A stretch of 64,000 bases of DNA from Archangium violaceum. Its GTDB lineage: Bacteria > Myxococcota > Myxococcia > Myxococcales > Myxococcaceae. Numbering within the stretch: the first letter of the stretch is position 1; each line of letters begins with the position of its first letter. The notes under the pieces are model-generated. The model was not told the DNA's origin, did no database searches, and worked only from the letters and a program-made list of their open reading frames with translations. Location: contig NZ_CP069396.1 in NCBI RefSeq assembly GCF_016887565.1, forward strand, positions 12,506,001-12,570,000, written 5' to 3'. Shown here one piece after another: positions 1 to 64,000 of this stretch. The position numbers were made by a program, and so were the translations under genes.

Positions 1-2586
1 CTCAAGGTGTCGCGGAAGTACATCGCGTTCGCCAGGGAGAGCCACAACGCCGCGGTACTCCATACGCTCCAGCTCGAGCAGCGATTCGTGGCGAGCCTGC
101 GAGGAGCGACGCCGGAACCGACAAGCCTTGACGATGGCTCCTTCGACGAAGCCGAAAGTCTGGCGGTGATCACGGAGGCGACCTTCGGCTGCGGGATTGC
201 CTTCTACCATGTCATGAAGCAGATCGCCGCTTTTGCCGGCGGACGGTATGGCGAGGCGCTCGAGTCCGCGGCCCGGGCGGCGACGATGCTCGGGGCGATC
301 ATGGCGCAGCCCATCGAGGCCACGTACCACTTCTACCACGCGCTCACCCTGGCCGCACTTCATCCGCAGGTGCCCGCGGACCAGCAGCGGGAATTCGCGC
401 GCACCCTCGAAGCGGAGCTGCGGAAGCTCAAGCTCTGGGCAGACAACTGCCCGGAGAACTACCTGAGCCGCCATGCCCTCGTCTCAGCAGAGATCGCTCG
501 CATCGAAGGCCGGGAGCTCGACGCACAGCGCCTCTATGAAGAGGCCATCCGCTCGGCGCGCGAGAACGGCTTCGTTCAGAATGAAGCGCTCGCGTATGAG
601 CTCGCTTCGGCGTTCTACCGGGCGCGTGGGTTCGACCAGTTCGCCAACACCTATCTCAGCGGCGCCCGTGCCTGCTATGTGCGCTGGGGCGCCGACAGCA
701 AGGTCAAGCAGCTCGACCAGCAGAATCCCCGTCTGCTCCAGCCGAGGCCCCCCACGCCCGCTGCCACCTTCGCGGTCCGGACCGAGCAGCTCGACCTGCT
801 CTCGGTGACCAAAGCCTCACAGAGCATCTCGGGTGAGATCGTCCTCGACAAGCTGGTGCGCACGCTGCTCACCATCGTGCTCGAGCAGGGCGGAGCGCAA
901 AGAGGCTGCCTGATCCTCTACCGGGAGGGCGGCTTGTCCATCGAGGCGGAGGCGTCCCTCGAAGTAGGAGGCGTGGCGACGAAGCTCCTGGAGGCGCAGC
1001 CACTCTCGTCGTCGCTCGTGCCCGTTTCGATCGCCAACTACGCCTGGCGGACGAAGGAGCGGGTGGTCCTCGAGGGCATCGCCGATGGGGCGAAATACGC
1101 CTCGGATCCGTACATCGTGCACGTGAAGCCGAGGTCACTCCTGTGCTTGCCCATTCTCCGGCAAGCGGAGGTAGTCGGTCTGCTCTATCTCGAGAACAAC
1201 CTCGTCGCCAGCGCGTTCACACCCGAGAGGCTTGCAGCCCTCTCGCTGCTCGCCTCGCAGGCGGCCATCTCCTTGGAGAACGCGCTACTCCTCTCCAAGG
1301 AGCAGGCGGCGCGGGCGGCGGCCGAGATGGCGGAGCGCCAGGCCACGTTCCTCGCCGAGGTGGGAGCGCTCCTTTCGGAATCGCTCGATTATGAGGAGAC
1401 GCTGGCGCGCCTCGGGCGGCTGTCCGTGAGATCGATCTGCGACTGGTGCGTGATCGACATCGTGGAAGGCGCAGAGATCCGGCGCATCGCCGGTGCACAC
1501 AAAGACCCCGCGAAGGAGCGGGTGCTCGAGGAGCTTCGACGGCGGTATCCTCCTCACTGGGATTCGCCCCAACCGGCGGCTGGGGTCCTGCGGACGGGTG
1601 AGCCACTCCTGTTTCCCGAGCTCTCCGACGAAGGCATTCGAAGACTCGCCGTGGACGACGAGCACGTGAGGATCTGCCGCGAGCTCGGGGCACGGAGCTC
1701 CATGATCGTGCCGCTCGTCGCGTGCGGGCAGACGTTCGGGGTGCTGAGCGCCGTCTCGTCCACGCCGGGGCGCCGCTACGGCGGCGCCGACCTCAAGCTT
1801 GTGCAGGAAGTGGCGCGCCGGGCCGCGATAGCGATCGACAACGCGCGGCTCTACCGCAAGACACAGGAGGCCATCCGCGTGCGGGACGAGTTCCTCTCCG
1901 TGGCCTCGCACGAGCTGAATACGCCGATGACATCACTCACGCTCACGCTGCAGTCCATGGACCGGGCCTTCCGAGCGGGTCGCTCCATCGACCCGCAGAC
2001 GATGGGCAGGCTGGTCGAGCGCTCCCTGTTGCAGGGAGCGCGCCTGTGCCGGCTGAACAGGGATCTCCTGGATGTCTCGCGGCTCCATGCGGGCCAACTC
2101 CCGCTCGAACTCGAGGACGTCGACCTCGGGGCCATCGTCCGGGAGGTGGTCGAGCAATTCAAGCTGGAGTTCTCGCAGGCGGGGTGCCCGCTCACGATGC
2201 GGGACGGCGGCCGGATCGTGGGCCTTTGGGATCGCTCCCGCGTCGCCCAGATCCTGACCAGACTCCTCTCCAATGCGCTCAAGTTCGGGGCTGGCAAGCC
2301 CATCGAGATATTCCTCGGCGAGGAGGCCGGGATGGCGCGGGTTGCCGTCAGGGACCACGGGATTGGCATCGACCCGACGCGGCAGGGGCGGATTTTCGAG
2401 CGTTTCGAGCGCGCCGTGTCCGACAAGCATTACGGCGGGCTGGGGCTCGGCCTCTACATCAGCCGCTGGATCGCGGAGGCGCACGGGGGCACGATCCGGG
2501 TCCAGAGCGAGCCAGGTGCCGGCTCCACGTTCATCCTCGAGCTTCCTTGCGTCGGGCCACGCCCCTCCGCCGAAAGGGACGTGTAG
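1..2586 (+). CDS. hybrid sensor histidine kinase, C-terminal part (5' end outside window)
   Basis: The frame is open from the first base, so the true start lies upstream. The visible part has a helical TPR-like segment (about 1-750), a GAF domain (about 820-1290), a second GAF-like domain (about 1350-1850), then HisKA and HATPase_c. The phospho-acceptor is in SVASHELNTP, with the His codon at 1909-1911. The ATP lid shows NALKFG, DHGIGI and GLGLGLYIS. The helical segment matches the equivalent part of the kinase/ATPase hybrid at 48290-53554 (both carry CPENxxxxxxLVSAE and YEEAIRSAREN), so the missing front probably holds a Ser/Thr kinase and an AAA ATPase domain. Role: cytoplasmic phosphorelay input; the signal is unknown. 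The H-box is canonical here, unlike the paralogue. Confidence 0.9.
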   Translation, partial: LKVSRKYIAFARESHNAAVLHTLQLEQRFVASLRGATPEPTSLDDGSFDEAESLAVITEATFGCGIAFYHVMKQIAAFAGGRYGEALESAARAATMLGAIMAQPIEATYHFYHALTLAALHPQVPADQQREFARTLEAELRKLKLWADNCPENYLSRHALVSAEIARIEGRELDAQRLYEEAIRSARENGFVQNEALAYELASAFYRARGFDQFANTYLSGARACYVRWGADSKVKQLDQQNPRLLQPRPPTPAATFAVRTEQLDLLSVTKASQSISGEIVLDKLVRTLLTIVLEQGGAQRGCLILYREGGLSIEAEASLEVGGVATKLLEAQPLSSSLVPVSIANYAWRTKERVVLEGIADGAKYASDPYIVHVKPRSLLCLPILRQAEVVGLLYLENNLVASAFTPERLAALSLLASQAAISLENALLLSKEQAARAAAEMAERQATFLAEVGALLSESLDYEETLARLGRLSVRSICDWCVIDIVEGAEIRRIAGAHKDPAKERVLEELRRRYPPHWDSPQPAAGVLRTGEPLLFPELSDEGIRRLAVDDEHVRICRELGARSSMIVPLVACGQTFGVLSAVSSTPGRRYGGADLKLVQEVARRAAIAIDNARLYRKTQEAIRVRDEFLSVASHELNTPMTSLTLTLQSMDRAFRAGRSIDPQTMGRLVERSLLQGARLCRLNRDLLDVSRLHAGQLPLELEDVDLGAIVREVVEQFKLEFSQAGCPLTMRDGGRIVGLWDRSRVAQILTRLLSNALKFGAGKPIEIFLGEEAGMARVAVRDHGIGIDPTRQGRIFERFERAVSDKHYGGLGLGLYISRWIAEAHGGTIRVQSEPGAGSTFILELPCVGPRPSAERDV

Positions 2587-2740
2587 ACCGGGGGAGGATG
2601 GGGCGCGCCGCGGGCGTGGGCTACCGGCTGCACCTCTGAGCCCACCTCCGAGCCCATGGGACGCTGGAGGGCCCAGGCCACGCGCCGAGGCCCTCCAGCC
2701 CCCGGGCTCCCGAATCAGACGGGCGAGCTGTGGCCGCGCG

Positions 2741-5700
2741 TCAGTCGTGCCGCCCCCAGCTGTCGGCCGCGCCCCACACGACGTACCCGGGCATCGCGAA
2801 GAACGCGGCCGTGCCGTAGATCTTGTACGCGCCGTCGGAGGTTGCGGCCGACTTGACCTTGTCGACGATGTTGCTCATGCGTGTCATCGTCTGGTCGGAC
2901 ACGCCCGCGGCCTTGGCGATGTTCACGCGCTCGCCCCAGGCGCAGCTGGCCGCGCCAGTGCCAGCGCCCTTGGCGAAGCCGGTGCCCGTGCTCTTGGCAA
3001 GCCCCTGGTACCAGGGCTGGTGCTGCTGGACATTGGTGAGGATCGTCGTCACGTCGCTCGACACCGCGCTCGACACTCCGCCCACGGCGGCCTTGGCGCC
3101 GATGCGCGCGGCGATGCCGGCGCCCCCCTTCTTGCTGGAGAGCCCGCCCGTCGCGAACCCCCCGAGGCCGCTCACGACCCCGCTCGCGAAGCCCGCGGCG
3201 GCGCCGATCCCCATGGCCTCGAAGAAGCCCTTGGCCGTGAAGTCGCGGCCGTGCTGCACGTCGTATTTCAGTCCGGACTTCCCGGCGCGCGAGAGCGTGC
3301 TCCCCGCGACATTGAGACCGAACTGGGTGAGTTTCGTGGAGATGGACGCGGTCGAGCTCGCCGCGCCCTCGGCCACCGAGGCCCCTGCGGCCACCGAGGC
3401 CGCCACCTCCGCAGCGCCTTCGGCTGCGCCCGTCGCTCCGGCCGCCGCTCCCTTCGCCGCGCCCGCCGCCGCTCCCTTCGCCGCGCTCTTCGCCACGCCC
3501 GCCGCCGCTCCCTTCGCCGCGCCCTTCGCCGCGCCCGCCGCCGCGACCGTCGCCGCGCCCGAGGTGCCGCCGGTGAAGACCGAGAGCCCGATGCCAATGG
3601 CCGTGATCGCCGCCATGGCCAAACCGATGCCGACCTGCGCCCAGATCGAGAGCTCACCGGTGGGGTCGGTGATGCCGAGCGGATTGTTCGCGGCGAAGAT
3701 GTAGGGGCTCGCGAACTGCCGTTGCGGATCCGGCGTCACGAAGCGGCGCAGGACCGGGTCGTACATGCGGGCGCGGAAGTTGTAGAACCCGACCTCGGCG
3801 TCCCACTCCTGCCCCTGGAAGAGGTAGGGAGTGGCCGCCAGGTCCCCCTCGGCGAGCGTGAGGCCGCCGAACGGGGCGTACGCGTAGCGGGCCACGAGCG
3901 TGGCGCCCTCCACGACCGCCCACACGGACTGGTCCGGATCCGGGAGCACGAAGCGCGTGGCCGTGCCCACCAGGGCGAGGAGCCCCGCCGGCCCCTGTAC
4001 GAGCACCGTCCAGGACCCACCATCCCGCCGAGCCACGGGGACCAGACCCGCGCCGAAGAAGTAGACGCTGTCAGCGCCGTCGCGGCGGCGCTTGAGCACG
4101 CGCTGCTGGCTCCCGCCGTAGGCGAGCCGGAGCGCGCCGCCGGCCTCGATGCGCGTCGTCATGCCGGTGGCACGGTCGTACCCGAGCGTGCGGCCGGCGC
4201 CCGCCAGGAGCTGGCCGCGCGCGCTCCAGGTGAGCGGCTGGGCCGGCCCCGACCCGACGGTGAGCGACGCGACACGGTCCGAGCCACCGACGCACGGGGT
4301 GGCCACCACGGTGCCGCTCTCCTCGGCCTCCCAGATGTTGCCGCTGGGATCGTAGGAGCGGATGGTCATCGTCGTGGCGCCGGCCGCGGTGAGGAGCCGC
4401 CGCTGACCGTCGTAGCCGAAGACCTCCTCCTGGCTGGTGTCCTTGCCGGCGAAGCGCCACCGCACGCCGCGGGTGCGCACGACGGCATCCGCGTCATAGG
4501 CGTAGGCGAGCGCGAAGGACTGGTCGCCGGCCGCCGACGTGGTCGTCATCGCGGCCACCTGGCCGGGCGAGGTGTAGTCGACGAGCCGGGTCCACGCGCC
4601 CTGCCCGAGCACCTCCCGCTGTACCGCGCCGTCCGCGCTCCAGCCGTAGGCCGCGAGGTCGGCGAGGCCGGCGGCGGTGCCGACGGACACGACGTGCCCG
4701 AGGTCGTCATAGGCGTAGTGGACCGCCGCGAGCGGGGCTCCCTCGGGGAGCTCGACGCGGACCACCTCCGAGAGGTTGTCGTACGTGTAGGCGACCGTAC
4801 CGTCGGCGGCCGTGGGCCCGTCGAGTGTCATGCGCACCGAGGAGAGGTGCCCGTCGTCGTCGTAGCCGAACACCTCGGTGACCGTGACGTCACCGTCGTC
4901 CCCGGGATTGTTCGCCACCGAAATCCATTTCCTGCCGATGAGGGTGGGCTCGTCCCCGTCGCCGTCGTAGCGCATCGTGACCGCAACCGTGGACCCCTCG
5001 GTCGGCCAGTCGGGCTGGTTCGCGAGCAGGCGCAGCGCCGCGGGGTCCCACGCCGCCGAGACGGTGCCCTCCTCCACCATGCGCCCGAGCGCGTCGTACT
5101 TGTAGTAGACGAACCACTGCTCGCCCGCATCCATCGCGGGCTGCACGAAGCGCAGCTGCCCGGCCACGTCCGACACGAACTGCGTCTTCCCCGCGTCGGG
5201 ATCGGCAAGGGACTCGATGCGCTGGAGGGCGTCCGTGGTCGTCCGCTGTGCGTAGGCGCTCGGGTCCTGCTGGGGCCCGCTCACCAGCGCGTTGGGGAGC
5301 GCGGTCTGGAGCGTGGCCGCGGGCCCGGACGCGCCCGCCGTGTAGGTCCGGTTGCCCGAGGTGCGCGAGACCTCCTCCCCCACGCTCGACACGTAGGTGC
5401 TCGTCACGGTCTGCCTGATCTGGTCGGTCAGGCGCACGGACCGCGTCTGGACCGGGCTCGTGAGCGTGTCCTGGAAGTACTGGCCGGCCGGGAGGCTCCC
5501 CGCCGCGTTCGCGCCGAAACGGAGCCGCGTGGTCTGGCGCTGCTCCTCGGGCACCGAGAGGTCGATCGCATAGGGCTTGCCAGGGTTGCCCTGCTCGATC
5601 GACTGCTGCCGGGGCGAGGCCTCGTAGCGCGTGCCCTGGTAGGGGTAGCCCTTGTCGTCCGAGCGCATGATGCCGTCCTCGGCCTGCCCCCGGTAGTAGT

Positions 5701-7162
5701 CGGCGACGTCGCCCTTCAGCTCCCAGGTGGTGGAGAGATTCGCGAGGAAGTCCTCCACGTCCACGAAGCCGGGCCGGTATTGGAAGACGGGCTGGTGCTG
5801 GCCGGAGCCGAACGAGCCGGGGGCGCCCTTCGTCGTCACGAGCTGGCGGTCGAGCGCGTCGTAGACGAGGCCGACCACGGTGCTGTCGGCGCCATGGAGC
5901 TGCTGCACCTGCCGCTGTCGGCCGGCGGCGTCGTTGTAGGACACGCCGACGCGGACGCCCTCGACGACGGAGAGGTTGCGGATGGCGCCCTCCCCGGCGA
6001 GCGTGATGGACACGGTGTCCCCGACAGGGCGGACCGCCTGACTGTAGAGGAGCTGGCCTCCGGCGAAGAAGAGCACGACGCCATCGCCGACGACGAGGAG
6101 CCAGTGCTGCTCGAGGGGGGGCGAGGCCAACGCCGTCCAGGCCACGCCCGCCTGGGACGCGGTCCAGCCGCCATCCCAGCGAACCGTCACGTTGCCCACG
6201 GACACGGAGGCGACCCCGTCGCGCGCCTGGAGCTCGAAGTAGACCGCGCGGGTCCCCACCGCGGTGCCGCGCCAGGTGACCGACCCCGCGGTGGCTCCCG
6301 TGTGCACGAGGGCGCCGTCCGCGGCCGCCCACCCGGCGGACGCGCCCCAGCGCTCGCGCCAACGGTCGCCGTCACGGAAGGTCTCGAGCACGCCGCCGGT
6401 GGCGGGGTGCAGGGTGACCTCGGCGTTGGGGCTCGTTGGCGAGAAGACGTCGTCGTTGCCCCGGCGCGAGAGGAAGCGCTGGTTGAGCTCCTTGATCTGC
6501 CCGGAGGCACCCACCGAGACGGTCGGCTGGAAGACGCGGTCATAGTACGTGCGCGTGGTGCGGCCGCCCGCGTCCTGGGTGGAGGTGACCTGCTGACTCG
6601 GCTCGTGGAAGGTGCGGGCCACGAGGCTGTTGGCCAGGGGGGCCACCAGCACGCTGTCGAGGGTCACCGGGCTGGCGGTGGTGTTCGTGATCGACAAGGC
6701 GAGCGCCACCGACGACTCCGTGGCGGCGGAGCGGGGCGCGAGCGGGACGGGCACGGTGACGTAGCGCCACGCGCCGTCCGTGGCGGGCAGCGGCACGAAG
6801 ACCGGCGTGGCGGCCACGCCGTCGACGGTGACGGTCGCGGAGATGCCGGTGGTGGCATCGGCGGCGAAGCCGGCCGGTGTCCGCACCCACACTCCGACGA
6901 GGTACGTGCCCTCGGGCGCCTCGGGCGTCACCGTCACGGCGAGGGAGGCGTTGGCGCCGCCGGGCAGCCGGGCCGCGCGGATGCCCGTGCGCGCGTCGTC
7001 CGCATCATACTCCACGCCGGAGAGCGTCCAGCGGGAGGTGTCCTCGTAGGGCTGGAAGCCGAGGAAGGCGAGCCCGCCGAACGGCACGTTGGACGAGCAT
7101 GCAATGGCGAACTCGCAGTTGGCGCTGTAGATCGTGGCGGTCGGCACGCCAAGGCCGTCCAC
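2741..7162 (-). CDS. RHS repeat protein, N-terminally truncated
   Basis: A 1473-residue frame made mostly of RHS/YD repeats (many YDxxGR-, YDALGR- and YGYDGQ-type motifs). It ends the core with the hallmark DPVLRRFVTPDP then NPLGITDPTGE (about residues 1155-1185). The C-terminal 300 residues are hydrophobic and then extremely Ala/Gly/Lys rich (KGAAKGAAAG-type), with no toxin domain I recognise and no immunity-like gene in the 150 bp downstream. The only start is a GTG at 7162. The frame continues upstream with RHS-like sequence to a stop at 7274-7276, and there is no signal peptide or SpvB/TcdB-like N-terminus. RHS proteins of this type usually exceed 2000 residues, so this is probably a 5'-deleted remnant, possibly not expressed. 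Confidence 0.85.
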   Translation of the reverse strand: MDGLGVPTATIYSANCEFAIACSSNVPFGGLAFLGFQPYEDTSRWTLSGVEYDADDARTGIRAARLPGGANASLAVTVTPEAPEGTYLVGVWVRTPAGFAADATTGISATVTVDGVAATPVFVPLPATDGAWRYVTVPVPLAPRSAATESSVALALSITNTTASPVTLDSVLVAPLANSLVARTFHEPSQQVTSTQDAGGRTTRTYYDRVFQPTVSVGASGQIKELNQRFLSRRGNDDVFSPTSPNAEVTLHPATGGVLETFRDGDRWRERWGASAGWAAADGALVHTGATAGSVTWRGTAVGTRAVYFELQARDGVASVSVGNVTVRWDGGWTASQAGVAWTALASPPLEQHWLLVVGDGVVLFFAGGQLLYSQAVRPVGDTVSITLAGEGAIRNLSVVEGVRVGVSYNDAAGRQRQVQQLHGADSTVVGLVYDALDRQLVTTKGAPGSFGSGQHQPVFQYRPGFVDVEDFLANLSTTWELKGDVADYYRGQAEDGIMRSDDKGYPYQGTRYEASPRQQSIEQGNPGKPYAIDLSVPEEQRQTTRLRFGANAAGSLPAGQYFQDTLTSPVQTRSVRLTDQIRQTVTSTYVSSVGEEVSRTSGNRTYTAGASGPAATLQTALPNALVSGPQQDPSAYAQRTTTDALQRIESLADPDAGKTQFVSDVAGQLRFVQPAMDAGEQWFVYYKYDALGRMVEEGTVSAAWDPAALRLLANQPDWPTEGSTVAVTMRYDGDGDEPTLIGRKWISVANNPGDDGDVTVTEVFGYDDDGHLSSVRMTLDGPTAADGTVAYTYDNLSEVVRVELPEGAPLAAVHYAYDDLGHVVSVGTAAGLADLAAYGWSADGAVQREVLGQGAWTRLVDYTSPGQVAAMTTTSAAGDQSFALAYAYDADAVVRTRGVRWRFAGKDTSQEEVFGYDGQRRLLTAAGATTMTIRSYDPSGNIWEAEESGTVVATPCVGGSDRVASLTVGSGPAQPLTWSARGQLLAGAGRTLGYDRATGMTTRIEAGGALRLAYGGSQQRVLKRRRDGADSVYFFGAGLVPVARRDGGSWTVLVQGPAGLLALVGTATRFVLPDPDQSVWAVVEGATLVARYAYAPFGGLTLAEGDLAATPYLFQGQEWDAEVGFYNFRARMYDPVLRRFVTPDPQRQFASPYIFAANNPLGITDPTGELSIWAQVGIGLAMAAITAIGIGLSVFTGGTSGAATVAAAGAAKGAAKGAAAGVAKSAAKGAAAGAAKGAAAGATGAAEGAAEVAASVAAGASVAEGAASSTASISTKLTQFGLNVAGSTLSRAGKSGLKYDVQHGRDFTAKGFFEAMGIGAAAGFASGVVSGLGGFATGGLSSKKGGAGIAARIGAKAAVGGVSSAVSSDVTTILTNVQQHQPWYQGLAKSTGTGFAKGAGTGAASCAWGERVNIAKAAGVSDQTMTRMSNIVDKVKSAATSDGAYKIYGTAAFFAMPGYVVWGAADSWGRHD

Positions 7163-7277
7163 GCTCTCCTGCTCCTGGCCATAGGCCGTGCGCTCCGTGG
7201 TGCGCGCCGCGAGGGCCCAGCCGGCCGGGTTGTCCCCCGGTGCGTAGGCGGCGAATGGGAACGCCAGGAGAACTCAC

Positions 7278-7814
7278 ATGGCGCTGGTGAAGTGCAGGCA
7301 GTGCGGCAACGAGGTAGCGACCAACGCGGCGGCCTGCCCGAAGTGCGGAGCACCGCCTCACCGCCGTATTAACTTCGGCAAGCTGTTCGGCATCGCCGTC
7401 GTGCTCCTTGTCGCGCCCTGCTTTCTCGCCTGGGTGATGGCTCAGGTCCGAGGCAACGACAGCGCGGCACCCGCTGCTGCCAAACGCACGGTGGACGCGA
7501 AGCAGGTGGAGATCCGCACGCTGCTCGCCGAGTACACCGATAACGAAGTCCGGGCTGACGAGGCCTTCAAGGGCAAGGTTATCCAGACGAGCGGAGTCGT
7601 CGGCGAGGTGAAGAAGGACATCGTCGGCGACACCTATGTGCTGGTGGGCACCGGCCGTCAGTTCGAGTTGCCGGTGCTCCAATGCACCCTCGACAGCGCC
7701 CAGGTGAAGAAGGCGGCTTCGCTCACCAAAGGCGCGCGCGTGACGGTCCGTGGGCGCGTGAACGGGCTGATGATGAACGTCCTCGCGAAGGACTGCGAGA
7801 TCGTCAATCTGTAG
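7278..7814 (+). CDS. zinc-ribbon membrane protein with OB-fold-like domain
   Basis: 178 residues. It opens with a zinc ribbon (CRQCG then CPKCG, residues 6-25). One transmembrane helix follows (about 33-54), then a periplasmic domain whose pattern (FKGKVIQTSGVV, YVLVGTG, GARVTVRGRV) resembles the tRNA_anti-like/OB-fold family found in many short membrane proteins. Function is unknown; the topology suggests a cytoplasmic ribbon and an exported OB fold. The ATG lies 4 bp from the stop that ends the RHS frame on the other strand, so the RHS truncation junction is directly upstream and this gene's promoter may have been replaced. AGGAG sits about 6 bp before the ATG. Confidence 0.75.
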   Translation: MALVKCRQCGNEVATNAAACPKCGAPPHRRINFGKLFGIAVVLLVAPCFLAWVMAQVRGNDSAAPAAAKRTVDAKQVEIRTLLAEYTDNEVRADEAFKGKVIQTSGVVGEVKKDIVGDTYVLVGTGRQFELPVLQCTLDSAQVKKAASLTKGARVTVRGRVNGLMMNVLAKDCEIVNL

Positions 7815-7831
7815 CTCGCTCGAGCGAAGAA

Positions 7832-7863
7832 GGGCCGCCCCGGCGTGAACCCCGAAGCGGCCC
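7832..7863. terminator. possible bidirectional terminator hairpin
   Basis: Perfect 7-bp arms GGGCCGC (7832-7838) and GCGGCCC (7857-7863) with an 18-nt loop lie between two convergent genes. There is no T run, so this is a weak call. Confidence 0.3.
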
Positions 7864-7867
7864 GATG

Positions 7868-8089
7868 CTACTTATTCGCAGACAACCAAGAGCGGAAGAG
7901 TTCTAACTGCTCATTGAACAGCTCGACAGCCTCCTGTTGCAGTCTTTCGAGATGCTTATCGAGTTGCTCAATCTCCTGTTGTAGTCGTTCGCAGTCCTCG
8001 TGGGACAACGGCGTCAGCACCCATACGGGCGCTGTGACTGTGCGAGCCTGCACTGCTCTTCCTGTGCCAATGCGCACACGGATACTCAT
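7868..8089 (-). CDS. small coiled-coil protein, unknown function
   Basis: 73 residues from an ATG at 8089, chosen over the ATG at 8116 because AAAGG lies 7 bp upstream of it. The N-terminal 25 residues are Val/Arg/Thr rich. The C-terminal half is one amphipathic helix (CERLQQEIEQLDKHLERLQQ...) with Leu/Val heptads, probably a coiled coil. It converges with the zinc-ribbon gene. No family was recognised. It may be a regulator or a phage/plasmid-derived small protein. Confidence 0.5.
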   Translation of the reverse strand: MSIRVRIGTGRAVQARTVTAPVWVLTPLSHEDCERLQQEIEQLDKHLERLQQEAVELFNEQLELFRSWLSANK

Positions 8090-8116
8090 AGTGGGCCTTT
8101 CTGGCGCCACCCGCAT

Positions 8117-8420
8117 TGACAGGACGAGTCGCTTGTATTATTGATGTAGCGCTACGCGCGGCTCCTCCGCCTAACCGGGGGGCTGTGCCTGGACTCGGAG
8201 TGCGACCTTCGAGTTCACAGGGCCAGGGTCAGTATGACTTGGCCCTTTCTTGTCTATCACAAGACAGATTTCAATGCCCGCAGAATCATGCGGGCAACGG
8301 AACTGGTTCGCATCCGGACTTCAATCATTTACATGTTCGTCCGGACTTGATGTAAATATTTAGAGCCGACCTTACGCGTAAGGGTTTGAAAAACCCTAGT
8401 CGCTCATAGTGTTTAGAGCG
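8117..8420. other. AT-richer intergenic region with several perfect hairpins
   Basis: No convincing gene. The stretch holds at least four inverted repeats: GGGCCA/TGGCCC (8220-8245, followed by TTTCTT, terminator-like), GCCCGCA/TGCGGGC (8276-8295), the 14-bp palindrome CCTTACGCGTAAGG (8370-8383), and AGGGTTT-GAA-AAACCCT (8381-8397). TCCGGACTT occurs twice (8313-8321 and 8340-8348), each copy close to CATTTACAT or ATGTAAAT. The kinase gene on the minus strand ends at 8421, so the last hairpin sits where its terminator would be. Confidence 0.6.
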
Positions 8421-10232
8421 CTACGGCCACCGCCAGACGGCTGCCACCGGCAACTCCCGTGGCAGTCGAACGGCCCCAGGCTTCGAGCCGGGCAGCTTCC
8501 GCCAGCGCCCCTCCGGCCCGCCCAGGACGATGCACACTGGCAGCTTGCGGCCGTCCGGCAGAAGCGCCTCCGTGTAGCGCCCCAGCACAGCTTGCTCGCC
8601 ATCCCGGTTCTGGATGCCGGGGCCCGTCCAGAGCTTCCCGTATAGGAGGGTGCCGCCGGGCAGTTCCGGGGGAGACCAGTCGCGCTGCACCACACGGCCG
8701 ACGATGGGGCCGTCTCGGTAGCTGCCCTCCTGGTTCGGGTCCCCAGGCTGGTCGATGTCGACGATGGCCTGGAGCGCCATGCCCTCGTTGAGCTTCAGCA
8801 CCTCGAAGGTATTGTGCCGGGCCTCCTCCGGGCAGGCCTCCGGCTCCGGCCTCACCTGGGCGGCGGGGCAACCCAGGCCGGTGGCGGTGCACAGCCACAC
8901 GGCGAGCCACCGGAGGCTCACGTTTCCGCTGGAAGGGGCTGAGTCCTGGGACGTGGTGAGGGCGAGCACGGACGCGGTTCCTTTCTCGAAGCCGACGGAC
9001 GCGGTGGGCTCCGACATGTGGGGCGACGGGAGTGTGGACCGCACCAGCCATGACGCAAGGAACAGGACGGCCAGGAGCGCCAGGCTCACCACGACGAGGT
9101 GCTGCATGCGCCACGTCCGGCGCTCCTTGGGTGGCACCTCCTCTCGGGCCTCCTCCGGCGGTTGTGGTGCCCCTGCAGGAGGACGTGCCTCGTCTGCCTT
9201 GGGCTCGGGGGGAACCCCCTGCTGACGAGACAGCCACTCCTCTTTCTCTTCGGGCGTCGCCTCCACCGGGAACTCCTCGGTGGAGGGGAGAAGGGGCACC
9301 TTCCAGGCCCGGGACGTGCGCTCCTTGCCCGCCACCCACAGGGCCTGCAGCAGCGACTCCGTGCTGGGGTAGCGCGCCTCGGGCTGCTTCTCCAGCAGCT
9401 TCATGGAGATGTCGCTCAGCGCGCGCGGGGCCCGGGGGTTGATGATGTGGGGCGGGGTTGGGCGCACCGTGGAGATGGCCGCCGTCAGCGCCCGGTCCGA
9501 CAGGTGGGGGTCGAAGGGGTGATGATCGCAGAGGCCTTGGTAGAGGATGATGCCCAGGGCGTAGAGGTCCGCCGCCACACCCCCTTCGAAGGGGATGCCG
9601 TGCTTCCAAACCTCACTGCGTGTGTATTCGAGGAGCTCGGGCGGTAGCAGGTGGAACACCCCCAGCGGCACCCCCAGCGTCTCCGCGAAGGTGCCCGGCA
9701 GGCGCACGTTGCCGAAGTCGATGAGAACGACGTGCTCGTCCGTCCGGCGGATAAGGAGATTCTCTGCCTTCAGGTCGCGGTGGTACGCGCCGCGCGAGTG
9801 CAACGCCCCCACGGTACGCACCGCCTCGGAGAAGGCGTCCACCAGCTTCACGGCGTTGGGGTTCGTCTTCCACCGCCACACGTGCCAGTCGTCGCCCTCC
9901 ACCAAATCGGTGACGATGAATGGGTAGCCGTTACCAGGGTGGGGCCAGCAGTCCACCGCGTGCACGCGCACCAAGTTGGGGTGGGGAGAATAGGTGAGCA
10001 GGGCCGCGGCCTCGCGCTCTATCCTCATGGCGGCCTCTTCTCCCGCCGGCTCGCTGCGCTCATCCTCGTCGGAGACAGGGCGCAGGGCCATCTTCATGGA
10101 GAAGAAGCGGCTGCCGCGCTCCACTTTGAAGACTCGGGCGAAACCACCGAGTCCCAGCCGCTCCACAATCCGCCAGGGGCCCACCATGTCGCCGGGCTGC
10201 AGGTTGTCCGGGTGTAGGACTTCCCTCGTCAT
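8421..10232 (-). CDS. membrane-anchored Ser/Thr protein kinase
   Basis: 603 residues. The kinase domain (about 20-290) has a glycine loop GLGGFARV (27-34), the ATP lysine K47, the catalytic loop HRDLKAEN (151-158) and DFG (172-174); the APE motif reads PPE. A Pro/Glu-rich juxtamembrane linker follows, then one transmembrane helix (about 380-400) and a periplasmic domain of about 200 residues with no recognised fold, presumably the sensor. AGGAGG lies about 8 bp before the ATG. The gene starts 12 bp after the DUF2381 gene, and such kinase/DUF2381 pairs recur in myxobacteria, so the two are probably cotranscribed. Confidence 0.9.
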   Translation of the reverse strand: MTREVLHPDNLQPGDMVGPWRIVERLGLGGFARVFKVERGSRFFSMKMALRPVSDEDERSEPAGEEAAMRIEREAAALLTYSPHPNLVRVHAVDCWPHPGNGYPFIVTDLVEGDDWHVWRWKTNPNAVKLVDAFSEAVRTVGALHSRGAYHRDLKAENLLIRRTDEHVVLIDFGNVRLPGTFAETLGVPLGVFHLLPPELLEYTRSEVWKHGIPFEGGVAADLYALGIILYQGLCDHHPFDPHLSDRALTAAISTVRPTPPHIINPRAPRALSDISMKLLEKQPEARYPSTESLLQALWVAGKERTSRAWKVPLLPSTEEFPVEATPEEKEEWLSRQQGVPPEPKADEARPPAGAPQPPEEAREEVPPKERRTWRMQHLVVVSLALLAVLFLASWLVRSTLPSPHMSEPTASVGFEKGTASVLALTTSQDSAPSSGNVSLRWLAVWLCTATGLGCPAAQVRPEPEACPEEARHNTFEVLKLNEGMALQAIVDIDQPGDPNQEGSYRDGPIVGRVVQRDWSPPELPGGTLLYGKLWTGPGIQNRDGEQAVLGRYTEALLPDGRKLPVCIVLGGPEGRWRKLPGSKPGAVRLPRELPVAAVWRWP

Positions 10233-10244
10233 GGGACGGCCCTC

Positions 10245-11135
10245 CTAAAGCTCGACCGCGGTAATGGGAAGGAGCCGCCCGCCCTCGGCGTCCACGAGTT
10301 CCAGCTGGAAGTGGCCCTCAGTGGAGGCGGGCGGCTCCACCAGCACCGCCACCAGGGCGGACTCCCCCGCCTGGAGCTGCGGCTTCTCAAGGTGCACGGA
10401 GAGCACCTTCACCGGGGTGCCCTTCGTGCTGGTGAGCCGGGCCGTACCTGGCGCCCATGCCGGCTGTCCGGGAAGGTTGCGTATGCGGACAGTCACCATG
10501 GCCCAGCGAGTGGCCCGGTAGCCGGTGCCACGCCCTGGCTCCAGGCCCCCCTTGTAGCCAGGGGCCGCGCTCCCCCAGAAGGGCTTGGCCCGGACGTCCT
10601 TCGAGTCCAGCAGCCCCGAGAACGCGAGGGCGGGCAGCCCGCTCTGCGCGCACTGGCCTTTCAGGGCGGCGAGCTCGGCTTCCACGTGGGACAGCCGCGC
10701 TTCCAGCCCCTCGACGGTGCGCGGGCGGCGCACCACCTCCACCTCCTTGTCCACCAGCGTGGGGTGGGAAAAGAGCGCGAAGGTGGCGTACACCGGGGTG
10801 CCGCCGTCCTTGTAGCGCACCCGCAGGATGAGTCGCTCTCCGGGGGCCGGCTCGACGGAGGGCTCGAGCGCGAGGGTGAACTCCCCCGGATCCACCAGCT
10901 TGAAGCGCGTCGCCCGCCCCTCTACCTCCACCGAGGCCCTGTCGATGGGGGCACCGAAGCGGAAGATGGTGAGGGTGTTGGCCGCCACCCGCACCTCTGG
11001 CACGGGCTCACCGGGGCCGGGGACGACGACTTGCCGCTCCTGGCGCTCGCGGACGGAGGGCTGAGTCTGGGCCGCCGCCGTCGTTGCTAGAGGCAGGGTG
11101 AGGAGAACCAGGAGAAGGGGTGATGGTAGTGCCAC
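10245..11135 (-). CDS. DUF2381 family exported protein
   Basis: 296 residues from a GTG start with GAGG about 9 bp upstream. A signal peptide (residues 1-22, ending TTAAAQ) is followed by a beta-rich domain with motifs such as RVAANTLTIFRF and RLILRVRYKDG, a short coiled-coil-like segment around residue 150 (EARLSHVEAELAALKGQ), then a second beta-rich part. This layout matches the myxobacterial paralogous family TIGR02268/DUF2381, whose role is unknown. It is the first gene of a two-gene operon with the Ser/Thr kinase, so it may act as the kinase's extracytoplasmic partner (inference). Confidence 0.85.
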   Translation of the reverse strand: MALPSPLLLVLLTLPLATTAAAQTQPSVRERQERQVVVPGPGEPVPEVRVAANTLTIFRFGAPIDRASVEVEGRATRFKLVDPGEFTLALEPSVEPAPGERLILRVRYKDGGTPVYATFALFSHPTLVDKEVEVVRRPRTVEGLEARLSHVEAELAALKGQCAQSGLPALAFSGLLDSKDVRAKPFWGSAAPGYKGGLEPGRGTGYRATRWAMVTVRIRNLPGQPAWAPGTARLTSTKGTPVKVLSVHLEKPQLQAGESALVAVLVEPPASTEGHFQLELVDAEGGRLLPITAVEL

Positions 11136-11532
11136 TGGGGGTGACCTCGCCGGTCCACCCTAGCAGATGCTTCACGTCAGCCGCCGAGCAATCAAGTGCC
11201 AGTTAGCATGTACCCTCAACTATCTGCGGGCAGGTCGTCGAAGGTGAACTCGGAGGAATGGCGGCAGGTAGCGGGGCCGGTGCGGACAGGAGCGTGTACC
11301 TCCCGGATTCCTGCCGAGCGTTAGACGCGCAGACTTCCGCCTTGAGCGACAGCATCGCTATGTACCAGACCTCAACGCCGAGGAGGGCTACAACGACGTG
11401 GTGAAGGTCGAGTTGCGAGCCCAGGCACGTGCCTCATTCGTGTGTCCGGATCACCGCCAAAGTGTCCTCGCCGCATCTTTCATCGTGCTGGCCTGAGCCT
11501 CACGGGCATCCTGAAGCACATTAAACGTAGCT
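11136..11532. other. gap with a possible coding fragment
   Basis: No complete gene. On the plus strand a frame without a usable start runs from 11272 to a TGA at 11494-11496. From about 11341 it reads like protein (LERQHRYVPDLNAEEGYN..., KVELRAQARASF), so it may be the tail of a deleted gene, but I recognise no family. GC content begins to fall here, marking the left side of an accessory stretch that runs to about 14.5 kb. Confidence 0.3.
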
Positions 11533-12279
11533 CTACGTACGTGGGAGGCCCGCATGTCGATCGTACTCTCGGTGTCCGGGTTGCCAGATACCCACAACGT
11601 GTTTGGCCGGGACATCATCCTTGTAGATAACATTCGCGTAGACATCATCCGCCGAGCGGTGCTCAGCTTGGCGTTGGAGATCAACAAAGAACTCGAAGAT
11701 GTCCGGGTTTGTGGCTGTGTCAGGGCGCCCATAGATGTCGATATCAGCCACGACAATGGAGGGGGTACCGAGAGTACTGATGCGCTTGTCGAGCGTCGGC
11801 CACATCTTCGACTTGTAAAGCGCCTCTCCTCCCCAGGTTGAAAGAAACCTTATGCATGCCTCGATACGGTTGTCGAAGACGATACGCCCAGCAATGAGCC
11901 ACACCTGCTCCATACGACTGCGGTGCTGGCGAGTCGCGAAAACATGGGCTTGTTGCAGTTGCGCCGCCTCCTGTTCAGTAATCACGCCGCTCTGTCGCGC
12001 AGCCTCGATGCGGTCATGCATCAGTGCCTGGGTCAGCCGTCTCAGTCCTTGATTCCTGATCATTTCGACTTCATGGGGGAGAAGGCGAGTGCAATGATAG
12101 GTGCGCAGCAGCGCACGACCCCAGGCTGCTCGGAACGCTCCTTTTCCGGTAAGACTGACTTCGTCGGTGTTCGCAGTGGAGCCACGCCCGGCTGACGCAG
12201 CGTTCAAAATAACCCTCATCACATCATTGGGCAGGGTGCTCATGTGAGCAGGGTCAATGGTTACCACAGGGCGGAGCAT
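11533..12279 (-). CDS. conserved hypothetical protein, possible ART-like fold
   Basis: 248 residues. An ATG at 12279 and another at 12243 are both possible; neither has a clear ribosome site. The core contains RTYHCTRL...EVEMIRNQGLRRL (about residues 58-82), later RFLSTWGGEALY and a strand STLGTPSIVVADIDI. The YHxTR...IxxxGL pattern recalls the first motif of ADP-ribosyltransferase-like folds, but no later catalytic motif is certain, so this is only a suggestion. The gene is alone, of lower GC than its neighbours, and lies next to a transposase relic and an Sll1717-type ATPase, which suggests horizontal transfer and perhaps a defence or toxin role. Confidence 0.55.
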   Translation of the reverse strand: MLRPVVTIDPAHMSTLPNDVMRVILNAASAGRGSTANTDEVSLTGKGAFRAAWGRALLRTYHCTRLLPHEVEMIRNQGLRRLTQALMHDRIEAARQSGVITEQEAAQLQQAHVFATRQHRSRMEQVWLIAGRIVFDNRIEACIRFLSTWGGEALYKSKMWPTLDKRISTLGTPSIVVADIDIYGRPDTATNPDIFEFFVDLQRQAEHRSADDVYANVIYKDDVPAKHVVGIWQPGHREYDRHAGLPRT

Positions 12280-12631
12280 CGAAACGGTGCCTCACGGTAG
12301 GAAACGCTCTGGATGAGCGTTGAAGCTCACTAGCCGTGCCGTCGGAACTGAGCAAGGATGGTGCGAAGAGCCGGGGGGCTGACCTGCTCTCGCCTTGTAC
12401 TGCTCCTGATGCCCACGGGGCGGGTACGCGAGCGGAACTGCGCACTACACTCCCTCCCCATGGCGGGATCTACCATCTTACTGGGTAGCGCTAGCTCTGG
12501 CGACCAGAAAGGTATGTGGAAATCACGGAGAGCGCGTCCGTCCACGTACTTGGGGTGTTGAGTACCACTCTCCATGAAGGAGCGGTTTTCGCCGGGCCCG
12601 CGCCTTCAGGTCTCAGAAAAATGGGTAAGGT
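12280..12631. other. intergenic, no recognisable gene
   Basis: I see no supported gene or RNA. Open frames on both strands here are short and give compositions unlike protein. The stretch separates the orphan gene from the transposase relic and may contain the lost body of the insertion sequence. Confidence 0.4.
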
Positions 12632-12808
12632 CGAAACTTGTTCCGACACCTCGCGTTCTACGAATCGTCTGACACCTTCGGCGGCCTTCGGCGGGAACTG
12701 CTGGAATGGACCCACAGCTACAACGAGCACTGGCTGCTGGAGCGCCACAACTTCCTCTCGCCGAGTCAGGCCCGGCGAGAGCTGATGCAGTCGAAGCAGG
12801 TGGCCTGA
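12632..12808 (+). pseudogene. IS3-type transposase relic (integrase-core C-terminus)
   Basis: A short frame ending in TGA at 12806-12808 encodes the typical end of an IS3-family OrfB: LRRELLEWTHSYNEHWLLER followed by HNFLSPSQARREL. The rve core with its DDE residues is missing upstream, so only the last 55-60 codons survive. About 15 bp past the stop, TGTCTCAACC...GCGGTACA (12824-12848) looks like a terminal inverted repeat of such an element. It marks past insertion activity between the orphan gene and the ATPase. Confidence 0.7.
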
Positions 12809-12973
12809 TTACGACCAACCTAGTGTCTCAACCATCCGGTGCGGTACAGGATGATGCTATCCCGGACCCGATTTCTCGCACTGTGCTGGTGCATGAGGGC
12901 ACCTATATCTCTGGGGCAACAACGGCTGGCCACCCGGCACACATAGTAAGAGACGTTCAGGTCAAGCAGACTC

Positions 12974-14437
12974 CTACACGTCCGCTGGGCGAATACGAAG
13001 AGCATCTCGGTAGCTTGGGTGAATCTCCCAATCTAGGCCGTCATCCATATTGGTGGTAGATGAGAGCAGGTTCGGACGATCTTCGAAGCGAACGAAGCCC
13101 AATGACTCGTCGACCCTTTCGTCGCGTGCGGCGATGAATCCAATTCTAAACAGGAAATTCGCAACCGACAGGCTCCCGTTCAAGGCTGGAGAGCCGTCAA
13201 TCTCTGGAATTCCGACTCTCTTGATTATGCGATCTGTAATATGCTCCAAGAGGGACTTAGTCGAGTACCTCGTTGGTCCGCCTCCGAAGCTTTCGATTAT
13301 TGTGTCAATTGTTGGACATTGATGTCTGTGCTCTTTGCTGATGTCGGAGAGGCGAGCAATGCCGTACTGTCGCAAGCTTGAGCGGAAATGGCCGAATGTA
13401 ATCAAGTCTGACTTCGTGTCGTAAGCTGCTTGGCCCGCGAGCTTGCATAGCTGCGCAGCCCATCTAGGACGACCGGCCGAAAGGATATGTACTGTCCTAA
13501 AGGCTTCGACTTGCCGCTTCCCCCAGGGAAAAGGCTCCTTAAATACAAGACTAAATATATCCCGAGAACTACCCTCCGCCTCAATGCTTGCATACACTGG
13601 GTTGTTCGGATATACGCGCCTGAAATAGCTAATTATCTTGTTCTCAAGGATGCGACCGGTTTCTGTTGTGCTCCAGTGTAGCTCAAGCATGTACTGCTCG
13701 CACTTGTCGAGGGATTCGTCGTGCTGAGCCAGGATTGACCAGACATCAGCTCGAACCGAGGCTCGAATTCTTAGGCCAGTTACTGCGTTGACGAGGTTTC
13801 TGCATGCGCTGAAGAATGTGCTGGTTCGTAATCGTTCTGAAGGTGTGTTCAGGAATGTTGCGTCGACATCGTCAATTAGTAGCCATACCGATATGTCTTC
13901 TTTGCGGGATACACGAGCGAGCAGTGCTTGTGAGTCGGCAGGAACAACTCGCTGTCTGGTGAACTCGATGTCGGCTCCTTTTGCTGATAACCGGTCCACC
14001 AAGGCGCTGATCAGATTTCTATTTCGAAACCCAGCCAATTCTGAGCTCTCAACCAAGGCGATCCGGTCGTCACCAAAGGCGATGTTGAATATGGCTCCGA
14101 GTTCAACGTTGATTCTGGTGCAGATCCGCTGCTGCCACCCATAGATTAGGTCGGCAGGTGATTCGGATTTTGTCTCCTGTGCTGCAACTAAATCTGATGC
14201 TTTGATATAAAGGAGAAGCTCGCCTTGGTTGGCCCGTTGCCGCCGGTAGAGCGTCTCTCTCAGCAGTGCGGACTTCCCCATTCCCTTTCTTGAGCGGACA
14301 AAGGCGACTCTCTGTTCAGGAGAGAAGAATCGCACGAACTCGCCCTTCTCCAAAAAATAGCTGCTCAGGACTTCAGGTGGCTCATCCTCCCCTGCCTCGT
14401 TACCAAAAAGCTCTGGGGCCGCAAGGTCAGTTCGCAT
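12974..14437 (-). CDS. P-loop ATPase, Sll1717-like family
   Basis: 487 residues from the ATG at 14437, with AGGAAGG about 12 bp upstream. The reading frame stays open far upstream, but that part is the out-of-frame tail of the adjacent ELWxxDGT relic. The N-terminus (LFGNEAGEDE, then YFLEKGEFVRFFSPEQRVAF) is characteristic of the family. Walker A is SRKGMGKS (49-56), with Ser in place of the usual first Gly. Walker B is VWLLIDD (184-190). The rest is helical and unassigned. GC content is clearly below that of the flanks, pointing to transfer. Relatives occur as solitary genes or near defence loci; the role is unknown. Confidence 0.75.
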   Translation of the reverse strand: MRTDLAAPELFGNEAGEDEPPEVLSSYFLEKGEFVRFFSPEQRVAFVRSRKGMGKSALLRETLYRRQRANQGELLLYIKASDLVAAQETKSESPADLIYGWQQRICTRINVELGAIFNIAFGDDRIALVESSELAGFRNRNLISALVDRLSAKGADIEFTRQRVVPADSQALLARVSRKEDISVWLLIDDVDATFLNTPSERLRTSTFFSACRNLVNAVTGLRIRASVRADVWSILAQHDESLDKCEQYMLELHWSTTETGRILENKIISYFRRVYPNNPVYASIEAEGSSRDIFSLVFKEPFPWGKRQVEAFRTVHILSAGRPRWAAQLCKLAGQAAYDTKSDLITFGHFRSSLRQYGIARLSDISKEHRHQCPTIDTIIESFGGGPTRYSTKSLLEHITDRIIKRVGIPEIDGSPALNGSLSVANFLFRIGFIAARDERVDESLGFVRFEDRPNLLSSTTNMDDGLDWEIHPSYRDALRIRPADV

Positions 14438-14475
14438 TTGGTTGGCATCCCTTCCTGAGTGGGCTCGGTGCCTGT

Positions 14476-14492
14476 TGCTGCCATAGGCAGCA
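14476..14492. repeat. inverted repeat upstream of the ATPase gene
   Basis: TGCTGCC-ATA-GGCAGCA, perfect 7-bp arms, lies about 40 bp upstream of the ATPase start codon. It is a possible operator or 5'-UTR hairpin. Confidence 0.3.
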
Positions 14493-14600
14493 TAGTCTGG
14501 TGAACGCCCCCTCCTGCAAGGTCGTCTGTCGTCCTCCGTCGCCATGTCGCGTGCTGCCGCCCGTTCCCGTCGGCGAGCGTGTCTTGACAGAAAGGGGACA

Positions 14601-16231
14601 CTACAGCATGCGGTGTTGGGTGCCGTCAGGTACGCCAACACCCGGCGCCTGCCTCCACACCAGGCACAGGTGAAGACGTCCAACCCCGTCGTCCGCTGTG
14701 AAGAAGAGCGTCCCCCCACGCGCGCCGCTCCAGGCTTGTGGAACCACGTATCCGTCTCCGGTGCCACCCGCGCCAGTGTCCTGAGCTGGACCGTGCCGGC
14801 CGCCGTCCCATCGCTCTTCCAGAGCGCCTCGCCGGGGTTGCCATCCGTGGCGACGAAGAAGACCGTTCCCTCAACGACGCCAAGGGGGTGGTGCCGGGAC
14901 TGGGCGCCCCGGGTGCCTGCCCAGACGCCCGTCAGCTCCCGGGTCCCCTTCACGGTCCCGTTCGTCCTCCACGTGAGCCGCGGCATGTCGTTCAGCGAGG
15001 CTCCCGGCTCGTCCACCGGAGCCTCCGGCACGCTGAAGAACAGCGCGCTCCCCACCGGGGCCATGTAGTGGGGCCTCACGTACCAGGGGTTTTCCTCCTC
15101 GGCCCACGTCTTGAGGGCGAGCATTCCAGCGGCGGTGCCGTCGCTGCGCCACAGCCCACGCGTGCCCACGGTGGTCGAGGCGGTGAAGTAGAAGCCACCG
15201 TTCCAGGCGAGGAACTCCTAGGGGGCCGAGCCGTCGGAGCCCGGGACCAGATCTTTCACCCGGCGCGTGCCCGCCGTCGTGCCATCGCTCGTCCACTGTT
15301 CCTGTCCGCCCAGGGCATCGGTGCCAGAGAAATAGAGGGCGCTGCCGAGCGTGGTGAGCGAGCCCACCGCGCCATCGAAGCTCCGGACCAGGACCGGCGC
15401 CGTGCCATCGCTCTTCCAGAGCGACGTGGAGCTCACGAGGAAGAGGGTGCCGTTGACGGCCTCCAGGTCGGCAATCCTGGAGGACTGCGTGGACACGAGG
15501 ACGGTTCCCGCTGGCGTCCCGTCGCTCTTCCACAGGGTCTTGTCCACGGTGAAGAAGAGCGAGCCGCCCACCTGGGTGAAGAGGTGACTCGAGAGATAGG
15601 AGCTGGAATTCACGGGGATCGTCTTGAGGAGCACGGCTCCGGCCCCATCCCGCTTCCACAGCTCCAGGTTGTTCGCGGCGTCCCTCCCGGCGAAGAACAA
15701 GGTGGTGCCCGTGGAGAGCAACTCGGAATCGCAGCCGCAGCTGCCCTGGGGAGCCAGTCGCTGGAGGAGCACGGTGCCTGCCTCGGTGCCATCGCTCTTC
15801 CAGAGCTGCTGCAGATAGCCCTGGTCGTACTGGTAGTAGATGAAGAACACCGTTCCACCCACCTGGGCCATGGTCCCGATCTGGTCTGAGTTACTGGTCC
15901 GGGGCAGGCGCTTCACCAGAACGGTTCCCGCTGGGGTGCCGTCCGTCTTCCAGAGCTCCTACACCGAGAAGCCGTCTGCGCCCCCACTCTGGGCCGCGAA
16001 GAAGACCGTCCCCTGCGCGAGGGTCAGGAACCGGGGCTCCGAGCTCGCCAGTCCAGGTGCGAGGTCCTTCACGAGCGAGGTGCCTGCCTCGGTCCCGTCA
16101 CTTCGCCACAGCTCCGCGCCATGCAGCTCGTCGCTCGCCACGAAGAGCGTCACGCCACCCCCAGGGCCACGGCTCCGGGGAAGAGCTGGGGAAACCGGAC
16201 CCCTCTGGGGGAATGAAGACAGAGGCGGCAT
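14601..16231 (-). pseudogene. ELWxxDGT-repeat (hyalin-like) protein, broken gene
   Basis: Repeated units of the form GTxFFxA...ELWxSDGTxAGT run through three consecutive open segments in one frame: 16231-15962, 15958-15221, and 15217 to about 14715. They are separated only by in-frame TAG codons at 15959-15961 and 15218-15220. Near 14712-14717, in a run of six C (G on the coding strand), the frame shifts; the continuation GGTLFFTADDG lies in the next frame and ends at 14601. The N-terminus has no signal peptide, although the family is exported, so the 5' end is lost too. Such proteins form cell-surface beta-propeller-like folds. Either this is a decayed gene, or the stops and shift need checking as sequence errors. 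Confidence 0.75.
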
Positions 16232-16287
16232 GCGTCTCCCCCATGAGCGCGCCGCGTTCCCCCCTCTGGCTCGCGGCGCTTCCGACG

Positions 16288-16461
16288 TCAGGCTTTAGCG
16301 CCGGTGTGCGTGAGAAGCGCCCGAGCGCTCTCCCCGTACAGCGGGCGGGGAAGATCATGGCCCATTCCTTCTAGCATGAGCAGTCTGGCGCCAGGAATGG
16401 TCTCGGCCAAGGCAACCCCATGCGCGGGAGTCATAGCGGATGACGTAGTGTCCCACGCATA
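16288..16461 (-). pseudogene. alpha/beta-hydrolase C-terminal relic
   Basis: About 57 codons encode a typical end of an alpha/beta hydrolase: TPAHGVALAETIPGARLLML, then GMGHDLP with the family's catalytic His and a normal C-terminus. Everything before it (oxyanion region, nucleophile elbow) is missing. It abuts the truncated 5' end of the ELWxxDGT relic, so a deletion seems to have joined the remains of two genes. Confidence 0.6.
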
Positions 16462-16657
16462 GGGCGGCTTGGGCCTGTGGGCCACTGCGGCCCGGCTCTC
16501 AACACCACGCCAGCTGCGGTGGCCCCTGCGCCGGGGCCCGCTTCGCAGGCCGCGTGGTTGGTTCCACGTGCTCCAAAGTGACCGCTGGCCCGATCGGCCA
16601 ACGGTTTGGCCACAACGGTCATTGCCGCCGGGAGGTGCGCAGGGGAACATTGCCTCC

Positions 16658-17029
16658 ATGAAAATGTTTGCCAACCTCATGGTGGGTCTCGTGGCCCTGC
16701 TGCATGTCGGCTTCATGGTCCTGGAGATGTTCTTCTGGGACCATGATGTGGGCGCGAAGGTATTTGGACTGTCGCGCGAGGTGCTGCATTCCTCGGCGAC
16801 GCTGGCCGCCAACCAGGGGCTCTACAACGGCATCCTGGCCGCGGGCCTGGCCTGGGCGCTGGCCACGGGCAAGCGCGATGTGAAGCTGTTCCTGCTGGGC
16901 TGCGTGGTGGTCGCGGGCATCTTCGGTGCCTTCACCGCCAAGTTGTCGATCCTGTTCACGCAGGCGCTGCCGGCAGTGGTGGCCCTGGTGCTCGTGTTGC
17001 TGTCGACGCCCAAGGCTCAGGCCGCCTGA
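16658..17029 (+). CDS. DUF1304 family membrane protein
   Basis: 123 residues and four predicted transmembrane helices (about 5-25, 48-68, 75-95 and 98-117), matching the full length of the DUF1304 family of small integral membrane proteins. The N-terminal LVALLHVGFMVLEMFFW and the central ANQGLYNGILAAGL are typical of it. The function of the family is not established. It is a stand-alone gene flanked by relics on the left. Confidence 0.85.
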   Translation: MKMFANLMVGLVALLHVGFMVLEMFFWDHDVGAKVFGLSREVLHSSATLAANQGLYNGILAAGLAWALATGKRDVKLFLLGCVVVAGIFGAFTAKLSILFTQALPAVVALVLVLLSTPKAQAA

Positions 17030-17215
17030 GATGCTCGCCGGACACTACGCCGCCGCGTTCGTCGGCAAGGCCGCGGAGCCGAAGCTCCCGCTGTGGCTCC
17101 TGTCACCTGGTCGCGGAGTACATGCCCTACAGTTGGAGCCGCGACCTTCCATGAGGGCGGAGAAGGTCTAGCTTTGACACCGTCTCCGACACCGTCTCCG
17201 GGAGCAGGCCTGGTG

Positions 17216-20200
17216 TCATTGCGCAACGAAGCGCCAGGTTCCAGGGGTGACGTTGAACTTGATGTACGCGCTGTCGGCGCTGGCCTGGGTGACCCCGGCC
17301 ACTCCATCCACGAACCGCCCCTGGCGCCACACCGTGACACCGTTGACGCTGACCGACGTCCAGGGCTGCTTCCTGGGGATGCCCACCAGGGCCTGCGTAC
17401 CGGCCGGTGACGTCAGGTCCAGGACGTAACCGCCGGCCGACAGGGTGTGCGCCACCGTGATGGCCCCCCGCGGCGACGGCACCGTCGCGGACACCGCGGT
17501 GAGGGTGCCGAGTTGCGGTGTGACCTGGTACGACGTCCATCCCGGCGCGGTGGGCCTGACCCCGGCCACGAAGGCGCCGAGGAGGTATGCGGGGCTCGCC
17601 GCCCAGGCGTGGTTGTTCGTGTCCTCCGTGGTCCCCATCCGCTCCCACAGGGTCTGCGACCACGAGTCGATGTCCGGCTGGTAGTAGCTCAGCATGCGGT
17701 TGATCGCCTCGGTGTCGCTTCCCGCCTGGAACATGGCCTCCTCGATGAACCGCTCCTGATACGGGCTGGCGTTCACCTTCGTCTTCAGCACTTGCAGGAC
17801 CCCGGGAAGCCGGGAGGCATCCGCCGTGCCGGCGAGGATGGCCCAGGCGCTGGAGCGGTCGTCGACGGTGCTCGATTGCACTCCGTTCAAACTGCCGAAG
17901 ACGTACGCGTTGGCCCCGCTGTTCCAGAAGTACGGGTTGAAGCGCGCCTTCACCGCGTCTTGCAGCAACTGGTAATCGCTCACGTCGGAGCTGCTCCCGG
18001 CCGCCTGTGCGAGCAGCTTGCCGGTCTCCAGGAGCCGGATGAACAGGCCGTTGGCGACCGTGTTGGCGCTCCCGGTCTGCACGTCGAGATTGGAGCCCCA
18101 GTCGATCCAGTTCCACACCCCGCTGCGCAGAACCAGCATGCCGTCACTGTTCCGGGCCGTCGCCACGTACTGTTTGATGAAGGCCGCGACCTTCGGGTAG
18201 AGCTCGGCCACCAGCTCACGATCTCCGGTGTACAGGTAGTACAGCCCGAGCGCGTCGACGGCCGCCATGTTCTGGTCCGGGAGATGGAAGAGCGTCCCCG
18301 GCGCGGTGGTGTACAGCGAGCCGTCGGCCTTCTGGGTGTTGAAGAGCTCGCGGAACCCCTTCTTCGCGAGCAGCGCGGACCGGTCGTCGTACAGGTAGAA
18401 CGAGTAGAGGATCTGCTCCGAGACGTCGCCCCACCACTGGCCGCGTTCCCGGTCCGGGCAGTCGTAGAACTGGTCGCGCATGCACACGTAGGACGTGTTC
18501 CGGCTCTTGGCCCAGAGCGTGTTCAGGCGCGGGTTGCTGCTCGAGAAGCTGCCGACCAGCTCGGTGTTGTAGCCGAGCGGCCGGTACTCGAGCTCCAGGA
18601 GCTGCACCGGGCCAGAGACGTTCGTGAACGCGTACTCGACGCCGTGCTTGGACCAGAGCTGGCCGCTCGTGTTCTGCCACTGATACGTCGTGTACTCCTG
18701 GACTCCCGCCCGGGTGACATACTGCTCCTGGTAGTATTTGTTCATCCGGATGGTGATGGTGACCCCGGCTGGCGCGTTCACCTTCAAATAGGCATTCACC
18801 TGGAGGTTGTTGCCCACGTCGGCCGTGAAGGTGGTGTTGGACGACAGCGACGTCGGGAGGCTCGCCTGGTTGACGTATGGCATCAGCCCCGGGTTCTTCA
18901 GCATCGGGATGGTGCGATGGACGAGCTTGTTCCAGGGGGCGGAAGGCGGCGTGCCCCGCTGCGTGGCGGACGGCCAGGTGCGGTCGTCGTATGAGAGCCC
19001 GGTCCACTCCCCCGGGTCGTTGCGCGCATCGTAGACCACCGGGTACTCGACCCACTTGATGTCCTGCCACTGCTGTTGCTGCCTGGTCCGGGCGAACGAC
19101 GGGTGCCTCGACACCTTCCACGAGCCGTCCGAGACGATCTTCGCGGGCGTCGCGCCCGTCAGGGCGGCTTCGAAGAGGAACCCGCCATCGCTCGTCATCT
19201 TCTGCGAGTAGCCCTCGAGCCCGCCCTTGTACCAGACGAGCGCGGCGATGACGTTGTCACCGGCGTTCAGGTACGGGGCGATGTCCAGCGCGTCGTAGTA
19301 GGTGTTCGTGAGGTCCGGCCGCAGGTCGAGCCCGCCATCGGGGACCACGAGCTGTCCGTTGATGTACAGCCAGTACTTGTTCTCCGCCGCGAGCCGGAGG
19401 GAGGCGCTGGTCGGCTTCTGCGAGAGCGTGACCTTCTTGCGCAAGCGCAGCCAGGTGTTGTTCGGACGATCCTGGGGCAGCCAGATCCACTGCGCGCTCC
19501 AATCACCCGTCCCGGCGCTGGCTGCCCGGTAGTAACCCGCCTTGGCCTTGTTGGGTGCCGGATCACCGAAGCCCGGGTTGTCGAACCTGACCGTTCCGGT
19601 GACCCCGTACTTGTAGGCGAAGCTGCCGTTGGCACCGTAGGCCACGTCCACGGGCTGGGTGAACGAGCAGGTTCCTCGCTCGTCCGCGCACCACGTGAAC
19701 CCGGCCGGGCCGTTGCGCGTGGCGGAGACCTTGTAATACGCCGACTTCGGGACGTTCGGGATGGGGTCGCCGAAGGTGGCGTTGTTGGCGGTGATCGTCC
19801 CGCTGAGGCCGGACTTGTAGACGAAGCTGCCATTCGCGCCGTACGCCACGTCCGAGGTCGCGCTCAGCGTGCACGTCCCGTTCTCGTCGGCGCACCAGGT
19901 GTATCCGGCGGGGCCCCCGGAGATCCGGTAGTAGGCGGCCTTGGCCGACCCGAAGATCGGATCGCCGAAGTTGTCAGTGCTCGCGGCGACACTGCCCGTG
20001 ACACCGCACTTGTAGTTGAACAGGCCGTGGGCCCCGAAGGCGACATCCACGGTGCGGCTGAAGGAGCACGTGCTCCCCTCGTCGCCGCACTTCGTGTATC
20101 CCGGCGGACCTCCCGCGTTCCGGTAGTAGCCGGCCTTCGCGACGTTGGGACTGGGGTCACCACCGAAGGTCGTGTTGTTGAAGGTGATGGAGCCCGTGAC

Positions 20201-20485
20201 GCCATCCCGGTACAGGTAGCCGCCATTGGCGCCGTAGGCCACGTCCACGGGCTGGGTGAAGGTGCAGGTGCCGTTCTCGTTCGCGCACCACGTGAACCCG
20301 GCCGGCCCGGCCGCGGTGACGCCCGACTCCGCCACCAGGTTGAGGCAGTCCCCGGCACCGACCATGGCCTCTTCGCGCACGAGCGGCGCGTCAGGCTCGA
20401 AGGCGCTGCCGCAGGCCGTCACGACCACGAGTGCTACGAGGGGGATCATCGCCACGAAACGCGATGGGATCCGATGGGGGTGCAT
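17216..20485 (-). CDS. secreted alpha-L-rhamnosidase (GH78) lipoprotein
   Basis: 1089 residues. Lipoprotein signal with lipobox VVTAC, Cys25. Four tandem modules of about 62 residues follow (60-122, 126-187, 191-252, 259-320), each with WCADExGTC, DVAYGANG, TFGDP and a closing YY(R/K). From about 325 comes the GH78 core: an N-terminal beta domain (WSAQWIWLPQD), then the (alpha/alpha)6 barrel with DCPDRERGQWWGDV, which carries the acidic residues expected of the active site, and WERMGTTEDTNNHAW. A C-terminal beta domain ends the protein. Predicted to release terminal L-rhamnose from plant or bacterial glycans at the cell surface. GGAGG lies about 6 bp before the ATG at 20485. Confidence 0.88.
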   Translation of the reverse strand: MHPHRIPSRFVAMIPLVALVVVTACGSAFEPDAPLVREEAMVGAGDCLNLVAESGVTAAGPAGFTWCANENGTCTFTQPVDVAYGANGGYLYRDGVTGSITFNNTTFGGDPSPNVAKAGYYRNAGGPPGYTKCGDEGSTCSFSRTVDVAFGAHGLFNYKCGVTGSVAASTDNFGDPIFGSAKAAYYRISGGPAGYTWCADENGTCTLSATSDVAYGANGSFVYKSGLSGTITANNATFGDPIPNVPKSAYYKVSATRNGPAGFTWCADERGTCSFTQPVDVAYGANGSFAYKYGVTGTVRFDNPGFGDPAPNKAKAGYYRAASAGTGDWSAQWIWLPQDRPNNTWLRLRKKVTLSQKPTSASLRLAAENKYWLYINGQLVVPDGGLDLRPDLTNTYYDALDIAPYLNAGDNVIAALVWYKGGLEGYSQKMTSDGGFLFEAALTGATPAKIVSDGSWKVSRHPSFARTRQQQQWQDIKWVEYPVVYDARNDPGEWTGLSYDDRTWPSATQRGTPPSAPWNKLVHRTIPMLKNPGLMPYVNQASLPTSLSSNTTFTADVGNNLQVNAYLKVNAPAGVTITIRMNKYYQEQYVTRAGVQEYTTYQWQNTSGQLWSKHGVEYAFTNVSGPVQLLELEYRPLGYNTELVGSFSSSNPRLNTLWAKSRNTSYVCMRDQFYDCPDRERGQWWGDVSEQILYSFYLYDDRSALLAKKGFRELFNTQKADGSLYTTAPGTLFHLPDQNMAAVDALGLYYLYTGDRELVAELYPKVAAFIKQYVATARNSDGMLVLRSGVWNWIDWGSNLDVQTGSANTVANGLFIRLLETGKLLAQAAGSSSDVSDYQLLQDAVKARFNPYFWNSGANAYVFGSLNGVQSSTVDDRSSAWAILAGTADASRLPGVLQVLKTKVNASPYQERFIEEAMFQAGSDTEAINRMLSYYQPDIDSWSQTLWERMGTTEDTNNHAWAASPAYLLGAFVAGVRPTAPGWTSYQVTPQLGTLTAVSATVPSPRGAITVAHTLSAGGYVLDLTSPAGTQALVGIPRKQPWTSVSVNGVTVWRQGRFVDGVAGVTQASADSAYIKFNVTPGTWRFVAQ

Positions 20486-20858
20486 GTTGCCTCCGGGGGG
20501 GCGCAGTGAGAGGGGTCACTGCACGGGCAGTGTAGGGGTGTCATACACGGAGAAGAAGATCAAGCTGGATTAACGGCTTTCCCCGCATTGACTGCCTCCT
20601 CCACCCGGCGTCCATCAAGTGGGCTGACTTGAGACGTGGGTTTGCCCCGGTCACGTGGACAGCAGGTTGATGCTGCCAGCTTCTGCTCCGGTGTGGAGAT
20701 CGAGGCGGAGCGGAGCCTCGAGGTGGGGCTCACCGAGGATCTCGAGGACCTGCGTCGGCGGGGACTGACCGAAGTGCCAAAGCCGGTGTGATGGCTGGCC
20801 ACGGCTCCCATGCGCCGTCCGGCGCTCGAACGATCGATGGCTTGAAGCACCATCCGAG
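20486..20858. other. intergenic; possible tail of a lost gene
   Basis: No complete gene. On the plus strand a frame ending at 20791 reads SGVEIEAERSLEVGLTEDLE then LRRRGLTEVPKPV, which looks like a real C-terminus, but I cannot name the family or find a start. The right end carries a CGAACGATC half-site (20827-20835) belonging to the regulator's operator set. Confidence 0.3.
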
Positions 20859-20889
20859 TTGCGCGATCGTTCGGAGGTGTCGAACGATC
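20856..20889. promoter_or_regulatory. operator of the AraC regulator, inverted pair at its start codon
   Basis: GATCGTTCG (20865-20873) and CGAACGATC (20881-20889) form a perfect 9-bp inverted repeat with a 7-bp spacer, overlapping the proposed GTG start. The left arm is part of a 19-mer (20856-20874, read on the minus strand) that recurs with one mismatch before the SDR gene. A third half-site is at 20827-20835. The position over the start fits autorepression. Confidence 0.6.
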
Positions 20890-21896
20890 CCTTCTCGGAC
20901 GTCCTTCAATTGACGGAAGCGAACTCCGTCGTCTCCGGCGGCTTCATCGCGAGGGGAGCCTGGTCCCTTCGTTTTCCGGCGCCGGAAAAGCTCAAGTTCT
21001 CCGCGGTCGCGCGGGGGAGCTGCTGGCTGCGCGTGGACGGGCAGAAGAAAGGTGTGCTGCTGAACGAGGGCGACGTCATTCTCCTCCCCGGCCGGCACGG
21101 CTTCGTCACGGCCAGCAGTCTGACGATACCGCCGAAGGATGCGTACCGCGTGTTGGCGCCCAGGCGCGGGGCCTTCGCGGAGATCGGCGACGGCGACGGC
21201 TCCGAATGCGCCCTCATCTCCGGAATGGTTTCGCTCCACCCGTCGAGCGGTTCTCTGCTGACGGACGTCCTCCCCGCGCTCGTCCACGTGCGCGCCGTGT
21301 CTCCCCAGGCCGCGCCGCTCCGATGGATCGTCGAACAGATCTTCCAGGAGCAGAGCTCGACGTTGCCAGGAGCCGGCGTCGCGTCCGCACAGCTCGCGCA
21401 GCTCCTGTTCGTCCAGATTCTGCGCGCGCACCTCGCGAGCTCCGGGACGATGCCCTCCGGCTGGCTCCGCGCGATCAGCGATGAACGGATCACCCCCGCG
21501 CTGCGGCTGATGCATGGCGACCCGGGGCGCGCATGGACCCTGAAGGAGCTCGCGAAGGCCTCCGCCATGTCGCGCACCACTTTCGCGGTGCGCTTCAAGT
21601 CCGTTGCCGGTGTGGCACCGCTCGCCTATCTCGTGGAGTGGCGCATGCGTCTGGCGCAGCGGAGCCTGCGCGAAGAGGGCACGTTGATCTCGGAGATCGC
21701 CACCTCGCTGGGCTACACGTCCGAGAGCGCCTTCAGCAACGCGTTCAAGCGCGTGACGGGCACCGCTCCGCGCAACTATCGAAACGCGGCCCGGAACCTC
21801 CAGCCGGCCCCTCACGACGTGTTCGAGCTCGAGACCGGTCCGCGCACCATGGCCGGTAGACGCGTCCCACCCCAGGCATCCAGCCACTCGGAGTAG
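20877..21896 (+). CDS. AraC family regulator with cupin-type N-terminal domain
   Basis: 339 residues from GTG at 20877. The resulting N-terminus SNDPFSDVLQLTEANSVVSG matches the usual start of this family; a TTG at 20859 is the alternative. The N-terminal AraC/cupin ligand-binding domain is at about 10-190 (GSCWLRVDGQ, LNEGDVILLP). The C-terminal pair of helix-turn-helix motifs covers about 215-310, with WTLKELAKASAMSRTTFAVR and the signature EIATSLGYTSESAFSNAFKR. It probably controls itself and the SDR gene 141 bp downstream, because near-identical sites lie in front of both. The ligand is unknown. Confidence 0.85.
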   Translation: MSNDPFSDVLQLTEANSVVSGGFIARGAWSLRFPAPEKLKFSAVARGSCWLRVDGQKKGVLLNEGDVILLPGRHGFVTASSLTIPPKDAYRVLAPRRGAFAEIGDGDGSECALISGMVSLHPSSGSLLTDVLPALVHVRAVSPQAAPLRWIVEQIFQEQSSTLPGAGVASAQLAQLLFVQILRAHLASSGTMPSGWLRAISDERITPALRLMHGDPGRAWTLKELAKASAMSRTTFAVRFKSVAGVAPLAYLVEWRMRLAQRSLREEGTLISEIATSLGYTSESAFSNAFKRVTGTAPRNYRNAARNLQPAPHDVFELETGPRTMAGRRVPPQASSHSE

Positions 21897-21908
21897 GGAC
21901 ACGACCCG

Positions 21909-21927
21909 CCGAACGATCGCGCAAGTC
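21909..21927 (+). promoter_or_regulatory. regulator binding site upstream of the SDR gene
   Basis: CCGAACGATCGCGCAAGTC here matches the complement of 20856-20874 at 18 of 19 positions. It lies about 110 bp upstream of the SDR start, a normal activator distance for AraC proteins. Confidence 0.6.
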
Positions 21928-22037
21928 TTCCGCACCCCAGCGCATTCCAAGTCCGGTCTGCCCCACGTATGTCTTTGCTCGCGAGCGCGACGAGGCCTCG
22001 GTCGCCTCTGTCTGGCGCCGCACCCAGGAGCAATAAC

Positions 22038-22934
22038 ATGCGAGTGTTCTTCACCGGCGGTACGGGGTTCATCGGTTCAGCCATCGTTCAGGAACTCATC
22101 CAGGCGGGTCATCGGGTCCTCGGCCTGGCCCGCTCGGACAAGGCGGCCAGCGCGCTCGCCGCGGCGGGTGCCGAGGTCCATCGAGGAGATCTCGAGGATC
22201 CGGACAGCCTGAAGAGGGGCGTCGCCGCCGCCGAGGGCGTGATCCACAACGGTTTCATCCACGACTTCGCGAGGTTCAAGGAGGTCTGCGAGATCGAACG
22301 GCGCGCCATCGAGGCGTTGGGGGCCGCGGTCCTCGGCTCGGACCGTCCCCTGGTCATCACCTCGGGGACCGCGCTCATCGCTCCGGGCCGGCTCGCGAAC
22401 GAGAATGACGCGCCAGGAGTCGACTCCAGCGTGATCCCCCGTGTCGTCACCGAGGAGACAGCAGCCTCACTGGCGGCTCGGGGAGCGCGCGTCTCCCTGG
22501 TCCGTCTCTCGCCCTCGGTCCACGGCGAGGGGGATCACGGCTTCGTGCCGACGCTCATCAGCATCGCGCGCGAGAAGGGCGTTTCGGCGTACATCGGGGA
22601 TGGGCGCAACCGGTGGAACGCCGTGCACCGGCTCGATGCCGCCCGGCTCTTCAAGCTCGCACTCGAGAAGGCGCCCGCGGGCACACGGCTTCACGCAGTG
22701 GCGGAGGAGGCGGTGGCGTTCCGGGAGATTGCCGAAGTCATCGGGAGGCGCCTCGACCTTCCGGTCGTCTCCAAATCGCCCGAGGAGGCCGCGAGTCACT
22801 TCGGCTGGTTCGCGCCCTTCGCCGGACTCGATTGCCCGGCCTCGAGCAAGCTCACCCAGGAGCGTTTCGGGTGGCGTCCGGTTCAGCCCTCGCTCATCGC
22901 CGACCTCGAGAGCGGGAGCTACTTCAAGAGCTGA
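22038..22934 (+). CDS. SDR-family NAD(P)-dependent epimerase/oxidoreductase
   Basis: 298 residues from ATG at 22038, with AGGAG 8 bp upstream. The glycine-rich nucleotide loop is at the very start (FFTGGTGFIGSAI, residues 4-16), followed by HRVLGLARSDKAA. The extended-SDR pattern continues with SGTALIAPG and SLVRLSPSVHGEGDHGF. The usual YxxxK is not obvious, as in many atypical epimerase-like members, so the reaction cannot be named. The pairing with an AraC regulator and the shared operator suggest an inducible detoxification or redox enzyme. Confidence 0.85.
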   Translation: MRVFFTGGTGFIGSAIVQELIQAGHRVLGLARSDKAASALAAAGAEVHRGDLEDPDSLKRGVAAAEGVIHNGFIHDFARFKEVCEIERRAIEALGAAVLGSDRPLVITSGTALIAPGRLANENDAPGVDSSVIPRVVTEETAASLAARGARVSLVRLSPSVHGEGDHGFVPTLISIAREKGVSAYIGDGRNRWNAVHRLDAARLFKLALEKAPAGTRLHAVAEEAVAFREIAEVIGRRLDLPVVSKSPEEAASHFGWFAPFAGLDCPASSKLTQERFGWRPVQPSLIADLESGSYFKS

Positions 22935-22977
22935 ATCCGAGCCGTCACGCTCGGACCGACCTGTCCACTCGAGTGAA

Positions 22978-23009
22978 CAGGTCCTGTCCTGTGGAGAGGA
23001 CAGGACCTG
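22978..23009. terminator. strong hairpin after the SDR gene
   Basis: CAGGTCCTGTCCT (22978-22990) and AGGACAGGACCTG (22997-23009) form a perfect 13-bp stem with a 6-nt loop. There is no T run. Just before it is the palindrome CACTCGAGTG (22966-22975). It could be a factor-assisted terminator or an operator for the GH5 gene. Confidence 0.5.
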
Positions 23010-23119
23010 GACAGGAAACACCGCAAATCATCGAAATTCCTGGAGTGCCAGGATGGCACTGCCGTTGCTCTGGGCCTGGGCAAGACCGCGAGGTCCCTTT
23101 CCTCATCCGAGAGCAACGC

Positions 23120-25279
23120 ATGCATCCCCCCCCCTTCCTTCATCGACTCCGTGGACTCCTCGTGCTGTTCCTCCTGGCCGCGTGCAACGCACCCCTGGAG
23201 GAGAGCGAGGAAGGCCTCCTCACCGAAATGCACTCGCTGGCTCCGGCCAACTTCCTCTACCGCCAGGGCAAGCAGCTGTACCTGAACGGCGCGCCGTACC
23301 AGATGGTGGGCGTGAACGCCTTCCCGCTGACGGGCTGTGGCGCGGCGCCCAACGACGCGCAGCTGGACGCGTTCTTCGCCGGGCTGCGGGCCAACGGCCT
23401 CACCCGCGCCTGGGCGTTCAAGCCCCAGGGCCTGGCCAACCTCGAGCGGGTGGTGGCGGCGGCCGAGAAGTACAACCAGAAGCTGATCCTCACGCTGGCC
23501 GACGGGCGCAGCTACTGCGGCGAGTGGGACGGCTACAACGGCTCGGACGGCAGCGGCAAGCAGAGCTCCTGGTACTCCAGCGGGTACAAGACCAACTACG
23601 TGCCGTGGGTGAAGCAGGTGGTGACCCGCTTCGCGAGCTCGCCGGCCGTGGGCATGTGGGAGCTCATCAACGAGCCGGGTGACACCGACAACACCACGCT
23701 GAAGGCCTTCTTCAACGACGTCAGCACGACCATCAAGCAGATCGATCCGAACCACCTGATCAGCTCGGGCTCGTGGGCGCCGTGGGCGTATGGGGGACAG
23801 GCTGGCTTCCAGTTCATCCACGACGTGCCGAACGTGGACGTGGGCAGCCTCCACGAGTACGACTACGACTACAACAACGGCAACACCATCGTCTCGCCGC
23901 ACTTCGCGCCCGCCATCAACGCGATGAACGCGCTGAACAAGCCGCTCATCGTCGGCGAGACGGGCATCAACGCCGCCGACAGCGGCTGCCGGACCAACCG
24001 CACCCAGCGCCGGGAGGCCATGCGCCAGAAGTTCCAGCAGTACCTGGCGGGCGGCGCGGCGGGCGTCTTCGTGTGGACGTGGCAGGCGACGAACGTCACC
24101 GGCTGCGAGCTCAACTTCGGGCCGAACGATCCGATGCTCCCGATGATCCACGATTACCCGCTGGCGGTGATTCCGCCGCCCACGGGAGACACGGTGCAGC
24201 TCAATGACGGCGTGGTGGGCACCGGCCAGGAGCAGTTCGAGTACACCGGCACCTGGGAGGCGGGCACCGGCACCGGCAAGTTCCAGAGCGATGACCACTA
24301 CTCGAGCACCACGGGCTCCTCCTATGTGGTGCGCTTCTCCGGCACGCAGGCCAGGCTGTATGGCTCGGTGGCCTCGCACCACGGCATCGCCTCGGTGTCG
24401 GTGGACAACGGCACGGCGGTGGACGTGGACTTCTACTCCGCCACCCGCCAGGAGCAGAAGCTGCTGTGGACCAGCGCCACGCTGAGCGCGGGCTCCCACA
24501 CCCTGAAGGTCACCGTCTCCGGCCGCAAGAACGCCAGCTCGTCCGGCTACATCATCACCGCGGACCGCGTGGACCTGACGCGGGCGACGCAGGGCGGAGA
24601 CACCACCGCTCCCACCGTGAGCATCACCCAGCCCACCGGCGGCACCGTGGCCGTGGGCGGTGTGACGGTGCAGGCCTCCGCCAGCGACAACGTGGGCGTG
24701 GCGAAGGTGGAGCTGTGGGTGGACGGCGTGAAGCTGGCCGAGGATACGTCCTCGCCCTACTCCTTCACCTGGAGCGCCACCGCGGGCCAGCACTCGCTGG
24801 TGGCCAAGGCGGCGGATGCCGCCGGCAACGTGGGCACGAGTGCCACCGTCACGGTGACGGCCTCCCAGCAGACCGTGGTGGTGCAGCTCAATGACAGCGT
24901 GGTGGGCACCGGCCAGGAGCAGTTCGAGTACACCGGCACCTGGGAGGCGGGCACCGGCACCGGCAAGTTCCAGGGCGATGACCACTACTCGAGCACCACG
25001 GGCTCCTCCTATGTGGTGCGCTTCTCCGGCACGCAGGCCAGGCTGTATGGCTCGGTGGCCCCGCACCACGGCATCGCCTCGGTGTCGGTGGACAATGGCA
25101 CGGCGGTGGACGTGGACCTCTACTCCGCCACCCGCCAGGAGCAGGTGCTGTTGTGGACCAGCCCCGTGCTGAGCGCGGGCTCCCACACCCTGAAGGTCAC
25201 CGTCTCCGGCCGCAAGAACGCCAGCTCGTCCGGCTACGTCATCAACGCGGACCGTGTGGACCTCACGGTGCTCCGCTAG
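23120..25279 (+). CDS. GH5-type glycoside hydrolase lipoprotein (mannanase/cellulase-like)
   Basis: 719 residues. Lipoprotein signal with LLAAC, Cys22. The GH5-like (beta/alpha)8 domain (about 42-350) shows the acid/base in GMWELINEPG (E185) and the nucleophile in KPLIVGETG (E280), plus HEYDYD at 245. Then comes a carbohydrate-binding-like module (about 359-487), a bacterial Ig-like domain (APTVSITQPTGG..., about 495-580) and a second nearly identical copy of the module (about 588-716). Predicted surface endo-beta-mannanase or related endoglycanase; the substrate is not proven by sequence. The start is the ATG directly before the signal peptide; a long upstream open frame is chance. With the GH78 enzyme it suggests plant or microbial glycan foraging. 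Confidence 0.85.
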   Translation: MHPPPFLHRLRGLLVLFLLAACNAPLEESEEGLLTEMHSLAPANFLYRQGKQLYLNGAPYQMVGVNAFPLTGCGAAPNDAQLDAFFAGLRANGLTRAWAFKPQGLANLERVVAAAEKYNQKLILTLADGRSYCGEWDGYNGSDGSGKQSSWYSSGYKTNYVPWVKQVVTRFASSPAVGMWELINEPGDTDNTTLKAFFNDVSTTIKQIDPNHLISSGSWAPWAYGGQAGFQFIHDVPNVDVGSLHEYDYDYNNGNTIVSPHFAPAINAMNALNKPLIVGETGINAADSGCRTNRTQRREAMRQKFQQYLAGGAAGVFVWTWQATNVTGCELNFGPNDPMLPMIHDYPLAVIPPPTGDTVQLNDGVVGTGQEQFEYTGTWEAGTGTGKFQSDDHYSSTTGSSYVVRFSGTQARLYGSVASHHGIASVSVDNGTAVDVDFYSATRQEQKLLWTSATLSAGSHTLKVTVSGRKNASSSGYIITADRVDLTRATQGGDTTAPTVSITQPTGGTVAVGGVTVQASASDNVGVAKVELWVDGVKLAEDTSSPYSFTWSATAGQHSLVAKAADAAGNVGTSATVTVTASQQTVVVQLNDSVVGTGQEQFEYTGTWEAGTGTGKFQGDDHYSSTTGSSYVVRFSGTQARLYGSVAPHHGIASVSVDNGTAVDVDLYSATRQEQVLLWTSPVLSAGSHTLKVTVSGRKNASSSGYVINADRVDLTVLR
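24194..24580 (+). repeat. near-identical intragenic repeat, copy 1
   Basis: 387-bp module, beginning GTGCAGCTCAATGAC, repeated at 24881-25267 with only scattered differences. It encodes the first CBM-like domain of the GH5 lipoprotein. Confidence 0.9.
24881..25267 (+). repeat. near-identical intragenic repeat, copy 2
   Basis: Second copy of the 387-bp module at 24194-24580. The spacing of 687 bp is filled by the linker and the Ig-like domain. Confidence 0.9.
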
Positions 25280-25309
25280 GCGCTCCCGCGCACGCCCTTG
25301 CCGCGAACC

Positions 25310-26527
25310 ATGCTGCTACACTTCGCCAGGATGCTCACGGGAAGGGCTACACGGAAGGTGCTGGGCACCGTACTGGGGGGCTTCATGCTCCTGGTGCCGG
25401 TGCCGAGCGCCGCCGCCGACTGGTTCTCGGATGACTTCGAGACGGGAACCCTGCGCTCGTCGGATTCCCCCCCGGGCCGCTGGGATGAGACTCCCATCAG
25501 CAGCCCCAACAGCCTCGCCAGCGACGCGGCCGCCGCGCACCGGGGGCTGTATGGACTGCTGCTGACCGATCGCTCCAGCACCACGGCCTTCCAGGCGAGC
25601 GCCGATGTGGCACGGCCCTCCCTGATGTCGTCGTTCTTCTTCCGGACGTGGCTGCGCCTTCGCTCGGTCAGCACGTCTGGGGATGTGGTGCTCGTCCAGG
25701 CCCTGCCGGCGCTGGTGGAGCTGCGCATCGCCCGGCAGGACCCCGTCTGGGAGCTGGCCGTGAGGAACGGCTCGGGCCGGCAGTACGTCAGCCGGCGGAC
25801 GCCGACAACGGAGCCGGTGCGGGAAGACCGCTGGTACCTGGTCGAGTTCGGTGTCCGAGGGATGGGAAGCCCTGCTGGACAGGCCTGGCTCTGGCTGGAC
25901 AGCGTCGAGGTCGCCTCCCTCTCGGGGATGGACTGGCAGGACGCGGACTACCAGTTGGAACAGCTCCGGGTGGGCGAGCCGTGGACGGACACCGGGAGAT
26001 TCGTCGGCTCCATCGACGTGGATGATGTGCGGGTGAGTGCCACGCCCATGGCCAGCCACCTGGAGCTGCGGCTGCCGGAGGAGTCGAAGTCCGGCTGCAT
26101 CGCGGTGGAGGTGTCGCTGAGGGCCTCCTCCGGGGATGCGCTCGCGCCCGCGCCGTACGAGGTGCCCGTGACGCTCGGCGTGCCGGCGGGGAGCGGGAGC
26201 TTCCACACGGACACAGGTTGCAAGGACTCGGTGGAGTCGGTGCGCCTTCCCGCGGGGACCACGGAGCGCCGGGTGTACTTCCGCCCGAGCGGAGCCAGTG
26301 GAAGGGCCATGCTGCGAGCGTCCCATCCGGACTTCCTGCCGGCCACGCTCACGGTGGACGGAACAGGCGGCCCGGGGGAGACGCCGGATGGCGATGAGGC
26401 GGCGGGCCCCTGGACAACGGACCTGGGGTGCTCGGCCACGGGAGGCTTCGCGATGATCCCGATGCTCCTGGGCCCCTGGGTGCTGTGGAGGCGACAGCGC
26501 CCGCTTCGCACGACGAAACGCCGCTGA
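25310..26527 (+). CDS. secreted LamG-like protein with MYXO-CTERM-type tail
   Basis: 405 residues from ATG at 25310; an ATG at 25331 is equally possible. A signal peptide ends near VPSAAA. A concanavalin/LamG-like beta sandwich covers about 25-230 (DWFSDDFETG, DRWYLVEFGVRG, GSIDVDDVRV), then comes a second beta domain. The C-terminus has a Pro/Gly/Asp-rich linker, LGCSATGG, a hydrophobic helix and WRRQRPLRTTKRR, the Cys-TM-Arg layout of the myxobacterial MYXO-CTERM sorting signal. The protein is therefore probably processed and displayed at the surface or on vesicles. The gene follows the GH5 gene by 30 bp and may share its transcript. Confidence 0.78.
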   Translation: MLLHFARMLTGRATRKVLGTVLGGFMLLVPVPSAAADWFSDDFETGTLRSSDSPPGRWDETPISSPNSLASDAAAAHRGLYGLLLTDRSSTTAFQASADVARPSLMSSFFFRTWLRLRSVSTSGDVVLVQALPALVELRIARQDPVWELAVRNGSGRQYVSRRTPTTEPVREDRWYLVEFGVRGMGSPAGQAWLWLDSVEVASLSGMDWQDADYQLEQLRVGEPWTDTGRFVGSIDVDDVRVSATPMASHLELRLPEESKSGCIAVEVSLRASSGDALAPAPYEVPVTLGVPAGSGSFHTDTGCKDSVESVRLPAGTTERRVYFRPSGASGRAMLRASHPDFLPATLTVDGTGGPGETPDGDEAAGPWTTDLGCSATGGFAMIPMLLGPWVLWRRQRPLRTTKRR

Positions 26528-26742
26528 AGAGACAGCCCATACCGGGCACTGCCAAAGCCCCCTGCCTGACGCACCGGGCGTGCGCGCGCAGCAACCGGTC
26601 GAAGAGGAGCACCAGAAGGCCGCCAGCGAAGCCCCTACACGGTTTCCCGGTCCGGTCTCCATCACATCGGCGCTCAACCCCACTCATTCCTACAGACAAG
26701 ACCGGCTGTCATGGCGCGTCCGGTCAGACCACGAGCAGGCAC

Positions 26743-26967
26743 ATGACCAAATGGAAGACCGAAACGGCCACCGTCGACCTCCGTGAACTCGACATGTCTG
26801 AACTGGAAAGGGTCCGTGGTGGCTCCGCCGACGATGTGCTGTTGAACCCTCAACCGCTGCCGCCAAGAGCGACGAGCGATCGCTCGTTGTTCTCTCGGGT
26901 GACGCTGAATCCGCAGCCCGAGCCGCCGGGCATTCTGTTTTCGCGAGTGAGGTCTCTCTCACAGTAA
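26743..26967 (+). CDS. double-glycine-leader peptide with NPQPLPP motifs, candidate RiPP precursor
   Basis: 74 residues. ATG at 26743, preceded by GAGCAGG. The first 27 residues look like a leader of the double-glycine type: ELDMSELERVRGG ends at residues 26-27. The remaining 47 residues hold two copies of a Pro-rich motif, LLNPQPLPPR and TLNPQPEPPG, each followed by a xLFSRV segment. The gene ends 13 bp before a cytochrome P450 gene, so the two are almost certainly cotranscribed. NPQPLPP-type peptides occur in myxobacteria and other bacteria, to my knowledge without an assigned function. No transporter or peptidase is adjacent. The core lacks Tyr and Trp, the usual residues crosslinked by RiPP P450s. 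Confidence 0.7.
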   Translation: MTKWKTETATVDLRELDMSELERVRGGSADDVLLNPQPLPPRATSDRSLFSRVTLNPQPEPPGILFSRVRSLSQ

Positions 26968-26980
26968 GCTCACGGCCCGT

Positions 26981-28255
26981 ATGTCCAAAGACAGCACCTC
27001 CTCCGGACTTGGGTCCGAGTACAACCCGCTCGACTCTCCTCAGCTCGAGAATCCTCACCCGTTCCTCGCACGCGCACGGCGAGAGGAGCCGGTGTTCTTC
27101 AGCCCCTTGCTCGGGTCGTGGGTGGTGACGCGCCATGCGGACATCAGCGCCGTGGTCGCCGATACCGCCCGCTTCTCGTCCGCCGAGTCCATCACGGTGG
27201 GGGCCGCGACGATGCCGCGGGAGGTTGTCACCACGCTGATGGACGGCTACCCCCTGGTGCCGAGCCTCGTCGACAACGATCCGCCAGCGCATACGCGCTT
27301 CCGGGGCCTCGTCAGCAAGGCCTTCACCGGGCGGCGCCTCGCGGAGAAGGAGCCCTTCATCCGCGCCCTCGTGGACGAACTCATCAGCGCTTTCATCCAG
27401 GAGGGACGAGCGGACCTGTTCCTCCGGTTCGCCCATCCGCTGTCGTCCAGCATCATCGCGGAGATCCTCGGGATCCCCCGCGCGGACATCAGCAGGTTCC
27501 GGCGCTGGTCCGACGAGCTGTCCACGGTCCTGGCGGCGCATGGCCCCGTCGAGCACCAGGTCGCGTGCGCTCGAGGCGTGGTCGACTTCCAGCGCTACCT
27601 GGCCGCGGCGCTCGAGGAGCGGAAGACCTCTCCCCGGGAGGATCTGCTGAGCGACATCATCACCGAGGGCCAGGGGATGACGCCGCCGATGAGCATGGCG
27701 GAGCTCGTGAGCCTGCTGATGCAGGTACACTTCGCGGGTCACGAGACGACGGCGGGCCTCATCGTGGGGGCGGTGGAGTTGTTGCTCAACAACCCGGAGC
27801 AGTTGCATGCACTCCGGGACAACCCGGCCCTCACCGCGGGCGCCGTCGAGGAGGCGGTGCGGATGGTCTCCCCCGTGCATGCCATGTTCCGCACCGCACG
27901 GGAGGACGTGGAGCTCGGGGGCATCCCGATTCCGAAGGGCGCCCACATCCGGCTCGTCTACGCCTCGGCCAACCGGGACGAGCACAGGTTCCACGAGCCG
28001 GAGTGCTTCGATATCCGGAGGCCTGACGTCAAGAAGCACCTCGCCTTCGGCCAGGGCCTCCATTTCTGCATCGGCGCGCCGCTCGCACGGCTCGAGGCGC
28101 GTCTGGCGCTCGAGGCGCTGCTCCGGCGTCTCCCAGGTCTCCGGCTCGTGCCGGGGCAGAAGCCGGGTTTCCTGAAGAGCGTCACCGTCCGGAGGCACGA
28201 GAGCCTCGAGGTGACGTGGGACGCCCCTGGGCTCGATGGGCTGGCTCGGCCCTGA
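26981..28255 (+). CDS. cytochrome P450
   Basis: 424 residues, a normal soluble bacterial P450. I-helix oxygen-activation motif HFAGHETT (250-257), K-helix EEAVR, and heme-binding loop FGQGLHFCIG with the thiolate ligand Cys363. The N-terminus NPLDSPQLENPHPFLARARR fits CYP107/CYP109-like bacterial enzymes. No ferredoxin or reductase gene is nearby. It is the second gene of a pair with the double-glycine-leader peptide, so tailoring of that peptide is an attractive possibility; oxidation of an unrelated small molecule is the alternative. A weak ribosome site and the 13-bp gap suggest translation coupled to the peptide gene. Confidence 0.92.
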   Translation: MSKDSTSSGLGSEYNPLDSPQLENPHPFLARARREEPVFFSPLLGSWVVTRHADISAVVADTARFSSAESITVGAATMPREVVTTLMDGYPLVPSLVDNDPPAHTRFRGLVSKAFTGRRLAEKEPFIRALVDELISAFIQEGRADLFLRFAHPLSSSIIAEILGIPRADISRFRRWSDELSTVLAAHGPVEHQVACARGVVDFQRYLAAALEERKTSPREDLLSDIITEGQGMTPPMSMAELVSLLMQVHFAGHETTAGLIVGAVELLLNNPEQLHALRDNPALTAGAVEEAVRMVSPVHAMFRTAREDVELGGIPIPKGAHIRLVYASANRDEHRFHEPECFDIRRPDVKKHLAFGQGLHFCIGAPLARLEARLALEALLRRLPGLRLVPGQKPGFLKSVTVRRHESLEVTWDAPGLDGLARP

Positions 28256-28281
28256 TTCACTTGAATTCAACAGGGCGGCGG

Positions 28282-29196
28282 TCAGGTCATCCTTCGCTGC
28301 TGGCGGGCCCACGTCTCGAAGCTCATGGGCGAGAGACCGTAGGAGCGGGCGCTCTCGGGCCGTGCCAGCACCGGGGCGACGTTCATGTACGTCAGGCCCC
28401 GCGCCACGCCGGGATGCAAGCCGGCGGCGACGGCCTCCTCGACCGTGCCCGACTGCACTACGTACTCCTTGCCGTCGAGGCGCGAGAGGATCTCGGCGAT
28501 CTGAGGAATCGTGAGCAGGTCGCCGGCGAGCTGCAGCGTCACACCTTTGAACCTGGCGGGATCGTTGATCGCCGCCGCGACTGCCTTGCCGATGTCCTCC
28601 GGGGCGATGAGCCCGATGGGCCGATCGGTCCTGATCACCGTGACCAGCCGGCGCCCGTCGGCGAAGCCGGCGGGATCGAGCATGGGGTGGTCCATGAAGG
28701 TGGCGGGCAGGATGATGGTCCAGTGGTCGAAGCCGGCGTTGCGCACGAGCTCGCAGGTAGCGAGCTTGTTCTCCCAGTAGTCCTCGTGGGACTTCCAGCG
28801 ACCCTCGGCCCAGCCCTCGACGTTACGGTGGTCGCCGACGCCCGACGTCGCGGTGTGCACGAACGTGCCGACGCCTTCGGCCAACGCGGCCTCGACGAGG
28901 TTTTTCCCCTGCTCGCGCTCCTTGCTGTAGTCAACGCCGGTCGCGGAGACGATGGGCGACTGCATCGAGAACACCGCCCGTGCCCCGGCGCAGGCGGCGC
29001 GCAGCGACCGCGGATCGTCGAGATCCCCGACGACCACCTCGGCGCCGGCCGCCGCGAGGGCCTTCGCGTTCGGCGCGTCTGGGCTGCGCACCATCACCCG
29101 CACCGATGTGCTGCCTTCGGCCAGCAGCGCCCGGGCGGTGGCGCCGCCCTGTCGCCCTGTGGCGGCGGTTACGAGAACGGGAGCGCTGCTGTTCAT
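28282..29196 (-). CDS. NmrA-like NAD(P)-binding protein
   Basis: 304 residues from ATG at 29196, with GGAG about 8 bp upstream. Rossmann loop VTAATGRQGGATARAL (9-24), then VRVMVRSPD and VVVGDLDDPRSL, the pattern of NmrA/quinone-reductase-like atypical SDRs. These either sense NADP(H) redox state or reduce quinone-like substrates. It is divergent from a TetR gene across 90 bp and is the probable target of that regulator. Confidence 0.88.
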   Translation of the reverse strand: MNSSAPVLVTAATGRQGGATARALLAEGSTSVRVMVRSPDAPNAKALAAAGAEVVVGDLDDPRSLRAACAGARAVFSMQSPIVSATGVDYSKEREQGKNLVEAALAEGVGTFVHTATSGVGDHRNVEGWAEGRWKSHEDYWENKLATCELVRNAGFDHWTIILPATFMDHPMLDPAGFADGRRLVTVIRTDRPIGLIAPEDIGKAVAAAINDPARFKGVTLQLAGDLLTIPQIAEILSRLDGKEYVVQSGTVEEAVAAGLHPGVARGLTYMNVAPVLARPESARSYGLSPMSFETWARQQRRMT

Positions 29197-29211
29197 GCGG
29201 GTCTCCAGTAA

Positions 29212-29225
29212 GTGGGGTGCCCCAC
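29212..29225. promoter_or_regulatory. candidate TetR operator
   Basis: GTGGGG-TG-CCCCAC, perfect 6-bp arms, lies in the 90-bp gap between the divergent NmrA and TetR genes. GCCCACCCCGTTTG about 45 bp away repeats the half-site. Confidence 0.4.
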
Positions 29226-29285
29226 CGTTTAGACTTCGGTGGCAAGATATGGAGGCCCACCCCGTTTGTCGAGAAGAGGATCGCC

Positions 29286-29894
29286 GTGGATCGTGTGAAG
29301 ACGTTGCGAGCGGACGGCCGACGCAACCGGGAGCGGATCGTCGCCGCCGCCGTGGAGCTGGTCGGCAGGGATGGCGCGCAGGCGTCGCTTGAGGAGATCG
29401 CGCGGCGGGCGGGGGTGGGCTCCGCGACCCTGCACCGACACTTCCCGTCGCGGCGGGCGCTGTTGGAGGCGGTATTCCGCGTCGGCGTCGCGCAGCTCTG
29501 TGAGCGGGCAGCCGCGCAGCCGGGCGAGGACCCCAGCGCTGAGCTGGCTGCATGGCTTGAGGAGATGACGGTTTACACCGCGACCCACCGCGGGCTTGCG
29601 GCTGCGCTGCTGGCCGGCCCGGATGGCCTCTCGCCAGAAGAGATCTGCTGCACCGGCATGCTGCTCGACGTGTTGGAGGTTCTGGTGGCACGAGCCTCGT
29701 CTGTGGGCGCGCTTCACGCCGGCGCCACTGCGGAGGACCTGATGCTCTTGGTGAACGCGATCGCCGTCGCCACCGAAGACGATCCGACCACCGCGAGCCG
29801 GTTGCTGCGCCTCGCGCTCACCGGCATACGGTCTGAAAACCGGAACGGTACCCCTTCTCGGCCGGGTCGGGCTCGGGCGCCGACGAAGAAGTAG
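29286..29894 (+). CDS. TetR family transcriptional regulator
   Basis: 202 residues from GTG at 29286, with AAGAGG 8 bp upstream. N-terminal TetR helix-turn-helix (about 8-55): RERIVAAAVELVGRDGAQAS, then EEIARRAGVGSATLHRHFPS. The C-terminal helical domain is the ligand-binding and dimer part. Probably a repressor of the divergent NmrA-like gene and of itself, induced by a small electrophile or drug-like ligand (inference from the arrangement). Confidence 0.9.
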   Translation: MDRVKTLRADGRRNRERIVAAAVELVGRDGAQASLEEIARRAGVGSATLHRHFPSRRALLEAVFRVGVAQLCERAAAQPGEDPSAELAAWLEEMTVYTATHRGLAAALLAGPDGLSPEEICCTGMLLDVLEVLVARASSVGALHAGATAEDLMLLVNAIAVATEDDPTTASRLLRLALTGIRSENRNGTPSRPGRARAPTKK

Positions 29895-29953
29895 GCGCTC
29901 GCGGTCTCCGCTGTCGACCTTCGGGACGGGCGATCTCCGTCGCTCATTCCAGC

Positions 29954-30250
29954 ATGGAGCCGCGCCAGCCCTTCCTGTTCCGCTCCCCCGGCAGTGCCCG
30001 GCCCGATCAGTGGGCGGATGGCCGGGCTGGCGAGCGGCAGCGCGGTGCCGGATTGTCTGAGATTGTCGCCTTGCACCTCATGCTCCCACCCGGTCTGGAG
30101 CCGGCAGCGGAGCTGCGACAGTTGGAGCAGGCGGGGCTTCTCACCCTGGGAACCGGGGAGGAGGGGCCACGCATGATCCTGACGCTCTCTCTCGTCACGG
30201 GAGGCCCGCCGAAGCGCTTGTCCCTGCCAGACTTCGGCTGGTCTGACTGA
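29954..30250 (+). CDS. hypothetical small protein
   Basis: 98 residues. Codon composition is coding-like (LSEIVALHLMLPPGLEPAAE, QLEQAGLLTLGTG), but no family or domain is recognised and no clear ribosome site is present. It might instead be a remnant. It is listed because the 450 bp between the TetR gene and the ArsR-like gene would otherwise be empty. Confidence 0.3.
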   Translation: MEPRQPFLFRSPGSARPDQWADGRAGERQRGAGLSEIVALHLMLPPGLEPAAELRQLEQAGLLTLGTGEEGPRMILTLSLVTGGPPKRLSLPDFGWSD

Positions 30251-30350
30251 CCGGCCATTGGTCCCGAGCACGCTGAAGACGGGCCGAGCTGAACGGCCCC
30301 CGGGTGCACACCTCCCGGGGGCACGCTCGCCCCACCTCTCCGCGCTCGAG

Positions 30351-30950
30351 TCAGGGCTCGGGCGGGCCGCGCCGCTTCGCGCGAGGGCGGATGGGCGCGA
30401 GCACGAAGGCGAGGCTCATCAGGCGCTCGCGGCCGGGCGCCCTCGGCTGGCTGGTGAGCTCGCAGAGGCGCTCGATGAGCCTGTTGACCTCCTCCAGGTC
30501 CTGGGGGCTCACCCAACCCTTGTTGCGTGCCGTCCAGAGCTCGCGTCGCGGACCGTTGACGGCCACGTCCTCCAACCGCAGCGCCTCCTCGAAGTCGCGC
30601 GTCGCGATTCGCAGCAGGCCGCGGGCGAACTTCGCCAGGGCCGCGAGGTTGCCGGCCTTTCCAGCACGATAGGCCAGGCGAAGGGGCGCATCACCGGTGC
30701 CGGCGAGGCGGTAGCGCCGCTCTTCTCCCTCGGCGGACTCCACCTCGCGAACCAGCCCGCCGCGACAGAGCACCCGTAGGTGGTAGTAGAGCCCATCCGC
30801 CGGACGCCCGAGCTGTTCCGCCAGGTCGGCGACACTCGCCTCGCCGCCGAGCGCGGCCAGGGTGTCCACGAGTTCCTGCCTCACCGGAGAGGAGAGCAGC
30901 CGAATCTGCGCCGTGTCGTGGATGGCACGGCGGTCGAACGTCCTGGGCAT
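30351..30950 (-). CDS. ArsR-like winged-helix transcriptional regulator
   Basis: 199 residues. Winged helix at about 15-95: RLLSSPVRQELVDTLAALGG, VADLAEQLGRPADGLYYHLR and a basic wing GEERRYRL. The C-terminal 100 residues are helical and unassigned. No metal-binding Cys pairs are visible, so the signal is probably not a metal. It is divergent from the S41 peptidase gene with a long perfect palindrome between them, consistent with control of both. Confidence 0.82.
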   Translation of the reverse strand: MPRTFDRRAIHDTAQIRLLSSPVRQELVDTLAALGGEASVADLAEQLGRPADGLYYHLRVLCRGGLVREVESAEGEERRYRLAGTGDAPLRLAYRAGKAGNLAALAKFARGLLRIATRDFEEALRLEDVAVNGPRRELWTARNKGWVSPQDLEEVNRLIERLCELTSQPRAPGRERLMSLAFVLAPIRPRAKRRGPPEP

Positions 30951-30971
30951 GCGCGGCGAACTCCCATCCTC

Positions 30972-31002
30972 TTGTTGAAATTCAGCGGCACTATTTCAAC
31001 AA
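30972..31002. promoter_or_regulatory. 31-bp palindromic operator
   Basis: TTGTTGAAAT (30972-30981) and ATTTCAACAA (30993-31002) are perfect 10-bp arms with an 11-bp spacer, a centre-to-centre distance of two helical turns. It sits 21 bp upstream of the ArsR-like start codon and 42 bp from the peptidase ATG. Confidence 0.65.
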
Positions 31003-31044
31003 TGTGTGGCCGGCGCAAGCCGTGCCGGCAACCTCGGAGCTTCC

Positions 31045-32442
31045 ATGTTCAACCCGTCCGCACTTCAGGCCGTGCGCAGCGGCGCACTCGTGGTCTGTGC
31101 CGCCGTCCTTGCGTCATGTGCCGCCGTCCCCGCCTCCCCTGCCGCACCGGAGAAGCTCTCGCCCGAGGCGGTCCGAGCGGACCTGCGCTTCGTGAGGGAA
31201 ACTCTCGAGCGCAACCATCCGGACCTGACGCACGCGCTCGACCGGAGCGAGCTCGACCGCGTCATGGCCGAGGTGGAGCGCACGCTCGACCACCCCCTGA
31301 CGCGCGACGAGGCGTGGGCAGCACTGGCCCGGCTGAACCCCGCCTTCGGGGACGGACATGTGTTGATTGGCCTCCAGGACTGGCGGGAGGAGAGCCGCGC
31401 GCACCTGGCACGGGGCTCCGGCTTCTTCCCGTTCGAGGTGTCCCTCACGGCGGATGGAGCGCTGAAGATTCTGTCGGCGCTCGGAGGCGGCCAAACGGCG
31501 CATGCCGGTCGGATCCTCACGCGCATCAATGGCCAGGACGCGCGCCAGCTCACCCGGGAGCTGCTGGCCCGCATCCACGGAGACACCCCGCTCTTCCGAG
31601 CCGCACTGCTCTCGCGGCGCTGGTGGCTCTACTACTGGAAGCTCTACGGCATGCCCACGCGCTTCGAGCTGGAGCTGGACGGGGCCGAAGTCGTGCGCAC
31701 GCCGGCCGGTCGGGTGCTCCCCGCCGTCCTTCAGGATGAGGCCCACTTCGAGCAGCTCTACCGCTTCGAGCTGCTCGACGGCGGGAGTGCCCTGCTCACC
31801 CTGAGCTCGTTCTCCTGGCCTGACAAGGAGCGCTACTTCGCCTTCGTGCGGGACGCCTTCGGCAGGATGCGGGCCACCGGGACGCGGCGGCTCATCATCG
31901 ACCTCCGCGCCAACGGCGGAGGGGACGACGACATGTGGAAGGAGGGCATCCTCCGCTACGTGGCCGACCGCCCCTATCGCGCGGGCTCGAGCTACCTCAA
32001 GCGGGTGCTGGAGCCCTATCGCAAGTCAGGTGAAACCACCGGCCAGGTGGTGGCCGGTGAAATCACCAGCCTGGAGGAGCCCCGGCTGGACGAGCCGCTT
32101 CGCTTCGAGGGGGAGGTGTGGCTGCTCGTCGGGCCACTCACCTACTCGTCAGCGGTCCTCTTCAGCAACGTGGTCCAGGACTACGGCTTCGGCGCCGTGG
32201 CCGGGGTGGGTGGCGCGGCACGAGTCCGTCAGTCCGGCGGCGTGCAGAGCGTGGTCCTGCCCAACACCCAGCTGATGCTGTCCTACCCCAGGTTCGTGCT
32301 CGACCGGCCCTCGGGTGCACGGGAGCCAGCGCTGCTGCGGCCGGAGCTGGTGCTCGACGACGACCCGCTGCGGCCCCGTGCGGTCGTCGAGGCCCTGTTG
32401 TCGCGGACCGCGGCCCCGCGCAGTGAGTCGGCCGCGCCTTGA
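31045..32442 (+). CDS. S41 family (tail-specific-like) peptidase, lipoprotein
   Basis: 465 residues from ATG at 31045, with GGAG 6 bp upstream. Signal peptide with lipobox LASC. A helical N-terminal domain leads into the S41 core with LIIDLRANGGGDDDMW and GPLTYSSAVLFSN, whose second Ser is the expected nucleophile. A PDZ-like segment (GRILTRINGQDARQL) is present. Predicted periplasmic serine protease; the substrate is unknown. The neighbouring ArsR-like regulator probably controls it through the palindrome at 30972. Confidence 0.88.
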   Translation: MFNPSALQAVRSGALVVCAAVLASCAAVPASPAAPEKLSPEAVRADLRFVRETLERNHPDLTHALDRSELDRVMAEVERTLDHPLTRDEAWAALARLNPAFGDGHVLIGLQDWREESRAHLARGSGFFPFEVSLTADGALKILSALGGGQTAHAGRILTRINGQDARQLTRELLARIHGDTPLFRAALLSRRWWLYYWKLYGMPTRFELELDGAEVVRTPAGRVLPAVLQDEAHFEQLYRFELLDGGSALLTLSSFSWPDKERYFAFVRDAFGRMRATGTRRLIIDLRANGGGDDDMWKEGILRYVADRPYRAGSSYLKRVLEPYRKSGETTGQVVAGEITSLEEPRLDEPLRFEGEVWLLVGPLTYSSAVLFSNVVQDYGFGAVAGVGGAARVRQSGGVQSVVLPNTQLMLSYPRFVLDRPSGAREPALLRPELVLDDDPLRPRAVVEALLSRTAAPRSESAAP

Positions 32443-32494
32443 AAGCATTCTCGCTGAATCAGCGCCGTCGCTCAAGGCGTCGGCGCTTTGCTAA

Positions 32495-33427
32495 CTACCA
32501 AAGAGAGGGGTTGGCGGGAGGCGCGTCCTCCAAGAAAGGCGTCACCATCGATTCGAGTACCTTCGTCTCCCCTGAGATCCCAATATGAGAGGTCGCGGGG
32601 AGGATCACCAACCGCGCCGCAGGAACCTTCGTGAGCATCCCAGTCGCGGCCGCCTCCTCATCGCCTCCGCCCCGCAGCTTGAACATCGCCACCGCGTGTT
32701 CCAGCTTCACGCCATCCGCATCACCCACGATGACCATCGTCTTGGCTGAAATGGCGCGCATCTGAGCGTCGGTGATGTTCTGGTCGTTGATGTTCAACAC
32801 CTTCATCTTCTCGATGTAGGCCTCGAACGCCTTGGGATCAGCCGTGTGCTTCTTGAACGCTGCTTCGACTGGAGAGCCTGCGAACACCTCGGCGCTCAGG
32901 CCCCCAATCGCCTTGAACACCGCAGGGTACCAACCGTCCTTACGATAGGTGGCGGACAGCGAGACGAGCTTGTTGACGAGCGTGGGGTGACGCAACGCCA
33001 GCTGCAGCGCCACCCCTCCACCTTGAGAGTAGCCCATCACATCCGCGCGCTCCACCTTCAGGGCCCGCAGCAATGCCGCAGCGTCATCGCCGAACTGCTC
33101 GTAAGACATCTTCCGCGACGTGTCCGCGGTTCGACCGTGGCCCTGTTGATCAAAGACAATCACCGAACGCTTCGCAGCGAAGGCCGCCACCCAAGGCTTC
33201 ATTGAGTCGGTGGATAGGAAAGCCCCAGGAATCAACAGCAACGGAGCTGTCTTGGACTTGCCCAGCTCTCCGTACACTTCGTAGTAGAGCTTCAAGCCGT
33301 TGATGGGCAGATGGCCACTGCGTGAAGGGCTCGGTCCTTGCGGCTTGGACGGTGGAGGCGACGACTCCGCAGCCCACGCCGCCACCCCCATGGCAACAAC
33401 TCCCATCACCACCATTCGTCGAAACAT
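32495..33427 (-). CDS. exported alpha/beta-hydrolase
   Basis: 310 residues from ATG at 33427, with GAGGAGG 9 bp upstream. Signal peptide ending AAWAAE. Alpha/beta-hydrolase core: LLLIPGAFLS (oxyanion region), FDQQGHGRTAD, nucleophile elbow VMGYSQGGGVA, acid in VIVGDADGV, and catalytic His in ILPATSHIGIS. Predicted periplasmic esterase or related hydrolase, with homology to haloperoxidase/proline-iminopeptidase-like enzymes. It faces the S41 peptidase gene tail to tail. Confidence 0.88.
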   Translation of the reverse strand: MFRRMVVMGVVAMGVAAWAAESSPPPSKPQGPSPSRSGHLPINGLKLYYEVYGELGKSKTAPLLLIPGAFLSTDSMKPWVAAFAAKRSVIVFDQQGHGRTADTSRKMSYEQFGDDAAALLRALKVERADVMGYSQGGGVALQLALRHPTLVNKLVSLSATYRKDGWYPAVFKAIGGLSAEVFAGSPVEAAFKKHTADPKAFEAYIEKMKVLNINDQNITDAQMRAISAKTMVIVGDADGVKLEHAVAMFKLRGGGDEEAAATGMLTKVPAARLVILPATSHIGISGETKVLESMVTPFLEDAPPANPSLW

Positions 33428-33717
33428 CCGGCTGGCCTCCTCGAAAGAGAGAGCACCGCTTATGCCCCAGCAGACACGGATCGGCGACGACTCACTTCTG
33501 CGATGTAGAGCACTGAGCAGAGGCGGAATGGGGCTCCCCCAAGCAGGGGCGAAGCCGGAGCCGGAGGAGGAGAGCCCGTCCTTTGCCGCGAAGGTGGAGG
33601 AGCCGAAGAAGGCGCCCGAGCCCCCTCTTCGGAGACCCAAGGCAGCACCCAGTTCAAGAAACTCCCTCGCCGGCGGGAGGACTCAGTGTTCCCGCGCGCT
33701 TGCGGCGGAGGTTCCGA

Positions 33718-34122
33718 TCACGCCTTCTTGTTCTTCTCGTCCCAGAGCATGGGCTCCCACAGCTCCACCTTGTTGCCGTCCGGATCCATGATCCACGCGA
33801 ACTTGCCGTTCTCGTGGCTCTCGGGGCCCTTCACGACTTCTACTCCGCCCTTGCGGAGCTGCGCGAGCAGCTCGTCGAGGTTGTCGACGCGGTAGTTGAT
33901 CATGAAGGACGACGTGCTCGGGCTGAACCAGTCGCTGTCCTTCTCCGCGACGTGCCAGACGGTGAGGCCCTTGTCCTCGGCCTTGTCGTCGGGCCACTTC
34001 AGAATTCCGCCGCCCCAGGGCTCGAGCTGAATGCCGAGGTGCCTCTGGTACCAGGCGGCGAGCGCCTTGTGGTCCTTCGTGGATTTGAAGAAGACGCCGC
34101 CGATGCCTGTGACCTTTGCCAT
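33718..34122 (-). CDS. VOC/glyoxalase-like protein
   Basis: 134 residues, one VOC domain with the two beta-alpha-beta-beta-beta repeats (GIGGVFFKSTKDHKALAAWY; FMINYRVDNLDELLAQLRKG; WIMDPDGNKVELWEP). The final Glu of KVELWEP is the usual metal ligand; other ligands are not certain. Probably a glyoxalase/bleomycin-resistance-like or fosfomycin-type relative with no assigned substrate. Confidence 0.85.
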   Translation of the reverse strand: MAKVTGIGGVFFKSTKDHKALAAWYQRHLGIQLEPWGGGILKWPDDKAEDKGLTVWHVAEKDSDWFSPSTSSFMINYRVDNLDELLAQLRKGGVEVVKGPESHENGKFAWIMDPDGNKVELWEPMLWDEKNKKA

Positions 34123-34222
34123 GGCGACGAGTGAACGCGGGCGGTGTTGGCTGAGTCAACGCTTTTCGCGGCCGTGCGGGGCTGAGACGAATCGACGCGA
34201 CCTGCCGTCCTGAGACGAAGGG

Positions 34223-34386
34223 GCCCTCCGCGGCGATCGCCGGGTGGCGGCCCCCCGCCTTCGCGTCGAGCGCGATGGCCGCATCGAAGGTGTCGCCGAA
34301 GTCGTGGCTCGCCCGGAAGAGGAGGTCACCCGCGCCCTTCCGGCAGCTCCCGCGGTTCCAGAGGACATAGACGTATGCGTCTCGGG
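34223..34386 (-). pseudogene. sialidase/BNR-repeat-like fragment
   Basis: About 55 codons read VYVLWNRGS, GDLLFRASHDFGDTFDAAIA and RHPAIAA, which is the repeated pattern of exo-sialidase-like BNR proteins. There is no start, and the frame is lost at both ends. It is the minus-strand half of a patch of gene remains. Confidence 0.5.
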
Positions 34387-34561
34387 CAAGGTGCTCGTCG
34401 TGGGCGGACAGAACAACGAGTCTCCCCAGGGCCTCGCCTCGGCCGAGCTCTATGACCCGGCCACCAACACCTGGAGCACCGTGGCCACCATGCCCCATCC
34501 CCGCTACGACGAGCTGGCGGCCACCGTGCTCGCCTCCAGCCAGGTGCTCGTCACCGGGGGG
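34378..34561 (+). pseudogene. Kelch-repeat fragment
   Basis: About 60 codons carry one and a half Kelch motifs: GKVLVVGGQN, ASAELYDPATNTWSTVATMP, HPRYDELAATVL, VLVTGG. There is no start or stop of its own. The following bases (to TAG at 34624-34626) continue in another frame as a charged helix tail (ALEQRRQLKARIAR), apparently the end of a third lost gene. Confidence 0.55.
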
Positions 34562-34729
34562 CGGTCGAGCGCGAGAAGCGCGCCCTCGAGCAGCGGCGGC
34601 AGCTCAAGGCGCGCATCGCGCGGTAGAGTCGACGAAGGGGCGCACGCCGCGATTGCTGCCCAGGCCGACCTCCCATAGCGTGGCTTGTGGCGGAAATCGG
34701 CTTGGATTGGAGCAGGACGCGGAGGCCCT

Positions 34730-35638
34730 TCAGCTTCCGGCGTGGCGGCGCTGCTCGCGCCAGGCCCGGGGGGTCATTCCGTGGACGCGCCGGAAGGTGC
34801 GGATGAAATGGGTGACGTCGGCGTAGCCCACCTGGCTTGCGATGCTCTCCATGGTGGCTCCCGTTTCCAGCAGGCGCCGCCGGGCCTCGGCCATGCGATG
34901 CTCGCGCAGCCAGTCACCTACCGTCAGCCCCGTCTCGCGACGGATGGCGTTGGCCAGGTGCGAGGGCGTGCACCCCACCGCCGCCGCGACGTCCTGGAGC
35001 GAGAGGGGCTGCAAGCAGTGCGCCTCGATGAAGGCGAGCGCATCGTGCACGAACCCGCCGCTCATGGACGGCGCGAGAGGCGCGTGCTCCTGCAACTCGC
35101 GCAGGAGTTCCGTGACCAGCAAGACGAACCATGCGTGCGCGGCGTTCTCCACGCCCCACCGGGCCTCTCTCAGCTCGGCATCCAGCTCGGCCACCTGGTG
35201 CACGATTCGCCGCCACCGGTGTTGTCCGGGCCGCAGCCGGAGCAGTCCCCGGACAAAGAGGCTCCGCGCCGGAGTGGGCTTCGCCGCTCCACGGCTTCGA
35301 GGCGGTTCTGGCAACCACTCCGGTCCGAGCGAGCGGAGCAGCAGCGGATCGAAGCCCACGATCCACCCCTCGAGTTTGCTCACCTCGAGGGGCTGGTGCT
35401 CGATGCCCGCGGGGATGAGGTGGATGTCCCCCGCATGGACCTCGAGCTGCTCCAGGAGACGGGCTCGCCCCCTTCCCGCCGTCAGCACGAAGATCATGAA
35501 GAAAGTCGAGACGAGTGGCCCGGGCGGTGGCGTGGGCTGTTGCCCTGGCAGGCGAATGACACGCAAGGGCATGCCCCCGGCGCCCATCGCGTCCAGGGTG
35601 AGGAGATGGGGAGGCGGATGCTGAGGAGTGCGACGCAT
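34730..35638 (-). CDS. AraC family transcriptional regulator
   Basis: 302 residues from ATG at 35638 with GAGG upstream; an ATG at 35668 is the alternative. N-terminal cupin-like domain (about 10-110: HAGDIHLIPAGIEHQPLEVS). C-terminal AraC DNA-binding domain (about 205-300) with LSLQDVAAAVGCTPSHLANA and ESIASQVGYADVTHFIRTFR. It is divergent from the PH-domain pair by 162 bp, but no shared operator was found, so the target is unknown. Confidence 0.85.
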   Translation of the reverse strand: MRRTPQHPPPHLLTLDAMGAGGMPLRVIRLPGQQPTPPPGPLVSTFFMIFVLTAGRGRARLLEQLEVHAGDIHLIPAGIEHQPLEVSKLEGWIVGFDPLLLRSLGPEWLPEPPRSRGAAKPTPARSLFVRGLLRLRPGQHRWRRIVHQVAELDAELREARWGVENAAHAWFVLLVTELLRELQEHAPLAPSMSGGFVHDALAFIEAHCLQPLSLQDVAAAVGCTPSHLANAIRRETGLTVGDWLREHRMAEARRRLLETGATMESIASQVGYADVTHFIRTFRRVHGMTPRAWREQRRHAGS

Positions 35639-35800
35639 GAGGGGACCTCGGCCCGTGCAGGATCGCATACTTCAGGCCTGGGCAAAGGAGCGCGCGGGGG
35701 CGCTTCCCCAAAGCGAGCGGCAGCCTCGTGGCTCCGAACGGCGCTTGCTCGGGGACCCTCCGGGTGTCAGCGTCCGCACTCCCGACTGTCCGGAGGTTCC

Positions 35801-36316
35801 ATGGACGACGCGACCTTCCAGCGGCTCGACCAAGAGGTTCGAGCCCTGCAGCGCCCCGACCCCGCGCTCCTGACGTACTACATCCTCATGGCCTGTCTGG
35901 CCCTGCCGGCGCTGCCATTCGCCATCCTGCCGCTCTACTTCCGCTACCACACCCTGCACTTCCGCTTCGACGCGGAGGGCGTCTCGATGGGCCATGGCAT
36001 CCTCTTCCGGCGCGAGATGCACCTCACCTACGCGCGGATGCAGGACATCCACCTGTCCCAGAACCTGCTCGAGCGGTGGCTCGGCATCGGCTCCGTCACC
36101 CTCCAGACCGCGGGAGCGGGAGAAGGGGGCGACATGAAGATCGAGGGGATCCGCAACTTCGAGGCGGTGCGCGACTACCTCTATGCACGCATGCGAGGCG
36201 TCCGCGAGAAGACCCTGGCCCCGAGCGAGACCCGGAGCACCGAGGAGCAACTCCTCACGGAGATCCGCGACTCCCTGCGGGCGGCGGCGACCGCCCTCGA
36301 GGAGGAGTCACGGTGA
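35801..36316 (+). CDS. bPH2-domain membrane protein (YdbS-like)
   Basis: 171 residues. ATG at 35801, CGGAGG 5 bp upstream. One hydrophobic hairpin (about 25-50, YYILMACLALPALPFAILPL) is followed by the bacterial PH domain (FRFDAEGVSMGHGILFRREM, LTYARMQDIHLSQNLLERWL, GSVTLQTAGAG). A C-terminal helical tail follows. It overlaps the next gene by 4 bp (GTGA), so the two PH-domain proteins are translationally coupled, as YdbS/YdbT are. YdbS/YdbT homologues contribute to antimicrobial tolerance in Bacillus; the role here is unproven. Confidence 0.8.
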   Translation: MDDATFQRLDQEVRALQRPDPALLTYYILMACLALPALPFAILPLYFRYHTLHFRFDAEGVSMGHGILFRREMHLTYARMQDIHLSQNLLERWLGIGSVTLQTAGAGEGGDMKIEGIRNFEAVRDYLYARMRGVREKTLAPSETRSTEEQLLTEIRDSLRAAATALEEESR

Positions 36317-37068
36317 TCTCCACCCTCGTCTCCGGCTTGCGGCCGCTGATCGAACCCCTGCTCAAGCTGCGCTTCGAGCCGCCAACGCTTCCAGAGGGAA
36401 GCCAGACCCTGCGCAAGCTCAAGCCTTCCGAGCGCTACCTGGCCTACGCCTATACGAGAGCCATGCTCTCCCATGTCGGGCCGCTCCTCGCCGTCCCCGC
36501 GCTCATGGTCCTGGAGCTCGTGGTGGGCGGCTACGCCACGGTGTCGCCCCTTCTCGCCGCGATCCTCATACTCGCCCTGACCCTCTCATCGCTGGCCGTG
36601 TCCCTGGTCGTGATTCGGCTGGACTGGGAGCTCCGTGACTACCTCATCGGCAGCCGGAGCCTTCGCCTGCGCGAGGGAGCGTTCGTCCAGCGCGAGCTCA
36701 CCCTGAGCTACGCCAACGTGCAGAACGTGGAGGTGACGCAGGGCCCGCTCGAGCGGCTCTTTGGGTTCAAGAGCCTGCGTGTCAGCACGGCGGGAGGCAG
36801 CCGAGGCACGCCAGGAGAGCACGGTGCTCCAAGCCACGAGGCTCGACTCGTGGGCCTGGAGGATGCCGAGGGGGTCCGGGATCTCGTCCTCGGTGCATTG
36901 AGACAGCAGCGCGATGCCGGGCTCGGAGATCCGTCCCACGAGGTCCCGAGGACGCGTACCTGGTTGCTCGAGGAGATCCGCGACGCGGCGGCGGCTCTCC
37001 ATCTCGCCACCGGGAGGCGGACCCGGAGGACGAGCGGAGGTCCCCCGCCAGCCCCGCCGAGCCGTTGA
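36313..37068 (+). CDS. bPH2-domain membrane protein, partner gene
   Basis: 251 residues from the GTG that overlaps the previous stop. Two transmembrane helices (about 55-75 and 80-100) are followed by one PH domain with DYLIGSRSLRLREGAFVQRE, TLSYANVQNVEVTQGPLERL and SLRVSTAGGSRG. Typical YdbT has two or three PH domains, so this is a shorter partner. The tail is Arg/Pro-rich and probably disordered. Confidence 0.8.
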   Translation: MISTLVSGLRPLIEPLLKLRFEPPTLPEGSQTLRKLKPSERYLAYAYTRAMLSHVGPLLAVPALMVLELVVGGYATVSPLLAAILILALTLSSLAVSLVVIRLDWELRDYLIGSRSLRLREGAFVQRELTLSYANVQNVEVTQGPLERLFGFKSLRVSTAGGSRGTPGEHGAPSHEARLVGLEDAEGVRDLVLGALRQQRDAGLGDPSHEVPRTRTWLLEEIRDAAAALHLATGRRTRRTSGGPPPAPPSR

Positions 37069-37107
37069 GACGGATCGGTAAGGCTCGCCGCCATCGAGCA
37101 CCCCGGC

Positions 37108-37136
37108 TTGGCCCCGCCTGCCCCCCGTGCTACATT
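37108..37136 (+). promoter_or_regulatory. promoter for the aro leader
   Basis: TTGGCC (37108-37113), a 17-bp spacer, then TACATT (37131-37136). A start 6-7 bp downstream of the -10 would fall on the A of the leader ATG at 37143, so the leader peptide may be made from a leaderless mRNA. Confidence 0.55.
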
Positions 37137-37142
37137 GAACGT

Positions 37143-37217
37143 ATGCGTTCCGTTCGCTTTGGCTTTACGTCCTTTGGGTTCTCGCACCGCACCGGCGGAG
37201 GAGAGGCGAACGCGTAA
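37143..37217 (+). CDS. phenylalanine leader peptide of the DAHP synthase attenuator
   Basis: 24 codons, ATG at 37143 to TAA at 37215. It opens MRSVRFGFTSFGFSHRTGGG, with four Phe codons (residues 6, 8, 11 and 13) within eight positions. A strong terminator follows at 37242-37273, and the DAHP synthase gene lies beyond it. Low charged tRNA-Phe would stall the ribosome on the Phe codons and permit the antiterminator. No Shine-Dalgarno sequence is visible, consistent with leaderless translation. Confidence 0.8.
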   Translation: MRSVRFGFTSFGFSHRTGGGEANA

Positions 37218-37273
37218 GCGAACCGCGCAGCAACTCTCCCGAAACCGCCGGCTCCGTCCGGCGGTTTTTTTTT
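37192..37273 (+). terminator. transcription attenuator (antiterminator and terminator)
   Basis: Terminator: AAACCGCCGG (37242-37251), loop CTCCGT, CCGGCGGTTT (37258-37267), T run 37265-37273. Competing antiterminator: CCGGCGG and GGAGAG in 37192-37205 can pair with CTCTCC and CCGCCGG in 37234-37251, because the early CCGGCGG copies the terminator's 3' arm. The early strand lies just after the Phe codons, so a stalled ribosome would leave it free. Confidence 0.8.
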
Positions 37274-37323
37274 GCCCGAGTGGCTGCGCGTCACCCCTGC
37301 AACCAGCAAGAGAAGGAGCCCCG

Positions 37324-38442
37324 ATGAAGACCAGGTCCGCCAGCGCGACCGAGGGTTGCTCTGCGCCCGTCGACAAGACCGGCCAGACAGACGACGAGAG
37401 GATCAGCGACGTGACGCCGCTGCCGCCGCCGCAACACCTCATCCGCTTCTTCCCGGTGCGCGGCACGCCGATGGAAGCGCTGATCAGCGACACGCGCCAG
37501 CGCATCCGCGACATCATGACCGGGAAGGACGACCGCCTGCTGGTCATCATGGGCCCGTGCTCGATCCACGACCCACAGGCCGCGCTCGACTATGCGAAGC
37601 GGCTGAAGGTGGAGCGCGAGCGCTACGCCGACACGCTGGAGCTCGTGATGCGTGTGTACTTCGAGAAGCCGCGCACGACGGTCGGCTGGAAGGGGTTGAT
37701 CAACGATCCCTACCTCGACGAGAGCTACCGCATCGACGAAGGCCTGCGCATCGCGCGCCACCTGCTGCTGGACATCAACCGGCTCGGCATGCCGGCGGGC
37801 AGCGAGTTCCTCGACGTGATCTCTCCGCAGTACATCGGCGACCTCATCTCCTGGGGTGCGATCGGCGCCCGCACGACGGAGAGCCAGGTGCACCGCGAGC
37901 TGGCCTCGGGCCTCTCGGCACCGATCGGCTTCAAGAACGGCACGGACGGCAACATCAGGATCGCCACCGATGCCATCCAGGCGGCGGCACGGCCGCACCA
38001 CTTCCTGTCGGTGCACAAGAACGGCCAGGTGGCGATCGTCGAGACCCGGGGCAACACCGACTGTCACCTCATCCTGCGCGGCGGCAAGGTGCCGAACTAC
38101 GACGCCGCCAGCGTCGCGGCCGCCTGCCAGGAGCTCGAAGCGGCAATGCTGCCGGCCACGCTGATGGTGGACTGCTCGCACGCCAACAGCAGCAAGCAGT
38201 ACCAGAAGCAGCTCGACGTCGCGCGCGACATCGCGTCGCAGCTCGCCGGAGGCAGCCGGCGCGTGTTTGGCGTCATGGTGGAGAGCCATCTGGTGGCTGG
38301 CGCGCAGAAGTTCTCGCCCGGCAAGGATGACCCGGCGCGGCTCGAATACGGCAAGAGCATCACCGACGCCTGCCTCGGCTGGGACGACTCCGGCGAGGTG
38401 CTGAAGCTTCTGAGCGACGCGGTGAAGGCGCGACGGCGCTGA
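37324..38442 (+). CDS. aroG: 3-deoxy-7-phosphoheptulonate (DAHP) synthase, class I
   Basis: 372 residues, the normal length of AroG/AroF-type DAHP synthases. The enzyme condenses phosphoenolpyruvate with erythrose 4-phosphate in the first step of the shikimate pathway. Visible motifs: LVIMGPCSIHDPQAALDYAK, RVYFEKPRTTVGWKGLINDP, GAIGARTTESQ, GFKNGTDG, VDCSHANSSK (metal/PEP site) and VFGVMVESHL. ATG at 37324 follows AGAAGGAG. The sequence and its extended N-terminus resemble betaproteobacterial enzymes, and it comes with a Phe attenuator, so gene and regulation were probably acquired together. Feedback type (Phe) is inferred from the attenuator. Confidence 0.93.
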   Translation: MKTRSASATEGCSAPVDKTGQTDDERISDVTPLPPPQHLIRFFPVRGTPMEALISDTRQRIRDIMTGKDDRLLVIMGPCSIHDPQAALDYAKRLKVERERYADTLELVMRVYFEKPRTTVGWKGLINDPYLDESYRIDEGLRIARHLLLDINRLGMPAGSEFLDVISPQYIGDLISWGAIGARTTESQVHRELASGLSAPIGFKNGTDGNIRIATDAIQAAARPHHFLSVHKNGQVAIVETRGNTDCHLILRGGKVPNYDAASVAAACQELEAAMLPATLMVDCSHANSSKQYQKQLDVARDIASQLAGGSRRVFGVMVESHLVAGAQKFSPGKDDPARLEYGKSITDACLGWDDSGEVLKLLSDAVKARRR

Positions 38443-38486
38443 CCGCCCGTGGAAGCACCTGGACTCACACGGGGGTCCCGTTCTTC

Positions 38487-39392
38487 CTACGGCCCACCGC
38501 GCACTTCGCGGGCCGCTGTGTCTGGCAATGCCCCATCCTCCGGCTCGTAGACGAGCTTGCAGCGGTCCAGCCTCGGGCCGCACACCCGATCCAGTTCGCC
38601 GCGCGTGTCACAGCCGGGCCTCTCCGTGCAGGTGTCCGGGAGGAACGCCCAGACGAACTGGAGCACGTTGCCTCCGCGGCCCTCCGGCAGCGCGGCGAGA
38701 AGGTCCTCGCGCCAGGTGTCGAACACACGCGCCAGGTAGACGGTGTTCCCCTCCAGCCGCACGTGCCGCCGGTCCTCCACGAAGCGGCGGACCGCGTCGT
38801 TGAGCTGGGAGTCGAGGAACTCGGGAGCGAAGGGCGCGCCGTCCAGCAGCGGCCCGCCCCGCCTGCCCTGGAACAGGGCGAAGTGGATGCGCGGATCCGC
38901 GAACTCGCGCGGGAGGATGCGGTGCTCCAACGCCCACAGCGTCAGGTGCTGGCCCCCCACTGGCCACGAGCGGCCCCAGAAGAAGGACCCCAGCCACGGG
39001 TCCTCCACGCTGCGCAGTGAGGGGTACTCATCCACCACCGCCTGTAGGACGAGCGCGTTGTACGCATTGAGCCAATAGGCCAGCGCATCCTCGGACCTGG
39101 GAAAGAGGTCCGGCCGCGAGTGCGGCGAGAAGGTGGCCAGCGAGCGCACGAAGGCATCCAACCGCGCGCGCTCGCGGCCGACGGACGCGAAGTCCACGTT
39201 CCCATCCCGCCTCACGTGCCGTAACACCTGCCCATAGCCGCTATAGCTGAAGGGCGTCTCGGCGCTGGGAACGGAGGCGGGCAGCAATCCCCGCACGTGG
39301 AGCACGCCCCCCGTCATGAGCACGGACGAGAGCAGCAAAGCAGCCACCAGGAGCACCACCCGGCGGCGGCGGGCGGGAGCAGGCGTTTCCAT
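38487..39392 (-). CDS. DUF547 family protein, membrane-anchored
   Basis: 301 residues from ATG at 39392; an ATG at 39404 is also possible, and neither has a clear ribosome site. One N-terminal transmembrane helix after an Arg-rich stretch, then the DUF547 domain with FSYSGYGQVLRHVRRDGNVD, YWLNAYNALVLQAVVDEYPS and a Cys-rich C-terminus. DUF547 has an NlpC/P60-like papain fold in some analyses, but its role is unknown. It converges with the DAHP synthase gene. Confidence 0.82.
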   Translation of the reverse strand: METPAPARRRRVVLLVAALLLSSVLMTGGVLHVRGLLPASVPSAETPFSYSGYGQVLRHVRRDGNVDFASVGRERARLDAFVRSLATFSPHSRPDLFPRSEDALAYWLNAYNALVLQAVVDEYPSLRSVEDPWLGSFFWGRSWPVGGQHLTLWALEHRILPREFADPRIHFALFQGRRGGPLLDGAPFAPEFLDSQLNDAVRRFVEDRRHVRLEGNTVYLARVFDTWREDLLAALPEGRGGNVLQFVWAFLPDTCTERPGCDTRGELDRVCGPRLDRCKLVYEPEDGALPDTAAREVRGGP

Positions 39393-39503
39393 GGTGACTG
39401 GCATTGTACCATCAGAACACACGGCGGCGCGCGTGCCGCGAAGGCCATATCGAGTGCTCGGAAGTGAACGCGGGAAAAGCCACCGCGCTGTTGCAAATCT
39501 CCT

Positions 39504-41072
39504 GTGGCGAAGACGAAACTACCCCTCGTGAAAGACATTACCCCGGTCGTGAGGGCGGCCAAGCGCATCGAGACGCTCCTGGAAGCGAAGTTCGGCGCGC
39601 AGGGCCGCGGCCTGCACGAGAAGCTCTCGAGCGTCGAGCGCCAGGTGCCCGCCGAGTTGCACAAGACGATCCGCTACGTCGCCACGGTGCGCAACAAGGT
39701 CGTGCACGAGGACGACTATGAGCTCGACGACGCGCAGGGCTTCCTGCACCAGGCCGAACGCGTGGCGCGGGCACTGGAGGACCTCCAGGTCGAGAAGCTC
39801 CCCACCCGCCTTCCTGGGACGCCCCCGGCGGCCAGCAGCTCTGGCGGCACCCTCATCAAGCTGGCCCTCGCCATGAGCATCGGTGGCTTCATTGCCTACC
39901 AGGCCTACCAAACCCTCAAGCCCCGACGGGAGCCCGCGGACGAGGCTCGAACGCAGACCGCATCGATCGCTCCCGCGACCAGGCAGACCCAGAAGTCTGG
40001 GAAAGACGGAGACGACGCTCAAACGCAGACGGCGGCCAGAAAGACCAAGAGGTCTGGGAAGGACGGGGGCAAGGAACCCACGACCGATGTGCTGTCGGGC
40101 GAAGTCATGGAGCGCTTCGCCAAGGGCGAGCACGTCGCGCTGGACTCGCCCCTGCTCAAGGTCGAGAAGATCACGCTGGCGATGGCCAAGGATGCCTTCG
40201 GTGACCTCAAGCCGCGCATCCAGCTCAAGGTGCGGAACACGTCGACGAAGACCCTCTCGGACGCGACCTACGAGGCGCGTCTGTTCATCGACAGCCAGCC
40301 CCAAGCCGTGATCGATGAACGAGCGTCGACGCTGACGCGAAACGGGCTGTTCCTGTGGTTTGGGGATCAGGGGCTGAAAGCCGGCGAGTCGACCACGGTC
40401 ACCCCCGTCCTGCGCAATGAGCGCGATTGGGTCGTGCCGGACATCCTCAACGCCAGGCGCTGGCAACTCGTCATCCGCAACAACGGCGTGACCGACGGGC
40501 TCAAGAACTCCGTCGACGTGAAGGCCGCCCCGTTCACGGTCCTGCCCACCAGGACCCCCATCTACACCGCGCCGACGCCTTCGGCCTCGCCATCGAAAAC
40601 TGGCGACACCGTGGACTTCGTCGCTGCATTGCGCGATGGCGTGAGCGCCGGCGCGGGGAACCAGGCGCTGTCGCTGCGGAACGTGAAGGTGAAGATGGGG
40701 CACGACAGCTTCGACCGACCCCAGCCGATCATCACGTTGGACATGACCAACATCAGCGAGCGCACCCTCAGCGATGCCGTGCTCCAGGCACAGCTGTACC
40801 TCGATGGCCAGGACAAGCCCGTTCTGAAGACAAGCGAAAAGCTGGGCGGGGGCTTCTCCAGCGCACCAGGCGCCCTCTTCGCCCATTTCGGCGACCGGGG
40901 TCTTGCACCCGCACAGACGCGCAAGGTCGAACTGCGGCCCGACGGCATGTCCAGCACCTGGACGTCGCCCGACGTGCTCAACGCGAAGTCGCTCCTGGTA
41001 CTGCTGCGTGTGGCAGGCACCACCGATGGGCTGGACAAGCCCTATGGCGGCACGGCTCAGCAGCTGCCTTGA
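39504..41072 (+). CDS. HEPN/DUF4145-like protein with TM helix and duplicated C-terminal domain
   Basis: 522 residues from GTG at 39504. The N-terminal 95 residues are helical with RYVATVRNKVVHEDDYELDD, resembling DUF4145/HEPN-type domains. A transmembrane helix lies at about 116-135, then a Lys/Thr/Gln-rich linker. Two homologous beta-rich domains of about 130 residues follow (from about 205 and about 390), each with KMxxxxFxDxxPxIxLxxxN, TLSDA, GLFLWFGDQGLKAGES or GALFAHFGDRGLAPAQT, and ILNA or VLNA. The function is unknown. The HEPN-like part lacks a clear RxxxxH nuclease motif apart from RNKVVH, which fits the pattern and deserves a look. Confidence 0.65.
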   Translation: MAKTKLPLVKDITPVVRAAKRIETLLEAKFGAQGRGLHEKLSSVERQVPAELHKTIRYVATVRNKVVHEDDYELDDAQGFLHQAERVARALEDLQVEKLPTRLPGTPPAASSSGGTLIKLALAMSIGGFIAYQAYQTLKPRREPADEARTQTASIAPATRQTQKSGKDGDDAQTQTAARKTKRSGKDGGKEPTTDVLSGEVMERFAKGEHVALDSPLLKVEKITLAMAKDAFGDLKPRIQLKVRNTSTKTLSDATYEARLFIDSQPQAVIDERASTLTRNGLFLWFGDQGLKAGESTTVTPVLRNERDWVVPDILNARRWQLVIRNNGVTDGLKNSVDVKAAPFTVLPTRTPIYTAPTPSASPSKTGDTVDFVAALRDGVSAGAGNQALSLRNVKVKMGHDSFDRPQPIITLDMTNISERTLSDAVLQAQLYLDGQDKPVLKTSEKLGGGFSSAPGALFAHFGDRGLAPAQTRKVELRPDGMSSTWTSPDVLNAKSLLVLLRVAGTTDGLDKPYGGTAQQLP

Positions 41073-41316
41073 GTCGAACGGCCGGCAGGGCGGCCACCAT
41101 GCCTGGGTGGCCTGAGACGCGCTGAAGAAGGACGACAGCGCGCTGCTGTCCGAGGCGGGCTTCCAGTCGTGCACGAGGGGTCCTCCCGGCCGTGGCCATG
41201 GGGGACACGTCGCGCTGAGCCTCCGAGGACACGGCCCAGCGGACTTCCTGTTCGCTCCGAACCACTTGAGCTTCCCTACCTTCAGCCGAACCCCGGTGGA
41301 ACGCGGATGCCACCCG

Positions 41317-42471
41317 TCAGCGACAGGCATCGGCCACGCCAGCCCCGCACGCCATCTGGAACAGTGTCGCGGCGCGGCGCTCGTCCTTCTCCACTCCCTG
41401 GCCCTCCAGATAGAGCGCACCCAGGGCGGCGCACCCCTTGGCCCACCCGCCCTGGCAGGCCTTCTCATACAGCGAGGCGGCGCGGCGCTCGTCCTTCTCC
41501 ACCCCCTGGCCCAGCAGGTAGAGCTCGGCGAGCAGGTTGCACCCCATGGCATCCCCCTCCTGGCAGGCCTTCTCATACAGCGCGGCGGCGCGGCGCTCGT
41601 CCTTCTCCACTCCCAGGCCTTGTGCGTAGGCCAGACCGAGGCCGCCGCACCCCATGGCATCCCCGCCCTGGCAGGCTTTCGCCCACAGCGAGGCGGCGCG
41701 GTGCTCGTCCTGGTCCACCCCACGGCCCTCCAGGTAGAGCGCCCCGAGCCTGGTGCATCCCCAGGCATTTCCGCCCTGACAGGCCTTCTCATACAGCGAG
41801 GCGGCGCGGCGCATGTCCTTCTCCACCCCACGGCCCTGTGCGTAGAGCCCACCGAGGACGGCGCACCCCTTGGCCACCCCGCCCTGACAGGCCTTCTCAT
41901 ACAGCGAGGCGGCGCGGCGCTCGTCCTTCTCCACACCCTCGCCCTCCAGGTAGAGCTTGGCGAGGAGTTTACACCCCACGGCGTCCTCGCTCTGGCAGGC
42001 CTTCTCATACAGCGAGGCGGCGCGGCGCTCGTCCTTGTCCACCCCACTGCCCTGCTCGTAGAGCATGCCGAGGGCGGCGCACCCCTCGGTCACTCCGCCC
42101 TGGCAGGCTTTCGCCCACAGCGAGGCGGCGCGGCGTATGTCCTCCTCCACACCCTCGCCTTCCAGGTAGAGCCAACCGAGGGCGGCGCACCCCTTGGCCA
42201 CTCCGCCCTGGCATGCCTTCTCCCACAGCGGGGCGGCGCGGCGTATGTCCTTCTCCACACCCTCGCCCGATGCGTAGAGCAGGCCAAGGATGAAGCAGGA
42301 CTTCGCCTCGCCCCCCTCGCAATCCGCCGTGAGGCTCTCCACGGATTGGGCCGACGGGGCCCGCGGTGACGAGACAGCCTGCCCCCCCGTGGCACATCCC
42401 CCCAGCAGCCCGACGACAGCGCACCACAGTCCTGCCATCCACCCTGCTGCGATTCCCCGTGTCCGTGACAT
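41317..42471 (-). CDS. Sel1-repeat lipoprotein
   Basis: 384 residues from ATG at 42471, with GGGGAG 6 bp upstream. Lipoprotein signal LLGGC. Nine complete 36-residue Sel1 (TPR-like) repeats with the pattern CQGGxAxGCxxLGxLYxEG followed by GVEKDERRAASLYEKA, ending in a half repeat. Sel1 proteins are solenoid scaffolds. It lies 77 bp downstream of the TPR-CHAT gene on the same strand, and a deleted Sel1 copy stands upstream of that gene, so Sel1 and CHAT functions appear linked. Confidence 0.88.
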   Translation of the reverse strand: MSRTRGIAAGWMAGLWCAVVGLLGGCATGGQAVSSPRAPSAQSVESLTADCEGGEAKSCFILGLLYASGEGVEKDIRRAAPLWEKACQGGVAKGCAALGWLYLEGEGVEEDIRRAASLWAKACQGGVTEGCAALGMLYEQGSGVDKDERRAASLYEKACQSEDAVGCKLLAKLYLEGEGVEKDERRAASLYEKACQGGVAKGCAVLGGLYAQGRGVEKDMRRAASLYEKACQGGNAWGCTRLGALYLEGRGVDQDEHRAASLWAKACQGGDAMGCGGLGLAYAQGLGVEKDERRAAALYEKACQEGDAMGCNLLAELYLLGQGVEKDERRAASLYEKACQGGWAKGCAALGALYLEGQGVEKDERRAATLFQMACGAGVADACR

Positions 42472-42535
42472 CGCGACTCCCCCTCGTTGAAAGCGCTTCT
42501 GGGACACAGGAGCCCACGAGCGGAGGAGTCATGCA
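42464..42535. repeat. 72-bp duplicated leader, copy 1
   Basis: The Sel1 upstream region, from the start codon back through TTGAAAGCGCTTCTGGGACA, recurs at 46204-46274 at roughly 90% identity with one 1-bp indel. Confidence 0.8.
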
Positions 42536-42548
42536 ACGAAACGGGGAA

Positions 42549-45500
42549 CTAGGGCTTCGGTGACGGCTGGGGAGGCAGCGCCAGGCCGCTCAATGGCGTG
42601 TCCCGGCCCAGGACGATGAAGGGCGCCCAGAAGTGCGGGTGCGGATGACGGCTCCGGAGCGCGCGCATGGCCTCGCGCAGGGCGGTGGCGCGGCCCTGCC
42701 CTTCGAGCAGGTTGCGGTAGTAGGTCTCCATGAGCTGGCTCGTCGTCCCGTCACTCACCTGCCACAGGCTCATGACCACCGTCTCGGCCCCCGCGGCGAT
42801 CAGGGCCCGCCGCAGGCCGTAGACGCCCTGGCCCTTCCTGACCTCCCCGCGCCCCGTGTCGCACGCGGAGAGGACCACCAGTTGCGTGCCCCAGAGGTCG
42901 AGCCCGGCCATCTCCGAGGCCGTGACCAGGGCGCTGTCCAGCCGGGGCCGGGCGGCACCTTGCGCCGGCGCCCGCGCGCCCGCGAGGACGAGCCCCGAGC
43001 GCAGGAGCGCATGGGGGGGGAGGCGGGAGGAAGTGCTCTCGCCGAGCGCGCCGAAATGGCCGACAGCGCGGGAGCCCTTGGACACAGCGGTGTCGTCCTC
43101 GAGGAAGAAGCCGTGGGTGGCCAGGTGGAGGACGCCGGGAGTGGGCAGGTGCAGCAGCCGCTCCTTGGTGGCCGCGGCTCCGAGGAAGAGCTGGGCCTGG
43201 GGAATGAGGCGCTGGATGGCCTCGGCTTCCCGACGGGTGCCGGGCAGCGGAACCCAGGCGCCTTCCGTCAGGTCGGCGCGATGCGTGGCGAAGAAGCGCG
43301 CCACGAGGCCCGAGCGCTCCGTCTGCTCCGTCGTGTCCGCCGGGGCGGCGGGAGGCGCTTGGAGCGGAGCGCGGAAGTCAGGATCGGCCAGGACGACGAC
43401 GGAGGTGGAGGGAGCCACCCCCTGGGCACGAGGCAGCAGTTCCCTGCCCGAGGTGAGGTAGGTGAAGTCGAAGGAGTCGACCAGGAACTGGTGCCCGTCA
43501 TGAAGCGCGGCGAAGGGCACCAGGCTGAGCTGACCCTCGGGCGAGAGGAAGAGGCGGCGAGTCTTTCCGAGCAGCGGCAGCAGGGGCTGGAAGGCGAGCT
43601 GGTAGAGCGCCTGGGCGGGGACCTGGACCTCCGCATCGCGCCGGGCCAGGGCGTTACGCAGGTCCACGGCGGCACGGTCGATGGGCGCGGTGTTGCCCAG
43701 GTCGACCGTGCGGGTCTGTCCATCGGGGAAGAGCACGATGGCCACGTAGTGGCTCTTTCCATAGGCCCGCGGATCTCGCGTGCCGGGCCGGGGGGGCAGG
43801 ATCTTGAATTGTTCGTCCCGGATGAACTCGACGAGGGCGCCGTCGCTGGGGAGGCCCTGGGTGACGCGGTCGACGATCTCGTCGGGACCTGGCAGCGTGG
43901 TCAGCGCGCGCAGAGGCGCGGAGCGCCGGGCCAGCTCCGCTTCGAGGGCGTTGGCCTGGTCCTCGAGATTCTTCAAGTGGTTGGCGGGGGTGGGCGAACC
44001 GGGCCCCGGCAGCGACAGCATGGCGATCTGGGTGCGCAGGCCTCGCAGCCGCTCGAAGGTGTCGCGATCCTCGGTGCTCAGGCTCCGGTGGAGGGTGCGA
44101 GAGGTGTCGGCGAGCTCGGCGACGGAGCGGCCCTTGCGCAGGAGCACGGCGGACAAGGCCAGGCGTCGCACGCGGGCATCGTCTGGCCGGAGGGCGAGGA
44201 GCACGTAGATGTTTTCCTCGCCGGACGGCAGGTGGTCGAGGAAGCTGTCCAGGCGGGTCTCGGCGAATCCGAGCGCCTCCTCGCGCAGTCGCCGCTCGGA
44301 GAGGGCGAGCTCGCGCTGGAGGACGGGAAGCGCCTCGTCCGGGCGATCCTCGCGCAGGAAGCGCCAGGCAAGCGCATCGAGCAGGAGGTCCGAGTAGGGA
44401 TGGTTCTCGCCGAGGGTTGCCTCCCAGATCGGGAGCGCTCGATCGAGAAGGGAATCGGCCCGCTCCCAGAACCCCTGGTCCTGGTAGAGAGAAGCGAGCT
44501 CGATCAGCACTCGAGCGACATCGGGGTGTTTCTCGCCAAGGGTCTCTTCCCCGACGGCGAGTGCGCGCTGGAGGAGCGGCTCGGCCCGTGCGTAATCCCC
44601 CAGACTCATCTCGAAACTGGCGAGGTTGATGAGAGGGCCGACGACGAGCGGATCGGTCTTGCCAAAGGCCGCTTCCGTGATCGCCAGTGCGCGCTGATAG
44701 CGCGCCCGGGCCTCCACGAGCTTCCCTTCCCTGAAGGTGCAGGCGGCGAGACCGATGAGCGGGGGGATGAGACTTGGATGGCTCTGGCCGAGGTTCGATT
44801 CCGCGATGGACAGCGCGCGCTCGAGGAGCGCCCGGGCCTTCGAGAACAGCCCCTGGGACATGTAGATGTTGGCGAGGCCGCTGAGCGCACTGACGAGGTG
44901 AGCGCCCTGGCTGGGGGTCCCTTCCAGAAGGGCGAGCGCGCGCTCGTAGAGCGGCTCGGCCCGAGTGTACATCCCCTGCCGGAAGTAGACGTCAGCGAGC
45001 CTCGTGAGCCAATACGCGACGCTGGGATGCTCCCTGCCGGACAGCTCTTCCCTGAGGGCGAGCGCGCGCTGGAGAAAGGGCTCGGCCTGGGCGGACAACG
45101 CCTGGAGGATGTAGAGATCCGCGAGCTTCTCGAGCGAATCGACGACAGCCTGAGGATCCTGGTCCTGGTTGGCTTCCCGGGCCGCGAGAGAGCGCAGGTA
45201 GAGGGGTTCGGCCCGCGTATACAACCTCTGTTTCTTGTAGATGCCGGCGAGATTGTCAAGCGCTTGGAGGACGTGGGGATGCTCCTTCCCGAGGGTCGCT
45301 TCCCCCAGGGCGAGCGAGCGCAGGTAGAGGGGCTCGGCCTGGGCGTACAACTTCTGGGCCGAGTAGAGGTTGGCGAGATTGTTGAGCAGCGGGGTGAGCC
45401 CGGGGTGGTTCTTGCCCCCCGCTGCTTCCACCACGGCCACCGAGCGCAGGTAGAGAGCCTCGGCCCGGGTGTACAACCCCTGGTCCTGGTAGACGCGGGC

Positions 45501-46118
45501 GAGGTTGCTGAGCAGGCCCGAGATGTTCGGGTCGTCCTTGCCCAAGGCGGCCTCGCCGATGGAGAGCGCGCGCTCGTAGAACGGCTGGGCCTTCGCGTCC
45601 AGCTCCTGGTGCCAGTAGGAACTTCCCAACAGGGTGAGCGTATCGATGAGGGCGGTAGGGTCCTGGTCGCGGCGCGCTTCCTCGATGGCGAGCAGCCGCT
45701 CATAAATGGGCACGGCCCTGTCGTAGGCCCCCTGAGCCCTATAGATGTTGCCGAGCCTCTCGAGCTCCGCGGCGACGAGGCGATGGCTCTTGCCGAACGC
45801 CTTCTCCTGAATGGAGAGAGCGCGTTGGAAGAGGGGCTCGGCTCGGGAGTACAACCCCTGGGCCGTGTGGAAGCGACCGAGGGCATCGAGCACCTCGGCG
45901 ACTCGTGGATTCGTGCTCCCGAGTACCGTCTCCCGGAGTGCCAGCGCATGTTCGGCCCGTGCGATGGCCTCGGCGTACTTGCGTGCCTTGGAGAGCTCCT
46001 CCGCTTCATCCAAGGCGGCCTGCGCTTCCCGCAGTCGAGCCTCTGGCCGTTCACTTCCAGCCGCCGCTCCCGCTGTACAGAAGAGGGCGACCGTCACCCA
46101 CATCAGAAGCTGTCGCAT
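42549..46118 (-). CDS. TPR-CHAT protein (caspase-like protease domain)
   Basis: 1189 residues from ATG at 46118. A signal-like N-terminus (LLMWVTVALFCTAGAAAGS) is followed by about 14 kinesin-light-chain-type TPRs of 42 residues (LYxRAEPLYxRALAI...). A linker leads to the C-terminal CHAT domain (about 860-1175) with the catalytic His in LHLATHGFF (H1002) and Cys in LVVLSACDTG (C1086), both present. CHAT domains are caspase-like proteases or scaffolds; some TPR-CHAT proteins are activated proteases in bacterial defence. An exported form would differ from those, so the location matters. It is flanked by Sel1 sequences on both sides. Confidence 0.88.
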   Translation of the reverse strand: MRQLLMWVTVALFCTAGAAAGSERPEARLREAQAALDEAEELSKARKYAEAIARAEHALALRETVLGSTNPRVAEVLDALGRFHTAQGLYSRAEPLFQRALSIQEKAFGKSHRLVAAELERLGNIYRAQGAYDRAVPIYERLLAIEEARRDQDPTALIDTLTLLGSSYWHQELDAKAQPFYERALSIGEAALGKDDPNISGLLSNLARVYQDQGLYTRAEALYLRSVAVVEAAGGKNHPGLTPLLNNLANLYSAQKLYAQAEPLYLRSLALGEATLGKEHPHVLQALDNLAGIYKKQRLYTRAEPLYLRSLAAREANQDQDPQAVVDSLEKLADLYILQALSAQAEPFLQRALALREELSGREHPSVAYWLTRLADVYFRQGMYTRAEPLYERALALLEGTPSQGAHLVSALSGLANIYMSQGLFSKARALLERALSIAESNLGQSHPSLIPPLIGLAACTFREGKLVEARARYQRALAITEAAFGKTDPLVVGPLINLASFEMSLGDYARAEPLLQRALAVGEETLGEKHPDVARVLIELASLYQDQGFWERADSLLDRALPIWEATLGENHPYSDLLLDALAWRFLREDRPDEALPVLQRELALSERRLREEALGFAETRLDSFLDHLPSGEENIYVLLALRPDDARVRRLALSAVLLRKGRSVAELADTSRTLHRSLSTEDRDTFERLRGLRTQIAMLSLPGPGSPTPANHLKNLEDQANALEAELARRSAPLRALTTLPGPDEIVDRVTQGLPSDGALVEFIRDEQFKILPPRPGTRDPRAYGKSHYVAIVLFPDGQTRTVDLGNTAPIDRAAVDLRNALARRDAEVQVPAQALYQLAFQPLLPLLGKTRRLFLSPEGQLSLVPFAALHDGHQFLVDSFDFTYLTSGRELLPRAQGVAPSTSVVVLADPDFRAPLQAPPAAPADTTEQTERSGLVARFFATHRADLTEGAWVPLPGTRREAEAIQRLIPQAQLFLGAAATKERLLHLPTPGVLHLATHGFFLEDDTAVSKGSRAVGHFGALGESTSSRLPPHALLRSGLVLAGARAPAQGAARPRLDSALVTASEMAGLDLWGTQLVVLSACDTGRGEVRKGQGVYGLRRALIAAGAETVVMSLWQVSDGTTSQLMETYYRNLLEGQGRATALREAMRALRSRHPHPHFWAPFIVLGRDTPLSGLALPPQPSPKP

Positions 46119-46122
46119 GGCG

Positions 46123-46211
46123 TCAGTGACAGGCCTCGGCCACCCCGCCCGCGCAGGCCTTCTCGAACAGAACGGCGGCGCGGCGCTCGTCCTTGTCCAC
46201 TCCCGTGACAT
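46123..46211 (-). pseudogene. Sel1-repeat gene relic made by internal deletion
   Basis: The start codon and first codons (ATGTCACGG) match those of the intact Sel1 lipoprotein gene, but the next base joins directly into its last repeat: GVDKDERRAAVLFEKACAGG then VAEACH and TGA. About 1.1 kb of the expected repeats and signal are missing, and the junction leaves the start out of frame. Its upstream region is the duplicated leader at 46204-46274. The TPR-CHAT start follows its stop by 4 bp, so the relic probably still supplies the promoter. Confidence 0.7.
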
Positions 46212-46274
46212 CGCGAACCCCCTTGTTGAAAGCGCTTCTGGGACACAGGAGCCCACGAGCGGAAAAGTCATGCA
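46204..46274. repeat. 72-bp duplicated leader, copy 2
   Basis: Copy of 42464-42535 in front of the Sel1 relic. In both copies a frame MTxPLVGSCVPEALSTRG is kept, but coding use is doubtful. Confidence 0.75.
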
Positions 46275-46343
46275 GGAAAGCTGCCTTCTCAGGCTCCGCC
46301 CTCACCGCTGTCTCCGCCGGCCCGCTCGCCTCTTGGCCGGCGC

Positions 46344-47027
46344 TCAGTTCATGTCCCAGCGCGCGGCGATCTCCTCGCACGCCAGGTGCACGTCTCCCAA
46401 CCGCCGCCGCTGGGCCTTGGGCGCCACGAACACCTTGCCGGCGAACACGTCGAAGACGCGCACCAGCCGGTGGTCCACCTCGCCCTGCTGCTTCAGGTTC
46501 TGCTCGGCGAAGAGCTGGAGCACCGTGGCGATGTACTGGCCGGAGGCCTCGTCCAGAGGCGTGTGCTTGGAGAAGTAGAGCTTGAGCAGCCCCGAGCGCA
46601 TCATCCCGTGGCGGTCCATGCTGCGCAGGAGCAGCTCCGGGCGCACGTTGATGGACACCCCCGCGAGCGCCAGCGGAGGCAGCCCCTCGTCCGCGGGGCT
46701 GGCCACCGCGTTCGTCAGCGCCAGCTCGCCCGAGGCCTTGAGGAAGTGCTGGAGGGCCTCGGCGCACAGGGCGAGCCGGTGGGCGTCGAAGTCCGACTCG
46801 GGGATGGCGTTGAGCAGGCGGTGCTGGTGGTAGCGGAGGATGGCCTCGTCCCGGCCGTCGCAGAGGAACTCGACGATGGCCTGGGCGGCCTCGGGGTAGC
46901 GCAGGTACTTGGGGTCACACGGGTGCTTCTGCGCGTGGATGATGCGCTTGCGCAGCGCGGGACGCGCGGTGAGGTACTGGCCGAGCTTGTTGACCGAGAC
47001 GCACGGATTCTCACGGAAATCAGCCAC
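46344..47027 (-). CDS. conserved hypothetical protein
   Basis: 227 residues from GTG at 47027, preceded by AAGGAAGGG; an ATG at 47057 without a ribosome site is the alternative. The opening SVNKLGQYLTARPALRKRII, with QKHPCDPKYLRYPEAAQAIV, is a recognisable conserved block seen in uncharacterised bacterial proteins, followed by a helical body and a beta-containing C-terminus (GLPPLALAGVSINVRPELLL, RVFDVFAGKVF). No catalytic motif is obvious. I have no function to offer. The gene lies just upstream of the Sel1/TPR-CHAT cluster on the same strand. Confidence 0.7.
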   Translation of the reverse strand: MADFRENPCVSVNKLGQYLTARPALRKRIIHAQKHPCDPKYLRYPEAAQAIVEFLCDGRDEAILRYHQHRLLNAIPESDFDAHRLALCAEALQHFLKASGELALTNAVASPADEGLPPLALAGVSINVRPELLLRSMDRHGMMRSGLLKLYFSKHTPLDEASGQYIATVLQLFAEQNLKQQGEVDHRLVRVFDVFAGKVFVAPKAQRRRLGDVHLACEEIAARWDMN

Positions 47028-47293
47028 GGAAGACCCTTCCTTACCGGTGTTGGGCATGAAGCAACACTACCGGTCGGGTCTGACATGTCCGGCCCGGAGG
47101 AAGGCCCGGAGGCGCTCCCTGGCGCAGAGGAGAAGTGAGTGGGAAACCCACCCGCATGGGTCGGGCACGAACCTGCCCGAACGCGGGAGCCCCAGCCGTC
47201 GCTGAGCTCCGAGACGGTGAGCATGAGGGCGAACTCCAGGTAGAAGCCGGCCATCACCCGGGGCAAGCCCACTCACCCCATGAATCGAGGTCG

Positions 47294-48271
47294 ATGACCA
47301 TGAGCAACACGAAGACGAGCCCAACGCCGCCCCCGTTCGAGCCCGAGCTCGCCAGAGTCCTTCCGACGTTCGCCGCCTTCGCACCCGTCAACATGACAGC
47401 CGATCAGATCGAGAAATATCGTGCGATGCCCGTGCCTTCGATCGCCGATCAGATTGGTGACAGGCCGGTCCAGTGCGTCGACTTCACCATCCCCGGCTAC
47501 CAGGGGGTGGACATGGTCGTCTCGGTGATCTCGCGAAAGGACCATGCCCGGCCGGGACCCGGCATCTATCACATCCACGGCGGCGGGATGGTCATGGCCA
47601 ACCGTTTCGCGGGCGCCTTGGACCTGGTGGCGTGGGCGATGAAGTTCGACGCCGTGTGCGTCACGGTCGAATACCGACGGGCACCCGAGAACCCAGCTCC
47701 CATCCCGGTCGAGGACTGCTACGCGGGACTCGCGTGGATGGCCGCGCATGCCGAGGAGCTGTTGGTCGATCCGGAGCGGATCATCATCTTCGGCGGAAGC
47801 GCTGGGGGCGGCCTGTCCGCTGGCACCACCCTGTTGGCGCGCGACCGCGAGGGGCCGAAGCTGTTCGGACAGCTCCTCCAGTGCCCGATGATCGACGATC
47901 GGAACGAAACCGTCTCGTCGTACCAGTTCCAGGGGATCGGCATCTGGGATCGCATCAGCAACCTGACCGGCTGGACGGCCCTGCTCGGTGACCGGCGCGG
48001 AACGGACGACGTGTCTATCTATGCGGCCCCCGCTCGCGCGACCGATCTGAGCGGCCTGCCGCCCACCTTCATCGACGTGGGGGCGGCTGAAGTCTTCCGC
48101 GACGAGGGCGTTGCCTACGCGAGCGCGATCTGGGCAGCGGGCGGCGACGCGGAGCTCCACGTCTGGGGTGGCGCGTTCCACGGCTTCAGCCAGATGGCGC
48201 CAGATGCCGCCGTCTCCCGAGCGGCGAACGCGGCTCGCGAGGCATGGCTCGAACGGCTGCTGTCCCGGTAG
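47294..48271 (+). CDS. alpha/beta-hydrolase, hormone-sensitive-lipase family
   Basis: 325 residues from ATG at 47294, with GAGG just upstream. HSL oxyanion motif IYHIHGGGMVMAN, nucleophile elbow IIFGGSAGGGLSA, acid in FIDVGAAEVFRDEG, and catalytic His in VWGGAFHGFSQ: all are in place. Predicted cytosolic carboxylesterase acting on short acyl or aryl esters. It converges with the large kinase gene, 18 bp apart. Confidence 0.92.
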   Translation: MTMSNTKTSPTPPPFEPELARVLPTFAAFAPVNMTADQIEKYRAMPVPSIADQIGDRPVQCVDFTIPGYQGVDMVVSVISRKDHARPGPGIYHIHGGGMVMANRFAGALDLVAWAMKFDAVCVTVEYRRAPENPAPIPVEDCYAGLAWMAAHAEELLVDPERIIIFGGSAGGGLSAGTTLLARDREGPKLFGQLLQCPMIDDRNETVSSYQFQGIGIWDRISNLTGWTALLGDRRGTDDVSIYAAPARATDLSGLPPTFIDVGAAEVFRDEGVAYASAIWAAGGDAELHVWGGAFHGFSQMAPDAAVSRAANAAREAWLERLLSR

Positions 48272-48289
48272 AGGCCGCCTCGAGCGCGA

Positions 48290-51200
48290 CTAAAGAGGAA
48301 GCTCCAGGGTGGTCACGGCGCCCTTACCCGGTCCCTCGCTGTCGATGGTCAGGCGGCCTTTGAGGAGCTGTGCCGCCAGGGCGCTGGAGTGCAGGCCGAA
48401 GCCGTGGCCGTCCTTGCGGGTGGTGAAGCCGTGGGAGAACAGTTTCCCTTTCACCTCTGGAGCGATTCCCATCCCATCATCCTCCACCTGGATGCGCGCC
48501 ACCGGCCCTTCCGCTCTCAGCCTCACCCACAGGTTGCGCTGCCCCTCGGGTTTCGAGTCCAACGCGTGTTTGGCATTGCTGAGCAGGTTGATGAGGATCT
48601 GCAGCACCTTGTGCTTGTCCACCTTCACCTTGGGGACGGGAGAGCGTTCGAGGCGGACGGACACACCGTGGCGCTGCAGGGCGGGCATCTGGATGCGCAG
48701 GGCATCGTCGACGAGCTGGGCCAGGTCGCACTCCTCCGTCATGAGCGTGGTCCTGGCGTACGTCTGCTGAACCTGGACGATGGTGCGGATGTGCTCGATG
48801 TGTCGCCCCATGACATCCATGTCCTCCATGAGGCGGGTCTGCTCGAGCATCAACTCATCAGCCAGGGCGGAGAGGTAGCCCGGCAGGTGGCTGCCGCGAG
48901 CGCCCTCGGCGAGGAAGTCCGCCAGGCCGGTCCGGTTCTCCAGTATCAGGGTCGCGGCCTGCTTCAGCCGGCCCACGCGAGAGGAGCCCACGGCTTTACG
49001 CATCATCTCCAGGTTGACGACGGCGCTGGTGAGCACATTGCCCACGTTGTGCAGGACGTTGGAGGCCACCTCGGCCATGCCCACCTCGCGAGCGGTCTCC
49101 ACCAGGCGGGCCTGCGCCTGCGTGAGCTCGCGCGTGCGCTCCTCCACCCGCTGCTCCAGCTCCTCATTGGCCCGGTGTAGCTCCGCCCTGGCGCGCTGCA
49201 CGTCGGCATAGAGCCGGGCATTCTCGATGGAGATGGCGGCCTGGGAGGCAATGTGACCCAGGAGCGCCAGCCGCGCGGGGTTGAAGGCGTCGGTGGCCAG
49301 GTTGTTCTCCAGGTAGAGCGCCCCGGAGAACTGCTCCTGCCTCAACAGGGGCAGGCACAACACCGAGCGCGCTCCGCTGTGTGTCAGGTACGCATCGGAC
49401 GAGAAGGGATGGGGCTTGGAGGCATCGCCGATGAGCACGTGCTCCTGGGTGCGCCGGACATAGGAGAGGAGCGTCCACGGGAGCTCGGAGGTCGCTCCCT
49501 CCGACGAAGTATCGGAGATGGCGGCCACCGACAGGGTGTCGCCGTCGGGCAGCAGCAGGGCGCCTCGCTGGGCGCCCGCGTTCTCGATGGCCGCGCGCAG
49601 CAGCGTGGTGACCAGACGCTCCAGGACGATCTCACTGGAGACGGCCTGCTGGGCCTTGACGACCGTGAGCGCGTCGATACGGGTCGAGTCCGTACTGCTC
49701 GTGGTCAGAGCGTCCTGGGTGTCCGAGGAAGAAGAGAGGTGTGGCCAGCGGGACTCCAGCTGCTGGACCTTGCCCAGGGCACCCCACTGCCGGTACGCCG
49801 CCCGGGACTCACGTGCGAAGGCATGCGCGACGATGGGCGCCTTCCGGGTGCGCCAGAAGTTCGCGGCGAGCTCGCTGGCCAGTGCCACGTACTGGGTGGC
49901 ACTGTTCTCCCTCGCCGAGCGGATGGCTTCCTCATAAGCGCACGTGGCCTCCTCGGACCGTCCCGACAGGCGGGCCAGCTCCGCGGAGACCAGCTGTTCG
50001 AGCGCGTGGAAGTTCTCGGGGCAATTGCCCGCCCACTCCGCGAGCTGCCGCTGGTGCGACTGGATGGCCTCGAGGAACCGCCGCTGCTCCTCGGGTGAGG
50101 CCCCCTCGAAGCACGCCGCCAGGGCCAGGGCGCGGTAGAAGTGGAAGACGCACTGAGGGAGTGTGCCCTGGATGACCCACAGGAACTCGGACACCTTGTC
50201 CGCTGCCTCCCGGGCCTCCGCGTAGGCACCGCTCATGAATCGCGACTGGAGCTTGGCGAGCCAATAGTTGCTCTTCAGGGTCGCCTGGCGTTTGGGAAGC
50301 TGAGCCTCGAAGGCCTGCTCATCGAAGCCGTCCCCATTGAGCGTGCCGAACGAGTGGGTATTCCCGCGCATGTGCTGCACGTAGCGCTGATCCAGCAGGA
50401 CATAGTCCTGGGGATCCAGGATCCCCGTCTTGCTCAAGAACTCGCCGCGCACGAGCGTCTCCCGGTAGACCTCATCCAGGTGATGCCCCATGAAGAGACG
50501 GTTGTAGACGATGTACCAGTTGCTGTAGGCGGCGGCCAGGATGTCCCCCACCTGAAGCGAGTGGTGGAAGCCATTGAGGACGAACTCCTGCGCCTTGGGG
50601 AGGGGCTGGGTCCAGTAGCTGCAGAACTGCATGCAGTAGAGAACCCTGCCCCGGTGGGCGGACAGGTTGTATCGCTCGACGAACCCCAGGGCGAGCCTGG
50701 AGAAGGCAAGGCCTTCCCGGTACCGCTTGAAGTACGAGCCGGAGATGAAACCGAACCAGCCATATCCGGGCGTGGCGGCATCCACGAAACCGTGGCGGAT
50801 GGAGAGGGAGACAATCCTGCTCAGGATGATGATGAAGAGGAGGTGGTTGGTGGCGTACGCGGTGGGGTAGAACTCCAGGAGGGTGCTGACGGCCAGCTTC
50901 ACGTCTGGATCCGTCATGAGAGGCAGTTCGATGAGGCTCTCGATGGGACGCTCCCCCAGCAAGGCCCACACCTCCTCATGGGCGGCCACCGCCTCCTCCC
51001 AGGTGGGGTTCTGTGAAAGCGGCATGCCCAGCAATGCCAGACACTCCCGTATGCAGGACAGACCCTCCTGGCTCTCACCCCTGGCGAAGTGGACGTCCAT
51101 CCTCAGGATGTAGACGGCCACGGAGTCCGCACGGGTGCGAGCCCGGGGGGCGAGCTCCTCGACCCGGCGGCGCGCCTCGGCGATGTTGCCGTGCATGAAT

Positions 51201-53554
51201 TCACAGCGAGCCCGGGTGAATTGCAGTTTGAAGGCCAGCTCGGGGTCTGTCTCCCAGGGGTCTCCCGGGATGAGCGCGAGGGCCGCCGAGAAGTAGGTGA
51301 TGGCGGGGACGAGCGCCACCGCGGCCTTGGCCTTGAAACCCGCCTCCGCGTTCAGCTGCACGAGCTGGTGGCGCTCGGCGGGCTCCTCCATCAGGTCCAC
51401 GCCCGCGTTGAGCTGGCTCACCACGTCGAAGAGCGACTCGCGCAGTTGCTCCTGGGAGAGGCTCTCGAGCAGCAACCGGCCGATGCGCAGGTGGACGGCC
51501 TTGCGCTCGGACTCGGAGAGGAGGGAATGGGCCGCCTGCTGGATGCGGTCATGGAGGAAGCGGTACTGCGCCGGGCCGGCGCGCACCAGCATGCCTTCCT
51601 GGAGCGCGGGCTCGATACCTTGCTCGACCTCTCCTTCCGCGGACAGGCCGGCGAGGGTGCCCAACATGTGGAGGGAGAAGACATTGCCCACACACGCCGC
51701 CAGTCGCAGCAGATGCTGCGTGGCCGGGGGGAGCTGACGCAGCTTGCCCACCATGAAGTCGACGATGTTCTCCGAGTAGCCCCGGGCCCGCACCCCTTCG
51801 GCATCCCACCGCCAGCCGACTCCGGGCTCACGCCTCAGCAGGCCATCCTGGTGGAGCGCCACCAGCAACTGCAGCAGGAAGAAGGGGTTGCCCCCCGTCT
51901 TCTCATACACCAGCGCCGAGAGGGGGGCGACCACCTCCCTGTCCGCGCCCGGCAGCGTGTCGGCGACCAGGTCCTCCACCTGTGCCACACTCAGCGGCTC
52001 CAGGCGGATGTCTGTCATTCGTGCGCCCGCTTTGCGCACCTCTTCCAGCACGGAGATGAGCGAGTGGGAGGAACCCACCTCGTTGTCCCGGTAGGCGCCA
52101 ATCCACGACACCGGGAGGGTTTCCGGCTGCGACAGCAGTCGGGAGAGGAGCTGCAGGCTGGCGAGGTCCGCCCACTGCAGGTCGTCCAGGAACACCACCA
52201 TGGGGTGCTCCAGGGTGGCGAACACCGAGAGGAATTGGCGCACCACCCGGTAGAAGCGGTGCTGCGCCTCGCCAGGGGGCACCTCCTGGAGCGCGGGCTG
52301 TGGGCCCACCAGCACGCCCAGCTGGGGCACCAGCTCCACGAGTGCCTGGCCGTCGCCCTCCCAGGCCTGGTTCACCCGCTGGCGCCACCCGCCAATCTCC
52401 TCATCGCTCCCCGCGAGCAACTGCTGCACCAGGCCCCGGAGTATCTGGGCCAGGGTGGCGTAGGGAATGTCCCGCTGGAACTGGTCGAACTTGCCGCTCA
52501 GGAAGAAGCCGCGGCGCTCCACCACGGGCTTGTGCAACTCGTTCACCACGGAGGACTTGCCGATGCCCGAGTACCCGCTGACGAGGAACAGCTCCGGCCT
52601 GCCTGTGCGCGCCACCCGCTCGAAGCCCTCGAGCAGGGTGGACACCTGCGCCTCACGCCCGTAGAGCCGTTGCGGCAGTTGGAAGCGGTTGGGCGTGTCC
52701 CGTGAACCCAGCGTGAAGGGCTCCCGCACTCCCTGGCTCAGCGCCTGGCGGCAGTGCTCCAGGTCCGCCTGAAGTCCCTCGGCGCTCTGGTAGCGCTCCT
52801 CGGCCACCTTCGCCAGCAGCTTGAGGACGACGGCGGACAAGGCCGGGGGCACCTGAGGGTTCAGCTCGTGCGGAGGCCGGGGCTTCTGCGCCATGTGGGC
52901 GTGGAACCATTCGAGCGCGTCCTTCCCCTGGAAGGGGCGATGCCCCGTGAGCAGCTCGTAGAAGGTCACACCCAGGGAGTAGAAGTCCGTGCGGTAGTCC
53001 ACCACCCGGTTCATCCGCCCCGTCTGCTCCGGCGACATGTAGGCCAGAGTGCCTTCCACCAGGTGTGTCGGAGCCGCGTCCAGGTGCTCCACCTTCTGGA
53101 GCGTGGCCACCCCGAAGTCGATGAGCCGTGCGTCTCCCGAGGGCTCCAAGATGATGTTGGAGGGTTTGATGTCCTTGTGGATGACGTTGCGGCCGTGGAC
53201 CTCGCCCAGGGTGGCGACCAGGGAGAGGGCCAGGCTCAAGAACCGGGAGGGCTCCAGGGGCTGGCCGGTGGATTCGGACAGGGACTGGCCCTGCACCCGC
53301 TCCAGCAGTAACAGGGGCCGCTCGCCGAGTCGTTCGTAGGCATAGGGCCTGGCCACGCCACGCACGTCCCGCAGCCGCTGCAGGATGGAGAACTCGCGCC
53401 GGTATCGCTCGTTCTCCGTACGACCAGGCGAGGCCGTCATCGGGGTCTTGATGATGACGGGCAGGCCATCGGCCTCACGCACCGCCTGAAACAAAGCGTT
53501 CGAGCCCGTGGCTCGAATGGTACCAAGGACCCGATACCCCGGAATGTCCAACAT
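48290..53554 (-). CDS. Ser/Thr kinase - AAA ATPase - GAF - histidine kinase hybrid
   Basis: 1754 residues from the ATG at 53554 (MLDIPGYRVLG, the usual beginning). Ser/Thr kinase domain 1-265 with catalytic HKDIKPSNIIL (Lys in place of Arg) and DFGVAT; the glycine loop is degenerate. AAA-type ATPase from about 290 (YGREAQVSTLLEGF, Walker A VSGYSGIGKSSVV, Walker B MVVFLDDLQWADL). A long helical TPR-like region covers about 650-1270. GAF covers about 1290-1440, then a coiled coil. The kinase core has an atypical H-box ASNVLHNVGNVL and HATPase motifs NLLSNAKHAL, DDGMGI and GHGFGLHSSA. Such fusions are typical of myxobacteria and integrate signals into phosphorelays. It is a paralogue of the fragment at 1-2586. 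Confidence 0.92.
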   Translation of the reverse strand: MLDIPGYRVLGTIRATGSNALFQAVREADGLPVIIKTPMTASPGRTENERYRREFSILQRLRDVRGVARPYAYERLGERPLLLLERVQGQSLSESTGQPLEPSRFLSLALSLVATLGEVHGRNVIHKDIKPSNIILEPSGDARLIDFGVATLQKVEHLDAAPTHLVEGTLAYMSPEQTGRMNRVVDYRTDFYSLGVTFYELLTGHRPFQGKDALEWFHAHMAQKPRPPHELNPQVPPALSAVVLKLLAKVAEERYQSAEGLQADLEHCRQALSQGVREPFTLGSRDTPNRFQLPQRLYGREAQVSTLLEGFERVARTGRPELFLVSGYSGIGKSSVVNELHKPVVERRGFFLSGKFDQFQRDIPYATLAQILRGLVQQLLAGSDEEIGGWRQRVNQAWEGDGQALVELVPQLGVLVGPQPALQEVPPGEAQHRFYRVVRQFLSVFATLEHPMVVFLDDLQWADLASLQLLSRLLSQPETLPVSWIGAYRDNEVGSSHSLISVLEEVRKAGARMTDIRLEPLSVAQVEDLVADTLPGADREVVAPLSALVYEKTGGNPFFLLQLLVALHQDGLLRREPGVGWRWDAEGVRARGYSENIVDFMVGKLRQLPPATQHLLRLAACVGNVFSLHMLGTLAGLSAEGEVEQGIEPALQEGMLVRAGPAQYRFLHDRIQQAAHSLLSESERKAVHLRIGRLLLESLSQEQLRESLFDVVSQLNAGVDLMEEPAERHQLVQLNAEAGFKAKAAVALVPAITYFSAALALIPGDPWETDPELAFKLQFTRARCEFMHGNIAEARRRVEELAPRARTRADSVAVYILRMDVHFARGESQEGLSCIRECLALLGMPLSQNPTWEEAVAAHEEVWALLGERPIESLIELPLMTDPDVKLAVSTLLEFYPTAYATNHLLFIIILSRIVSLSIRHGFVDAATPGYGWFGFISGSYFKRYREGLAFSRLALGFVERYNLSAHRGRVLYCMQFCSYWTQPLPKAQEFVLNGFHHSLQVGDILAAAYSNWYIVYNRLFMGHHLDEVYRETLVRGEFLSKTGILDPQDYVLLDQRYVQHMRGNTHSFGTLNGDGFDEQAFEAQLPKRQATLKSNYWLAKLQSRFMSGAYAEAREAADKVSEFLWVIQGTLPQCVFHFYRALALAACFEGASPEEQRRFLEAIQSHQRQLAEWAGNCPENFHALEQLVSAELARLSGRSEEATCAYEEAIRSARENSATQYVALASELAANFWRTRKAPIVAHAFARESRAAYRQWGALGKVQQLESRWPHLSSSSDTQDALTTSSTDSTRIDALTVVKAQQAVSSEIVLERLVTTLLRAAIENAGAQRGALLLPDGDTLSVAAISDTSSEGATSELPWTLLSYVRRTQEHVLIGDASKPHPFSSDAYLTHSGARSVLCLPLLRQEQFSGALYLENNLATDAFNPARLALLGHIASQAAISIENARLYADVQRARAELHRANEELEQRVEERTRELTQAQARLVETAREVGMAEVASNVLHNVGNVLTSAVVNLEMMRKAVGSSRVGRLKQAATLILENRTGLADFLAEGARGSHLPGYLSALADELMLEQTRLMEDMDVMGRHIEHIRTIVQVQQTYARTTLMTEECDLAQLVDDALRIQMPALQRHGVSVRLERSPVPKVKVDKHKVLQILINLLSNAKHALDSKPEGQRNLWVRLRAEGPVARIQVEDDGMGIAPEVKGKLFSHGFTTRKDGHGFGLHSSALAAQLLKGRLTIDSEGPGKGAVTTLELPL

Positions 53555-53761
53555 GGATGAGCACACCTGTTGGCGAGACCCGGTCCCCATGACGTCGTCG
53601 CGCCGGTACGTCAAATTGTACGCTTTCGGACGTGAACAGGGACACTCGCCCGGATTCTTCACCCTGGAGGGCTCCCCATGCCTCGCCAACCAGGACGTGC
53701 CTCCTCCGCGAGCGCTTGCCCGCTTCAACCTGACAGGTGAAGGCCCACCGCCCGGTGGGGC

Positions 53762-54586
53762 TCACGCGTCGGTGCCCGCACCACTCTCGGCGATCCGCCG
53801 CAGCAGCTCGGCGGTCGGCCGATCCGCGGGGAAGAAGGACTCGATCGCCAGCTCCGAGAGTGTGATGTCGAGAGGGGTACCGAAGACGGTCGTGGTGCTG
53901 AAGAACGACAGCACACCGTACCGGGTCCTCAAGCGCATCGGGACGACCACCCCCGCGAAGTCCCGCTCTCGTGAAGGCCCGCCGGTCGGAGGAGCTCCGC
54001 CATGGGCGGCATCTCCGCGGAGCTCCTCGTGGAGCGCGGCGAGCGTCTCATCGGCGGAGACATCGATCTGCCGCTGGAGCCGCGAGAGCACGTGGGCCCG
54101 CCACTGTTCCAGATTGACGATGTTCCCGCCAAGCCCCTCCGGGTGCAGGCTGAGCCGGAGGACGTTGACGGGAGGCCGGAGCAGCTCGGGCGAGACCTCG
54201 GCGAGGAGCATGCCGATGGCTCGGTTGGCGGCGATCAGGGTCCAGTGCCGGTCCACGGCCAGGGCCGGATAGGGCTCGTGCCCGGTGAGGACGAGGTCGA
54301 CCGCCTCCCGTGCGGCCCGGAGGGCGGGGGCGTCGAGGCTCTCCTCGGAATAGGCGGGAGCGAATCCGGCGGCGACCAGCAGCGAGTTGCGCTCACGCAA
54401 GGGAATGTCGAGCTCCTCCGCGAGGTGGAGCAGCATCTCCCGGCTCGGCTTCGAGCGGCCGGTCTCGAGGAAACTGACGTGCCGGGCGGAGACGTCCGCG
54501 CGGCAGGCGAGGTCGAGCTGGCTGAGAGAGCGCCGCTGGCGCCAGGTGCGCAGCAGCTCTCCGACGGGGCGGCTTGGGAGCGTCAT
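53762..54586 (-). CDS. XRE/MmyB-type transcriptional regulator
   Basis: 274 residues from ATG at 54586. N-terminal HTH_31/XRE motif (about 5-65: LLRTWRQRRSLSQLDLACRA, VSARHVSFLETGRSKPSREM). The C-terminal MmyB-like ligand-binding domain (about 95-270: VDLVLTGHEPYPALAVDRHW, NRAIGMLL) binds fatty-acid-like ligands in characterised members. It is divergent from a small membrane-protein gene; ATTAC-N7-GTAAT at 54621-54637 in the gap is a weak candidate operator. Confidence 0.88.
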   Translation of the reverse strand: MTLPSRPVGELLRTWRQRRSLSQLDLACRADVSARHVSFLETGRSKPSREMLLHLAEELDIPLRERNSLLVAAGFAPAYSEESLDAPALRAAREAVDLVLTGHEPYPALAVDRHWTLIAANRAIGMLLAEVSPELLRPPVNVLRLSLHPEGLGGNIVNLEQWRAHVLSRLQRQIDVSADETLAALHEELRGDAAHGGAPPTGGPSRERDFAGVVVPMRLRTRYGVLSFFSTTTVFGTPLDITLSELAIESFFPADRPTAELLRRIAESGAGTDA

Positions 54587-54705
54587 GTCCCGAAGATAGG
54601 ACCGGGACGTAGTGCCACCAATTACCTCCCACGTAATCGACACCGGAACGTGAGCGGCGCACCTTGGGTCTCGAAGCAAACGAAACCCAGACGGAGGATC
54701 CTCAC

Positions 54706-55110
54706 ATGAACGCAACGCCCGTTTCCCAGACCCTGCTGAGCCGTGCACTGCTCGCCGACGGAGTCATCAGTGGTGCCACCGGCGCCCTGATGTTCGCCGC
54801 CGCCAGCCCCTTGAGCCAGGTGCTCGGGCTGCAGAGCACCTTGCTGCGGACGGCGGGCATCAGCCTGCTCCCCTTCGCCGCCCTGCTGGTGTACCTCGCC
54901 CTGCGGCCCCGCGTCCCGCGTCCGCTCGTCTGGGGAATCGTGGGCTACAACCTGCTGTGGGCCATCGACAGCCTCCTGCTCCTGACCACCGGGTGGGTCG
55001 CGCCGACGCTCTGGGGCTACCTCTTCACCGGGGTACAGGCCCTGGCGGTCGCCGTCTTCGCCGGATTGCAGTACGCCGGACTGCGGCACTCGAGCGCGGC
55101 GCTGGCCTGA
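54706..55110 (+). CDS. small four-helix membrane protein
   Basis: 134 residues, ATG at 54706 with GGAGG upstream. Four hydrophobic helices (about 18-38, 45-65, 75-97, 103-125) cover almost the whole chain. No family is recognised with certainty; similar proteins lie beside MmyB-type regulators. Likely repressed by the divergent regulator. Confidence 0.75.
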   Translation: MNATPVSQTLLSRALLADGVISGATGALMFAAASPLSQVLGLQSTLLRTAGISLLPFAALLVYLALRPRVPRPLVWGIVGYNLLWAIDSLLLLTTGWVAPTLWGYLFTGVQALAVAVFAGLQYAGLRHSSAALA

Positions 55111-55255
55111 CTTTTGGAGAGTATTACCGGGGCTCTACCCCGACTTCTTTGGCCCGACGCCGCGGTCCCCCCACTTCGTCACCTTCTGAGTGGGGCGAAG
55201 GTGGAAGCGCCCGACGTGAGGACCGCCGGGCGCACCAGCCCCGCGTGCTGAACCG

Positions 55256-56629
55256 CTAGAAGAACTTCTTCCGGTCGTCGAAGCGGCGGCCGGCCTCGAT
55301 CGCCGGGCGCTCTTCCTTGCCTTGTTTGGATTGCTCGAGCCGCTTCTCGTGCCCGCCGTTGACCTCGTCGTAGACCAGCTCCTTGAGCATGAATTTCTCG
55401 GCGCTCTCGGTCTGGCCCGGCCTGGCGAGCTTCTTCGCGTTCTCCATCGCGTGGTCGGGAATCGGGGTCACGCTGTCGTTGCTCACCATGAACGGCTTGT
55501 TGAACGGGTCGCCGCGGCGGAACACGCCGGTGATGGCGTGGTTGTCGGTGGCCGACTGCATCAGCTCGAACATCGGCTTCTTCGTCGCCGGATCCTGGAT
55601 CGGGCCGAGGACGCGCTCGGTGAGCGCGGCGAAGCCCTCGCAGTCGATCACCTGCCGCCCGTCCTTGAGCCGCGGCTGATCGGCGAACGACTTCTCGAGG
55701 TTGTTCGCCAGGTTCTTGCCCGCTCCCCAGTCGACCCCCTGGCCCGCGTGCACGTAGAAGTCCGTGAGGAACTCGCCGTACTTCTTGCGGACGTTCTCGA
55801 CGTCCGCCGCGGTGCCTTTGCCGGCGATCGCCTGGAAGTACTTCTGCGCCTGCTCGAGCGTCGGCGGGTTGTCGACCTTCGTCCCGGCCGGAAGCTTCGA
55901 CTTCATCTCCGCGACGAACGCCTCCTGCTTCCCGCGGATCTCCGCCTGTTTCTCGGGCGGAATGTCGAGCGCGTCGTCCGGCACCTTGGTGACGTTCTCT
56001 CCGGTCTTGTAGAAGCGGACGTTGCGACCGTCGACCTTGACCGGATCGTGCTCCGTCATCGCGTTGCCGGGTTGCAGTTCGCTGGGCAGGTTGCTGTTCG
56101 GGTCGGCCTTCTTCGCATCGCCCACCGACGCCGTCGGGGCGGTGCTCAGCGCGCTGTCGATGCGGGCGATCTGCGCCTGCTCCTCCGAGCTGGTCCAGCC
56201 CTCCCCCATCTCGGTCTTCATGCGCTCGAGCAGCTGCTTTCCCTCGGACGTCCCGGCGAGCTGCTTGAGCTGCTCATCGCTCAGCTTCGACGAGAGCCCG
56301 AGCGAGACATCATCCCGGGAGAAGTAGCCAAGCTGGCGGACGGCGTCGTTCACGTCGTTGGGTGTGCCAATTGCCTTGCGCGCGAGCTCCTCGCCGATGG
56401 CGGAGTTGTCGCGGCCCTTCTCCAGCTCGCCCATGTCGATCGACGCCCGGGCCATCTTCGGCAACGATTCGAACGAGCTGGTGCGGCCGGTGAGCTCGTC
56501 CATGCGGCGCTGGGTGTCGGCCGCGGGTTTCTCCGCCTGCGAGCCGGAGTTCTTCGCGGCTTCGGCGGTGCGCCTGGCTGCTTCGGCTGCGGCACCGACC
56601 GCGTTGCGCACGGAGTCGAGGATTTTCAT
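55256..56629 (-). CDS. hypothetical protein with transglutaminase-like Cys-His-Asp motifs
   Basis: 457 residues, Lys/Glu/Gln-rich, no signal peptide. The N-terminal 200 residues are helical with Ala-rich stretches. The C-terminal half holds RQVIDCEGFAALTERVLG (Cys in the DCxGFAxL context of transglutaminase/papain-like folds), then TDNHAITGVFR and FMVSNDSVTPIPD, which are plausible second and third catalytic positions. This suggests a papain-like hydrolase or effector, not a proven activity. It stands alone with no immunity or secretion gene beside it. The basic C-terminus (GRRFDDRKKFF) is unusual. Confidence 0.65.
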   Translation of the reverse strand: MKILDSVRNAVGAAAEAARRTAEAAKNSGSQAEKPAADTQRRMDELTGRTSSFESLPKMARASIDMGELEKGRDNSAIGEELARKAIGTPNDVNDAVRQLGYFSRDDVSLGLSSKLSDEQLKQLAGTSEGKQLLERMKTEMGEGWTSSEEQAQIARIDSALSTAPTASVGDAKKADPNSNLPSELQPGNAMTEHDPVKVDGRNVRFYKTGENVTKVPDDALDIPPEKQAEIRGKQEAFVAEMKSKLPAGTKVDNPPTLEQAQKYFQAIAGKGTAADVENVRKKYGEFLTDFYVHAGQGVDWGAGKNLANNLEKSFADQPRLKDGRQVIDCEGFAALTERVLGPIQDPATKKPMFELMQSATDNHAITGVFRRGDPFNKPFMVSNDSVTPIPDHAMENAKKLARPGQTESAEKFMLKELVYDEVNGGHEKRLEQSKQGKEERPAIEAGRRFDDRKKFF

Positions 56630-56836
56630 GGAACGCCCCCTGTGGCGAGAGACTGCGAGCTGAAATTACCACACGCGGACCTCTCGGTGTTCCCGAGCCC
56701 GGTGTGGCCCATGTGCCGCATCGGACGATAGGGCCCTTGTCGAGGGCGGACGCCTCCCCGCGGGGTGAGTCCCTCGTGGACCGGCCATGTCAGACCCGGC
56801 TGGTGAAATAGGAGGTCCAAAGGAGGGACAGTCCGC

Positions 56837-57280
56837 ATGCGTTACAGGGGACATCGTGGGTCGTACCGAGACCACTCACGGTGGGAAGACACGAAGGAGG
56901 AAGATTCGTCGGGCAATGGGTGGCTGCTGGCGCTCGGGGCCGTGGCCTTGTGGCTCTGGAGCAAGCTCCAGGAGGAGGCGGGAGCCCGGCGGCAGTCCGA
57001 GCAACGCGAGGCGGAGGCCACCCGACAGGCCGAGGAGGCGCGCCGGGAAGCCGAAGCGGCGGAGCAGGAGGCCGAGGAGGCGCGCCGGGAAGCCGCGGAG
57101 GCGCGCGCCCGCGAACAACAGATGCGGCTCCGCGCTCAGGAGGCCCAGGCGGAAGCGGAGCTGCAGAAGCGACTCGCACGGGCCGCGGAGGCCGAGCTGA
57201 AGCGGCAGCGGCCCACCTCGGACGAACGGCCCGAGCCCCAGGATGAAGCATCCGGCCATCCTGGAGCCGGGACTCATTGA
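56837..57280 (+). CDS. small membrane protein with long charged coiled coil
   Basis: 147 residues. A short hydrophilic N-terminus is followed by one transmembrane helix (about 28-43, GWLLALGAVALWLWSKL), then a 90-residue Ala/Glu/Arg coiled coil (REAEATRQAEEARREAEAAE...). This is a TolA-like layout without a C-terminal domain. The function is unknown. It converges with the lyase homologue. Confidence 0.65.
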   Translation: MRYRGHRGSYRDHSRWEDTKEEDSSGNGWLLALGAVALWLWSKLQEEAGARRQSEQREAEATRQAEEARREAEAAEQEAEEARREAAEARAREQQMRLRAQEAQAEAELQKRLARAAEAELKRQRPTSDERPEPQDEASGHPGAGTH

Positions 57281-57302
57281 ACGAGGCCCCGAGGGCAGGC
57301 GG

Positions 57303-58202
57303 TCAAGGTGCGAGGCACAGGAGCTTCCCCAGCTCCAACGCGACCCAGATGGAGCCATCCGGGCCCCGCACCAGACCGTGCGGCTCCGAGGCAGGAGTGG
57401 GCAGGTCGTATTCCTGAATCTCGCCAGCGGGAGTGATGTGCCCGAGCCGGTTGCCGGCCCACTCGGTGAACCAACATCCCCCGGTGGTGGGATCGGCTGT
57501 GATCGCATGAGGTTTCGCGAGGCGATCCGGAAGCGGAAACTCCTGGATGCGGCCATCCATCCCCATCCTTCCGATCTGACCCGCGCCAATCTCCACGAAC
57601 CAGATCGCGCCATCGGCACCGCGGGTGATGCCCACCGGGGCGGCGGCGGGCGTGGGGAGCGGGTGAATCGAGACGTCGCCCTCCACCGTGATACGGCCAA
57701 GGGCATGAGCCTGGTTCAGCGTGAACCAGAGCGCTCCATCCGCACCGGAGGTGATCGCCGACGCGAAGGCGCCCTTCGTGGGCAGCGAGAACTCGGTGAT
57801 GGAGCCATCCGTCGTGATGCGGCCGATCTTGTCGGTGTGCATCTCGGTGAACCACAGCGCGCCGTCCGGGCCGGACGTGATGCCGAACGGGCCGCAGCCC
57901 GGCGTGGGCACGGGGAACGAGGTGGCTTCTCCGTCGGTGGTCATCCGTCCGATCCGATGATCCCGAGAGCGGGTGAACCAGAGCGCCCGGTCGGGCCCCG
58001 GAGTGATGATGCACGGGCCGCAGGACGGGGAGTCCAGCGGATGGCACACGTGGTGGCCATCGAGGGACAGGCGTCCGATCTGCCCGTCATGGACGAGGGT
58101 GAACCACAGCGCGCCGTCGGGACCCTGCGTGATGCCGTAGGGACCGGACTCGCGACGAGCGACCGACATCTCTTGAATGGAAGGAAGGGGTGAGCTTGGC
58201 AT
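57303..58202 (-). CDS. virginiamycin B lyase homologue (beta-propeller)
   Basis: 299 residues from ATG at 58202, with GAGAGGAG 7 bp upstream. It is built of seven blades of about 42 residues, each with GITxGPDGALWFT then IGRxxxDG, the same length and fold as Vgb streptogramin B lyases. His is present in the sixth blade (PHAIT, H232) and the last blade (EPHGLV, H275), with Glu at 247 and 290. The last-blade motif of true lyases is less well conserved here, so drug inactivation cannot be assumed; many such propellers in soil bacteria have other uses. It is divergent from a large kinase gene. Confidence 0.8.
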   Translation of the reverse strand: MPSSPLPSIQEMSVARRESGPYGITQGPDGALWFTLVHDGQIGRLSLDGHHVCHPLDSPSCGPCIITPGPDRALWFTRSRDHRIGRMTTDGEATSFPVPTPGCGPFGITSGPDGALWFTEMHTDKIGRITTDGSITEFSLPTKGAFASAITSGADGALWFTLNQAHALGRITVEGDVSIHPLPTPAAAPVGITRGADGAIWFVEIGAGQIGRMGMDGRIQEFPLPDRLAKPHAITADPTTGGCWFTEWAGNRLGHITPAGEIQEYDLPTPASEPHGLVRGPDGSIWVALELGKLLCLAP

Positions 58203-58518
58203 GGAATGCTCCTCTCGGAGGCGAGGCGCGAGACGCACCGCGTGACCGTGAAGGGGAACGAACGCTTCGAAAACCCAACCGACAGACGCGGGTCGCGCCG
58301 TCAGGGTAGCCGTGGTAATGCCCGGGTTCTCTAGAAGCGGTAGGCCATGAGAGCACCGCGTGAACCGGTGCAGGCACAAGTTATCCGCCTCGCCTTGAGT
58401 AAGCAACGGCTCTCGTCGCAGGTGCACCGAGAAGGTATCAAATTCACTGCCCAGTGAACCGACTATGCGGGTGAGTGGACTTCCGCACGGCGTGACTGCG
58501 GAGTAGACCGAAGGACGC
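58203..58518. other. divergent promoter region, no gene
   Basis: 316 bp between the lyase homologue and the kinase-STAND gene. I see no supported gene or strong operator. It must contain both promoters. Confidence 0.5.
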
Positions 58519-61500
58519 ATGGAGCTTCCCCGCGACCACCTCGGCCCCTATCGGTTGGTACGTCTGATTGGCAGCGGCGGCATGGGGCAGGTCTTCGCCG
58601 CAGTCCACGAGCGTATGGGCCAGAAGGTCGCGCTCAAGATTCTCTCGCCGGCAGCGGCTGGGGATCGGCAGCTTGTCGCCCGATTACTCCAAGAGGCACG
58701 AGCCCTCGCGCAACTCGAGCATCCTGGCGTCGTACGCGTGTTGAACTGTGACCAGCTCGACGACGGCACCGTCTACCTCGCGATGGAGCTCCTCGAAGGC
58801 CTCTCCTTGCGCGAGTGGATGCGGCGCCAACCGTGTCCCGCGCCGCTCAAGGCATCACTGGCGCTGGGTCGGCAGATCGCAGACGTGATGGTCGACGTCC
58901 ACGCGAAGGGAATCGTCCATCGGGACCTGAAGCCTGAGAACGTCTTCCTCTGCCCAGACGAGAGCGTCGCTCCCGGCTACCGCACCAGGCTGCTGGATTT
59001 CGGTATCGCCAAGGTGCCACCGTCCGCGGATGGGGCGCGCATGGATACGCAGGTCCAGACCGTGGCACCGATCTTCATCGGTACCGCCACGTACATGGCC
59101 CCCGAGCAATGCCGGAACGCGGCGGAGGTCGATGGCCGCGCGGATGTCTATGCGCTGGGTGTGCTCCTCTTCGAGTTCCTCGCAGGAAGGCCGCCATTCG
59201 TCTCCAACGAGGCCATCGAGGTCATCTCGATGCATGTGCACGAGGAGCCGCCACCCCTTCAGGAGTTCGCGCCGGCACTACCTGGTGCGCTCTCCACCTT
59301 CATCGCCTCCATGCTCGCCAAGGAGCCGGCGCAACGGCCAACGATGCTCCGGTGCCGGGACATGCTGGGCCGGGCATGGGAGAGCGAGCGGGACGAGTGT
59401 CCTGTCCCCGGGCTCGCGCCCTTCACGGAAGCACAGGCCGAACTGTTCTTCGGCCGGAAGGTGGAGCTCGACGAGCTGCTGGAACTGCTCGAGCAGGCGC
59501 GTACGGGCGAACGGCGCTGGGTTCAGCTCGAAGGTCCGAGTGGAGTGGGGAAGTCCTCCCTGGTCCAGGCGGGTCTCCTACCGCGATTGAAGGAGAGTCC
59601 CTCCCAGGGCGAGCAGCGATGGCGGGCCGCCAGCATGCGGCCATCCTACGACCCCCTGCGCAGCCTGGCACTGGCACTCGTCGCGGCGTACGCAGGCACC
59701 GGTTTCGACCAGACCCCGGAGAACATCGAGCGCACCCTTCGCACGGGCCCCGATGCGCTCCGAGCACTGGTGACGACTCACACTCCTGCTGGGTGCTGCT
59801 TCCTGCTGGTTCTCGAACAGATGGAAGAACTCTTCACGCTCGGGGCCGAGGATTGCCACCAGCTCGATGCGCTCGTGTCCACCGCGCTCGCCGCGCCAGA
59901 GTCTCCCCTGCGGTTGCTCACGACCCTGCGCAGCGACTTCATCCATCGCCTGGAGCAACTCCCCCGCCTCGCGCGCCAGCTCAACCAGGCGGCCCGCTAC
60001 CACCTGCGCGCCATGGAGGAAGAGGCGTTGACCCAGGTCATCCAGGGAATGGCCCAACGAGCCGGGTTGCGGCTCTCCGAGGGACTGCCGGAGCGAATGG
60101 TTCGCGAGGCCAGGAGCGAAGGCAGTCAGCTTCCACTCCTCGGCCATACACTCCGTGGACTCTGGTCATCGCGCAGCGGCGCTCTCCTCACCCACGAGCG
60201 CTACGAGCAGCTCGGAGGCGTGGGGGGTGCGTTGGCGAGGCAGGCCGAGCAGCTCCTCGATGGACTTGGAGACGAGGGGCGCGAGCGTGCGAAATGGCTC
60301 CTCCTCGAGCTCGTACAGGTCGGCCGTGGTGTCCCGGACACCCGCCGCCCCCGGTCGAGACGGGAAGTGTTCACGGCGGCGGGTGGTGATGAACTGGCGG
60401 AGCAGGTGCTGATGCGGCTGTCCGGAATGCGCACGAGTTCCTCGGGGGAAGCGCAGCAGGACCTGCGGCTCGTGGTGCTCTCCGCGGGGCTGGACCCAGA
60501 CCAACAGCGCGTCGATCTGGTTCACGAGACCCTGCTCCAGAAGGTGCCGTCCATCGTGGGCTGGATCGAGGACGAGCGTGCGCTGCTCGAATGGCACTCG
60601 GATCTGGAGGTCGCCGCGCATGACTGGGAGTTGGAGGGTTACCCATCGGAGAGGCTTCCCTCGGGCTCCCTGCTCGCGCGTTACCGCGAGCACACGGGCC
60701 TCGCACGTCAGCGAAGCCACGCCACGCGGGTGACGAGTGACCGCGCGGTGCGCTTCCTCGACGCCGCGCAACGGCTCGAGCGGCGGCACACCTGGCTCAA
60801 GCGGGCACTCGTACTCGCCTCGGTTGCCGCAATGGCGGCCATTGCATTCAGCGCCGTCCGGGCCACTCGGGCACAACAACACGCCGAGGTGGAGCAAAAG
60901 CGTGCCGAGGAGCGCCTCCAGCAGCTCCTTAATGATACGGAGCAGTTCATCTCGAACGCGGATTGGGATCTCGGCAGACTCCTCCACACTCTCGACATAC
61001 GCCGGTCGATGCAGCAGCAGCACGACAAGACCCTGGCATCGCTCCCGGAGCAGGAGCGAGAGAAGCTCCCGGTGCGGATGATGCTCATCAAGACCTGGCA
61101 CCGGCGCGGCGATCTCGCCTATTGGGATGATTCGTTGGCACGGACCGACGCATTCCTGCTCGATGGGCTGAAGGAGATTCAAAAGGGTCTCGCACGCAAC
61201 CCCGCGGACGAGGGCTTGGTGTTCCAGCTTGGATTGAATCACTCGAAGCGAGGGAAGGTCGCGTTGGCACGGGGCCAGTGGGAGGCGACTCGCGGCCACT
61301 TCAACGAAGCCATCAAGCTCTTCGAGCGTCCGCCCACCGGTCACCAAGGCGACAGCGACCTCATGGACTACCGGCGGACCCTCGCGACGAGTTACTCCGA
61401 GCTTGCTGAGCTGGAACTCGCACTTGGCCGGGTGGATGCCGCCGCATCACAGTACGATCGAGCCATCGCTCTCTTCGAACGGAACAGCGCTCAGTCCGAC

Positions 61501-61965
61501 AAATCCTATGACATGTCCCTCCTGGCGGACGCGCTCTGCTCGCGCGGCGAGACAGCCCACAGATCAGGAGACCTGCAAGCGGCCGAGGCCCATCTCACCC
61601 GAGCCCTGAGCTTGGGACGTGACCTTGTCGCCCACAATTCAGGGGATGGACTTCTCACCTGGACCCTGGCCCGGATACTCGTGGAGCTCGCAGAGGTAGA
61701 AACCGCACAAGCTCAACGGGGCGCAGCAACCGGGCACTACCGTGAGGCGCAGGAGCTGGGACGGAAGCTGCTCGAGGGCGAACAGGTGAACAAGCGCTAT
61801 GCCCTGGTTCTGATTCAGGCCCTGCGCGGGGACGAGCAGTTGGCTCGCGCTCTGGGTGACCACGACCGCGCCGAACGGCTGCACACCGAACGGTGTGCGC
61901 TGGTGAACGACTTTGTAGGCAGGGACAGCGAGGACGTCCGCTTCCAGTCCCTGGCGTGCCCTTGA
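58519..61965 (+). CDS. Ser/Thr kinase - STAND NTPase - TPR protein
   Basis: 1148 residues. Kinase domain (about 10-275) with IGSGGMGQVF, catalytic HRDLKPENVFL and DFGIAK: all canonical. Then an nSTAND-type NTPase (about 305-700): LFFGRKVELDELLELL, Walker A LEGPSGVGKSSLV, FLLVLEQMEELFTL (Walker B-like) and LLTTLRSDFIHRL. One transmembrane helix lies at about 755-780, followed by TPR-like helices (about 850-1140). Receptor-like kinase with an ATP-driven switch module, typical of myxobacteria; STAND NTPases are also frequent in defence. The CBASS-like genes begin 102 bp downstream on the same strand, but cotranscription is uncertain. Confidence 0.9.
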   Translation: MELPRDHLGPYRLVRLIGSGGMGQVFAAVHERMGQKVALKILSPAAAGDRQLVARLLQEARALAQLEHPGVVRVLNCDQLDDGTVYLAMELLEGLSLREWMRRQPCPAPLKASLALGRQIADVMVDVHAKGIVHRDLKPENVFLCPDESVAPGYRTRLLDFGIAKVPPSADGARMDTQVQTVAPIFIGTATYMAPEQCRNAAEVDGRADVYALGVLLFEFLAGRPPFVSNEAIEVISMHVHEEPPPLQEFAPALPGALSTFIASMLAKEPAQRPTMLRCRDMLGRAWESERDECPVPGLAPFTEAQAELFFGRKVELDELLELLEQARTGERRWVQLEGPSGVGKSSLVQAGLLPRLKESPSQGEQRWRAASMRPSYDPLRSLALALVAAYAGTGFDQTPENIERTLRTGPDALRALVTTHTPAGCCFLLVLEQMEELFTLGAEDCHQLDALVSTALAAPESPLRLLTTLRSDFIHRLEQLPRLARQLNQAARYHLRAMEEEALTQVIQGMAQRAGLRLSEGLPERMVREARSEGSQLPLLGHTLRGLWSSRSGALLTHERYEQLGGVGGALARQAEQLLDGLGDEGRERAKWLLLELVQVGRGVPDTRRPRSRREVFTAAGGDELAEQVLMRLSGMRTSSSGEAQQDLRLVVLSAGLDPDQQRVDLVHETLLQKVPSIVGWIEDERALLEWHSDLEVAAHDWELEGYPSERLPSGSLLARYREHTGLARQRSHATRVTSDRAVRFLDAAQRLERRHTWLKRALVLASVAAMAAIAFSAVRATRAQQHAEVEQKRAEERLQQLLNDTEQFISNADWDLGRLLHTLDIRRSMQQQHDKTLASLPEQEREKLPVRMMLIKTWHRRGDLAYWDDSLARTDAFLLDGLKEIQKGLARNPADEGLVFQLGLNHSKRGKVALARGQWEATRGHFNEAIKLFERPPTGHQGDSDLMDYRRTLATSYSELAELELALGRVDAAASQYDRAIALFERNSAQSDKSYDMSLLADALCSRGETAHRSGDLQAAEAHLTRALSLGRDLVAHNSGDGLLTWTLARILVELAEVETAQAQRGAATGHYREAQELGRKLLEGEQVNKRYALVLIQALRGDEQLARALGDHDRAERLHTERCALVNDFVGRDSEDVRFQSLACP

Positions 61966-62067
61966 GCCGGCGCCCGGAAAAATAAAAAAGAATCCGGTCG
62001 CGCTCGATCCTTCCGCGGATGGCGTCCATGGAGATCAGGAACCCATTTCCTCTTGGGCCGGATCTTC

Positions 62068-63873
62068 ATGCACGAGACGAACGACACGACTCCCAGCGGG
62101 CTCATCCTCCTCTCCCAACCCGAGCAGCTCAGCGTCACACCGAAGGACATGGTCGATGCGCTCCCGGAGGCCTACAAGGCGCTCCCCCGGCTGACGGTCG
62201 ATCTGGACGTGGTGGAGCTTGCGCGGCAGGCCGTCCGAACGCGCGACTGGGGGGCGACACAGCGCGCACTCGAGGAGCGGGTGCGCAAGGAGCTCGTTCC
62301 CCTCCGGGACAAACACCCCGACTACCGCATCATCTACTTCGGCTCCTCGCCCATTCCGCTCACGGTCCACCTCGGTTTCCTGCTCGAGACCTGGCAGGGA
62401 GTGGAAGTCATCCCGCACCACCACACGCGGCGGCTCTGGGGGTGGCTCTCCGAGCCAGGGAGACCGCCCGCCCGCCTCAAGCCGGTCCGTCCGTTGGATT
62501 ACAGGGACAACTCACCGGGTGAAGCCGTCATCCGGGTCTCGACATCACACCTCGTCGACCCGAAGGCGACGCTGCGCGTGATTCCCAAGCCATTGGTGGA
62601 TATCGACATCGAGCTGGAGCGGCCCGCGGAGGACGCCTTCTCCCGCCTGGAGGAGATGCAAGAGGTCGCCCGCGCGTTCCGCGAGACCCTGGACGCCATT
62701 GGCGACAGGTTTCCGGGCATTCAGCGCGTCCATTTGTTCGCCTCCGTGCAGCCGGGGATGGCGCTCCTGCTCGGCGCGCAGATCAGCAAGACGATGCACC
62801 CGGCCGTGCAGACCTATCAGTACGCGCGCAACACGGAGAACGAGCCATACCACGTGCCTGCGGTGCTCGTGAATGGTCCGAGTCAACCCGAGCTCGAGCC
62901 CCTCACGGAGGAAGAGAAAGCACGGGCCACGAGGGATCGCGAGCAGCTGGCGCGAGAACTCAAACGCCTGATGGGCCGCGCACTGGCGGAGCAGAGAAAC
63001 CCCGCCCCCAACTGGCTCACGGGCCTCTTTCCGAAACCCGGAGGACACCCGGGGTTCTCCTCCCACTGGCTGCACATGCCTGCCCTGCACGAGACGCCGC
63101 TACTCAAGACGAAGGTGGATGTCGAGACCCGGATGATCGAGGACAGCTTCCGTTATCTCCACACCCTCCGTGTCTGGCAGCTCGACGATCACTGGCTGGC
63201 ACGGCTCGCGAAGAGACACCCGGACGACACCCGACGTGAGCGCGCCCTGCGCATGCTCGTCCTGCATGAGCTGGCACATCGTGGGCCGCAAGGGCTCACC
63301 AGCACGTCGAGCAAGGAGATCGGTCGCTTCCCCAAGGTTCTCGAGGAAATGGACTACCACGCGGACGTGTGGGCGATGCTGTACGAGTACGTGCTCACGG
63401 AGCAGCAGAACCCGCCCGAAGTCGAAGACCCGCAGGAGTTCTTCCTGGAGCTGATCCGGGTCGCGACCGAGACCATGTGGGCGTTCAACGATGACGGCCA
63501 GCCCTCTCGGGAGATCCAGATCCGCCGTCTCAACCGATACCTCATCTGGTACTGGCAATACCTGCTGTTGGAGCATGGGGCCGGGAAGGGACAGAAGACG
63601 ACGCTCGACTTCGTCCTCTCGCTCCTCGCCCAGCGCCCCATCATCGAACTGGCCGGGCCCACCGTGCTCCCCCGCGATGAACGCGTCTTCTTCGCCCTCG
63701 ACGCCGCTCGTATGAACATCCCCGAGCTCGCCCTCTACCACGAGGGCCGTCTCTACCGGCACGGAGCACGCTACGACTTCTCCATCGACGAACTGCTCGA
63801 TGGGGTGCGGATGCGCGACGGGAAGCAGATCCGTGAGGTCCTGCGCGCGGCCTTCGAACAGACGGTGCGTTGA
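62068..63873 (+). CDS. SAVED domain - HELAH zinc metallopeptidase-like effector (CBASS)
   Basis: 601 residues from ATG at 62068. The N-terminal SAVED domain (about 35-270) shows YRIIYFGSSPIPLTVHLGFL with VEVIPHHHTRRLWGWLS, and the second half VHLFASVQPGMALLLGAQIS with PAVQTYQYAR. SAVED domains bind cyclic oligonucleotides in CBASS and some CRISPR systems. The C-terminal half carries a zincin motif HELAH (400-404). About 22 residues later comes EEMDYHADVWAM (426-437), the position and pattern (ExD..AD) of a third metal ligand in gluzincins. Likely a protease unleashed by a second messenger; cleavage is not proven. It is followed 34 bp later by a putative CD-NTase start. Confidence 0.8.
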   Translation: MHETNDTTPSGLILLSQPEQLSVTPKDMVDALPEAYKALPRLTVDLDVVELARQAVRTRDWGATQRALEERVRKELVPLRDKHPDYRIIYFGSSPIPLTVHLGFLLETWQGVEVIPHHHTRRLWGWLSEPGRPPARLKPVRPLDYRDNSPGEAVIRVSTSHLVDPKATLRVIPKPLVDIDIELERPAEDAFSRLEEMQEVARAFRETLDAIGDRFPGIQRVHLFASVQPGMALLLGAQISKTMHPAVQTYQYARNTENEPYHVPAVLVNGPSQPELEPLTEEEKARATRDREQLARELKRLMGRALAEQRNPAPNWLTGLFPKPGGHPGFSSHWLHMPALHETPLLKTKVDVETRMIEDSFRYLHTLRVWQLDDHWLARLAKRHPDDTRRERALRMLVLHELAHRGPQGLTSTSSKEIGRFPKVLEEMDYHADVWAMLYEYVLTEQQNPPEVEDPQEFFLELIRVATETMWAFNDDGQPSREIQIRRLNRYLIWYWQYLLLEHGAGKGQKTTLDFVLSLLAQRPIIELAGPTVLPRDERVFFALDAARMNIPELALYHEGRLYRHGARYDFSIDELLDGVRMRDGKQIREVLRAAFEQTVR

Positions 63874-63907
63874 ACCCTCTTCCTGAAGATTCCTGAAAGG
63901 AGTTCCT

Positions 63908-64000
63908 ATGTCGATCCAGTCACTGTTCCAGCGGTTCCACGAAGCCATCAAGTTGAAGCGCCTCGACGAGAACGCGGAGCTCGTCGAGAAACGCGACCGC
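63908..64000 (+). CDS. CD-NTase (SMODS/cGAS-like) gene, 5' end only
   Basis: 31 codons to the window edge, ATG at 63908 with AAGGAG about 6 bp upstream. The N-terminus MSIQSLFQRFHEAIKL, then DENAELVEKRDR, matches the usual start of DncV/cGAS-like nucleotidyltransferases of CBASS (xFxxFHxxIKL...ENxxLxxKRD). The catalytic GS and DxD motifs would lie outside the window. With the SAVED effector directly upstream, the assignment is strong for so short a piece. Confidence 0.65.
   Translation, partial: MSIQSLFQRFHEAIKLKRLDENAELVEKRDR

Follow-up and report, generated by a model that had tools for sequence, protein, structure and literature searches.

A probable leaderless phenylalanine attenuator of aroG in Archangium violaceum and its likely acquisition from Burkholderiales

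In the 64-kb stretch of Archangium violaceum DNA analyzed here (referred to as the window), aroG is preceded by a compact leader that we interpret as a ribosome-controlled Phe attenuator, likely leaderless, and likely transferred together with aroG from Burkholderiales. Judging from sequence comparison, we give this reading as a whole a probability of roughly 0.85. The working principle is that of known, classic Phe attenuation. As far as the literature searched goes, two aspects are new, namely an apparently leaderless Phe leader that is conserved before aroG in Burkholderiales, and the probable transfer of this leader with aroG into another phylum.

The leader ORF (37143-37217; all features below are likewise on the + strand) consists of 24 codons encoding MRSVRFGFTSFGFSHRTGGGEANA, with its stop codon at 37215. 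Sequence and translation confirmed the four Phe codons in eight positions noted in a preliminary description of this DNA; they are codons 6, 8, 11, and 13 (37158-37181), the putative control codons. Segment 1 (TTCTC, 37179-37183) can pair with 37201-37205 within segment 2 (CCGGCGG A GGAGAGG, 37192-37206), while segment 3 (CTCTCC..CCGCCGG, 37234-37251) is both the antiterminator partner of segment 2 and the 5' arm of an intrinsic terminator formed by segments 3 and 4 (37241-37273). The terminator, previously described by its nine T, has an 11-pair stem (37241-37268), and all nine T were located, at 37265-37273; its 3' arm (37258-37264) is indeed repeated at 37192-37198 as CCGGCGG, the proposed antiterminator strand. 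Upstream of the leader is an extended -10 promoter element, TGC-TACATT (37128-37136), in which TACATT (37131-37136) ends 6 nt ahead of the leader ATG. As had been noted, no ribosome site or other Shine-Dalgarno (SD)-like sequence precedes this ATG, in contrast to the AAGGAG (37313-37318) ahead of the aroG ATG at 37324.

These features are unlike those of any other small ORF in the window. Among 765 distinct stops of small ORFs with 10-45 codons (397 on the + strand and 368 on the - strand), the leader alone has at least four Phe within eight codons, and it alone is followed within 90 nt by a terminator-like hairpin. It combines clustered codons for the end product, an intrinsic terminator before aroG, and an alternative pairing that is mutually exclusive with the terminator. 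The preliminary description had suggested folding the leader as a check. Taken as a whole, the leader folds only slightly better than shuffled sequences (z -1.41; 18 of 200 shuffles as good), an unremarkable result.

The downstream gene (37324-38442) encodes an AroFGH-type DAHP synthase (TIGR00034, 529.3 bits against a cut-off of 173.2). The protein does not reach the NF006723 AroG equivalog (544.5 bits vs. a cut-off of 568), and the name aroG rests on its closest match and on the leader rather than on that family. Its nearest PDB chains include the Phe-sensitive DAHP synthase 5cks (465.6 bits), with Tyr-sensitive chains scoring lower (394 bits).

The proposed attenuator would make aroG expression respond to charged tRNA-Phe. 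Transcription from the extended -10 would start at the leader AUG or at most some 2 nt away from it, as judged by the spacing; with such an RNA start, ribosomes would load on the RNA 5' end without an SD, and the leader peptide is probably translated from a 5'-terminal AUG. When Phe is scarce, a ribosome would stall at codon 6, 8, 11, or 13 and leave segment 2 (from 37192) exposed, so that it could pair with segment 3 ahead of the synthesis of segment 4, which would prevent the terminator from forming and allow aroG to be transcribed. When Phe is plentiful, the ribosome would run over segment 2 towards the stop codon; after its release, segment 2 may be held by pairing with segment 1, so that segments 3 and 4 would pair and transcription would end after 37268.

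To what extent this arrangement is shared was examined in 80 aroG loci, mostly from Burkholderiales and one from Solimonas. An ATG-started, Phe-rich leader lies upstream of aroG in 70 of the 80, and 69 of these 70 leaders retain a GGCGGT core ahead of the T run. This conservation supports the earlier suggestion that aroG is subject to Phe attenuation. The ten loci without a leader by our criterion are L076, L077, L089, L091, L094, L097, L098, L099, L101, and L102. An RNA model built from 59 leaders, which begins at the ATG and excludes the promoter, subsequently detected a leader in six of nine of the corresponding genomes (L091, at a contig end, was left out), with the match for L097 and L101 sitting at another aroG copy. 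The model matches at least 100 of 399 Burkholderiales genomes, which is a lower bound because of Infernal's stricter filters, and 7 of 369 genomes drawn from the class, three of which were already counted. Where the gene downstream of a match was examined, it was aroG in 35/35, 71/72 (the exception being L235), and 4/4 cases; seven of the 72 matches lack an ATG at the model start. In four Polynucleobacter genomes (L094, L098, L099, and L102), aroG is present without a match to the leader model, which we read from the sequences as loss of the attenuator. The Solimonas record (L076/L134; Nevskiaceae by NCBI) has an aroG resembling those of Burkholderiales (78%), preceded by a leader of the family described here, and represents either another transfer or a misassigned record.

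None of the Rfam attenuator families, including the Phe leader, is among the five weak matches to the window at E up to 10, and no Rfam match in 14 aroG loci reaches its gathering score. One of the weak matches raised the idea that the Burkholderia sRNA ncS54 is this aroG attenuator. We dropped it, as the match scores 16.7 bits vs. a gathering score of 43, none of the 14 loci gave a match at the gathering score, and the accessible portion of PMC5688073 mentions neither aroG nor leader peptides.

An alignment of 70 leaders, comprising 69 loci and the window (L046 was excluded since it has no terminator core), was used to evaluate the pairing scheme. Each leader has three to six Phe codons upstream of segment 2. 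All but one of the 70 retain the GGCG of segment 2, which is read in frame 0 in 59 leaders and in frame 2 in 10; the change of frame replaces Gly-Gly with Ala-type codons and leaves the RNA motif unchanged. Since GGCG is kept in two reading frames, selection likely acts on the RNA. By an alignment-based count in 69 leaders, GGCG lies 12 nt beyond the last Phe codon in 30 and 15 nt beyond it in 23. Given the ribosome footprint, this is about where the front edge of a stalled ribosome would lie.

The three pairings are differently supported. Standard pairs make up 94.0% of 1:2, with covariation exceeding that of all 500 shuffles (0/500 as high), in shuffles that ignore the relatedness of the leaders; the same pairing slid by +2 is almost as good, with 91.1% paired. 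In the 2:3 core, 87.1% of the pairs are standard and no covariation beyond the shuffles was detected (136/500 as high), partly because three segments must match. Standard pairs account for 91.6% of 3:4, and a hairpin finder returned an ungapped hairpin in 62 of the 70 leaders, seven of the remainder being bulged stems.

The 2:3 antiterminator of the window (37191-37257) folds with -29.0 kcal/mol. We also folded only the RNA ahead of a masking ribosome and before segment 4 is made, in 69 leaders (L039, which has no GGCG, was excluded). Under these conditions, the probability of 2:3 pairing is above 0.5 in 66 of the 69 leaders with the ribosome at the last Phe codon and in 64 with it at the first, as opposed to 28 without a ribosome. 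With the ribosome at the stop codon it is above 0.5 in none, which is true by construction because segment 2 is then upstream of the ribosome edge of the mask. When the full RNA is considered at equilibrium, the terminator wins at every ribosome position, stalled positions included (mean P(3:4) 0.91-0.95; 0.996 in the window even with a stalled ribosome). In this folding model, therefore, the choice would have to be kinetic, with 2:3 forming first and persisting.

Whether the attenuator is still at work in A. violaceum is a separate question, and a silent relic, in which the enzyme is kept while the leader no longer responds to Phe, is the alternative that we take most seriously, albeit as an unlikely one. 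A second DAHP synthase, 49% identical to AroG, is encoded in the host genome, and the window peptide has lost all eight neighbors of the Phe region that donors commonly have (Tyr, Trp). Yet every element of the leader is intact. Against a separate genome of the same genus, G045, the stretch from the -10 to the terminator is identical at 144 of 146 positions, both differences lying in the terminator loop, while the 59 nt upstream of it are strongly changed and carry an indel. The aroG genes of the two differ by pS 0.033 and pN 0.006, a pattern that fits a functional enzyme; the conservation of the leader is weak evidence of selection because the divergence is small.

The leaderless start is suggested by the position of the -10 relative to the ATG. 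Of the 70 aligned leaders, the window included, 14 have a TGnTANNNT that ends 6 nt ahead of the ATG, 37 have it at 7 nt, 17 at 8 nt, and 1 at 9 nt; the motif occurs zero times or once in each of the seven other 5-nt bins of the 45 nt upstream. The TG is present in all 69 leaders that have the -10, and SD-like 4-mers are found in none of the 70. From the conserved spacing of the -10 in 69 of 70 leaders and the absence of an SD, we infer that the RNA starts at or next to the leader AUG, nearly constantly so in the subtype of the window, and the earlier proposal of a leaderless leader peptide finds support in the conservation among Burkholderiales. The -35 element proposed with it (TTGGCC) did not find support, as a simple sigma-70 scan gave no promoter at the window leader, whose -10 departs from the E. 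coli consensus, and the 69 relatives show no enrichment of any -35 spacing.

In the wider family, the arrangement is more variable. Among 96 leaders outside the model, TANNNT ends 5-9 nt before the ATG in 55 (37 of them with the extended form), with one to eight occurrences in each of the other seven bins, and SD-like 4-mers are found in six. A relaxed extended motif is present in 68 of the 70 leaders and 41 of the 96. Left out of the 96 were L132, L141, L143, and L153 (model members or fetched earlier), L149 (at the end of a contig), L167, L215, and L235 (match lacking a usable leader), and L195, L213, and L234 (no ATG). These comparisons suggest that a leaderless start is common in the wider family and not universal; as 41 of the 96 leaders lack the strict TANNNT at 5-9 nt, it does not appear to be required by the attenuation mechanism. 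A second leader subtype, M[ST]AKFYFYFF... (L136, L137, L154, L158, L163, L181, and L201, Cupriavidus among them), has neither a -10 beside the ATG nor an evident SD, and its transcripts may begin further upstream.

The same could be imagined for the window, with Phe attenuation operating from a promoter further upstream, a short 5' UTR, and TACATT being incidental. Such a start would agree with the lack of a consensus promoter in the simple scan and with the 41 leaders mentioned above, some of which have a possible -10 further upstream. We find it quite improbable, however, in view of the near-invariant 6-9 nt position of TGnTANNNT among the 70 leaders of the window's own subtype (69 have it), its scarcity in the control bins, and the lack of SD-like 4-mers in all 70. 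Further, compared with window positions 37101-37107, G045 (L003/L129) carries roughly 70-80 additional bp immediately ahead of the -35 region, with its -10 and leader unchanged.

We next consider where the leader came from. The preliminary description regarded Phe attenuation as unexpected in a myxobacterium. It is indeed rare, with the RNA model matching 2 of 195 genomes of the phylum, but the surprise likely has a simple explanation in that aroG came from Burkholderiales with its leader. The best match to the window AroG in named genomes is that of Rhizobacter sp. Root1238 (84% identity). Among 145 genomes of its own order, the closest are G045 (99%) and then proteins with 63-64% identity or less; of six genomes of the genus, only G045 has a close aroG relative. 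An AroG tree built from 48 selected rows (28 loci from the set of 80, 18 other loci of the order, the window, and G045) places the window and G045 among the Burkholderiales rows and apart from the order's other rows. The fork joining the window and Burkholderiales has a support of 92 (not starred) and that joining the window and G045 has 100; the tree does not single out one donor. Contamination is unlikely since the window's genome is a single contig of 13.2 Mb. Taken from these sequences, the leader and aroG probably did not arise in place. Promoter, leader, terminator, and aroG would have been acquired as a unit from a Burkholderiales donor by the common ancestor of the window's genome and G045.

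That the leader arose independently in front of a vertically inherited aroG, as might be argued from the portion of PMC2965389 holding that short leader peptides can arise repeatedly, is scarcely credible in view of this tree, the restriction of close relatives within the genus to G045, the match of leader, terminator, and -10 to the Burkholderiales pattern (E 2.0e-18 for the window leader against the RNA model), and the 29 other aroG loci of the order that were scanned, the second copy included, none of which has, within 500 nt, a small ORF rich in Phe, Trp, or Tyr.

Classic enterobacterial attenuators of pheA and pheST have a Phe-rich leader peptide, a mutually exclusive antiterminator and terminator, and a T run. 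The system described here resembles them in all of these features and in having an aromatic pathway target, and differs in that the target is aroG, the leader has no SD and adjoins the promoter, and no Rfam family matches. Both pheA and pheST are named as attenuator-regulated in the accessible part of PMC1262725, which also cites Vitreschak et al. (2004) for conserved complementary triples in attenuators; the core CCGGCGG / CCGCCGG / CCGGCGG, complementary and repeated three ways, appears to be such a triple.

Leaderless attenuator peptides also have precedents. According to the available text of PMC7298713, the trpL attenuator RNA of Sinorhizobium meliloti (rnTrpL) has the ATG of its leader ORF as its very 5' end. 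With the RNA start proposed here, the aroG leader would have a leaderless leader peptide in common with it; the S. meliloti system differs in responding to tryptophan, in controlling trpE(G), and in belonging to the Alphaproteobacteria. Similarly, leaderless polycysteine short ORFs in mycobacteria act as attenuators (Canestrari et al., 2020, as summarized in the excerpt of PMC9031893). The aroG leader would share with them a leaderless short ORF, clustered codons of one amino acid, and an attenuator role; they differ in the amino acid, cysteine, and the phylum, Actinobacteria. The openly accessible literature that we searched describes no Phe attenuator of aroG for Burkholderiales or myxobacteria, and the 2004 proteobacterial survey may list part of this family.

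More tentatively, and at somewhat less than even odds, the Burkholderiales and window data may be read jointly: aroG of Burkholderiales would carry a widespread, mostly leaderless family of Phe attenuators, of which the window presents an example of portable control after transfer. RNA polymerase would hand a 5'-terminal AUG straight to a 70S ribosome, coupling transcription and translation from the first codon. As neither an SD nor a trans-acting regulator would be needed, the unit would be self-contained. A conserved leaderless attenuator would then be tied to a transfer of gene and RNA control between phyla that is dated by sequence, and the findings point to a regulatory RNA family unmatched by Rfam 15. 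The system may serve as a clear test of whether attenuation uses leaderless initiation on purpose, and of whether cis-acting RNA control takes effect immediately after arrival in a foreign host.

The surroundings of the transferred unit differ among genomes of the genus. A simple empty site was sought in G043, G044, and G047, where only the gene at 46336-47182 aligned, at unrelated surroundings, so that the insertion boundaries could not be fixed. In G045, a stretch matching window 46336-47182 follows about 20 bp after aroG. The ~7.9 kb in between in the window (38453-46335), which encode a DUF547 protein, an uncharacterized 522-aa ORF, a Sel1-repeat protein, and more, are either additional in the window or lacking from G045. 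The gene upstream of the leader (35728-37068), which has a bPH_2 domain, has a full-length match only in G045 among the six genomes of the genus; in the others, only about 200 bp align, at 72-75%.
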